From Prevotella sp. (lineage in GTDB: Bacteria > Bacteroidota > Bacteroidia > Bacteroidales > Bacteroidaceae), in the NCBI GenBank assembly GCA_017524385.1, contig JAFWSS010000171.1, positions 1 through 38,241 of the forward strand: DNA of 38,241 bases. The letters run 5' to 3'. A model generated the notes under the pieces. It searched no databases, was not told where the DNA came from, and saw only the letters and a list, made by a program, of their open reading frames with translations. The translations under genes were made by a program, and so were the position numbers. Shown here piece by piece: positions 1-38,241 of the stretch (the stretch's first letter is position 1; every line of letters begins with the position of its first letter).

Positions 1-42
1 AAAATTGAGAATTGAAAATTGAGTCCACTTGAAAAAGTGGAC
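1..42. repeat. Heptamer repeat and tetraloop hairpin at left edge
   Basis: Bases 3-23 are three copies of a 7-bp unit of the form AATTGAR. They are followed directly by a perfect hairpin: GTCCACTT at 23-30, loop GAAA, AAGTGGAC at 35-42. The same heptamer follows the stop codons of ispD and rodA in this window, so this is probably the 3' flank of a plus-strand gene lying left of the window. The hairpin has no T-run after it on the plus strand; on the minus strand the heptamers supply a T-rich tail. A terminator role is possible but not shown. Confidence 0.45.
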
Positions 43-65
43 AGGGAGCAAAAGGGCGGTGCGCA

Positions 66-168
66 TCTCCCCTCCCCTCACAGGGGAGGGGTTGGGGTGG
101 GGTGAATAAGTCTTGAAAAACAACAAGTTACAGACCCCACCCCTGCCCCTCCCCTTGAGGGGAGGGGA
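66..168. repeat. Inverted pair of G/C-rich palindromic repeats
   Basis: Two copies of a ~35-bp sequence lie head to head at 66-103 and 134-167, separated by about 30 bp of A/T-rich DNA. Each copy contains its own small palindrome (CCCCTCCCC paired with GGGGAGGGG) followed by TTGGGGTGGGG or its near equivalent. The arrangement is that of a bacterial interspersed mosaic or REPIN-like element. No coding potential is seen. It lies in a gene-free stretch (1-333) downstream of the xylan operon. Confidence 0.7.
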
Positions 169-225
169 TAACTAACACCGATATTTGCTCAAACAGACAA
201 AAATCAGCGAAGCTAAAATTGGAAA

Positions 226-253
226 TTGGGCGACACTTTCGAGTGTCGCCCAA
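226..253. terminator. 12-bp stem-loop with TTCG tetraloop
   Basis: The arms TTGGGCGACACT (226-237) and AGTGTCGCCCAA (242-253) pair perfectly around the stable loop TTCG. It lies about 80 bp past the stop of the minus-strand GH43 gene. In the minus direction it is followed by a moderately T-rich stretch, which fits a terminator for the xylan operon. It could equally serve a plus-strand gene to the left. Between it and the GH43 stop (279-318) lies a low-complexity stretch that includes CCTAAAGTCCTTGAAGAC. Confidence 0.55.
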
Positions 254-333
254 CTCTATAAAAGCACTGAGGCTTAAGATCCCCTAAAGTCCTTGAAGAC
301 ATTAAAGACCTTGGAGACCATCAAACCAATTTT

Positions 334-1335
334 TCAATCTTCAACTTTCAGAGTGCTGATTTTCCCGTTCTCGTCGACCTCGAGAGGTGCGACCTTGAGG
401 CTGCGGAGCCACGTGGTGTCGTTGGAAGGCACGCAGTCGTGATGGAAGAGATACCACTTTCCCTTGTATTTCACAATGCTGTGGTGTGTTGTCCATCCCA
501 CGACGGGTTCGAGGATGACACCCTGATAGGTGAACGGTCCGTAGGGATTGTCGCCCACGGCATAGCAGAGGAGGTGTGTGTCGCCCGTGCTGTAGGAGAA
601 ATAATACTTCCCATTCATCTTGTGCATCCATGAAGCCTCGAAGAAGCGGTGCGGGTCGCTGGCCTTCAATGGCTTGCCATCCTCACCCAGGATGATGACT
701 GGTTTGGGTGCCTCGGCAAACTGCAGCACGTCGTCGCTCATCTTTGCCACGCGGGAGGGGATGGGGTCCTCGTCGCCCTCAGGCAACATGGTGGGGTTGA
801 ACTTCGCCTCCTCGCCCACGGAAGCCGCTGGCTTGAGTTTGTTGTCGCGATACCACTGGAGTTGTCCACCCCAGATGCCGCCGAAATAGACATAGATCTG
901 GCCATCGTCGTCCTTGAAGGCACAAGGGTCGATGCTGTAGGAACCGATGATGGGAGCCGGCTGTGGGATGAACGGTCCTTCGGGTTTGTCGGCCACGGCC
1001 ACGCCAAGGTGGAACACGCCGGTGTAGTCCTTTGCGGAGAAGATGAGATAGTATTTGCCATCCTTTTCCACCACATCGTTGTCCCACATCTGCTTTTCAG
1101 CCCAAGGCACCTGGTCGACGTCGAGGATGACGCCGTGGTCGGTCACCTCGCCTTCCATGATGTCGTCCATGGAGAGCACGTGATAGTCGCGCATCTGGAA
1201 ATGTCCTCCATCGTCGTCGAAGCATTCGCCGCTGTCCCAGTCATGGGAAGGATAGACGTAGAGTCTGTCGTTGAACACGTTGGCAGAGGGGTCTGCCATA
1301 TAATCTTTCGGGAAAAGATACCTTGCTTTTGCCAT
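334..1335 (-). CDS. Glycoside hydrolase family 43, probable cytoplasmic beta-xylosidase/arabinofuranosidase
   Basis: The 333-aa protein has the single-domain five-bladed propeller pattern of GH43. The catalytic triad can be placed: base D15 in MADPSA, pKa-modulating D136 in SIDPCAF, and acid E233 in FFEASWM. There is no signal peptide, so it should act in the cytoplasm on imported xylo-oligosaccharides, releasing xylose or arabinose. It is the last gene of a minus-strand operon, 8 bp after the GH10 gene, and its ATG follows closely. This matches the known pairing of GH10 XynA with GH43 XynB in Prevotella bryantii. The last codons (KVED-stop) are made of the heptamer-type repeat that also occurs after other genes here. 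The family is certain; whether xylosidase or arabinosidase activity dominates is inferred from context. Confidence 0.9.
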   Translation of the reverse strand: MAKARYLFPKDYMADPSANVFNDRLYVYPSHDWDSGECFDDDGGHFQMRDYHVLSMDDIMEGEVTDHGVILDVDQVPWAEKQMWDNDVVEKDGKYYLIFSAKDYTGVFHLGVAVADKPEGPFIPQPAPIIGSYSIDPCAFKDDDGQIYVYFGGIWGGQLQWYRDNKLKPAASVGEEAKFNPTMLPEGDEDPIPSRVAKMSDDVLQFAEAPKPVIILGEDGKPLKASDPHRFFEASWMHKMNGKYYFSYSTGDTHLLCYAVGDNPYGPFTYQGVILEPVVGWTTHHSIVKYKGKWYLFHHDCVPSNDTTWLRSLKVAPLEVDENGKISTLKVED

Positions 1336-1343
1336 AATAGTTT

Positions 1344-2447
1344 TTATTTAAAGAGTTTGATGATTTCGTTGACCACAGGTTTCGCCTGGTATTGGCGGTC
1401 GAAGAGCAACGGGTAGTTGGTGCGACCCTTGATGGGCCATCCGTTGAGCCATGAGCCACCGTCGCTGACACCCCACAGGTTGATGCGGCTGATTTGCTCA
1501 CGGTGCTTGTAGTAGATCTTGAACAGGTCCATCCACCGCTTATCCAATTCCTTGGCCTTGTCGGCAGGAAGTCCGTTCACATAAGGGTTGTATTTCTGTT
1601 GGAACTCGTAATTCTGCTCCACGCTGGCGCCGCCAAACCCTTGAGGGTTGGGAAGCACGTTCACATCCAGTTCGGTGATCATCACCTTCACGCCACAGGC
1701 AGCGAAGGCATCGATGGACTTCTCATACTCCTCAAGGTTGGGATAGTCCAAGCCGTTATGGCTCTGCATGCCTACGCCATCGATGCGCAAGCCCTTGGCT
1801 TTCAGATTCCTCACCAACCGGCAGACGGCATCGCGCTTGGCAGCCCCCGCCATGGAGTAGTCGTTGTAGTAAAGCTCGGCATCGGGGTCGGCTTCATGGG
1901 CTGCACGGAAAGCTATCTCGATGAATTCCTCACCCAGGAGGTTGAAAAACGGTGACTTGCGGAAAGACCCGTCGTCCTCGATGGCTTCGTTGACGACATC
2001 CCATCCATGCACCTGACCCTTGTAATGCCCCACGACGGTCTTGATGTGTTTGATCATGCGCTCGCGCAGCACCTCCTTCGAGGCGGGAGATGCGGCATAG
2101 CCATTGGTGAACATCCAGTCGGGTGCTTGCGAATGCCACACCAGGCAATGGCCGATGACCTTCAGGTGGTGTTGCTGGCAGTAGTTGACAAACTTGTCGG
2201 CCACGCGGAAGTCGAAGATGCCCTCGGCAGGCGCCAGCACCTCACTCTTCATACAGTTCTCCGCCACTGCGCAATTGAAATGTCGGTCGATGACGGCGTC
2301 GGCCTCTGGCACCTGCCCGTCGCTCTGCCATTGGTTGATGGCCGCGCCGATGAGGCAATACTTGCCCAGTGCGTCCTTCAAGCCCTGAGCCTGAGCGGAA
2401 AAGGCAGATACCAGCAGCAAAGCCGCTATGATGAAACGTCTTGTCAT
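1344..2447 (-). CDS. GH10 endo-1,4-beta-xylanase
   Basis: The 367-aa product starts with a signal peptide (residues 1-20, ending SAQA) and continues as one GH10 TIM barrel with no carbohydrate-binding module. Family landmarks are visible: HCLVWHSQAP (strand 3), acid/base E154 in WDVVNEAI, and nucleophile E259 in ITELDVN. The C-terminal NLWGVSDGGSWL contains the conserved aromatic region. It cleaves internal beta-1,4 links of xylan or larger xylo-oligosaccharides. There is no lipobox, so the protein is probably periplasmic or secreted. It lies 10 bp downstream of the transporter gene and 8 bp upstream of GH43, so the genes are surely co-transcribed. Confidence 0.94.
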   Translation of the reverse strand: MTRRFIIAALLLVSAFSAQAQGLKDALGKYCLIGAAINQWQSDGQVPEADAVIDRHFNCAVAENCMKSEVLAPAEGIFDFRVADKFVNYCQQHHLKVIGHCLVWHSQAPDWMFTNGYAASPASKEVLRERMIKHIKTVVGHYKGQVHGWDVVNEAIEDDGSFRKSPFFNLLGEEFIEIAFRAAHEADPDAELYYNDYSMAGAAKRDAVCRLVRNLKAKGLRIDGVGMQSHNGLDYPNLEEYEKSIDAFAACGVKVMITELDVNVLPNPQGFGGASVEQNYEFQQKYNPYVNGLPADKAKELDKRWMDLFKIYYKHREQISRINLWGVSDGGSWLNGWPIKGRTNYPLLFDRQYQAKPVVNEIIKLFK

Positions 2448-2457
2448 AGGCTACACA

Positions 2458-3867
2458 TTATTTCTCTTCCGCAGCGGCGCGCTCTTCAATCTTCCTATTG
2501 ATGTCATCAATCACATCATCAGTCAGCTCGTACTTGGAGATGATGAATATGGCCAAGCCCAAAAGAATGGCAGGGATGACACAAACAAGCCAAAGGATAC
2601 CCTCTTCTGCAAAAGGAGTCTGATCAATAACCTTGCTATTATAACCTACATAAGCCAAGACAGCAGGACCGACGATGCTTCCAAATGTCATACCAGCTTT
2701 GAAGAACAGTCCTGTCAAAGCATTAACAATACCGGAAATACGACGGCCAGTTGTGTACTCACCATAAGAAATCACCTCAGGAACCAATGCCCACATATAA
2801 CCAGTGGCCACAATCACGCCGGTGCTCTTGATAAACTGTGCCACATAAATCATCATCATACTCGGATGATCCATCTTGGAAATGAAATAGAGCATCGCCA
2901 TACCGATGATTGCGGCACCAAGGAAAATATAGAACATATTCTTCTTTCCTACCATACGCTTGAACCATGGGACAAGCGGCATGAATATGAAGGCAGGAAT
3001 TGAGCCAAGCGCCATAAAAATCGACAATTCTTGAGCCGAGCCATGAAGATTGCTGTTCATGAAATAGGCTCCAGCGGCATTACCGACAGACATCATCGCG
3101 AAAGCAGTAATGAAGAAGAATGCGAGAACTCGCAATGGACGGTTGCGGAGGAACTCCATCCAAAGGTCGCTAACCTTAACATTTTCCGTGGTTTTCGCAT
3201 CCATCACAACGCGTTCTTTGCATTGGGTGAAACAGAACACAAGGAGGCAGAAACCAACTATGGCATATATAGTCATAGTAGTGAACCATGCGGAAGGGTC
3301 TTTGGGAAGGCTGTCAGAAGGTGCTCCGGCTAACAAGGCGATGAACAACGGAAGGCCTGAGTTGACCGCCAAGCCACCCAAATTGGCCATGAACATACGC
3401 ACCGAAGTAAGTATGGTGATTTCGTCAGTATCGCGGGTAAGGGATGAATTCAATGCTCCGTATGGCACGTTGATAAACGTATAGAGCAACTGCATGGAAA
3501 TATAGGTGACATACGCATAAATCAGCGAAGGCGCAAAACCGTTGTAGAAGCACAAAATGGCAAATCCTGAAAGCGGGATGCCCACATAGAGCAGGTACGA
3601 ACGGTATTTTCCATAACGCGGGTTGCTTTTATCAATCAAAGCTCCCACGATGGGATCCCAAATAACATTTGCCACATTGCCCACAAGGAACATCAACGCC
3701 ACTGCAGATGCAGGAAGACCGTAGATGTCGGTATAAAAGAACAACAGGTAAGTACAAATTACCTGAAAAATCAGGTTCTGCGCCAAGTCTCCAGATCCAA
3801 AACCTATACGCTGTAACCAATTGAGTTTGTAGAAGCCTTTGGCTTCATTTACTTCTTTAATAGCCAT
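2458..3867 (-). CDS. GPH/MFS-family sugar:cation symporter, probable xylo-oligosaccharide importer
   Basis: The 469-aa polytopic protein has about twelve hydrophobic segments. Its N-terminus reads RIGFGSGDLAQNLIF, and a cytoplasmic loop contains DPIVGALIDKSNPRYGKYR, the signature of the glycoside-pentoside-hexuronide (MelB/XylP-like) family. It should import short xylan fragments across the inner membrane by cation symport. It sits between the SGNH esterase (22 bp) and the GH10 xylanase (10 bp), like the transporter gene of the P. bryantii xylan cluster. Its G+C, counted by eye on sample lines, is about 45-48 percent against about 57 percent for the esterase next to it. It may therefore have a different history from the rest of the operon. 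The substrate is inferred from neighbours only. Confidence 0.88.
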   Translation of the reverse strand: MAIKEVNEAKGFYKLNWLQRIGFGSGDLAQNLIFQVICTYLLFFYTDIYGLPASAVALMFLVGNVANVIWDPIVGALIDKSNPRYGKYRSYLLYVGIPLSGFAILCFYNGFAPSLIYAYVTYISMQLLYTFINVPYGALNSSLTRDTDEITILTSVRMFMANLGGLAVNSGLPLFIALLAGAPSDSLPKDPSAWFTTMTIYAIVGFCLLVFCFTQCKERVVMDAKTTENVKVSDLWMEFLRNRPLRVLAFFFITAFAMMSVGNAAGAYFMNSNLHGSAQELSIFMALGSIPAFIFMPLVPWFKRMVGKKNMFYIFLGAAIIGMAMLYFISKMDHPSMMMIYVAQFIKSTGVIVATGYMWALVPEVISYGEYTTGRRISGIVNALTGLFFKAGMTFGSIVGPAVLAYVGYNSKVIDQTPFAEEGILWLVCVIPAILLGLAIFIISKYELTDDVIDDINRKIEERAAAEEK

Positions 3868-3888
3868 AATAGTATCGTTTTAAGTTTT

Positions 3889-5082
3889 TTATTTTTTTAG
3901 TCTCAATATTTCTTTCGCCGCATATTTCCCCATCACCTCGTATCCTTTGGCATTGGGGTGCAGCCAGTCCTCCTGTAGTTCTTCCTTCAGTTGCGAGGGG
4001 TGTTCCGGGTCACGCATGGCCTCGTCGAAATCGATGTATCCGTCGGCCTCCTTGTTGGTGCGAATCCATTGGTTGACAGTCTGCCTTGCGGCCTCCTTGA
4101 AGAAGCTGTCGTCATAGAAGCTTTTGCCATAAGGGGTGATGGTGGCGAGATAGACTTTCAGTCCACGTGCGTGGGCCTTGCCTATCATCTCCTGGAAAGC
4201 CTCTATGAGTTGCTGGGCCATCTGCTCGCTGCGTCCCTTGCTGCCCCCGATGTCGTTGATGCCCTCGAAGATGACGACGGCAGTGACGCCGTTCTGTGCA
4301 AGGATGTCACGGTCGAAGCGCTTCAACGCCGGTTCGCTCAGTCCGCCTCTCACCACGCAGTTGCCGCCGATGCCGAGGTTGAGCATTGCATATTCCTTCC
4401 CACCCTGGGCAGCGAGTGCCGTGGCCATCTGGTCGGGCCATCGGTTCTGCTTGTTGGTGGTGGAGCCACGACCGTCGGTGATGGAGTTGCCGATGATGGC
4501 GATGCATTCCTGACCATTCCTCGGCACATCGATGGAGGCGATGCTATACCAGTGGTCCGCTTTCTCGGCGTTGGCGAAAGAAGTCTTCGGCTTCGCCTCG
4601 CCACTGATGATGTAAGACGTGGTGCGCGAGCCTCTGTGCGAGGTTGCGTTTTCGGGTGTCGCCCCGTAGTTGATGGTGACGGCCAACAGCTGCAACGCCT
4701 TGAGGGGATAGTTGCAGACATCGCTCACGGCGCATTCGCCCGGAGCGATGGTCACCGCCTTCTTCCCAGAGAAGGTGAGGTATCGGGCCGACTTCTTCAC
4801 GATGTCGCAGGAGTCGAGAGCATCGGCGATGAAGACCGACTTGATTTCCACGGGTTGCTTGCTGAACTCGTTTGACAGCCTCAACTTGAGGCATTCTCCA
4901 GCAATGGAAACACGTACGATTTCACGGAGCGAACGATTGGTGAGCGGTGCCTTGGGCATGTCGCTCTGACCAGTGAATTCTGCGGCAGCAGCCCAAGTAC
5001 CCACCCAGGCATCCTGCCCTTGGGCCATCGACATGGTGGTCCAAAAGAGGGAGACAATGGTAAATAGTGATTTGAATGACAT
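3889..5082 (-). CDS. Secreted SGNH/GDSL-family esterase, probable acetyl-xylan esterase
   Basis: The 397-aa protein has a signal peptide (about 1-20, SMAQ), a beta-rich N-terminal domain (about 25-185) and a C-terminal SGNH hydrolase domain. The four SGNH blocks are present: S200 in IIGNSITDG, G240-N241 in GIGGN, N275 in EGIND, and D371-H374 in DWLHPN. It likely removes acetyl or other ester groups from xylan so that the downstream GH10 enzyme can act. It is the first gene of the four-gene xylan operon, and a TAnnTTTG box lies just upstream. The SGNH family is certain; the acetyl-xylan substrate is inferred from operon context, and arylesterase-type activity is an alternative. Confidence 0.86.
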   Translation of the reverse strand: MSFKSLFTIVSLFWTTMSMAQGQDAWVGTWAAAAEFTGQSDMPKAPLTNRSLREIVRVSIAGECLKLRLSNEFSKQPVEIKSVFIADALDSCDIVKKSARYLTFSGKKAVTIAPGECAVSDVCNYPLKALQLLAVTINYGATPENATSHRGSRTTSYIISGEAKPKTSFANAEKADHWYSIASIDVPRNGQECIAIIGNSITDGRGSTTNKQNRWPDQMATALAAQGGKEYAMLNLGIGGNCVVRGGLSEPALKRFDRDILAQNGVTAVVIFEGINDIGGSKGRSEQMAQQLIEAFQEMIGKAHARGLKVYLATITPYGKSFYDDSFFKEAARQTVNQWIRTNKEADGYIDFDEAMRDPEHPSQLKEELQEDWLHPNAKGYEVMGKYAAKEILRLKK

Positions 5083-5102
5083 AGTTTGATAATTAGCAAC
5101 CG

Positions 5103-5110
5103 CAAAAATA
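5103..5110 (-). promoter_or_regulatory. Bacteroidota-type -7 box for the xylan operon
   Basis: The minus strand reads TATTTTTG, matching the TAnnTTTG consensus of Bacteroidota primary sigma promoters, 21 bp before the esterase ATG. No TTTG lies at the expected -33 spacing, so the core promoter may be weak and need an activator, as expected for a substrate-induced operon. The activation idea is inference. Confidence 0.5.
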
Positions 5111-5254
5111 CATTTTTTTTACCACAAAACCACCCTTATTCGTAACGTTTATTTTAGATGGTGTTGCATTTGCTGTGTTTTGCTGCTATTAGGATGACAA
5201 TATAAGCTTTCATAGGAATCCCATAGCCCCTAAATACCATAGAGACCATAGAAT

Positions 5255-5289
5255 CCCTATAGCCTGAAAGAGTAAAAAAGGCTATAGGG
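5255..5289 (-). terminator. Stem-loop downstream of the Ala/Glu-rich lipoprotein gene
   Basis: CCCTATAGCC (5255-5264) pairs perfectly with GGCTATAGGG (5280-5289) around a 15-base loop that is T-rich on the minus strand. It lies 22 bp past the lipoprotein stop and separates that operon from the xylan operon promoter. No T-run follows the stem, so intrinsic termination would be inefficient. The adjacent bases (about 5208-5250) are built of quasi-repeats such as CCATAG and ACCATAGA. Confidence 0.5.
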
Positions 5290-5310
5290 AAAGTCAAAGG
5301 AAGGCGGTAC

Positions 5311-5724
5311 CTATTTCGACCCTTTTACAGGAATATCGTCACGCACGCCCGGGTCGGCTCTCGAGCTTCTTGTTGGTGAGTGTGGTGCGGAATATGACGG
5401 CGCTGGCGCTTTATTCGGGCCAGGAGCAGCTTCCGCGGCTTCCTCCAGGTCAACAGGAGCAGCTTCCGCGGCATCAGTAGCAGCACTTTCAGTAGCATCA
5501 GTAACAGCACCTTCCACTGCTGCTTCTGATGCAGCACTTTCTGCGGCTTCAGGAGCAGCACTTTCCATTTCCGGAGCCGGACTTACTGCTTCCGTCTCTG
5601 GAATTGCCATGTCAGAATTAGTTTTCTTTTCCTCGGCACATCCCGACATCGAAATGACAAAGACGGCGACGACGACATACATCCATCCGCGTCTCAAAAT
5701 TTTCATCAGTTTTTCCATTTTCAT
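5311..5724 (-). CDS. Small Ala/Glu-rich repeat lipoprotein
   Basis: I recognise no family. The 137-aa product begins with charged residues, then a hydrophobic segment ending ISMSGC, a plausible lipobox, so it is probably a lipoprotein. The mature part is a low-complexity tract of about 50 residues rich in Ala, Glu, Ser and Thr, with recurring ESAA, EAAE and TDAA motifs, ending in a Pro/Ser/Lys-rich tail. At DNA level the tract repeats GAAAGTGCTGC-like units, so it could vary in length. I chose the ATG at 5724, preceded by AGAAGAG; a GTG two codons upstream is also possible. It follows the zinc-ribbon gene by about 33 bp and probably shares its transcript. The role is unknown; a flexible periplasmic tether or spacer is one possibility. 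Confidence 0.65.
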   Translation of the reverse strand: MKMEKLMKILRRGWMYVVVAVFVISMSGCAEEKKTNSDMAIPETEAVSPAPEMESAAPEAAESAASEAAVEGAVTDATESAATDAAEAAPVDLEEAAEAAPGPNKAPAPSYSAPHSPTRSSRADPGVRDDIPVKGSK

Positions 5725-5757
5725 ATTCACTCTTCTAATGTTGGATTAAACCTGCAT

Positions 5758-6477
5758 CTATTGCTCTGTAAGAAAGAAGGTGGTGGACCCACCATTGACA
5801 TTGACAAAATCACCTTTGTAGAGGTATCCACATTCTGCGATATCCATATACCCTATGAATCGTCCCTTCAACTTGCCTTGTGGAGTGAAGCTTTTGAGTA
5901 CAAGATGGCCTATGCCGTCTTTGTCGATTCGTGATGCGCTGGCATCAATTACGAGGTTGCTGAGGATGCGCTTGCCATCCATGACATAGGAAAGCGTGCC
6001 TGTTGTCCCCCTAAGCACCATCTTCACATTCTGTATGGTGCTGATTTCCCCTCCGAGAGAGGCATTGACACCCCCTTTGGGGGCCTCCATCTGAGCGGCG
6101 GCTTTCTCTTCCACCTGTTTACTTGAGGCGGTTTCAGCCTTGGGTGTATCTTCAGTTTTTTCTTCAGTTACCACCTTTTTTGTAACGACAGTGTCTGTTT
6201 TTGCTCCCGTCACCTCAGCCCGGTGTTCACCGCCAGCACTTTCCTCCTTATCAAAATCAAAAAGGATATAGGCCCCACATCCCAACAGTGCAATGGCCAA
6301 GCCTGCAATAAGGGCATACAGCCACTTTGGGGTTGGGGTTTTCTTTTCAACGAGCCTGGTAGCATCATTTCCTTGATACTGCGTCGCCTCATTCCCTACA
6401 GGATATCCGCATCGCGGGCAATTCGCAGCCTTGTCGGATATCATGTTCCCACATTCCTTGCATTTGACAAGTGCCAT
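5758..6477 (-). CDS. Zinc-ribbon single-pass membrane protein
   Basis: The 239-aa protein opens with a zinc ribbon (C6-x2-C9, C20-x2-C23, as KCKECG and CPRCGYP) followed by a single transmembrane helix at about 52-73. A Lys/Thr/Glu-rich linker (about 78-130) leads to a C-terminal domain of about 100 residues (NVKMVLRGTTG... to the end) that looks beta-rich. The topology would put the ribbon in the cytoplasm and the C-terminal domain in the periplasm. Similar N-terminal ribbon plus helix proteins are common in Bacteroidota with no assigned function. It is upstream of the Ala/Glu-rich lipoprotein and separated from the DUF3160 gene by a hairpin. Confidence 0.75.
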   Translation of the reverse strand: MALVKCKECGNMISDKAANCPRCGYPVGNEATQYQGNDATRLVEKKTPTPKWLYALIAGLAIALLGCGAYILFDFDKEESAGGEHRAEVTGAKTDTVVTKKVVTEEKTEDTPKAETASSKQVEEKAAAQMEAPKGGVNASLGGEISTIQNVKMVLRGTTGTLSYVMDGKRILSNLVIDASASRIDKDGIGHLVLKSFTPQGKLKGRFIGYMDIAECGYLYKGDFVNVNGGSTTFFLTEQ

Positions 6478-6529
6478 GATATGAATATTGGGTTTTCAAT
6501 AGATTATCATATTCCATTGTGCGCATATG

Positions 6530-6551
6530 GAGACGGGAAGAATCCCGTCTC
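6530..6551. repeat. Palindromic GAGACGGGA hairpin
   Basis: GAGACGGGA (6530-6538), loop AGAA, TCCCGTCTC (6543-6551) form a perfect 9-bp stem, followed by TACA. It lies 18 bp past the DUF3160 stop and before the zinc-ribbon gene. Short palindromes containing GTAGAGACG occur as dispersed repeats in many bacteria, so this may be a dispersed repeat that also acts as a transcript-end hairpin. Confidence 0.5.
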
Positions 6552-6569
6552 TACAATGCACATGGTGTA

Positions 6570-8933
6570 TCAGCATCCCGAACTGAAGAACACCTTCTCG
6601 TTGTCCACAGGCTTTGTCTTGAGAGGAACGATGATCTCATTCATCCAGGAAGGTTTCCCTGTATTGGGATAAGTCTTGATTTTCTCCTGCCACTCCTCGT
6701 CGTTGAGGCGCTCTTCCAGCAAGGGGCGAGTAAACTCCCTATATGAGAATACGCCACCGCGCATGAGTCGGAGATAGCCACCCACTTCCACGACGACATA
6801 AATCTCGTGAGCAGGGCCGACAGCCTCGTAGAGGATGCACTTTTCCGGGTTGTTGTCGCCATTTGAGGTGAGCACGTCGGCAACGAGGGCGATAGACTTG
6901 TCAGTGCCTTGCACATCGTTCCATCCCGCAAGCATTTGGTTTGGTTCCTTGATGAGATCAAGAGAAAGTCTTTCGAAAGACCCTCCGATAAACCTTATTC
7001 TGTCATAATCCTCTTCGGTGATTTTCCCACCCGACAACTCTCTGTTGCTGATGTCAAGCAGGAAGCGTGCTATTTCATCTATTCCGCTGATGGTCTCCTC
7101 CAGGTCTTCGTTGATCAGGTCGTAGCGTTTGAACACGTTCTTGGTGTCGGAAAGCAATTCCACCGCCTTGGTCCAGAATGCGATGTTGGGTTCCACATAT
7201 CCGGTGACAACAGGAGGAGGCAAGGTTTCATCGCCACATTCGGCAATCATGGGTTGCTTGGCATACAGTATGGCGTCGTGTTTCAATTCTGCCCATGAAG
7301 CGAGCGAGGCGTTGAGGTTTTTCTTGTCCCACTGTGGTGTCTGCATGAAATAAGGCATGCGGGGGTCTTTGTTGGTGTTGAGCGCATTGAGCGTGGCAAT
7401 CCATTGGTTGGCCACACAGGCTTTCCAGTCAATCTTCCCCATCACGCCCTTCATCCTTTGCAAGTTGGGCTGGAACTGGTTCCACTGGGTGCCTTGTTTG
7501 AGTTCGTTCAGCAGTATGCGCTCTGCTGCCGTGGAGCCGATGGCAGCCATCACATCGAGCCCCATCGGCACGGCCCTCTTGGTGGGATTGCCGTCTGTGT
7601 CCACCATCTCTTGGAGCACCTCGGCATCAGGTTGGTAGCGCTGTGGCATGAAGTTGATCTTGTTATGCGCCGTCCTCTCAAACTTGGGCCTTATGCGTGT
7701 CTGCTTTTCAGCCACCTCTTCCACCTTCTTGCGGAAGGCCTCCAGTTTGCCGTTGTCACCCACAAGTTGTGCCGTGGTGACACCTTGCTGCTTCATGATG
7801 TCGGCCACTTGCAGGATGGTGATGTTGTCGGGTGTCCCCATGATGAAGGTGATGGGTGTGAACACCCTGTCGAAGGTCCTCTTGCATTCAACGTTGTTGC
7901 TCAGTTTCTCTGCGATGAGGGCAGCCCTCTGCAGATGCATGTTGTTGTCTGTACCGAAATAGACAGACTGCAGCCACATCATCGCCCTGAAGTAACGCCC
8001 GACTTTCTCCGAGCGAGTGTAGTGTCCGCGAGGCTTGAAGAGCGAATATGGGAATTTCACATCGATGGAGCCTATGAACTCCGAGATGTTGTCAGAATTG
8101 CTGTTGCAGTTCGCCAGTTCCTGCTGCGCCATCTGTCGGTATTTCTCCGGTATGTCGAGCGATTTCTGGGTGAGCAGTTGGTATGCGATGGCAAAATAGG
8201 TGGCATCCCACTCAGCGGCCTCCTTCATCCCCTGCACCTTTTCCGTCCTGGCTGTCTGCATCATCTCTGCGTGCAGCGCCTTGCACAAGTCGGCTACAGC
8301 GTCATAGAGTTTCCCCTCTTCCACTTTTCTCATCGAGGTGTCGAAGAAGAGGTGGTAGAGTTGCAGGTACAGGTCTGTGGTGACAAAGTTAGGGAACAGC
8401 GTGTAGTCGTTTTTCTCATAGATTTGGAAGATTTGCTCATGTTCTTCCTCCACGATACCGAATCCATACTTGGCGAGATGTTTTTTCAGTTCCTCAGGGA
8501 ACTCCTCCAACTGGAATGGGTTGATGAGGTTGTCGAGATTGACGATACCCTTGTCCGTCTTGAAATTAGCTTTCAACAACTCATCCTCTCTGGCTTTTAG
8601 TTTATTGATGAATGCTTGTTGCTGCTTGGTATAGGTCAAAGGTTTGGAATTTTCGTCCTCGTAGCGTTTCCATGCCAGATCCTCATACCAAGAAGTGGAG
8701 TTGAAAAGTTGTCTCAGTTCGCTGCTTTTGAAGATATAGCCTTGCTGTGCAGCAAATGCATTGCGCAGTGTACGCAACTCACAAACCGAAAGATTGGAGA
8801 TGTCCATATTGGTGTTGATCTGTTTGAGGTTCTCCACGTTGATTTTCCCCTTCCCTGGCAGCACCATCGGTTCTTGAGCCATCATCGTGGTGGCGAAAAG
8901 GGCGGCAATAGCCAAGAACAATATTTTTTTCAT
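6570..8933 (-). CDS. DUF3160-family exported protein
   Basis: The 787-aa protein has a signal peptide (residues 1-19, ending TTMMAQ) and then matches in character the DUF3160 family of large secreted or periplasmic proteins. Recognisable segments are NPFQLEEFPEELKKHLAKYGFGIV, followed by YTLFPNFVTTDLYLQLYHLFFDT near 185-210, and near the end GPAHEIYVVVEVGGYLRLMRGGVFSYREF. The body is mostly helical. No catalytic motif is visible to me and the family has no established biochemical role. It begins 39 bp after the small exported protein gene and may be the last gene of the transcript starting at 10710. It ends in cysteine (SSGC), which is unusual but not interpretable alone. Confidence 0.8.
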   Translation of the reverse strand: MKKILFLAIAALFATTMMAQEPMVLPGKGKINVENLKQINTNMDISNLSVCELRTLRNAFAAQQGYIFKSSELRQLFNSTSWYEDLAWKRYEDENSKPLTYTKQQQAFINKLKAREDELLKANFKTDKGIVNLDNLINPFQLEEFPEELKKHLAKYGFGIVEEEHEQIFQIYEKNDYTLFPNFVTTDLYLQLYHLFFDTSMRKVEEGKLYDAVADLCKALHAEMMQTARTEKVQGMKEAAEWDATYFAIAYQLLTQKSLDIPEKYRQMAQQELANCNSNSDNISEFIGSIDVKFPYSLFKPRGHYTRSEKVGRYFRAMMWLQSVYFGTDNNMHLQRAALIAEKLSNNVECKRTFDRVFTPITFIMGTPDNITILQVADIMKQQGVTTAQLVGDNGKLEAFRKKVEEVAEKQTRIRPKFERTAHNKINFMPQRYQPDAEVLQEMVDTDGNPTKRAVPMGLDVMAAIGSTAAERILLNELKQGTQWNQFQPNLQRMKGVMGKIDWKACVANQWIATLNALNTNKDPRMPYFMQTPQWDKKNLNASLASWAELKHDAILYAKQPMIAECGDETLPPPVVTGYVEPNIAFWTKAVELLSDTKNVFKRYDLINEDLEETISGIDEIARFLLDISNRELSGGKITEEDYDRIRFIGGSFERLSLDLIKEPNQMLAGWNDVQGTDKSIALVADVLTSNGDNNPEKCILYEAVGPAHEIYVVVEVGGYLRLMRGGVFSYREFTRPLLEERLNDEEWQEKIKTYPNTGKPSWMNEIIVPLKTKPVDNEKVFFSSGC

Positions 8934-8972
8934 ACAGTTTGTAATGGTTAAGGTTATCAGAATATGTTTTTA

Positions 8973-9461
8973 CTATTGTTGGAAAGCCCTGAGGGCTTCC
9001 TCTTGAGAGGCATTGTAAACGAGAAACCTGGTGAATCCCAGTCCGAAGTCACGCCAATGGTGCTCCACGACGGCATATCGCTTAGCGCCATCCGACTGCA
9101 GTGTCACCACCTTTCCATCCTTGAATCTGAAATCGACAAGCGTCCCTCCCAGTTTCGACCCCATCCACATCGCCCTGATGCGCCCGTGATGATTCTTGAA
9201 GATGAACAGCCTTTTAGCCACTACTGGGTCGAAGCGGGTGGTTTTCACAACACCTACGATGGCCTCCTCCCTTCCATCGCCATCCACATCGCCCACGCAC
9301 ATCTGGTAGACGGGGAAAAGGAGTCGCCATCGGTCAGTCTTCGCCCCGTCCTGCAGCACGAGGAAAGAGAGCGTGTCGCTGACCGTCTGGAGCGAGAAAC
9401 GCTGAGCGTGCACCGTTGAGGTCAGCAAGAGCGCCAATGCGATGAGCATCTTGCGTTTCAT
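8973..9461 (-). CDS. Small exported protein with a DxDGDG calcium-binding-like motif
   Basis: No named family is recognised. From the ATG at 9461 the product is 162 aa, with a signal peptide (MKRKMLIALALLLTSTVHAQ) and a mature part containing GDVDGDGREEAIVGV, an FG-GAP/VCBS-like calcium-binding loop typical of beta-propeller blades. With only one such motif it may be a half propeller or a different fold. A start 20 codons upstream (9521) is open but would bury the signal peptide, so I prefer 9461. It lies between the TlpA-like lipoprotein gene and the DUF3160 gene, all on the minus strand, and they are probably co-transcribed. Confidence 0.7.
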   Translation of the reverse strand: MKRKMLIALALLLTSTVHAQRFSLQTVSDTLSFLVLQDGAKTDRWRLLFPVYQMCVGDVDGDGREEAIVGVVKTTRFDPVVAKRLFIFKNHHGRIRAMWMGSKLGGTLVDFRFKDGKVVTLQSDGAKRYAVVEHHWRDFGLGFTRFLVYNASQEEALRAFQQ

Positions 9462-9526
9462 AATGGGGGAAGGTCGTTTTTTCCAAGGGGCTGGTATTCC
9501 TCGCGGCACCAGTTTTCCCATGGTTC

Positions 9527-10699
9527 CTAGAGATACTTGGCGATGTCGGCGTCAAGGTCTTTGATTTGCTGCGGTCCCATCACCACCTGGTTGTCCCTGC
9601 TGATGATGTAGTTGATGGGCAGCGTCTGCTTCTGGTAGAGATAGACGTTGGAGGCGCCGCGGTCATCGCGCACAGAGATCCAAGGCAAGGCTGCTGTCCT
9701 GGTTTTCCAGAAATGGTCGTCCTCGTCGAGCGACACCTGGTAGATTTCCAATCCCCGGTCATGGTATTTGTTGTAGAGTTCTCTCAATGCGAGAATGCGT
9801 TGTTGGCTTCCCTCGGCAGCGAAGACATGGAAGTCGAGGAGCACCACCTTCCCCTTGAGGTCGGTGAGGCTTCGTTTCACGCCTTTGTTGTCATTGAGGA
9901 TGATGTCGATGATGTCGGTCTGGCTCACCTTGTCAGCATCCACCATGAGTCCCTCGTTCTGTGCCTGTACGATACGCCTTGTCTTCTCTGCTTCAATGGT
10001 GATGTTGTGCAGGTTCTTGCCTCTCATGGAGTTGGGGTGGTATGTGTCCCACTGAGTGGCGACAGCTGCATAGGGTTTCACATCCTCCACATCCCTTCTC
10101 GGGTCGAACACCATCAAATAGGAGTTGCCCACCGCGATGCCTTGGAAAAGTGCGAAATAGGAATAGGGCTTCATGGGTTCCTTGTAGATGTAATTGGCCA
10201 TCACCTCTTTCTTGTATGCCTTGACGATGCCAAGCACGCTGTCCTCCACTGCCTTTACGCTAAGGTTTGGTGTCCTGACAATCTGGTTTGCCACGTCCTG
10301 CAGTTGCTTTTGCATCAGCGAGAGTTGCTTGATTTTCAGGTTGTCGTCACCCCCCTCAATCTCATAGTCGGAAGACATGGAAGGATAGGATGCCTTCACC
10401 TTGACCACGGCGATGGAGTCGATACAGAAATTGACGACCTGCTGTCCGATACGTAGTCTGTAGAACTCAGGTGCGTCCTCTGGTGCCGATGCTGAGAAAG
10501 AGAAATCCCCCGTGGCGTCGAGTTTGACGGAGTCCACCACTTGCGGTCCGTCGAGTGCCATGTTTTCCAAGTAGAGGATGGAGTCGTTGGCATCGGTGAT
10601 ATTCCCCTCCACCTTGAACGAGGCTTTCCCGCATGCAGCGAGCAAGATGGCGGCCACGACGGCAGCCAAGGTCTTTTTCATTGTCTTTTTCATCTTCAT
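9527..10699 (-). CDS. TlpA-like thioredoxin-fold lipoprotein without active-site cysteines
   Basis: The 390-aa product has a lipobox (ILLAAC, C23), a beta-rich N-terminal domain of DUF4369 type (about 25-120: GNITDANDSILYLEN), a helical middle, and a C-terminal thioredoxin fold from about 275. In active TlpA or ResA proteins the segment after LLDF reads W-C-x-x-C; here it reads HVFAAEGSQQ, so both cysteines are missing, while the cis-proline region (TLPINYII) remains. It cannot be a normal thiol-disulfide oxidoreductase and may be structural or peptide-binding. An upstream in-frame start (10759) lies beyond the promoter at 10716-10746, so 10699 is preferred. It likely heads a transcript continuing into the two genes downstream. 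Confidence 0.85.
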   Translation of the reverse strand: MKMKKTMKKTLAAVVAAILLAACGKASFKVEGNITDANDSILYLENMALDGPQVVDSVKLDATGDFSFSASAPEDAPEFYRLRIGQQVVNFCIDSIAVVKVKASYPSMSSDYEIEGGDDNLKIKQLSLMQKQLQDVANQIVRTPNLSVKAVEDSVLGIVKAYKKEVMANYIYKEPMKPYSYFALFQGIAVGNSYLMVFDPRRDVEDVKPYAAVATQWDTYHPNSMRGKNLHNITIEAEKTRRIVQAQNEGLMVDADKVSQTDIIDIILNDNKGVKRSLTDLKGKVVLLDFHVFAAEGSQQRILALRELYNKYHDRGLEIYQVSLDEDDHFWKTRTAALPWISVRDDRGASNVYLYQKQTLPINYIISRDNQVVMGPQQIKDLDADIAKYL

Positions 10700-10715
10700 G
10701 CAAAATATTATGGTG

Positions 10716-10746
10716 CAAAAATACGCAAAGTAGAACGAATGGCAAA
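10716..10746 (-). promoter_or_regulatory. Bacteroidota promoter (-33 TTTG, -7 TATTTTTG)
   Basis: On the minus strand TTTG (10743-10746) and TATTTTTG (10716-10723) are separated by 19 bp, an exact fit to the TTTG-N19-21-TAnnTTTG consensus. The ATG at 10699 is 17 bp downstream, giving a leader of only about 10 bases. The promoter decides the start of the TlpA-like gene, since longer in-frame starts lie within or upstream of it. Confidence 0.75.
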
Positions 10747-10757
10747 GAAAAAAGCAC

Positions 10758-10794
10758 AAAAAATCGGATGCGGTGTGACTGCATCCGATTTTTT
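10758..10794. terminator. Strong bidirectional intrinsic terminator
   Basis: AAAAAATCGGATGC (10758-10771) and GCATCCGATTTTTT (10781-10794) form a 14-bp perfect stem with a 9-base loop. Both strands carry the T-run, so it can act in either direction. It should end the minus-strand transcript of the TonB receptor/lipoprotein pair (stop at 10890) immediately before the next promoter. Between the two lie quasi-repeats (10810-10860) including GTCCTTGAAGACCTTGAAGG. Confidence 0.85.
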
Positions 10795-10889
10795 GTGGTG
10801 TGTCCTATCGACTTGAAGGCCTTAAGGTCCTAAAAGTCCTTGAAGACCTTGAAGGCTTTTAGAGGATATTCTTCTTGTTGTTTCAACCA

Positions 10890-12398
10890 TCATTTCTCAT
10901 GTGAGAAATAGATGCCTCCACACAGTTCGATGGTGCCGTTGTAGGTGTCCTTGTAGCCTATCATCGTCAGTTTGTCGCCCACCTCGATTCCGGCGGCGGC
11001 GAGGAAGTCCTTGCGGAAGTCGCCCGTGGCGCCGTAGCCGGGATAGCATCCATAGACATAAAGGCGGTTGGTGCCATCGGTGAGGTATAGGTTGCCATAC
11101 GTGGTGTTGGCAATCTCGTCGATGGTGCCGGTCACCATGTAATAGACATTCTTGGAATCCTCCTTGGCGAGGAAGTCGGCAATGCTGACTTCTGTGACGG
11201 GATATTTGACTTCCTCAAGTTTTCCAGAAACCATCTGCGGAGTGTCCTTGTATGCTCCACGCTGTCCCACGACGGTGACGATGTCGCCCACCTTGGCACC
11301 CGACTCGATGAAGCTTTCAGCTCTGTATACGAGCACGTTGCCCGAATAGTCCTGGATGTAGAAGCTCTTGCCTTGGCTGTCGCTGGCATATAGCTTGGTG
11401 ATGACACCAGTGATGCGATACTGGTTGGTGCCCACCGCTGCATCGAGGAAGTCCTCCACGTTCAACTCCACGATGGCTCCACTCTGGTTGATGGTGGCCT
11501 CTGCGGTATAGGTCTTCTTGCCATCGGTGGTGTTGAAGTGCACAGTGGCGCTGCGGTCTCCTCCGGCATTGGGAAGGGCACGGAAAGTGACGGTGGGGTT
11601 CGCTCCCACTGTTGTGGAGACGACGCCAAGCCAGCTCTGTGCCTCTGCGGGGATGTCGACGGCTACGCCGGTACCCTTGCAGGTGAGGTTGGCGACAATC
11701 TCGCCACCTTCCAGCGGCAGTGTGTCGTCCTTCACCCCATTCACGGTGAGGGAGTCGCATTTGATGAGCGACTTCTCAATCTTGACGACGGTCACGTCCA
11801 CCAGTTCCACGGTGCCGTTGTAAGTGGTCTTCGGACCTTCAACAGTGATCTGGTCGCCGACCTCAAGTCCCCAGCTGAGGAAGTTCTTGGTGCCGCCCTT
11901 GGAATCGAGCGTACCATAGATATACACCTCGCCGGTGCCGTCGTTCAGGTACCAGTTGCCATAAGTGGTGTTCACAATCTTGGTCACCGTACCGGTCACA
12001 CGGTAGGTCTTCGAGTCGGGACCTGCCAGCACCTCGGCGCATGTGGCGTTGGAGACAGTGGCGATGCCCTGGATGATGTTGATGCGCTGCACCTTGCCAG
12101 CGCAAGTGATGAGCAGCTCGGCTGTGCGCCCCTCGCCAGCATCGGCAGAGAAGGTGATGGTCCCGTTGCCAGACCCGGAAGCAGGCGACACCGTGAGCCA
12201 TTCAGGCACTTCGGAGACAGTCCACTCGCCCTTGGCGATGACGTCGATGGATGCGGAGCCGCCTTGGGGATTGAGACTCACATACGACTGAGACACGCGA
12301 ATCTCGTCGAGATACGTCGGGTCGTTGTCCTCGGAGCAACCTGTAAACATGGCAGCGACTACTGCCACGAAGAACGGAAAGAAATATTTGAGTTTCAT
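10890..12398 (-). CDS. BACON and triple OB-fold (DUF5689-like) outer-membrane lipoprotein
   Basis: The 502-aa product has a lipoprotein signal (MFTGC, C21), then a BACON domain (about 30-110: VSQSYVSLNPQGGSASIDV, GEWTVSEVPEWLTVSPASGSG). Three OB-fold-like modules follow at about 115-205, 315-400 and 405-500. The first and third share TTYGNWYLNDGT / TTYGNLYLTDGT and DTYNGTIEL-type segments. A second BACON-like segment lies at about 215-310. BACON domains usually bind glycans or mucin, while DUF5689/YhcR-type OB folds are often attached to secreted nucleases; no nuclease domain is present here. It starts 28 bp after the Oar-like TonB receptor gene and is probably its surface partner. The ligand is unknown. 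Confidence 0.82.
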   Translation of the reverse strand: MKLKYFFPFFVAVVAAMFTGCSEDNDPTYLDEIRVSQSYVSLNPQGGSASIDVIAKGEWTVSEVPEWLTVSPASGSGNGTITFSADAGEGRTAELLITCAGKVQRINIIQGIATVSNATCAEVLAGPDSKTYRVTGTVTKIVNTTYGNWYLNDGTGEVYIYGTLDSKGGTKNFLSWGLEVGDQITVEGPKTTYNGTVELVDVTVVKIEKSLIKCDSLTVNGVKDDTLPLEGGEIVANLTCKGTGVAVDIPAEAQSWLGVVSTTVGANPTVTFRALPNAGGDRSATVHFNTTDGKKTYTAEATINQSGAIVELNVEDFLDAAVGTNQYRITGVITKLYASDSQGKSFYIQDYSGNVLVYRAESFIESGAKVGDIVTVVGQRGAYKDTPQMVSGKLEEVKYPVTEVSIADFLAKEDSKNVYYMVTGTIDEIANTTYGNLYLTDGTNRLYVYGCYPGYGATGDFRKDFLAAAGIEVGDKLTMIGYKDTYNGTIELCGGIYFSHEK

Positions 12399-12426
12399 AA
12401 TTGCTTGGTTCTTTGGTTCTTGACTC

Positions 12427-15400
12427 TTAATTGAACGTGTATCTTATACCGACAGAGGCATACCAGCACTGACCGATGGTATGGTTGGGCATCCAGGTCT
12501 TGGTTTTGCCGTTGAGAGCAGGATTGGTGGAGAAGGTGGGATAGCCTTCGGCATCCACGCCCTCATACTTCAGCAGACGTGCCTCGGTGCCGATTTCCGG
12601 GTTGAGGTATTTGCTGACACCCCAGCTGGAATTGAAGAGATTGAGCACGTTCTTGATATCCATGGAGAGTTGGAGGTTGTGGAAAGTGCTGCCCACTTTC
12701 ACCTTGAAGTCGTGCTTGTAAGCGACGTCGATGCGATGCACCCAAGGACTGTAGACGCTGTAAGGCTCTGCATATTCTCCCTGGTGGTCGCTCAGGTAAT
12801 CGTCTTTGTGCACGAAGTCCATGAAGCGCTGGGCGTCGTTGTCGGAGACGAAGCGGAACTCCCTGTTGGCCACCTGCTTGTCGGTCGGGATGTAGAGGGC
12901 GTCGTAGTTGTAGCCGTCGCCGTTCATGTCGTTGAGCATCATGTAGGAGTAGTTGTAGCCGCCACGCCAGGTCTCATAGATGAAGCTGAAGTGGTTGCCG
13001 CTCTTGTCGTGGATTGTTGCGTTGGCCACGATACGGTCGGGTGTCACATATTGTGAGTTGTGCAACTTGATGGTGTTGGGGCCTTCCACCGTGGGAACGT
13101 AGGTGAAAGCCGACTCGGCGGCGGAGCCCGGCATGCCGGTCACCTCCTTCGACACGGTGTGCGTATAGGCTGCCATCAGGCTCAGCCACTCGTAGGGCTG
13201 TGCTGTCAGCGTCACGTTGGCCGACCATCCGTAGCCCCTGCTGGTGTTCTCGAGTATGAAGGCCTTGGTGCCTGTGCGGAATCCGGTGGGATAGATGGGG
13301 CGGTTGTCCACGCCGTTGAAGCGTGCGAAGCCGCCGACAGAAGGAATGGCCCAGTCGGAGATGCAGTTGTCATGGAGTTTCTTGTTGAAGATACCCTCGA
13401 CAGTCACGGAGAACGGGAAGTTGACGGGAATCTGATAGTCGATGGCCAAGGATGTCTTCCATACCTGTGGCATCTTGAAGTCGGGGTCGACGGCGGAGAT
13501 GGAAGAAGGCACGGTGCCCATCTCAGGAGTCACGTGTGAGGGATAGCCCATGGAGAACAGTTTGTTCTGGAGGGCGGCGACGGAAGCCTTGCCGTTCTCG
13601 GTCACCAGGCCTCCTGCAAACTGGCTCATATCGATGTAGCGGTTGCCGTTGGCATCCGTGGTATAGGCACCAGTATAACCCTCAAAGCCCTTGGTGGCAG
13701 AATTGCTCTTGCCGTCCCACACCTTGGTCTTGGCGTTGAGCTGTGCCTGATACTGCACGAGACCGCCGTTGGTAGGCATGTTGGTGAAGAACACGAGTGG
13801 CAGACGTCCGGAGAAGAGTCCGCTACCGCCACGAACCTTCAGAGACTTGTCGCCAAAGACATCGTAGGTGAAGCCGAGACGCGGCGAGAACGTGATGCTG
13901 TTGTTGGGCCATTTGCCGGTGTCGATGTGGCGGCCGTCGTAGTCGAGGTCGTGGATGGCCTTGTTGGTCATCAGGTCCTCGTTGTTGAAGAAGAGGCCGT
14001 CGACACGGAGGCCGTAGGTGAGCTTCAATTTCTTGTTCACGTTCCACTCATCCTGGGCATAGACGCCGGCGCGGTTGAACTGCACACGGGCGGCTGGTTT
14101 CGACTCTCCGTCGTAACCGTAGGTCAGACAGACAACCTCGGGTGCGGCACCGCTCATGAAGTCTTCCATCGTATTGTAACGATAGTAGCCCGTGCCGTTG
14201 CGCATATACTGGTTGTCGGCCATCTGATGCTCGAACATGGCTCCCAGCATGATCTTGTGGTCACCATAATAATAGGTGACGTCGTCCTTGATGTTCCAAA
14301 TGGTGTTGTGAACGGCGTTGTTCCAAGTGAACAGTTCATATCCCAAAGCCATGTAGTTGTCGTTGCCACCGTCGAGGATGTCGATGAAGGGGAACTCGGA
14401 GGAGTTGGTGTCGCGGATGTCATCGAGTTTCGACAATGTGGCAAGGAACTGGTTGGAGAGGTTGTCGCTCAAGCGGCTGTTCAAGTCGAGAGACCAAGAG
14501 TGCACCAGGTTGTCCATGGAGTACATCGAATTGGCAAACGACATGGAGTTCTGCGACATACGAGCGCTGGCCATACGTGTGCCACCATCCATGGAAGTGG
14601 CATTGGGAGCGTTCCAGATGGTGTTCTTCGTATAGTTGTAGCGCAAGGCCAGATGGTGCATGTTGGTGATGTTCCAATCCAGGCGGGCAAGCAACTTGTA
14701 GTTCTTCTCATCGGCGGGGAAGTTGGTCCAGCTGCCGGTGTCGTAGCCGTACTTGTCCTTCACGAATTGGGAGATGGTAGCCATGTCGGAGAGTCTCGTA
14801 CGCGAGATGCTCCTGTCAGGGTCGGCCACACCGTTCTCTGATGCGCGCCAAGGCGAGGAGATGGTCGGTGTGTTGATAATTTCTCCATTGACGAAGAAGA
14901 AAAGCTTGTTCTTGATGATCGGGCCGCCTATTGACATGCCGTAAGTGGTCTGGCGGTCACGCTCGCGGGCAGTGGGAATCGTCACCTTGTCGGCAACGTC
15001 GCCACGCAGGTTCTCGTTGCGGTGGTAGATGTAGGCTGAGCCTTTGAAGGTGTTGGTACCCGACTTGGTGATGGCGTTCACGCCACCGCCGATGAAGTTG
15101 GTCTGCCTCACGTCGTAGGGTGAGATGACCACCTGGAGTTCCTCGATGGCATCGATGGAGATGGGGTTGCCGCCGCCGGGGAGTTTGTCGCTCAAACCGA
15201 AGTTGTTGTTGAAGTTGGCTCCGTCAACGGTGAAGTTGGCGGTACGTCCGTCGGCTCCGGCGAAACTCATGCCGTTGCCTCCATAGGGAGAGAGGCGTGT
15301 GACATCAGTGATGCTGCGCGAGACGGTGGGCAGGTTGGCTATCTGCGCGTTGGTGATGTTGGTGGAAGCACCTGTCTTCTCGGCAGCAAACTTTGACGCC

Positions 15401-15771
15401 TTACCGGTGATGACCACCTCTGATAGCAGGCTGGCATCTTCGGAGATCCACACCTCGAGGTCGTAGGTCTCTCCGAGCACGAGGGTGATGTTTTTCAGCG
15501 TCTTCGTCTCATAACCGATGTAGGAAACGGTCACAGAGTAAGGGCCGCCGGTACGCATACCCTGGATGTTGAAGCGGCCGTTGACATTTGTCACCGAGGT
15601 ATACACCGTGCCCGAAGGCTCGTGCACGGCTTTCACGGTGGCTCCAATCACGGCTTCGCCGTCCTCTTGCGTTGTCACCAGTCCGCCAAGGGCAGATGTG
15701 GTGATCTGAGCCATCACACCAGTGGCAAGCACCAGCATGAAAGCGACCAGAAAGGAAATTCTTTTCTGCAT
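12427..15771 (-). CDS. Oar-like TonB-dependent outer-membrane receptor
   Basis: The product is 1114 aa from the ATG at 15771, which opens a clean signal peptide (MQKRISFLVAFMLVLATGVMAQ); longer in-frame starts have no signal and pass the promoter. A carboxypeptidase-regulatory-like domain (about 24-105: GEAVIGATVKAV, NGRFNIQGM, YIGYET) is followed by a plug (about 125-235: LPTVSRSITDVTRLSPYGG, NFTVDGANFNNNFG) and a large beta-barrel ending GIRYTFN, with the usual C-terminal aromatic. The family is Oar/Omp121-like, common in Bacteroidota, whose substrates are mostly unknown. It differs from SusC by its plug sequence and by having no SusD gene beside it; the BACON/OB-fold lipoprotein takes that place. 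Confidence 0.9.
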   Translation of the reverse strand: MQKRISFLVAFMLVLATGVMAQITTSALGGLVTTQEDGEAVIGATVKAVHEPSGTVYTSVTNVNGRFNIQGMRTGGPYSVTVSYIGYETKTLKNITLVLGETYDLEVWISEDASLLSEVVITGKASKFAAEKTGASTNITNAQIANLPTVSRSITDVTRLSPYGGNGMSFAGADGRTANFTVDGANFNNNFGLSDKLPGGGNPISIDAIEELQVVISPYDVRQTNFIGGGVNAITKSGTNTFKGSAYIYHRNENLRGDVADKVTIPTARERDRQTTYGMSIGGPIIKNKLFFFVNGEIINTPTISSPWRASENGVADPDRSISRTRLSDMATISQFVKDKYGYDTGSWTNFPADEKNYKLLARLDWNITNMHHLALRYNYTKNTIWNAPNATSMDGGTRMASARMSQNSMSFANSMYSMDNLVHSWSLDLNSRLSDNLSNQFLATLSKLDDIRDTNSSEFPFIDILDGGNDNYMALGYELFTWNNAVHNTIWNIKDDVTYYYGDHKIMLGAMFEHQMADNQYMRNGTGYYRYNTMEDFMSGAAPEVVCLTYGYDGESKPAARVQFNRAGVYAQDEWNVNKKLKLTYGLRVDGLFFNNEDLMTNKAIHDLDYDGRHIDTGKWPNNSITFSPRLGFTYDVFGDKSLKVRGGSGLFSGRLPLVFFTNMPTNGGLVQYQAQLNAKTKVWDGKSNSATKGFEGYTGAYTTDANGNRYIDMSQFAGGLVTENGKASVAALQNKLFSMGYPSHVTPEMGTVPSSISAVDPDFKMPQVWKTSLAIDYQIPVNFPFSVTVEGIFNKKLHDNCISDWAIPSVGGFARFNGVDNRPIYPTGFRTGTKAFILENTSRGYGWSANVTLTAQPYEWLSLMAAYTHTVSKEVTGMPGSAAESAFTYVPTVEGPNTIKLHNSQYVTPDRIVANATIHDKSGNHFSFIYETWRGGYNYSYMMLNDMNGDGYNYDALYIPTDKQVANREFRFVSDNDAQRFMDFVHKDDYLSDHQGEYAEPYSVYSPWVHRIDVAYKHDFKVKVGSTFHNLQLSMDIKNVLNLFNSSWGVSKYLNPEIGTEARLLKYEGVDAEGYPTFSTNPALNGKTKTWMPNHTIGQCWYASVGIRYTFN

Positions 15772-15841
15772 AACTGTGATAAAATGATAAATAAATGAAC
15801 AAATGACGGGCGGTAAACCGCCTCTATCGTCTTTTTGACTG

Positions 15842-15849
15842 CAAAAATA
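15842..15849 (-). promoter_or_regulatory. -7 box of the TonB receptor operon
   Basis: The minus strand reads TATTTTTG followed by C, 71 bp before the ATG at 15771. The -33 element is poor: a CTTG lies 16 bp upstream and there is no TTTG at 19-21 bp. The box supports the start choice for the receptor gene. Confidence 0.5.
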
Positions 15850-16300
15850 AGTAAAATTCCTAAAACAAGTGTTATTAAATAGGAAAAAAGTGTGTTTGGA
15901 CGTGGATAAATGACATGGCTCAAGAAAAAAGCGAACACGATGTGCGAAAACAACGTAAATGTGGCGGGCCAAACAACCGGCATTTTGGGACTGATTCGCA
16001 GTTACACACAAGCCATGGGCTTACCACCGTGGGGCAGCAGACAGCGACCATGGGGGTGGGGCTTGTGCCAGCCTGATGACTTGCAACGGGCTACGGTCAT
16101 TATTCAAGACAACAGGGACAACAGAGACAACAGGAGACACATTTTCGAATCAAAATCTCCGTCCCCGTGATTTGCTCCCTATCACTCCACCTCCCCTCTA
16201 TGATTCAGGATAAAACGAGTAATTACAACAAGATAGGGCACATTGTTGCGAAAAAAAGAAAATAATCGGGCAAACATTCGCTTATTGTGAGAATAATGAG
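15850..16300. other. Divergent intergenic region between TonB receptor and pnp
   Basis: About 450 bp between the two opposing promoter boxes. Short ORFs cross it but have no codon pattern or similarity I recognise. Bases 16105-16140 are a quasi-repeat of GACAACAGRG units. No tRNA, riboswitch or long palindrome is seen. The leader side of the receptor gene is A/T-rich as expected for a promoter. Confidence 0.6.
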
Positions 16301-16308
16301 TAACTTTG
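16301..16308 (+). promoter_or_regulatory. -7 box of pnp
   Basis: TAACTTTG followed by C matches TAnnTTTG exactly and lies 43 bp before the pnp ATG. A partial -33 (TTCG at 16277-16280) has a 20-bp spacing. Position and match make this the likely pnp promoter. Confidence 0.6.
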
Positions 16309-16351
16309 CACGATTAATTTTTTGATGTACAAAAACGACAAGAATTTTTAG

Positions 16352-18688
16352 ATGAACGTAATTACGAAGACAGTATCATTGCCTGATGGAAGAACCATCA
16401 GCATTGAGACCGGGAAAGTGGCAAAGCAGGCCGACGGGAGCGTGATGCTCCGCATGGGCAAAACCGTGCTCCTCGCCACTGTTTGTGCCGCAAAAGATGC
16501 AGTTCCCGGAACCGATTTCATGCCTTTACAGGTCGACTACCGAGAGTTGTACGCCTCCGCCGGACGTTTCCCAGGCGGATTCACCCGCAGAGAGGGCAAG
16601 CCAGGCGACAACGAGATCCTCACGTCGCGACTGGTGGACCGCGTGCTCCGTCCGCTGTTCCCGTCCAACTACCATGCCGAGGTCTATGTGAACATTCTCC
16701 TGTTCTCCGCCGACGGTGTCGACCAGCCTGACGCATTGGCCGGTTTTGCAGCATCCGCCGCCCTGGCCTGCTCAGATATACCGTTTGAATGCCCCATTTC
16801 AGAAGTGCGTGTCGCCCGCGTGAAGGGTGAGTATGTGATCAACCCCACCTTCGAGCAGATGAAGGAAGCCGACATGGATCTGATGGTGGGTGCTTCCGCC
16901 GAGAACATCATGATGGTGGAAGGCGAGATGAAAGAAGTGAGCGAGCAAGACCTGCTCGGCGCACTGAAGGCTGCCATGGACGCCATCAAGCCCATGTGCG
17001 AACTGCAGGCTGAGTTGTCCAAGGAGTTGGGCACCGACGTGAAGCGCGAGTACGACCACGAGGTGAACGACGAGGAGCTGCGCGAGCAGATTGCCAAGGA
17101 GCTCTACCAACCCGCCTACGACGTGACCAAGCAAGCCCTGGAGAAGCACGCCCGCGCAGAGGCATTCGAGAAAATCATCACCGACTTCAAGGAGGCCTAC
17201 GCCGCCGCCCACCCCGATATGGACGAGGACGAGTTGGAAGAGAAGAACGCATTGATGGACCGCTACTACCACGATGTGGAGCGCGACGCCATGCGCCGCT
17301 GCATCCTCGACGAGGGCATCCGTCTCGACGGCCGCAAGACCACCGAGATACGCCCCATCTGGTGCGAGACCGACCCACTGCCCATGCCTCACGGCAGCGC
17401 CATCTTCACCCGCGGAGAGACACAGAGCCTCACCACCTGTACACTTGGCACCAAACTCGATGAGAAACTCGTCGACGACGTGCTCGACCATAGCTACATG
17501 CGCTTCCTCCTCCACTACAACTTCCCACCCTTCTGCACAGGCGAGGCAAAAGCCCAGCGCTCTGTCGGCAGGCGTGAGATCGGCCACGGCCACCTGGCCT
17601 GGCGCGCATTGAAGGGTCAGATTCCCGAGGACTTCCCCTACACCGTGCGTGTCGTGAGCGAAATCCTCGAGAGCAACGGTTCGTCGTCCATGGCCACCGT
17701 CTGCGCAGGCACCCTCGCCATGATGGATGCCGGCGTGCCGATGAAGAAGCCGGTGAGCGGCATCGCCATGGGACTCATCAAGAACCCCGGAGAAGACAAA
17801 TACGCCGTGCTGAGCGACATCCTCGGCGATGAGGACCATCTCGGCGACATGGACTTCAAGACCACCGGCACGAAGGACGGCCTCACCGCCACACAGATGG
17901 ACATCAAGTGCGACGGCCTGAGCTTCGACATCCTCGAGAAGGCTCTCATGCAAGCCAAGGAAGGTCGCGAGTACATCCTCGAAAAACTCACCGAGACCAT
18001 CTCCGAACCACGCGCCGAACTGAAACCTCACGTGCCGCGCATCGTGGCCTTCGAGATTCCGAAGGAGTTCATCGGCGCCGTCATCGGCCCGGGTGGAAAG
18101 ATCATCCAGCAGATGCAAGAGGACACCAACACCGTCATCACCATCGACGAGGAAGACGGCGTGGGCAAGGTGCAGGTGAGCGCCCCCGACAAGGCCAGCA
18201 TCGACGCCGCCGTGGCCAAGATCAAGAGCATCGTCGCCATCCCCGAGGTGGGCGAGGTATACGAGGGCACCGTGCGCTCCATCATGCCTTACGGATGCTT
18301 CGTGGAAATCATGCCTGGCAAGGACGGCCTGCTCCACATTTCTGAAATAGAGTGGAAGCGCCTTGAGACAGTGGAGGACGCCGGTATCAAGGAGGGCGAC
18401 AAGATCAAGGTGAAACTGATGGAAATCGACCCGAAGACCGGCAAATACAAACTCTCACACCGCGTCTTGGAGCCAAAGCCCGAAGGATATGCCGAGCGTG
18501 AGCGCCGCCAGCGCCCTGAGCGCGGCAACCGCAAGGAAGGCGGCAACAGCCGTCCAAATGGCGGTGGCAACAACCGTCAAGGTGGCAACGGCCGCCCGGC
18601 AGCCAAGCAGCGCCGCGGCGACTACCGCGACCCAATGGACCGAGAGCCCAAGGACTTCAACGACAGCCTCGACCACGAGGACTATTAA
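16352..18688 (+). CDS. pnp: Polynucleotide phosphorylase
   Basis: The 778-aa protein has the full PNPase architecture: RNase PH domain 1 (about 1-235), helical linker (about 240-320), RNase PH domain 2 (about 325-560), KH domain with GxxG loop GPGGK near 579-583, S1 domain from about 635 ([20 protein letters not shown]), then an Arg/Gly/Asn-rich tail of about 70 residues. It degrades RNA 3' to 5' using phosphate and can add tails, as a trimer that may join the degradosome. The basic, glycine-rich tail ([20 protein letters not shown]) is an added RNA-binding-like segment beyond the usual ~700-710 aa length. The gene is monocistronic, with its own promoter box and a strong terminator. Confidence 0.97.
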
Positions 18689-18712
18689 GATACAGGCTCT
18701 GAAAACCCTACA

Positions 18713-18751
18713 CATCCCCACCATATTAAATATGTGGTGGGGATGTTTTTT
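18713..18751 (+). terminator. Intrinsic terminator of pnp
   Basis: CATCCCCACCA (18713-18723) pairs with TGGTGGGGATG (18735-18745), with further partial pairing inside, and is followed by six T residues. It begins 25 bp after the pnp stop. It marks the left limit of the repeat island. Confidence 0.9.
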
Positions 18752-18806
18752 GAAAGGCGAGACTTGAACCAAAGGGGACGGAGTTTTTGGATCAAGGGGA
18801 CGTGAA

Positions 18807-18955
18807 TCAAGGGGACGGAGTTTTTGATACGTTTCCCCCCTTGTTTTTTTGTTGAATGGAGTAAAACCATTTTTTTTGCAGAAAACAAGACATTATGTTT
18901 TTGATTCCTGGTTGGCCATATATTGCGAGTAGAATCAAAAACCTGTCCCCTTGAT
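18807..18955 (+). mobile_element. REPIN/MITE-like element, copy 1
   Basis: The left end TCAAGGGGACGGAGTTTTTG and right end CAAAAACCTGTCCCCTTGA are imperfect inverted repeats. The inside contains GTTGAATGGAGTAAAACCAT, then TTTTTTGCAGAAAACAAGAC and an ATG. The same internal leader precedes the RAYT start codon at 20170, so this element looks like a RAYT element with the gene deleted. Additional single REP-like units lie just left, at 18773-18788 and 18795-18804. It probably cannot move without a transposase supplied from elsewhere. Confidence 0.7.
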
Positions 18956-18958
18956 TAC

Positions 18959-19234
18959 CTCACATCAAGCGTCACACCATCCGTCACACCACTCGTCACA
19001 CCCTCCAAATGGTCGCGTTCACAACTATTTGAATTACAATTTGTTGAACCTGGTTTCATAGTGTCTGAAAACGTCACACCATACGTCACAAGAAGCGTCA
19101 CACCATACGTCACAAGAAGCGTCACACCATACGTCACAAGAAGCGTCACACCACCCGTCACAAGGAGCGTCACACCATACGTCACAAGGAGCGTCACACC
19201 ACTTGTCACATTCTCTGTCACAACTGCTGTCATT
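18959..19234. repeat. 12-bp GTCACA array A
   Basis: Units of exactly 12 bp begin GTCACA at 18971, 18983 and 18995. After a 66-bp insert (19007-19072) they resume at 19073 and continue without slippage every 12 bp to 19217, 16 clear units in all, with degenerate units at both ends. The variable half alternates mainly between CCATAC and AGAAGC (or AGGAGC), giving a 24-bp super-period. Because 12 and 66 are multiples of three, open frames exist on both strands (VTPYVTRS on plus, GVTLLVTY on minus), but no start site or recognisable protein is present. It begins 4 bp after element copy 1. Confidence 0.85.
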
Positions 19235-19399
19235 TGAAGCACGTTTGGCTGTCGCGCCCCGGCAATGATTTCCTGATATATGATCATTTTTCTGCTTCGC
19301 TAATATTTGTCACAACTACCATCACATCATTTCAAATGACAAAAATAAGACTTTTCCCTCAGTTTATCTTGTCATTTTAATACCAGGGAATCAAAGATG

Positions 19400-19466
19400 T
19401 ATCAGGGGGACGGGGAATCTTGTATCAGGGGGACGTGTATCAGGGGGACGGGGAATCTGATACGTT
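19400..19466 (+). repeat. Variant REP-like units
   Basis: Three copies of TATCAGGGGGACG occur here, two of them continuing GGGAATCT and the middle one cut short before the next begins. They resemble the GGGGACGGAG ends of the neighbouring elements but form a separate sequence type. They abut element copy 2. Confidence 0.65.
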
Positions 19467-19471
19467 TTGGT

Positions 19472-19620
19472 TCAAGGGGACGGAGTTTTTGATACGTTTT
19501 CCTCGCCTGCTATTTTGTTGAATGGAGTAAAACCATTTTTTTGCAGAAAACAAGACACTATGTTTTTGATTCCTGGTTGGCCATATATTGCGAGTAGAAT
19601 CAAAAACCTGTCCCCTTGAT
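19472..19620 (+). mobile_element. REPIN/MITE-like element, copy 2
   Basis: This is almost identical to the element at 18807-18955 and has the same length. Differences cluster just inside the left end (about 19500-19514). Left end, internal leader, the ATG-like junction and right end (CAAAAACCTGTCCCCTTGA) are all kept. Two same-size copies argue for a defined mobile unit and not random decay. Confidence 0.7.
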
Positions 19621-19828
19621 TACATGGCGTCGTATGGGACGGTGAGTACATTCTCGGTAGGGAGCGAGTGTGGCAAGGATGGCTGTCGTCGCTCTTCGAG
19701 TTTTCCTGCCGGATTTTTCTCGCATGCACGCGCGTATGTGTGGGTGTTTTTTTCTTTTTTTGTTTTTTTTCTTCTTTAGGGGGTGCAGGGGGAATTTCTT
19801 CTTTCTTTTGTTTTTTTCTTTTTTTGTT

Positions 19829-20074
19829 GTCACACGGAGCGTCACAAAGGGCGTCACACGGAGCGTCACATCACCCGTCACACCATCCGTCACACCTCTC
19901 GTCACACCCTCCAAATGGTCGCATTCACAACTGATTGAATTACAATTTGTTGAACTTGGTTTCATAGTGTTGGAAAACGTCACACCACCCGTCACAAAGT
20001 GCGTCACACCATACGTCACAAGAAGCGTCACACCATACGTCACAAGGAGCGTCACAAGGAGCGTCACACCACTT
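19829..20074. repeat. 12-bp GTCACA array B
   Basis: Seven units start at 19829 and recur every 12 bp to 19901. A 66-bp insert (19913-19978) follows, then eight units from 19979 to 20074. The insert is the same length as in array A and by eye differs at about 6 of 66 positions. The last unit ends exactly where the RAYT element's left end (GGATCAAGGGGACGGAG) begins. Unit types are mixed: CCATAC, AGAAGC, AGGAGC, CGGAGC. The unit order differs from array A, so they are related but not a recent copy of each other. Confidence 0.85.
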
Positions 20075-20169
20075 GGATCAAGGGGACGGAGTTTTTGTTG
20101 ATACGTTTTCCCCCGCTTGTTATTCTGTTGAATGGAGTAAAATCATTTTTTCGCAGAAAACAAAGCATT

Positions 20170-20406
20170 ATGCCGAGAGAAGCAAGACTACACAGCATCA
20201 CAAGAGTATATCATATGATGCTTCGCTGACAGAATGGTCAAGATTTGTTTCATGATGATGATAGTAGACAACTTGGAGGGCATAGCCCATCTGCCAAAGA
20301 GGAAAAGAAATGAAATCATCGTCTCTGCCCTTCAAAAAAGAGCGAGAATGCGGCAACTTGAGAGAATAACCGGAATCGGTTTCGGTATAATGCAAAGATT
20401 GAAGAC
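20170..20406 (+). pseudogene. RAYT (IS200-like Y1 transposase) remnant
   Basis: The ATG at 20170 opens MPREARLHSITRVYHMMLR, the standard N-terminus of REP-associated tyrosine transposases. A TGA stop follows at 20227, and the same frame continues QNGQDLFHDDDSRQL, again family-like. The catalytic middle, with the HUH motif and tyrosine, is missing. In another frame (from about 20270) EGIAHLPKRKRNEIIVSALQ and MRQLERITGIGFGIMQRLK match the C-terminal helix-turn-helix region of these enzymes. So there is one stop, one large internal deletion and one frame change. It cannot be active. These proteins normally recognise the REP sequences flanking their gene, and such sequences are present on both sides here. 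Confidence 0.75.
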
Positions 20407-20505
20407 AAAAACGTATCAAAAACTCCGTCCCCGTGACCTAAAAACGTATCAAAAACTCCGTCCCCGTGACCTAAAAACGTATCAAAAACTCCGTCCCCGT
20501 GATCT
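20407..20505 (+). repeat. Three tandem 33-bp REP-like units
   Basis: Units at 20407-20439, 20440-20472 and 20473-20505 are identical except for one base near the end of the third (GATCT for GACCT). Each contains CGTATCAAAAACTCCGTCCC, the inverse of the left end of the elements in the island. In the frame of the RAYT C-terminal remnant each encodes KTYQKLRPRDL, a by-product of the 33-bp length. Confidence 0.85.
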
Positions 20506-20546
20506 ACTTGAAGTCTGCCGAGCGTAAGCAACTTCGACCACAGGTC

Positions 20547-20565
20547 AATTTTCAATCTTCAATTT
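20547..20565 (-). repeat. Heptamer repeat just after ispD
   Basis: On the minus strand, overlapping and following the ispD stop, the units AATTGAA, GATTGAA and AATTGAC occur in tandem. The same heptamer type is found right after rodA (38094-38241), at the very end of the GH43 gene and at the left edge of the window. Confidence 0.65.
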
Positions 20566-21261
20566 TCAAAGTTTTCTTGCTTTCAGCAAGTGTTCCACGA
20601 GGAAGAGGTCTTCGGCATAGGTCACCTTGATGTTGGTCTTCTCCCCCTCCACGATATGCACTGGCACTTCGGGAAGGTATTTGAGCACCACGCCGCAATC
20701 ATCGGTGGTGACAAAACCAGGGTCTTGCAAGGCGATGTCATAGGCACGGCGTATCACACCTCGCTTGAAACCCTGCGGGGTCTGTGCATTGCGCAACATC
20801 CTTCTGGGAGGGACATGGGCGATGCAATCGTTGTCGTCCACCTCCAGGATGGTGTCTGTCGTAGGCACCGCCACACCCACGGCCCCACACGTGTCAAGAG
20901 CACGTATGCAGTCGGCGATGATGCGGTGGTTGACCATGGGGCGCACAGCATCGTGGAAGAGCAGGTTGTCGGCATCGTCGACATAGGCGGCCAGCGCAGC
21001 GAGACTCGAGTCATAACGCTCCTTTCCACCCGGCAGCACCTTAGCCACCTTTTGATAATGCCCGGCGGCCACCAATCCCTCCACCACGGGGATACAGTCG
21101 GCACGGCTGACGACAGCGATTTCGTCAATCAATGGAGAAGTCTCGAAAACATCGAGCGTATGCTCCAGGATGGTCTTTCCTGCCACCTCCAACAATTGCT
21201 TGGGTTTTCCACCCCCCAGGCGGGAACCACTTCCCCCAGCAAGAACAATAGCGATATTCAT
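20566..21261 (-). CDS. ispD: 2-C-methyl-D-erythritol 4-phosphate cytidylyltransferase
   Basis: The 231-aa enzyme of the MEP isoprenoid pathway joins CTP with methylerythritol phosphate in the cytoplasm. The nucleotide-binding N-terminus reads VLAGGSGSRLGGGKPKQ, with K21 in the position of the conserved PKQ lysine. HDAVRP, AQTPQGF and TTDDCGVV are further family motifs, and the length is typical. The ATG at 21261 places the glycine loop correctly; a TTG three codons upstream is less likely. It is a single gene facing the repeat island, with no partner gene of the pathway nearby. A 300-bp A/T-rich stretch follows its start, and I see no clear -7 box there. Confidence 0.95.
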   Translation of the reverse strand: MNIAIVLAGGSGSRLGGGKPKQLLEVAGKTILEHTLDVFETSPLIDEIAVVSRADCIPVVEGLVAAGHYQKVAKVLPGGKERYDSSLAALAAYVDDADNLLFHDAVRPMVNHRIIADCIRALDTCGAVGVAVPTTDTILEVDDNDCIAHVPPRRMLRNAQTPQGFKRGVIRRAYDIALQDPGFVTTDDCGVVLKYLPEVPVHIVEGEKTNIKVTYAEDLFLVEHLLKARKL

Positions 21262-21436
21262 AGTTGTCAATATTTTATAAAACCGACCTGTAATTGTTCA
21301 TCGAATAGCATTAAAACATATAATTGCCATATAATTATTCAAAAATTTATACTTATAGATACACAAAACCTGGGGGAATTGTATGTTTTACATCCATTTA
21401 TTAAAATTTTTGATTAATTCGTGGAAATTCGTGTTA
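21262..21436. other. A/T-rich spacer upstream of ispD
   Basis: Strongly A/T-rich, with no ORF of note and no clear TAnnTTTG box on the minus strand. It presumably contains the ispD promoter. It ends at the left inverted repeat of the IS remnant. Confidence 0.5.
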
Positions 21437-22142
21437 AACCTAAAATCCGCACCATTTTGAACTAACATTATTCATAAGTTCCTGAGCAACAAAAAGTTGC
21501 TTAGGATTTTGCCATATCAAAAATTTCACTTACCATAGTGGTGCAATTCAAAAGCAGCAAAAAATTGAATGACATGGCAAATGTAGCAATAAAAAATGAG
21601 AAAATCACCGCTTTTGGCGGAATAAATTTCGTGTTGGACAAATTCGACGCTCTTCTGGGCGAAGTGATAGACCGTGTCCTCGGCATCCGCAGCACCACCA
21701 CAGGCTACCAATACAGCGAAATCATCCGTTCTATCTTCGCCGAGCGTTACGAGGCGCTCTACGAGAAGGCGAAGAGGCCGCCAACTTCTACCTTTACGTC
21801 GTCTCGCTGCCGCTCATGTGCATGTTCGGGGTGGAGGCCACGGACAGGGTGAAGAGCTTCCTCTTCCGCTTCATCGCAGTGCCCGCCAAGTGGGTCAGGA
21901 CGGCAAGGCAGAACGTGCTCAACATCTATTCCCAAAAGCCCTACGACCTCATTTGGGCTTACGGATAGGAAAAACACCTTCGAGGGTGGAAAAACACCGC
22001 CAAAGAGATTTGGGGTAAGGGGGATTGTATTCCAAAATGTACAATATTGTAAAATATTGTTACTTCTTGGCGTCCTTTGGCTGCTGCATTGCTTAGTTTG
22101 TCAAAATTTACGCCTCAAAAATATTGTTGCGGATTTTGGGTT
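21437..22142 (+). mobile_element. IS1380-family insertion sequence remnant
   Basis: The left AACCTAAAATCCGCA (21437-21451) and right TGCGGATTTTGGGTT (22128-22142) are terminal inverted repeats matching at 14 of 15 positions. Flanking TTAA-like bases occur on both sides and may be a target duplication, though they overlap the repeat ends. The element is about 0.7 kb whereas family members are usually about 1.5-1.7 kb. Between them lies a disrupted transposase gene. The bases after the transposase end (21969-22127) hold nothing else I recognise. Confidence 0.72.
21574..21968 (+). pseudogene. IS1380-family transposase, internally deleted and frameshifted
   Basis: The ATG at 21574 starts MANVAIKNEKITAFGGINFV, then FDALLGEVIDRVLGIRS and TGYQYSEIIRS, the usual N-terminus of IS1380 transposases. 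After this about 300 residues, including the catalytic DDE core, are gone. The reading continues IFAERYEALYEKA, then one base is missing near 21775. The C-terminus goes on in another frame as EEAANFYLYVVSLPLMCMFG, VPAKWVRTARQNVLNIY and DLIWAYG, with its natural stop at 21966-21968. Both ends of the protein are well preserved, which suggests a single clean deletion. It is not functional. Confidence 0.82.
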
Positions 22143-22255
22143 AAAAACAATATTCGCTGAATGGCTACACTGACCTATACCTCTGCAAAAGTAGGAAAAA
22201 AAACACACCAAGCCAAAAAAAAAGCACACTTGTTGGGGGTTCGTTTTTTTTTGAC

Positions 22256-22263
22256 TATTTTTG
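22256..22263 (+). promoter_or_regulatory. -7 box upstream of the acidic protein gene
   Basis: TATTTTTG followed by C fits TAnnTTTG and lies 45 bp before the chosen ATG at 22308. A TTG at 22233-22235 is at about the right distance for -33. The box lies beyond the IS remnant's right end. It supports the start at 22308 over the upstream in-frame start at 22161. Confidence 0.6.
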
Positions 22264-22307
22264 CCTACGAAATTACAATCAATTCACATTTCCAAAACTC
22301 GAAGCAT

Positions 22308-24053
22308 ATGTCGAAAAAAAAAGACGAATTCATCAATGCCCTCAAAGAAGCCCTGAAAAAGATGGGCATAGACATTGATAATCTCAGCGAAGAGCAAATA
22401 GAAGGCTTCCAAAAAATAGCAGAAGGGAATTTTGACATCGCTGCCATGATGGATAACCAATGGTTTAACTATTCATTGCCCGACTACGGGAAACTTTCCA
22501 AACCCATCGCCGAATGGTTGCAACCCCTGGCGCTGTTTGAAGACTCCTCCGACATCTTCGAAATATGCGAAGAAGCAGAGGAAAAGGCTTCGCAGATGGA
22601 GCGGCAGCAAGTGGTTGACGACCTGAAAAACTTCATCCATGCCTATCTCGCCTTTCTCTACGATAACGACCTTGACACCTTCGACAACTACGACAACTTC
22701 AAGAGCCTTTTCGCCGCCTTCTATCTCATCTCACGCCTCAACCTCACCGAACTCCTCGACACGGTGCTTGAGACACTAAAGCAACCCTACGAAATCCTCA
22801 ACCATATCTACCTCTCCGGCAACGACTTCGTGGGGACGATCATCCTACATGACATTGGCAAAGGACAAATGGACAAACTGGAGGCTTTCCTCCAAGAGTC
22901 AGGATACATCCCCATGGCGAAACCCATCGTCTTCGATGCCTTGGCATTCACCTACAAGTATGAACCAGCACTACGGCTCAAAGCCTTGCACCACATCAAC
23001 AACTACCTGAACAGATGTTTGCAGATTGGGATGGATGGCGGAGATGTCTCCAACGTCAGCCACTACGCCTGCACCCTTGCCTGGGTGCACGCAAAGGAGA
23101 CCCTCCCAATGCTTAGGAAAATATATGAAAGACTCTTCATTCCCAGCATTGAAATCGACGGCATAGAAGAGGTGGAAGACATCATGGGCAACCCGGAAGC
23201 GGAACTTGAAGTCATCACTCCAACAACCATCGACGGAGCCCTCCAAATCATATCTGACTATGACGATTTGGATGATGAAGACGAGGATTTGGATGACGAA
23301 GACGAGGACTGGGACGACGAAGACGAGGACTGGGACGACGAAGACGAGGACTGGGATGAAGACGATGAAGACGATGAAGACGATGAAGACGATGAAGACG
23401 ACGAAGACGACGAAGAGGAAGAGGAAGACGAGGACTGGTACGAAGACGATGAAGACGACGAGGATGACGAAGACGACGAGGATGAAGACTTCACGGATAA
23501 TTTCAATTTCCTTTACGACCCTGATGCCGAAATGAGAAGATGCCAAGTCCAAGTCACCCTTAAAGGCACCCTCCATCAGATGGTTCGCTTGTTGAAAGTA
23601 CCATCCAACATCTATCTGGACAGCCTGGCGCAGTTCATCCTTATTTCCTTGTCATGGAACGAAACGGACACCTGTTGGTTTGAAACTCCCCATGAGATAT
23701 ACACCGATATTTTCCCGGGTCTCATACCCAACAATAAGAAAAAGAAGGAATTAATCGAATTGGACACCAGCATACTGGATGACCTCTTCACGCCACGCAA
23801 TAACAAAGTCACCTTCTTTGTCAAGGAAGGCGACACATTATGGGCATTCGACATCAAACTGAACAAAACAGACTATTATTTCGGAGACGAGAAATCTTAC
23901 GTCGAGCTCCTCAAAGCCAAAGGTCCCGCCCCTGCATCAAGCCTGGACACCATAGAAGATTACGAGAGCAGCCTTGCCGAAGAAGAACTCGAACTGCCAG
24001 ACATAGAAGACATCAATCAAGAAATGAAAGACTTAGAAGATAGCATGTTATGA
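22308..24053 (+). CDS. Protein with a long Asp/Glu repeat tract and pRiA4b ORF3-like C-terminal domain
   Basis: The 581-aa protein has no signal peptide. The N-terminal part (about 1-310) is helical, with MSKKKDEFINALKEALKKMG at the start; I cannot name its family. Residues about 318-395 are almost purely acidic, built of repeated DDEDEDW and DDE units. The part after it (QVQVTLKGTLHQMVRLLKVP, LAQFILISLSWNETDTCWFE) resembles the plasmid pRiA4b ORF3-like domain, whose role is unknown. At DNA level the tract is made of 21-bp and 9-bp in-frame tandem repeats, so its length probably varies between strains. The stop overlaps the next start (ATGA), suggesting translational coupling to the CE2 esterase. 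The domain call is moderate confidence. Confidence 0.75.
   Translation: MSKKKDEFINALKEALKKMGIDIDNLSEEQIEGFQKIAEGNFDIAAMMDNQWFNYSLPDYGKLSKPIAEWLQPLALFEDSSDIFEICEEAEEKASQMERQQVVDDLKNFIHAYLAFLYDNDLDTFDNYDNFKSLFAAFYLISRLNLTELLDTVLETLKQPYEILNHIYLSGNDFVGTIILHDIGKGQMDKLEAFLQESGYIPMAKPIVFDALAFTYKYEPALRLKALHHINNYLNRCLQIGMDGGDVSNVSHYACTLAWVHAKETLPMLRKIYERLFIPSIEIDGIEEVEDIMGNPEAELEVITPTTIDGALQIISDYDDLDDEDEDLDDEDEDWDDEDEDWDDEDEDWDEDDEDDEDDEDDEDDEDDEEEEEDEDWYEDDEDDEDDEDDEDEDFTDNFNFLYDPDAEMRRCQVQVTLKGTLHQMVRLLKVPSNIYLDSLAQFILISLSWNETDTCWFETPHEIYTDIFPGLIPNNKKKKELIELDTSILDDLFTPRNNKVTFFVKEGDTLWAFDIKLNKTDYYFGDEKSYVELLKAKGPAPASSLDTIEDYESSLAEEELELPDIEDINQEMKDLEDSML
23262..23490 (+). repeat. In-frame coding tandem repeat (acidic tract)
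   Basis: Three copies of a 21-bp unit (GACGAAGACGAGGACTGGGAC type) are followed by runs of a 9-bp GACGATGAA-type unit and more degenerate copies. All unit lengths are multiples of three, so gains or losses keep the frame. On the opposite strand the same bases give long poly-Ser or Phe/Val frames, which are by-products. Confidence 0.85.
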
Positions 24054-25168
24054 AAGCCATCAATCCAACAAAGGCCTTGGCCGTCATCCTGACTGTCATC
24101 GCCACACTCACCACAAACGCCACACTGGCAGCCGACAAGAAAACCCTTCCCGCCAACGACAAAGGCATCACCTACACCGGCAGGGTGGCCGTCAACGACG
24201 ATGGCTCCGTGAGTTACGACTGGACCGGCGTCTATCTGCAAACCGACTTCACCGGAGGGTATTTCGCCATCGAAGCCTCCGAGGCTGGCTCATCATGGCA
24301 CAACCTCTTCATCGACGGGAAATGGGTGAGGAAACTGCAAATCACCGGCAGCACACCCCAACGCATCGTGCTCGCAGAGAAGTTGGGAAAGGGCGTACAC
24401 CGACTCAGGCTACAGAAATGCACAGAGGGGCAATACGGATGCACCACCATCCATCAAGTGGTGATTGCAAAGGGAGCCTCGCTGCAACCCGTGGAGCGCA
24501 AGCAACGGATGATTGAGGTCTATGGCGACTCCTACACCTGCGGCTATGGCACTGAAAGCGACAAGGCCAACGACCCCTTCCGCCTCGAGACAGAGAACTG
24601 CGACAAGGCATACGGCTGCATCATCGCCAGGTATTTCGATGCCGACTACGCCCTCACCGCCCACTCCGGACAAGGCATGGTGCGCAACTGGGCCGACCCC
24701 AAGCAGATTTCCGACATCAACATGTCGACACGCTACACCAGGGTCTTCGACGACCACGGCACACAACCCTACCCCTTCGACCGCTACCAACCGCAACTGG
24801 TCATCATCAACCTCGGCACCAACGACTTCTCGCCCACGGCCATCCCCACCGACGAGCAATACACCAACGCTTACCTGAAGATGATTGAAACCATCAAAAA
24901 CCAATACCAAGGGGTGAAAATCCTCTGCGTCACTCCACATTCCGCCAGCAGATACCTCCAGGCCAGCCTACAATACCTCAAGGAGCGCGTGGCCGGCATC
25001 CCCGATGTCTACATGGCCAACCCCTTGAGCGACATGGTCACAGTGGAGCACGACATGGGCGCCGACTGGCATCCCAACTACCAAGGTCAGCGCAAAATCG
25101 CCATGTCGCTCATCCCGCAAATCTCAGCCATCATGGGGTGGAGCCTCGCCGACAAGGTGGTGGAATAA
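24050..25168 (+). CDS. CE2-type SGNH carbohydrate esterase
   Basis: The 372-aa protein has a signal peptide (about 1-28, ending LAA), an N-terminal beta-sandwich (about 35-145: TGRVAVNDDGSVSYDWTGVY) and a C-terminal SGNH esterase domain, the two-domain layout of carbohydrate esterase family 2. Catalytic residues are S161 in GDSYTCGYG, N258 in LGTNDFS, and D339/H341 in ADWHPN. Members deacetylate xylan or mannan-type sugars, often at position 6 of the sugar. Its start overlaps the stop of the acidic protein gene by 4 bp, and it is followed 22 bp later by the DUF4450 gene. The family is firm; the substrate is inferred. Confidence 0.86.
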   Translation: MKAINPTKALAVILTVIATLTTNATLAADKKTLPANDKGITYTGRVAVNDDGSVSYDWTGVYLQTDFTGGYFAIEASEAGSSWHNLFIDGKWVRKLQITGSTPQRIVLAEKLGKGVHRLRLQKCTEGQYGCTTIHQVVIAKGASLQPVERKQRMIEVYGDSYTCGYGTESDKANDPFRLETENCDKAYGCIIARYFDADYALTAHSGQGMVRNWADPKQISDINMSTRYTRVFDDHGTQPYPFDRYQPQLVIINLGTNDFSPTAIPTDEQYTNAYLKMIETIKNQYQGVKILCVTPHSASRYLQASLQYLKERVAGIPDVYMANPLSDMVTVEHDMGADWHPNYQGQRKIAMSLIPQISAIMGWSLADKVVE

Positions 25169-25190
25169 CACCCCTCATCCCACCAATGAC

Positions 25191-28175
25191 ATGAAAACCT
25201 CACTCACAGTCCTCGCGCTCGCTTTCGCTCTCGCCGTCACCGGCCAGACCACCGACAAAGGGAAGAAAGCGCCGAGAGCGATGAACTACCATCCCAACCA
25301 AGGACAAATCGTCTGCGTCAACGGCAACAACCGCTACACCAGAGCCTTGTATGGTGCCAACACACGCCAGCGGCTCGAAACCAGCGACCGGCCCGTCTTC
25401 GCCTCCTACGACCGCGACAACAGCCTCAACATCACCTTCCTCATCGAAGCCGGCGGCAGGCTGCAACCCCTTGACTCCACCTCCTTCTGCGAAGCCAGAT
25501 ACGAAGGTGGAATGAGAAGTTACACCCTCGGCGACAACCGATGGCAGGGAGGACAAGTGAGTCTCACCACCCTGGCCACCTTCTCCCAGGAAGGAGCCAT
25601 CTGGAAATTCCACGCCGAAGGGTTCCCCTCCCCCCCCGCCCTCCACGCCGTGGTGAAGAAGTTGAAAAAGCCCAAGATGACCCGCGAGGGAGACTATGGC
25701 CTGGAGCCCCGCAGCAGTTACGAAGGCGCCGGCCTCCCCTTGCAAACCCTCACCTGGGTATGCGACAGCGACACCTACATCCTCCTCACCCCCGACCGCC
25801 GACTTGTCGTCGACACCCTCGGCGAACAACATTATCAAGAAGAGGAAGCCACGAGACAGGAACTCATCTCAAGACTGCGCATCAACACCCCCGACCCCTA
25901 CATCAACACCCTGGGAGCCAATCTCGCAGCCGCCGCCGACGGGCTGTGGGATGGTGAGACATGGCTCCATGGATGCATCGGATGGCGAACACCACTGGCC
26001 GGATGGCGCGCCGCCTACGTGGGCGACGTGCTGGGATGGGACGACCGCGCCCGCTCACATTTCGACGCCTATGCCAAAAGCATGGTGACCAACGTCCCGC
26101 CCATACATCCCCACCCTTCGCAGGACAGCACCCGCAACCTCGCAAGGGCAGAGGAAAAATGGGGCACGCAGATGTACAGCAACGGATACATCTGCAAACT
26201 GCCCAACGACAACACGAAGATGAGCCACTATGATATGAACCTCAACTACTTCGACGAACTACTGTGGCATTTCTGCTACGATGCAGACCCGGAGTACATG
26301 CGGCAGATGTGGCCCTACATCAAACTCCACCTGGAATGGGAGAAACGCAATTTCGACCCCGACGGCGACCACCTCTACGACGCCTACTGCTGCATATGGG
26401 CCAGCGACGCACTCTACTACAACGGAGGGGCGGTGACACACTCCTCAGCCTACAACCATCGGGGCAACCTGCTGGCGGCACGCATCGCAGAAATCATAGG
26501 AGAAGACCCCACTCCCTACCGGCAAGAAGCCGACGCCATCCTCCAGGCAATGAACAAGAGGCTATGGGTCAAGGAAGAAGGGCATTGGGCTGAATACCAA
26601 GACCTCATGGGACTGAAACGGCTGCACAACAGCGCCGCCCTATGGACCATCTACACCCCCATCGACTGCGGCGCTTGCACCCACAAGCAGGCATGGGAGG
26701 CCACCCTCTACGCCGACAAGCACTTCCCCCACATCCCCGTGGAATGGATCGACGGAAAACCATCGACAACGCCCCAAGATGACCCATGCTACACCATCAG
26801 CACCAGCGACTGGCTGCCCTATGACTGGAGCACCAACAACGTCGCCCACGAGGAGGTGATGAACATGGCCCTCGCCTATTTCATCGCCGGCAGGAGAAAC
26901 GAAGGATTCCGCCTGCTCAAAAGCGACATCCTCGACGGAATGTTCCTCGGCGCCTGTCCGGGCAACTTCGGACAAATCAGTTATTACGACAAAGCCCGCA
27001 GCGAAGCCTACCGCGACTTCGGCGACAACATCGGCATCTCGGCACGAGCCATCGTCAACGGCCTCTTCGGCATACGCCCCGATGCACTCAACGGACGATG
27101 CATCATACAATACTCCCTGCCCGACGAATGGAACGAAGCCAGCGTGGAGACACCCTACCTGCAATACGACTTCCATCGCGAAGGCAACCGCCTCACCTAC
27201 CACGTGCGTCAGCATTTCAAGCAACCCCTCGACATCATCATCAGAGTGGGCGTGGGAGAAGGGAAGTTCGTAGACTTCAGAGGCACCAACGGCAACGAGC
27301 AAACCATCACCGCCGACCTCACCAGATGGGGAATGCCCAAAGAGCCTTCAGCACAAGAGTTCGTGGGATTCCGTTACGACGATACCGACATCGACCTCGC
27401 CGGACTGGCAGACTTCATCGAAGGGACACGGCAAACCACCATCGACCTGAGCCATCTCTTCAACGCCAACGTCGACGACATCTTCAAAAACGAATACCTC
27501 TCGCCAAGGCCACCCTGCACCACGCTCGAAATCCCCAAGCAAGGCATCGGGCAATGGTGCCTGCCCGACCGCACGGCACACATCGAGGACGACGGTCTCA
27601 GGGCGAAAGTCACCAAGGGATTGTTCGACACCGGCATCGGCGTCACCTTCCGCACACCCGCCGAAGGACACAACATTGCCTACACCTCGCTTTGGGACAA
27701 CTACCCCGACAGCATCACCGTCAACCTCAAAGGCAAGGCCTCCTACGCCTGCCTGTTGCTCGCTGGAAGCACCAACAACATGCAAAGCCGCATCGACAAC
27801 GGCATCATCGTGGTGGAATACAAAGACCTCACCACCGACACCCTGCACCTGGTGAATCCCATCAACTGGTGCCCCATCGAACAAGACTACTACATCGACC
27901 AACTCGCCTTCTCCACCTCACCGCTGAGGCCCTACAGGGTGCACTTGGGAAGCGGAGCCGTCTCAAGGCACATCAGCGAAGCAGCACCCACGGGAAGTTT
28001 CAGCAATTCCGTTCCCGGCAACCCCGACAGCGCAGAGCCACGACTCATCGACTGCGGGGCGGCGGAAATACTCAAGATGCCACTCAACCCTGAGAAAAAA
28101 CTCAACAGGCTCACCCTCCGCACCCTCTCCAACGACGTGGTCATAGGGCTCATGGCCGTCACACTCACCAAGTGA
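25191..28175 (+). CDS. DUF4450-family exported protein, probable six-hairpin glycosidase
   Basis: The 994-aa product has a signal peptide (about 1-20, ALAVTGQ) and the DUF4450 start pattern MNYHPNQGQIVCVNGNNRYTRALYGANTRQRLE. The central part (about 230-640: GLWDGETWLHGCIGWRTPLAGWRAAY, WPYIKLHLEWE, DGDHLYDAYCCIWASDALYYNGGAVTHSSAYNHRG) has the look of an (alpha/alpha)6 barrel as in glycoside hydrolases with six hairpins. Acid residues for catalysis cannot be assigned by eye. A C-terminal beta-rich region follows (about 640-994). The gene is co-directional with the CE2 esterase, so it probably acts on a partly acetylated glycan. It is large for the surrounding genes and very G+C-rich. Confidence 0.8.
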   Translation: MKTSLTVLALAFALAVTGQTTDKGKKAPRAMNYHPNQGQIVCVNGNNRYTRALYGANTRQRLETSDRPVFASYDRDNSLNITFLIEAGGRLQPLDSTSFCEARYEGGMRSYTLGDNRWQGGQVSLTTLATFSQEGAIWKFHAEGFPSPPALHAVVKKLKKPKMTREGDYGLEPRSSYEGAGLPLQTLTWVCDSDTYILLTPDRRLVVDTLGEQHYQEEEATRQELISRLRINTPDPYINTLGANLAAAADGLWDGETWLHGCIGWRTPLAGWRAAYVGDVLGWDDRARSHFDAYAKSMVTNVPPIHPHPSQDSTRNLARAEEKWGTQMYSNGYICKLPNDNTKMSHYDMNLNYFDELLWHFCYDADPEYMRQMWPYIKLHLEWEKRNFDPDGDHLYDAYCCIWASDALYYNGGAVTHSSAYNHRGNLLAARIAEIIGEDPTPYRQEADAILQAMNKRLWVKEEGHWAEYQDLMGLKRLHNSAALWTIYTPIDCGACTHKQAWEATLYADKHFPHIPVEWIDGKPSTTPQDDPCYTISTSDWLPYDWSTNNVAHEEVMNMALAYFIAGRRNEGFRLLKSDILDGMFLGACPGNFGQISYYDKARSEAYRDFGDNIGISARAIVNGLFGIRPDALNGRCIIQYSLPDEWNEASVETPYLQYDFHREGNRLTYHVRQHFKQPLDIIIRVGVGEGKFVDFRGTNGNEQTITADLTRWGMPKEPSAQEFVGFRYDDTDIDLAGLADFIEGTRQTTIDLSHLFNANVDDIFKNEYLSPRPPCTTLEIPKQGIGQWCLPDRTAHIEDDGLRAKVTKGLFDTGIGVTFRTPAEGHNIAYTSLWDNYPDSITVNLKGKASYACLLLAGSTNNMQSRIDNGIIVVEYKDLTTDTLHLVNPINWCPIEQDYYIDQLAFSTSPLRPYRVHLGSGAVSRHISEAAPTGSFSNSVPGNPDSAEPRLIDCGAAEILKMPLNPEKKLNRLTLRTLSNDVVIGLMAVTLTK

Positions 28176-28191
28176 CAGTGGAACGACTATC

Positions 28192-28255
28192 AGCCCCATA
28201 AAGCCCACAAAGCCCGCACCCCCCATAAAGCCCATTAGACCCATAAAGCCCACAA
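28192..28255. repeat. CATAAAGCCCA quasi-repeat spacer
   Basis: The 99-bp gap between the DUF4450 and RluA genes is mostly made of CCCATAAAGCCCAC-like units, about five imperfect copies. It has no hairpin or promoter box that I can see. Comparable low-complexity spacers of other sequence occur after several genes in this window. Confidence 0.6.
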
Positions 28256-28274
28256 CCTCCATTTTCACCTACCC

Positions 28275-29903
28275 ATGCACCTCCTACACTGCGACACGCC
28301 ACCGCCACCAAGGATGAACGACCCCATGGGGTATGTCGCCCACCCCCTCAGCATCGCAGCCGCAGAAGAGGTGCAACGGCACATCCTTGCCCATGAGGAA
28401 TGGTTGGAGGATGCCAACCAGGGGAAGATGTTCGGCGTACTCGTGGTGGAAGACGAAAAGGGGAACCTTGGATTCCTCGCCGCCTATTCAGGACTGTTGG
28501 CCAACCGCAATGACTGGGATTATTTCGTGCCCGCCGTCTTCGATTTCCAACAGCCCGACGGACACTTCAAGCGCGAAGAGGCTGAAATCACCAGCATCAA
28601 CAAGCGAGTGGCACTCCTCGAGCAAAGTCCGCTTCTACTAAAACAGCGCACCCTCCTTCAACAGGCGAAAGCCGCCATGGATGAAGATATGAAAAGATGG
28701 AAAGTACAAGCCGCCACCGCCAAGCAGCGGCGCGACGCCATGAGAAGCGGCTCCATCCCCTGCACCATAACCGACGAGGAGATGCTCCGTGAAAGCCAAT
28801 GGATGAAAGCCGAAACAAAACGATTGAGACAACGACACGAACACGACATCGCCATCTTGCAAGAAAAGGTGGGAGCCATGGAGGCAGAAATCGGCAAACT
28901 GAGGTTGTTGCGCCACCAAAAGTCAGACGTGTTGCAAAAATGGCTCTTCGACCAATTCCGCATGCTCAACGCCCTGGGAGAGGAGCGCACCCTCACCGAC
29001 ATCTTCAAGGACACCACGGCAGGAGTACCACCATCAGGAGCAGGAGAATGCTGCGCCCCGAAACTGTTGCAATACGCCTACAAACACCACCTTCGTCCAC
29101 GATGCATCGCAGAATTCTGGTGGGGGAAGCCGTTGGAAGGAGAAGTCAGGCAGCACCTGCATTTCTACCCCGCATGCAGAGGGAAATGCCTCCCCATCCT
29201 CCAACACATGCTCCTCGGACTTGACGTGGAAGAGCCTCTGCAACCCACCCCTATGGAAGCATCCCCAACCATCGTCTTCGAAGACGAAGACATCCTTGTG
29301 GCAGAAAAGCCCTCCGGAATGCTCTCCGTGCCAGGAAAGGCCGGTACCGCCTCCGTCTATGACTTCGTGAAGCATCACTGCCCACAAGCCGAAGGGCCCC
29401 TCATCGTGCACCGGCTCGACATGGACACGTCGGGGCTGATGGTGGTGGCTAAGACCAAGCAGGCACACCAAAGGCTGCAAGCACAATTCAAGCACCACGC
29501 CGTGGAAAAGACCTATGTGGCAAGGCTGCAATCCCCACTGCCGGAAGAGAAACCACACAGAGGCACCATCAACCTGCCATTGAGACCCGACCCTACGGAC
29601 CGTCCACGGCAGTTGGTTGACCCCACACATGGGAAACCCGCCATCACCCACTATGAGATGACAGGCCCAGACACCGTGCTGCTGCATCCGAAAACCGGCA
29701 GGACACATCAGTTGCGTGTGCATTGCGCACACCCGCAAGGGCTGGGCACCCCCATCAAGGGAGACCCGCTCTACGGCACCGCCGCAGACCGCCTACATCT
29801 CCACGCAGCCATCCTCACCTTTGAGCATCCCATGACAAAAAAGAGGCTCACCTTTGAAAGCAAGCCTGATTGGAGCAAAGGCCAAGAAAGCCCTCCCCAA
29901 TAA
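28275..29903 (+). CDS. RluA-family pseudouridine synthase with long N-terminal extension
   Basis: The 542-aa protein carries a C-terminal RluA-type catalytic domain (about 325-535), with HRLDMDTSGLM and catalytic D382, plus KPSGMLSVPG and LHPKTGRTHQLRVH motifs. It isomerises uridine in rRNA or tRNA. The first ~320 residues are an extension not found in the short E. coli enzymes: a conserved-looking start (PMGYVAHPLSIAAAEEVQ), a central coiled coil (about 95-220) rich in Glu, Arg and Gln, and a Cys/His-containing segment (ECCAPKLLQYAY, FYPACRGKCLPIL). No S4 domain is seen. It is the last plus-strand gene before a convergent gene 37 bp away. Family certain, target unknown. Confidence 0.88.
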   Translation: MHLLHCDTPPPPRMNDPMGYVAHPLSIAAAEEVQRHILAHEEWLEDANQGKMFGVLVVEDEKGNLGFLAAYSGLLANRNDWDYFVPAVFDFQQPDGHFKREEAEITSINKRVALLEQSPLLLKQRTLLQQAKAAMDEDMKRWKVQAATAKQRRDAMRSGSIPCTITDEEMLRESQWMKAETKRLRQRHEHDIAILQEKVGAMEAEIGKLRLLRHQKSDVLQKWLFDQFRMLNALGEERTLTDIFKDTTAGVPPSGAGECCAPKLLQYAYKHHLRPRCIAEFWWGKPLEGEVRQHLHFYPACRGKCLPILQHMLLGLDVEEPLQPTPMEASPTIVFEDEDILVAEKPSGMLSVPGKAGTASVYDFVKHHCPQAEGPLIVHRLDMDTSGLMVVAKTKQAHQRLQAQFKHHAVEKTYVARLQSPLPEEKPHRGTINLPLRPDPTDRPRQLVDPTHGKPAITHYEMTGPDTVLLHPKTGRTHQLRVHCAHPQGLGTPIKGDPLYGTAADRLHLHAAILTFEHPMTKKRLTFESKPDWSKGQESPPQ

Positions 29904-29922
29904 AATCCTATTACCTCCTAAT

Positions 29923-29942
29923 GATTTCCCCGAAAGGAAATC
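29923..29942. terminator. Short hairpin between convergent genes
   Basis: GATTTCC (29923-29929) pairs with GGAAATC (29936-29942) around CCGAAA. It lies in the 37-bp space between two converging stops and overlaps the end of the minus-strand gene. The stem is only 7 bp, so a terminator role is uncertain. Confidence 0.35.
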
Positions 29943-31356
29943 ACAGCAGATACAAGAAATTCTCCAATGGTATGCCGCGGTTCTTGTCTACGTTGTCCTT
30001 GTTGAGTTCTATCAGCAAGGCCACGGCGTCCATCGCCTTCCTTGTGCTTGAAACCAAGGAGTCCCCCTTGAGCAAATGCCCTATCAGCACAGCAGAGAAG
30101 ATGTCGCCCGTGCCGGGGAAATGCACCGGAATCTCCGTATATTCCAGTTTGAGATATTCCTTGGAATGATGGTTGTAACCCACCACGCAATGCTTGCCAT
30201 CCACCAACATGCTTGTAATCAGCACCGACTTGGAGCCCATCTTCCTCAATGCGTCAACCAACGAGCAAGCCTCCTGCACAGAGACACCATCCGTGTGGTA
30301 GTCCGCACCCGTGAGATAGCAAGCCTCCGTGTAGTTGGGATAGCAAAGATGAGCCACTGTGAGCATCTCCTGCATGCTGCGGATGGTGTCGGGCGTGACA
30401 CCATTGTATAGTTTACCCTCGTCACCCATGATGGGGTCGACGAAGATCACCGTGCCGTTGGCAGCCTGCTCCAAGCAGTATTCCGAAACGATGCGCGCCT
30501 GCCGCTCCGAAGCGATGAATCCGGTGGCTATGGCATCGAAACGGAATCCCAGTTCTTTCCACACCGGGAAGACACCGGTGATGTAGTCGGTGGTGTCGAG
30601 GATATTGAACTTGCCATAATCCAACGTATTGGAAACCAGTGCTGTAGGCAAATTATAAACAGGCAGTCCCATATAGGAAAGGATGGGCAGCATGGCCGCA
30701 GTCGCCACCTTTCCATACCCCGCCATGTCGTTGATGAGCAAGATTTGCTTCTTCGCAGCGCCCTCATCCTCCAATGTCTCAGCCAGTTGGCGAGCCACTT
30801 GCTCCACCACCTTCGGGAAATGCTCCATTTCCAAGCCATGGCCTTTTTCGGCGATGTCATCGACAGTGTCATCAGGCGAAAGCGGGACAGCAAACTGTGC
30901 TATGATTTCCCCGCCATCACATACTGGAGTGACATAATGTATGGTGATGCCCGTCTCCGTCTCTCCAGCCGCCTTCACAGCCTCGTGCACATGATGCCCC
31001 CACATGCCCTTCCCCCCGAACTTGGGAAGCAATGAAGGGTGTATGTTGACAATGCGCTGTGGATAGAGGTTGATGAGATACTCCGGCACCATTGGCAGGA
31101 AACCCGCCAGCACTATCAAGCCTATGCCTTGCCGTCGCAGCAGCGGCACCATCACCGAAGGGTCGTTCAGTTCCTTCCTGTTTCTCACCACTGCAGGTAC
31201 GCCCAACCGTCGCGCCCGTGTCATCGCATAAGCATCAGCCTTGCTGCTCACCATCAGTGTCAGTTCCACCAAGGCAGAGTCTTGGAAGTAATGCACAAGG
31301 TTCTCAAAATTGCTGCCACTTCCCGACACGAAGACGGCCACTTTCACTTTTTTCAT
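29941..31356 (-). CDS. Fused phosphoribosylglycinamide formyltransferase (PurN) - pyridoxamine kinase
   Basis: The 471-aa protein joins two complete enzymes in one frame. Residues 1-195 are PurN: FVSGSGSNFENL, then NIHPSLLP with N104 and H106, and CDGGE with D147, the formyl-transfer triad using 10-formyl-tetrahydrofolate in purine synthesis. Residues about 203-471 are a PdxK/PdxY-type kinase: ILLINDMAGYGKVATAAMLP, LPTALVSNTLDYGKFN, VDPIMGDEGK, and PGTGD with catalytic D418. The linker (TLEDEGAAKK) is short, and no stop or start signal is visible between the parts. The two enzymes are normally separate genes. A frameshift artefact would need a lost stop codon between two adjacent genes. It is transcribed divergently from the purH-domain gene. 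Confidence 0.86.
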   Translation of the reverse strand: MKKVKVAVFVSGSGSNFENLVHYFQDSALVELTLMVSSKADAYAMTRARRLGVPAVVRNRKELNDPSVMVPLLRRQGIGLIVLAGFLPMVPEYLINLYPQRIVNIHPSLLPKFGGKGMWGHHVHEAVKAAGETETGITIHYVTPVCDGGEIIAQFAVPLSPDDTVDDIAEKGHGLEMEHFPKVVEQVARQLAETLEDEGAAKKQILLINDMAGYGKVATAAMLPILSYMGLPVYNLPTALVSNTLDYGKFNILDTTDYITGVFPVWKELGFRFDAIATGFIASERQARIVSEYCLEQAANGTVIFVDPIMGDEGKLYNGVTPDTIRSMQEMLTVAHLCYPNYTEACYLTGADYHTDGVSVQEACSLVDALRKMGSKSVLITSMLVDGKHCVVGYNHHSKEYLKLEYTEIPVHFPGTGDIFSAVLIGHLLKGDSLVSSTRKAMDAVALLIELNKDNVDKNRGIPLENFLYLL

Positions 31357-31453
31357 AACAATTTCATTTTTCTCGATAGAAATGCCATCTTTTTCTCATC
31401 CATAATAATAGGTATGCAGTAGATGGCAAAAGCAATCATTTGCTGCCAATTTG

Positions 31454-31486
31454 CAAAATTAGCATTTAAAAATAACATAAATCAAA
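31454..31486 (-). promoter_or_regulatory. Promoter of the PurN-kinase gene
   Basis: The minus strand has TTTG (31483-31486) and TAATTTTG (31454-31461) separated by 21 bp, within the Bacteroidota range. The ATG is about 98 bp downstream, so the leader is about 90 bases. Confidence 0.6.
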
Positions 31487-31545
31487 ATAATGAGGAAAAA
31501 AATAAAAAATAGGGATAAACGTATCATTTGTACATCGTTTTTTCG

Positions 31546-31553
31546 TAACTTTG
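31546..31553 (+). promoter_or_regulatory. -7 box of the IMP cyclohydrolase gene
   Basis: TAACTTTG followed by C matches TAnnTTTG 28 bp before the ATG at 31581. A TTTG at 31527-31530 is only 15 bp upstream, closer than usual. It sets the start at 31581, since the upstream TTG at 31551 lies inside the box. Confidence 0.6.
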
Positions 31554-31580
31554 CATCCTCATTCCTACAAACAAGCATAT

Positions 31581-32174
31581 ATGACAGATATCAAGAAGAT
31601 AAAAACCGCTCTCATTTCCGTATTCCACAAGGACGGCCTTGAGGAATTGTTAGCAACCCTGAACGCGGAAGGTGTGAGATTCCTTTCCACCGGAGGCACC
31701 CAGAAATTCATCGAGTCCCTTGGCTACGAATGCCAGTCAGTGGAAAGTGTCACCACCTACCCCTCCATCCTCGGAGGAAGGGTCAAGACACTGCACCCCA
31801 AAGTGTTCGGGGGCATCCTCGCACGTCGTGACAACGCCGGCGACCAAGAGCAGATGAAAACTTACGACATCCCGGAAATCGACCTTGTCATCGTCGACCT
31901 CTATCCCTTCGAGGACACCGTTGCCAGCGGAGCCTCAGAACAAGACATCATCGAGAAGATCGACATCGGCGGCATTTCACTCATCCGGGCAGCAGCGAAG
32001 AATTTCAACGACGTGGCCATCGTGGCCAGCAAGGCCGAATACGGCATCCTTGCCGGCATCATGCGAGAGAAAGGCGCTCAGACCAGCCTCTCCGACCGCC
32101 GCATGCTCGCCACACGCGCCTTTGGCGTGAGCAGCCACTACGACACCGCCATCCACGCCTGGTTTGCGAAATAA
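31581..32174 (+). CDS. purH: Stand-alone IMP cyclohydrolase (N-terminal PurH domain)
   Basis: The 197-aa protein corresponds only to the N-terminal MGS-like IMP cyclohydrolase domain of PurH: ALISVFHKDGLEELL, FLSTGGT, GGRVKTLHPKVFGGIL, DLVIVDLYPFEDT, EKIDIGGISLIRAAAKNF. It closes FAICAR to IMP, the last step of purine synthesis. Usual PurH proteins are about 510-530 aa with a C-terminal AICAR transformylase domain; here the frame ends at the domain boundary (YDTAIHAWFAK) and the next 74 bp show no remnant. So the transformylase must be encoded elsewhere or be replaced by another enzyme. It has its own promoter and is followed by mreB. Confidence 0.85.
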   Translation: MTDIKKIKTALISVFHKDGLEELLATLNAEGVRFLSTGGTQKFIESLGYECQSVESVTTYPSILGGRVKTLHPKVFGGILARRDNAGDQEQMKTYDIPEIDLVIVDLYPFEDTVASGASEQDIIEKIDIGGISLIRAAAKNFNDVAIVASKAEYGILAGIMREKGAQTSLSDRRMLATRAFGVSSHYDTAIHAWFAK

Positions 32175-32248
32175 GCACCGGCAATCGGTCTCTGTCAACA
32201 CAACACATCAATCACAACCACAAACGAATTCGTTCAAAAACTTAAGAA

Positions 32249-33271
32249 ATGGGTTTTTTTTCATTCATGCGAGACATAGCGATGGATCTCGGCACCGCCA
32301 ACACCATCATCATCAGTGATGGGAAGATTGTGGTGGACGAGCCCTCCGTCGTCGCTCTGGACCGCCGCACCAACAAGATGCTGGCAGTTGGAGCCAAAGC
32401 CAAACTGATGTATGAGAAGACACACGACAACATCAGCACCGTTCGCCCGCTCCGCGATGGAGTGATAGCCGACTTTTCCGCTTGCGAGCAGATGATGCGC
32501 GGCCTCATCAAGATGGTCCAAACCGGCAGCCGCTTTTTCTCACCATCACTCCGCATGGTCATCGGCGTCCCCTCCGGTTCGACTGAAGTGGAACTCCGCG
32601 CCGTGCGCGACTCCGCCGAGCACGCCGACGGTCGTGACGTCTATTTGATTTTCGAACCTATGGCCGCCGCCTTGGGCATCGGCATCGACGTTGAAGCCCC
32701 TGAAGGCAATATGATTGTGGACATCGGCGGTGGCAGCACCGAGATTGCCGTCATTTCCCTTGGCGGCATTGTCTCCAACAACTCCATCCGCATCGCCGGC
32801 GACGACCTCACCGCCGACATCCAAGACTACATGAGCCGCCAGCACAACCTGAAAGTAGGCGAGCGCATGACAGAGCGCATCAAGATACACGTTGGGTCCG
32901 CCCTCACCGACCTTGGCGACGAAGCCCCAGAGGACTACATCGTGCACGGCCCCAACCGCATCACAGCACTCCCCATGGAAGTGCCGGTGTGTTATCAGGA
33001 AATCGCCCACTGCCTCGACAAGACGGTGGCGAAAATAGAGAACGCCGTGCTCTCCGCGTTGGAGAAGACCCCGCCGGAACTCTACGCCGACATCGTGCAC
33101 AACGGCATCTACCTCACAGGAGGCGGAGCTTTGCTGCGTGGCCTTGACAAGCGGTTGCACGACAAGATACAAATCCCCTTCCACATCGCCGACGACCCCC
33201 TCCACAGCGTGGCAAAGGGAGCAGGCAAAGCACTGAAGAATGTAGACCGATATTCGTTCCTTATGAGATAA
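32249..33271 (+). CDS. mreB: Rod shape-determining actin homologue MreB
   Basis: The 340-aa protein has the actin-fold phosphate loops AMDLGTANTIII (phosphate 1) and MIVDIGGGSTEIAVISLGG (phosphate 2), and the adenosine motif LTGGGALLRGLDKRL. It polymerises under the inner membrane and positions cell-wall synthesis. The N-terminal GFFSFMRDIA is a short amphipathic membrane-binding segment. It opens the rod-shape operon mreB-mreC-mreD-PBP2-rodA and lies 74 bp after the IMP cyclohydrolase gene, so read-through from the purine promoter is possible. Confidence 0.97.
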   Translation: MGFFSFMRDIAMDLGTANTIIISDGKIVVDEPSVVALDRRTNKMLAVGAKAKLMYEKTHDNISTVRPLRDGVIADFSACEQMMRGLIKMVQTGSRFFSPSLRMVIGVPSGSTEVELRAVRDSAEHADGRDVYLIFEPMAAALGIGIDVEAPEGNMIVDIGGGSTEIAVISLGGIVSNNSIRIAGDDLTADIQDYMSRQHNLKVGERMTERIKIHVGSALTDLGDEAPEDYIVHGPNRITALPMEVPVCYQEIAHCLDKTVAKIENAVLSALEKTPPELYADIVHNGIYLTGGGALLRGLDKRLHDKIQIPFHIADDPLHSVAKGAGKALKNVDRYSFLMR

Positions 33272-33281
33272 ACGTCTTGCC

Positions 33282-34151
33282 ATGCGCAATCTCATAGAGT
33301 TTCTCAAGAAGCACCATTATTGGTTTGTCTTCGTTTTCCTTGAGGTGGTGAGCCTCTTCATGGTGTTCCAATACAACAACTACCAAGGAAGCGTATGGTT
33401 CAGTTCGGCAAGTTACCTCACCGGACTGACCCTTGAGACAGATGCGAAGTTGAGATCCTTTGCCGGACAGGGCGAGGCCAACCGCAACCTGACCGAACGG
33501 AACTTGATGCTTGAGCATGAAGTAAGCCTGCTGCGCGAGCAACTACAAGAGGAGCGCACGAGGAACGACAGCACCTACCAAGGGCAGGGACAGATCATCA
33601 ACCTGAAAGACTACAAACTGATTCCTGCCAAGGTCATCAGCAATTCCGTCAACAAGAGTGACAACCTGATGACCATCAACAAAGGCCGTTACGACGGCGT
33701 GCATGAGGACATGGGGGTGGCTTGCGGAAACGGCGTGGTGGGCGTGGTGTTCATGGTGTCGGGCCATTACTCCGTGGTCATCCCTGCGCTCAACATCAAA
33801 AGCAATATCAGCTGCACCGTGCAGGGAAAGGGATATTTCGGCTACCTCCATTGGAGCGGAGGCCCCATCGACATCGCCTACGTGGACGACATACCGCGAC
33901 ATGCCGCCTTTGAGAAAGGCGACACCATCGTCACCAGCGGATACTCCTCTCTCTTCCCTCCGGGCATCCTCGTGGGAACCATCCTCGACCAGGAAGACTC
34001 CAAAGACGGACTATACTACAGGCTGAAGGTGCAATTGTCTACCAATTTCGGCAACATTCACGACGTGTGCGTCATCGACGATGCTGCGGTGAGGGAACAG
34101 TTAGACCTGCTCAGGCAAGCCACAGACTCTCTCAAACCCAAAAGAGACTAA
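33282..34151 (+). CDS. mreC: Rod shape-determining protein MreC
   Basis: The 289-aa protein has a short cytoplasmic start, one transmembrane helix (about 12-30), a periplasmic coiled coil (about 45-95, rich in Glu, Arg and Leu) and the two beta-barrel-like domains of MreC (VISNSVNKSDNLMTINKG, GNGVVGVVFMVSGHYSVVIP, GDTIVTSGYSSLFPPGILVG). It forms periplasmic filaments that activate PBP2. It is 10 bp after mreB and 7 bp before mreD. Confidence 0.95.
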   Translation: MRNLIEFLKKHHYWFVFVFLEVVSLFMVFQYNNYQGSVWFSSASYLTGLTLETDAKLRSFAGQGEANRNLTERNLMLEHEVSLLREQLQEERTRNDSTYQGQGQIINLKDYKLIPAKVISNSVNKSDNLMTINKGRYDGVHEDMGVACGNGVVGVVFMVSGHYSVVIPALNIKSNISCTVQGKGYFGYLHWSGGPIDIAYVDDIPRHAAFEKGDTIVTSGYSSLFPPGILVGTILDQEDSKDGLYYRLKVQLSTNFGNIHDVCVIDDAAVREQLDLLRQATDSLKPKRD

Positions 34152-34158
34152 GAGCGCA

Positions 34159-34665
34159 ATGAACTACGACTTCTTCCGACTACCGCTGCTCTTCATCATC
34201 CTGTGCATCATGCAGGTGTTCGTGTTCAACCATATCCAACTCTTTGGTTGCGCGTTGCCAATGCTATATTTCTATTTCGTCCTCACCATGAAAAAGGGGA
34301 TGGCGAAATGGGCCATGATGACATGGGCATTCGCCTTGGGGCTGCTCCTCGACACCTTCTCCAACACACCTGGCGTGACAGCGGCGTCGATGACCCTCGC
34401 TGCCATGGCACAACCCTACGTGCTCGACCTATTCATCACAAGAGAGGGCGACAATGAACTTACTCCCTCCATGTCGACCATCGGCATCAAGCCCTTCATC
34501 AACTACTCCCTCATCATGACAGGAGGATATTGCGTGGTGTTTTTCACACTCGAGATGTTCAGCTTCCTCAATTGGGCACGGTGGCTGGAATGTGTCGTGG
34601 GAAGCACTCTGACCACCCTGGCCCTGGTCTTGGCCATAGACCGCCTGAAATACAAGAAGAACTAG
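34159..34665 (+). CDS. mreD: Rod shape-determining protein MreD
   Basis: The 168-aa very hydrophobic protein has about five transmembrane segments. Sequence similarity in this family is low, but size, topology and position right after mreC are diagnostic. LGLLLDTFSNTPGVTAASMT holds the only recognisable motif, the polar D in a membrane segment. It belongs to the elongasome with MreC. Confidence 0.9.
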   Translation: MNYDFFRLPLLFIILCIMQVFVFNHIQLFGCALPMLYFYFVLTMKKGMAKWAMMTWAFALGLLLDTFSNTPGVTAASMTLAAMAQPYVLDLFITREGDNELTPSMSTIGIKPFINYSLIMTGGYCVVFFTLEMFSFLNWARWLECVVGSTLTTLALVLAIDRLKYKKN

Positions 34666-34675
34666 AAGCAGAAAC

Positions 34676-34738
34676 ACAACAAGACCGGGAAGACCGGGAA
34701 ATCCAGGGAAACTAGAAAATCCAGAAAATCTAGGAATA
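34676..34738. repeat. GGGAAGACCGGGAA quasi-repeat spacer
   Basis: The 113-bp gap between mreD and the PBP2 gene includes two GACCGGGAA copies and then related ATCCAGGGAAACTAGAAAAT units. No hairpin or promoter is seen, so the operon probably continues across it. Confidence 0.55.
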
Positions 34739-34778
34739 CCAAAAAGCAGCTATTTAACTACTAGATTGATTGGACAAT

Positions 34779-36641
34779 ATGAAAGATTACGAACTCGACA
34801 AGCGAAAATACATCATCGGCGGCGTGGCCATCACCATCGTTGCCATCTACATTGTTCGTCTCTTTACTTTGCAAATCATCAGCGACGACTACAAGCAGAA
34901 CGCCGACAGCAACGCCTTCCTCAAAAAGGTGGAATTCCCCTCACGTGGTGTCATCTACGACCGCAACGAAGACCTGCTTGTCTTCAACCAGCCTTCCTAC
35001 GACATCATGGTCATCATCAACGAGATGAAGCAAGTGGACACCTTGGAACTTTGCAGGGCGCTCAACATCACCCAGGAGTATTACGTGAAAAGGATGCGTG
35101 AAATCCAAGACCCCAACAAGAACAGGGGATACTCGAAATACACTCAGCAAGTCTTCATGTCGCAGTTGTCCGACAGGGAATTCAGTGTTTTCCAAGAGAT
35201 GGCATACAAGTTCCCCGGCTTCTATATCCAGCGCCGCAGCATCCGCCAGTACCAATACCCCAATGCCGCCTTGCTCCTTGGCGACGTGGCCGAAGTGTCG
35301 CCCGATGACATCAGCGAGGACGAATACTACCAACCAGGCGACTACATCGGCAAGATTGGCGTGGAACGTAATTACGAGAAGCAACTACGCGGCAAGAAAG
35401 GCATCCAGATACTCTTGCGCGACGCCTACGGCCGCATCCAAGGCAACTATCAAGATGGCAAATTCAACACCCAGCCCACTCCAGGAAAGGACCTTGTCCT
35501 TGGATTGGACATCAAGTTGCAGCAACTAGGCGAGCGTCTCATGGAAGGCAAACTTGGCGCCATCGTAGCCATCGAACCATCCTCCGGCGAGGTGCTCTGC
35601 ATGGTATCGTCGCCCACCTTCGACCCACGCCTGATGATTGGCAGACAACGAGGAAAGAACCAACGTGAACTGTCAAAAGACCCGATGAAGCCCCTTCTCA
35701 ACCGCGCCATCATGGGATTGTACCCTCCCGGCTCCACCTTCAAACCCAGCCAAGCGCTCACTTTCTTGTCGGAAGGCATCATCGACTCCACCACGAGATA
35801 TTCTTGCAACCGTGGTTTTGTCTACCATGGCATGAAAGTGGGCTGCCACGGTCACGGCTCCCCCCTCCCGCTCATACCCGCCATCGGCACCTCTTGCAAC
35901 GGTTTCTTCTGCTGGGGACTATACCATATGCTCACCAACAAGAAGAAATACGGCACGTTGCACACCGCGATGAACACGTGGCGCGACTATATGAAAAGCA
36001 TGGGATTCGGTTATCCTCTCGGTGTTGACCTTCCTGGTGAGAAACGCGGGATGATCCCCAATGCCTCCTATTACGACAAGGTGTTCAAGAACAACTGGAA
36101 CGCCCTCGGTGTCATCAGCATCTCCATCGGCCAGGGCGAGGTGACGCTCACCCCGCTTCAAATAGCCAACCTGGGAGCCACCATCGCCAACAGGGGTTGG
36201 TTTATCACCCCTCACGTGGTGAAAAGCATCCAAGGCGAGCCCCTCGACAGCCTCTACACCCAGCGGAGATACACCATGGCATACACGGAGCACAACACCT
36301 CCCAGTATTACGACCTGGTGGTTCGCGGCATGCGGCGCGCCGTCACCGGCGGCACCTGCAGGTCGGCCAACCGCCGCGACTACGAGGTATGCGGCAAGAC
36401 AGGAACAGCCCAGAACCGTGGCCGCGACCACTCCGTCTTCATGGGTTTCGCTCCGATGAAAGATCCCAAGATAGCCATTTGCGTGTATGTGGAGAACGGC
36501 GGTTTCGGTGCCACCTTGGGCGTACCCATCGGTTCGCTGATGATGGAGCAATACATCAAGGGTGAGTTGTCGGAAGGTTCGAAACACCAAGCCTCAAGAA
36601 TACAAAGCCAACATCTGAAATATGGAACCAAAGACAGGTAA
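34779..36641 (+). CDS. mrdA: Penicillin-binding protein 2 (elongasome transpeptidase)
   Basis: The 620-aa protein (ATG at 34779; a TTG three codons upstream is less likely) has a short cytoplasmic start, one transmembrane helix (about 14-33), a dimerisation/pedestal region (about 45-220) and a transpeptidase domain. Active-site motifs are S319-T-F-K in PGSTFKPS, S372-C-N in GTSCNGFF, and K540-T-G in CGKTGTAQN. It cross-links peptidoglycan during rod elongation with RodA as glycosyltransferase partner. The last 20 bp overlap the start of rodA, indicating coupled translation. Its length is normal for the family. Confidence 0.95.
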   Translation: MKDYELDKRKYIIGGVAITIVAIYIVRLFTLQIISDDYKQNADSNAFLKKVEFPSRGVIYDRNEDLLVFNQPSYDIMVIINEMKQVDTLELCRALNITQEYYVKRMREIQDPNKNRGYSKYTQQVFMSQLSDREFSVFQEMAYKFPGFYIQRRSIRQYQYPNAALLLGDVAEVSPDDISEDEYYQPGDYIGKIGVERNYEKQLRGKKGIQILLRDAYGRIQGNYQDGKFNTQPTPGKDLVLGLDIKLQQLGERLMEGKLGAIVAIEPSSGEVLCMVSSPTFDPRLMIGRQRGKNQRELSKDPMKPLLNRAIMGLYPPGSTFKPSQALTFLSEGIIDSTTRYSCNRGFVYHGMKVGCHGHGSPLPLIPAIGTSCNGFFCWGLYHMLTNKKKYGTLHTAMNTWRDYMKSMGFGYPLGVDLPGEKRGMIPNASYYDKVFKNNWNALGVISISIGQGEVTLTPLQIANLGATIANRGWFITPHVVKSIQGEPLDSLYTQRRYTMAYTEHNTSQYYDLVVRGMRRAVTGGTCRSANRRDYEVCGKTGTAQNRGRDHSVFMGFAPMKDPKIAICVYVENGGFGATLGVPIGSLMMEQYIKGELSEGSKHQASRIQSQHLKYGTKDR

Positions 36642-38091
36642 ACAACCCGGTGTGCTTCAGTCGCTTGACTGGTGGACGATAGGCATCTATGTGGCGCTTC
36701 TCGCCTTCGGTTGGATGAGCGTATGTGGTGCCAGTTACTCGTTCAGCGAGCCCGACATCCTGAGCCTTTCCACCCGTTCCGGCATGCAGTTGGTATGGAT
36801 AGGCACGTCCATCTGCCTTGGATTCGTCCTTCTGATGCTTGACGACCGCTACTACGACACCTTCGCCTATGTGCTTTACGCCATCCTCTTGGTGATTTTG
36901 GTGATTACCATCTTTGTAGCCGACGAAATCAAAGGTTCGAGGTCCTGGCTCCAGTTCGGCTCTTTCAGCATACAGCCTGCTGAGTTTGCAAAATTCGCCA
37001 CAGCATTGGCCGTCAGCAAGTTCATGACATCCTATGGCTACAACATCCATCGGCTTCGCGACTTTGCCCTCTCCTGCCTCATCGTGCTGGCGCCAGTGGC
37101 GTGCATTTTCCTCCAGCGTGAGACAGGCTCCGCCCTTGTCTATCTCTCCTTCTTCCTGATGTTCTACCGTGAGGGCATGCCTGGCAGCATCCTCTTCACC
37201 GGTGTTGCGATGGTGATTTATTTCGTGGTGGGCATCTCTTTAGACGAAGTCAACTTGTGGGACACCCCCACGTCGGTGGGCAAATTCGTCGTCCTTTTGC
37301 TGATTCAACTCTTCTCAGCCGGTCTTGTACACTTCAATTGTGATGACAAGGAGAAGGCTTTGCGCCTGATAGGCATCACGACGAGCATCACGATGGTGTT
37401 TCTGCTATTCTCAGAATATGTGATACCCTTCGACATCGTATGGGTCCAACTCGTGGTGTGTGCCTCCCTGATTGGCTATTTCATCTATCAAGGTTTGAGC
37501 ACCCGTGTGAACAACTACCTCTACATTGCCATGTTCACCATTGGTTCCATCACCTTTTTCTATTCCGCCAGTTTCGTGCTCAACCATGTGATGGAAGAGC
37601 ATCAGAAGAAGCGCATCTTGGTGGTGCTTGGATTGGACGAAGACAAGAGTGCCGCCGGATACAATGTGAACCAGAGCAAGATAGCCATCGGTTCGGGCGG
37701 TCTACGCGGCAAGGGTTTCCTCAACGGCACCCAGACGAAACTGAAATACGTGCCAGAGCAAGACACCGACTTCATCTTCTGCACCGTGGGAGAGGAGGAG
37801 GGTTTCCTCGGTTCCGCCAGTGTGCTACTCCTCTTCCTTGCGCTCATATTGCGACTCATCATCTTGTCTGAGCGACAACCCTTCAAGTTTGGAAGGGTTT
37901 ATGGCTATTGCGTGTTGAGCATCTTCTTATTCCACCTCTTCATCAACGTAGGGATGGTGCTGGGGTTGGCACCAGTCATCGGCATCCCTCTGCCTTTCTT
38001 CAGTTACGGAGGCAGTTCTCTATGGGATTTCACCATCCTGCTCTTCATCTTCCTCCGCATAGATGCCAGCCGCAACTTCGTGAGGACGTAG
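36622..38091 (+). CDS. rodA: Rod shape-determining peptidoglycan glycosyltransferase RodA
   Basis: The 489-aa SEDS-family membrane protein has about ten transmembrane segments. Family motifs are SWLQFGSFSIQPAEFAKF, RETGSALVYLSFF, EQDTDFIFCTVGEEEGFLG and APVIGIPLPFFSYGGSS. It polymerises lipid II glycans with PBP2 as transpeptidase. It is longer than the ~370-aa E. coli protein because of extra sequence in the middle (about 190-320), as is usual in Bacteroidota. It overlaps the PBP2 gene by 20 bp and ends the operon. A heptamer repeat follows 2 bp after the stop. Confidence 0.95.
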   Translation: MEPKTGKQPGVLQSLDWWTIGIYVALLAFGWMSVCGASYSFSEPDILSLSTRSGMQLVWIGTSICLGFVLLMLDDRYYDTFAYVLYAILLVILVITIFVADEIKGSRSWLQFGSFSIQPAEFAKFATALAVSKFMTSYGYNIHRLRDFALSCLIVLAPVACIFLQRETGSALVYLSFFLMFYREGMPGSILFTGVAMVIYFVVGISLDEVNLWDTPTSVGKFVVLLLIQLFSAGLVHFNCDDKEKALRLIGITTSITMVFLLFSEYVIPFDIVWVQLVVCASLIGYFIYQGLSTRVNNYLYIAMFTIGSITFFYSASFVLNHVMEEHQKKRILVVLGLDEDKSAAGYNVNQSKIAIGSGGLRGKGFLNGTQTKLKYVPEQDTDFIFCTVGEEEGFLGSASVLLLFLALILRLIILSERQPFKFGRVYGYCVLSIFLFHLFINVGMVLGLAPVIGIPLPFFSYGGSSLWDFTILLFIFLRIDASRNFVRT

Positions 38092-38093
38092 GA

Positions 38094-38241
38094 GATTGAA
38101 GATTGAAAATTGAAAATTAAAGATTAAAGATTGAAAATTGAAAATTGTAGATTGAAGATTGAAGTTTGAAGATTGAAGATTGATAATTGAAGATTGAAAA
38201 TTGAAGATTGAAGATTGAAGATTGAAAATTGAAGATTGAAG
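38094..38241 (+). repeat. 21-unit heptamer repeat (RATTGAA)n after rodA
   Basis: Starting 3 bp after the rodA stop, 21 consecutive 7-bp units of GATTGAA or AATTGAA, with a few single-base variants, run to the window edge without losing phase. The true right end is not visible. No hairpin or gene overlaps it. Similar but shorter runs occur at the 3' ends of ispD and GH43 and at the left edge of this window, always in the sense direction of the preceding gene where that gene is visible. Confidence 0.85.

Follow-up and report, generated by a model that had tools for sequence, protein, structure and literature searches.

In bacteriophage lambda, iterons and an AT-rich tract are located in the middle of the O gene, according to the record annotation and the accessible part of PMC7466680. 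The iterons of lambda and of the Stx phages are about 18 bp long, follow each other in 20–24-bp steps and number 4–6, as far as the available portions of the sources describe them. Ectopic lambda origins arrest lambda, as stated in the accessible parts of PMC4488673 and PMC3349717. Within the Bacteroidales, the BrickBuilt MITE of Porphyromonas gingivalis is a multi-copy intergenic tandem-repeat element; it has 23-bp units and inverted-repeat ends, and the available part of the report mentions no parent initiator gene (PMC4596501). Intragenic iteron arrays in initiators of Bacteroidota were not found in the literature, of which journal coverage was partial. Here we describe two repeat arrays of a Prevotella genome that we interpret, with a probability of roughly 80%, as iterons left in two broken copies of a lambda-O-like initiator gene that occurs in multiple copies. 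They share with BrickBuilt the multi-copy, intergenic character, but their units are 12 bp long, are composed of a fixed and a variable half, and derive from a gene.

The stretch of DNA that was analysed, 38,241 nucleotides of contig JAFWSS010000171.1, is referred to as the window in this text. It contains 27 GTCACA-N6-GTCACA pairs, all on the plus strand and all within 18971–20068, compared with none in 100 dinucleotide shuffles of the window. This bears out the two arrays of 16 and 15 units listed in the first-pass annotation: array A consists of 16 exact units (3 at 18971–19006 and 13 at 19073–19228), array B of 15 (7 at 19829–19912 and 8 at 19979–20074). Both are bipartite, with two half-arrays and a step of 78 bp between the starts of the hexamers that face each other, which means that the 12-bp phase is shifted by 6 bp in mid-array. 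The phasing, previously described as exact throughout, is therefore exact within half-arrays but not across them. Sixteen of the 20 elements that we collected have the exact 78-bp step; the exceptions are C226, G200_C49, G325_C252 and G200_C6 (79). Read on the gene strand, 98% of 242 units have the conserved word TGTGAC with A or G as the next base. A CRISPR array was rejected, as it had been before, given the 12-bp units with a 6-bp variable half; the unit is too short and there are no spacers. The two copies can be divided into the following parts:

18959–18970, minus strand: degenerate unit of array A, 3' of the 3-unit half-array on the gene strand
18971–19006, minus strand: 3' half-array of array A, 3 units of TGTGACR-N5; cut off at about 18957
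19007–19072, minus strand: core of array A, separating the half-arrays (78 bp from one hexamer start to the facing one)
19073–19228, minus strand: 5' half-array of array A, 13 units
19229–19420, minus strand: 5' leader of copy A, common to copy C38; has the TAAAATGACA signature and is without the N-terminal domain
19624–19713, minus strand: beginning of the region for the C-terminal domain, left over in copy B and truncated at about 19624
19714–19828, minus strand: A-rich tract in copy B (plus strand: T-rich), proposed unwinding tract
19829–19912, minus strand: 3' half-array of array B, 7 units
19913–19978, minus strand: core of array B, between the half-arrays
19979–20074, minus strand: 5' half-array of array B, 8 units, with truncation at about 20074

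Arrays A and B are two truncated gene copies in one intergenic stretch, which is bordered by genes that we take, from their translations, to be pnp-like and ispD-like. Matches to these two genes lie 78 bp apart in genome G319 and 188 bp apart in G355. In both there is no array in the interval, so that most of the 1.9 kb in the window was likely acquired. The two matches are separated by 3.6 kb in G062 and lie on different contigs in G200. In the latter genome, a broken gene with a 42-bp repeat (L341 1547–2200, G200:C22) adjoins ispD, which is the array locus of the window; this gene presumably represents another initiator type, DUF6291-like. Three related dispersed repeats abut the arrays at 18800–18957, 19467–19624 and 20069–20506, the mutual resemblance being seen at 18800–18897, at 19467–19562 and from 20069 onwards. 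They have short matches elsewhere in the same genome, and the last of them includes a 33-bp unit repeated three times. We assume that they are REP/RAYT-like. The suspected association of the arrays with RAYT elements is borne out to the extent that these repeats flank them, but Pfam confirmed no transposase at 20234–20524. Further repeats in the window are the heptanucleotide AGATTGA (about 21 repeats at the contig end, 38093–38241) and Asp/Glu-rich tandem repeats within a 630-aa ORF (23270–23490).

The window arrays correspond to the central part of a gene on the minus strand, intact paralogues of which exist in the same genome. The array is present on eight contigs of the source genome, and intact minus-strand genes are found on C148 (368 aa), C129 (340 aa) and C226 (324 aa); other genomes contribute L196/G325 (350 aa) and G200_C49 (312 aa). 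Relative to the 368-aa protein, copy A corresponds to residues 114–202 (51% identity) and copy B to residues 135–270 (47%). The intact gene encodes, in this order, a winged-helix-like N-terminus, a VTxx linker composed of half-array, core and half-array, a Lys-rich segment and a C-terminal domain with the motif YWTE...MRFE...TW. The Lys-rich segment is encoded by an A-rich tract, which comes after the array on the minus strand in all copies that keep it and has 58–72% A+T over 110 bp (80–89% in the best 35 bp; window, 47%). In copy B, the frame between tract and array is lost. Without both coding domains, the window copies should be inert as genes. A relic of the VT-rich tail of a minus-strand gene had been among the earlier suggestions; the intact paralogues support the relic and its strand, but the array is the middle of the gene and not its tail. 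The first-pass annotation had also asked whether such arrays belong to an intact gene elsewhere, and these paralogues show that this is largely the case.

Searches with the intact proteins suggest a relation to phage replication proteins. With Pfam, two of them gave winged-helix matches near residues 31–86 that stayed below the cut-offs, and otherwise chance models. Their C-terminal domain matches phrog_19415 (E 5e-17 and 6e-17), and the N-terminal part has weak PHROG matches to replication-initiation families, one of them O-like (E 4e-4 to 4e-3). In alignment A1, phrog_19415 was matched by all 13 proteins, and replication-initiation, O-like or DnaD-like loader families by 1 to 4 of the 13 each. 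Similarity to lambda O was not detected by hhalign (A1 against lambda O, E 0.85), and the eight matches of query A2 to solved structures (E 0.38–0.89) were not meaningful. A VirE/DUF3987 protein, the parent proposed in the first-pass annotation, was discarded, no such model being matched by the two intact proteins in Pfam up to E 1.

The repeat word is conserved at the DNA level. Of 231 in-phase units from 20 elements, 223 have an exact TGTGAC, whereas 96 different spacers occur among them. (RUG112, the contig of G355_C70, and RUG178, with an unrelated TGTGACCTCACG array, were dropped before the word counts; G355_C70 has TGTTAC in five further units.) Codons were counted in 235 units picked by protein (VT in phase). 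In 231 of them, T is the last base of the codon that precedes Val, over 16 amino acids; in 13 genes of the window, T ends 9–41% of the codons for those amino acids that can have it. Val is encoded by GTG in 227 units (GTT 6, GTA 2) and Thr by ACG in 164 and ACA in 71. ACC, the commonest Thr codon of the 13 window genes (279/478), does not occur in these units. The third base of the codon after Thr is not fixed (T 119, C 70, A 27, G 19). The fixed T before Val, together with the choice of Val and Thr codons, indicates that the conserved word spans codon boundaries. Unit number differs between matching loci of related genomes (7+7 in C132 vs 7+5 in G200_C19; 10+6 in C194 vs 8+7 in G200_C56), a variation that the first-pass annotation had proposed to look for. 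Sixteen half-array pairs show 3 hexamer and 110 spacer differences, but this contrast mostly reflects unit reshuffling, and the case for hexamer conservation is not based on it.

Array-only copies show that the conservation of TGTGAC persists after the reading frame has been lost. In 11 such copies (with A and B of the window counted separately), 146 of 147 units are exact, with 55 spacers, compared with 77 of 84 in nine copies that have the N-domain, where the misses are mostly in C1, C226 and G200_C49. C1, C226 and G200_C49 form a subfamily with a degenerate array, although C226 and G200_C49 are intact. Ten array-only copies have retained the tract; in nine of them it is out of frame with the array, G200_C56 being the exception, while 8 of the 9 N-domain copies have the in-frame value in common. 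The different value of G325_C252 is due to a one-base difference in the anchor sequence, and its ORF is open. In three array-only pairs with 95.5–96.5% identical flanks, the hexamers differ at one site in 38 aligned units, compared with about 9 differences expected by arithmetic from the flank divergence. Their spacers differ at 49, which suggests unit reshuffling rather than point mutation, and part of the spacer variation may be older than the truncation. The earlier suggestion of a binding-site array for a repeat-reading protein gains indirect support from this conservation of DNA sequence beyond the loss of the frame.

The source genome carries six array-only copies and four with the N-domain. 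A protein search of this genome revealed two other, array-free fragments (C30 and the more distant C68) but no N-terminal-only fragment at E 1e-3. Seven of the 11 array-only copies are preceded by a TAAAATGACA-like leader, and one internal deletion is common to C38 and the window copies, at two loci. C148 adjoins cas3, cas8c and cas7 of a type I-C CRISPR-Cas system (L036 1206–6680), and C129 adjoins type III restriction-modification genes (L034 8077–12302); the neighbours of chromosomal copies look by eye like ordinary chromosomal genes. No helicase or loader gene was seen beside the Prevotella copies, intact ones included. For each of the C148 and C129 loci, one flank could be found in G200 (93% and 92%), where the gene is absent, though the contigs continue for about 9 and 6 kb. 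The shared deletion, the leader and these empty loci allow a spread or retention of array-only forms. As G000 and G200 are drafts with an estimated contamination of 6.6% and 10%, copy numbers are approximate. At G200:C54 6975–7215, a piece of about 38 bp of the C148/C129 gene region occurs 4–5 times at steps of about 51 bp.

Neither the arrays nor the gene are confined to one assembly, as the first-pass annotation had considered. A three-unit pattern is present in 27 of 398 sampled genomes of the genus (source included), and the protein family is encoded in all five that were checked among the 26 others; many of the 21 further ones show other repeat words. A protein match at E 1e-10 was obtained in 8 of 120 sampled genomes (source included), some of them matched by the C-terminal domain only. 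Pattern scans without the protein returned at least 120 stretches in viral contigs and at least 113 in genome contigs, mostly unrelated repeats, from which the loci L196, L206, L279 and L290 were kept. A different 12-bp array, GTCACAGAAAAC repeated, was noticed in G332, G312, G187, G205, G073, G065, G296, G066, G295 and G356, and GTCACAAGTCTT-type arrays in other genomes of the genus. G319_C29 (L329 5200–6211), an intact-looking relative of 230 aa, has no array; a stretch similar to the A-rich tract lies upstream of it in reverse orientation. Upstream of the L196 start (upstream of 2122, minus strand), an inverted hexamer pair GTCACA...TGTGAC is located at 35 and 49 bp, in the likely promoter. 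This fits autoregulation in L196 but not as a general feature: of seven other starts, only that of G200_C49 has a hexamer upstream (one, at -98).

Relatives of the protein are encoded by phages. A tblastn search against phage records matched nine, by the C-terminal domain only (16–21% of the query). In Riemerella phage CRP5, the homologous gene and a replicative helicase gene overlap, and in Cellulophaga phage phi13:2 the overlap is with the gene of a COG1484 DNA replication protein. Both homologues contain a 12-bp array, TGATACRGTTYY-type in CRP5 and AGTAACAGATAC in phi13:2, and MT839942 (a record marked unverified) has 11-bp steps; in phage 11b, no array is clearly visible. An alignment-based scan of viral contigs yielded 295 relatives, the best 80 of which were used for array counts. 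(With the single L036 protein, the viral scan gave 31 pattern stretches, none of them confirmed.) Of 69 distinct viral ORFs that have the strict C-domain motif, 30 contain an array of three or more tandem copies, always upstream of the C-domain, compared with 4 of 358 other ORFs of 400–1300 bp from the same loci (Fisher 9e-23). 'Distinct' here means different last 120 residues, and some of these ORFs are still close relatives. The remaining 39 have no array by the tandem-repeat test; when ORFs were defined more loosely, 32 of 77 had one. The best periods were 8 (1 ORF), 9 (2), 10 (5), 11 (13), 12 (3), 15 (1), 21 (2), 22 (2) and 24 bp (1); some arrays of period 8 and 9 resemble runs of Lys codons. 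The periods of 10 or 11 bp, seen in 18 of the 30, do not fit codons and so cannot be same-frame protein repeats; they suit sites on one face of the helix. Viral L398 has a bipartite array (4 + 5 of 12-bp steps, 65 bp apart). According to Pfam, seven ORFs downstream of viral relatives include two clear DnaB proteins (L355, L408), one just under the DnaB_C cut-off (L365), three matches to nSTAND3 (one above the cut-off) and one ORF without a match. A loose Walker-A pattern is present in 18 of 55 downstream ORFs. The N-terminal domains of the viral relatives are of several different kinds.

Could the arrays be nothing but a protein repeat? A VTxx linker in a phage-derived gene might have grown by slippage, with the window copies as pseudogene debris; the regularity of the DNA would be a side effect of selection on the protein and of recent duplication. 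Slippage does happen, as the differing unit numbers of related copies attest, and among the matches listed, many unrelated proteins have VT repeats encoded by this hexamer. Protein selection does not, however, explain the fixed T before Val or the missing ACC, and the hexamer stays constant while spacers vary, the word is exact in out-of-frame copies and there are relatives with 10- and 11-bp arrays. We therefore regard this explanation as improbable. A small transposable element, in which gene and array go together, the array is the binding site of the transposition protein and array-only copies are non-autonomous derivatives, seems more improbable still, to the point that we would be surprised to see it confirmed. 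It would account for the multiple copies at different loci, for the single internal deletion that A/B of the window and C38 share at two loci and for the absence of the C148 and C129 copies from the matching G200 loci. But the intact protein has no transposase match in Pfam or PHROG, the array lies in mid-element, inverted ends and target duplications were not seen by eye, and the phage homologues sit in replication operons.

We prefer an initiator gene because the repeat word is conserved as DNA, arrays occur at the same place in phage relatives, intact paralogues exist and helicase or loader genes lie beside some of the phage relatives. By analogy with lambda O/ori, we propose that the TGTGACR repeats are bound by the winged-helix-like N-terminus of the protein whose coding sequence contains them. 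Binding would lead to opening of the A-rich tract, which adjoins the array on its 3' side, and a helicase or its loader would be recruited through the C-terminal domain. Array and tract of an intact gene would then be intragenic iterons and an unwinding tract, i.e. a putative origin. Binding, strand opening, helicase recruitment and origin activity are what we infer from the comparisons above.

For the array-only copies, one may speculate that they are kept because they act in cis, as chromosomal origin-like sites to which O-like initiators bind. They could then be either decoys that titrate the initiator of invading phages with matching iterons, or minimal elements that full-length copies help to spread. 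We consider this rather unlikely, but several observations argue for it: array-only copies outnumber N-domain copies six to four with no N-terminal-only fragment, the hexamers remain exact after frame loss, C148 and C129 lie beside the type I-C cas and type III restriction-modification genes and are absent from the G200 loci, and ectopic origins have been published to arrest lambda. Against it speaks that no phage with TGTGACR iterons was found among the phage records and viral contigs scanned.

If the initiator interpretation is correct, it would provide a role for the phage family PHROG 19415, and origins of Bacteroidota phages could be found by a 10–12-bp array inside a gene. The same letters would serve as binding sites and as the code of a protein linker, in units of codon size. 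With several copies in the chromosome, one may also ask whether bacteria keep broken phage-type origins, perhaps as decoys.

The closest parallels are found in phages. The PHROG 19415 proteins of CRP5, phi13:2 and viral contigs have a homologous C-terminal domain, and in CRP5, phi13:2 and some of the viral ORFs a tandem array of 10–12 bp occupies the same linker, with L398 being bipartite like the window arrays. They differ from the Prevotella gene in their repeat words, their location in replication operons and their varied N-terminal domains. As in lambda O/ori and the Stx-phage homologues, to the extent that the available sources describe them, repeats and an A+T-rich tract lie in mid-gene between N- and C-terminal parts, and relatives differ in the number of units, which lengthens the linker of the protein. 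In lambda, according to the same partial sources, O is immediately followed by a helicase or loader gene, as is the homologous gene in some of the phage relatives here. Unlike lambda O, to which it has no detectable sequence similarity, the Prevotella gene is stand-alone, chromosomal and multi-copy, and its arrays consist of 6–18 codon-phased units of 12 bp in two half-arrays.
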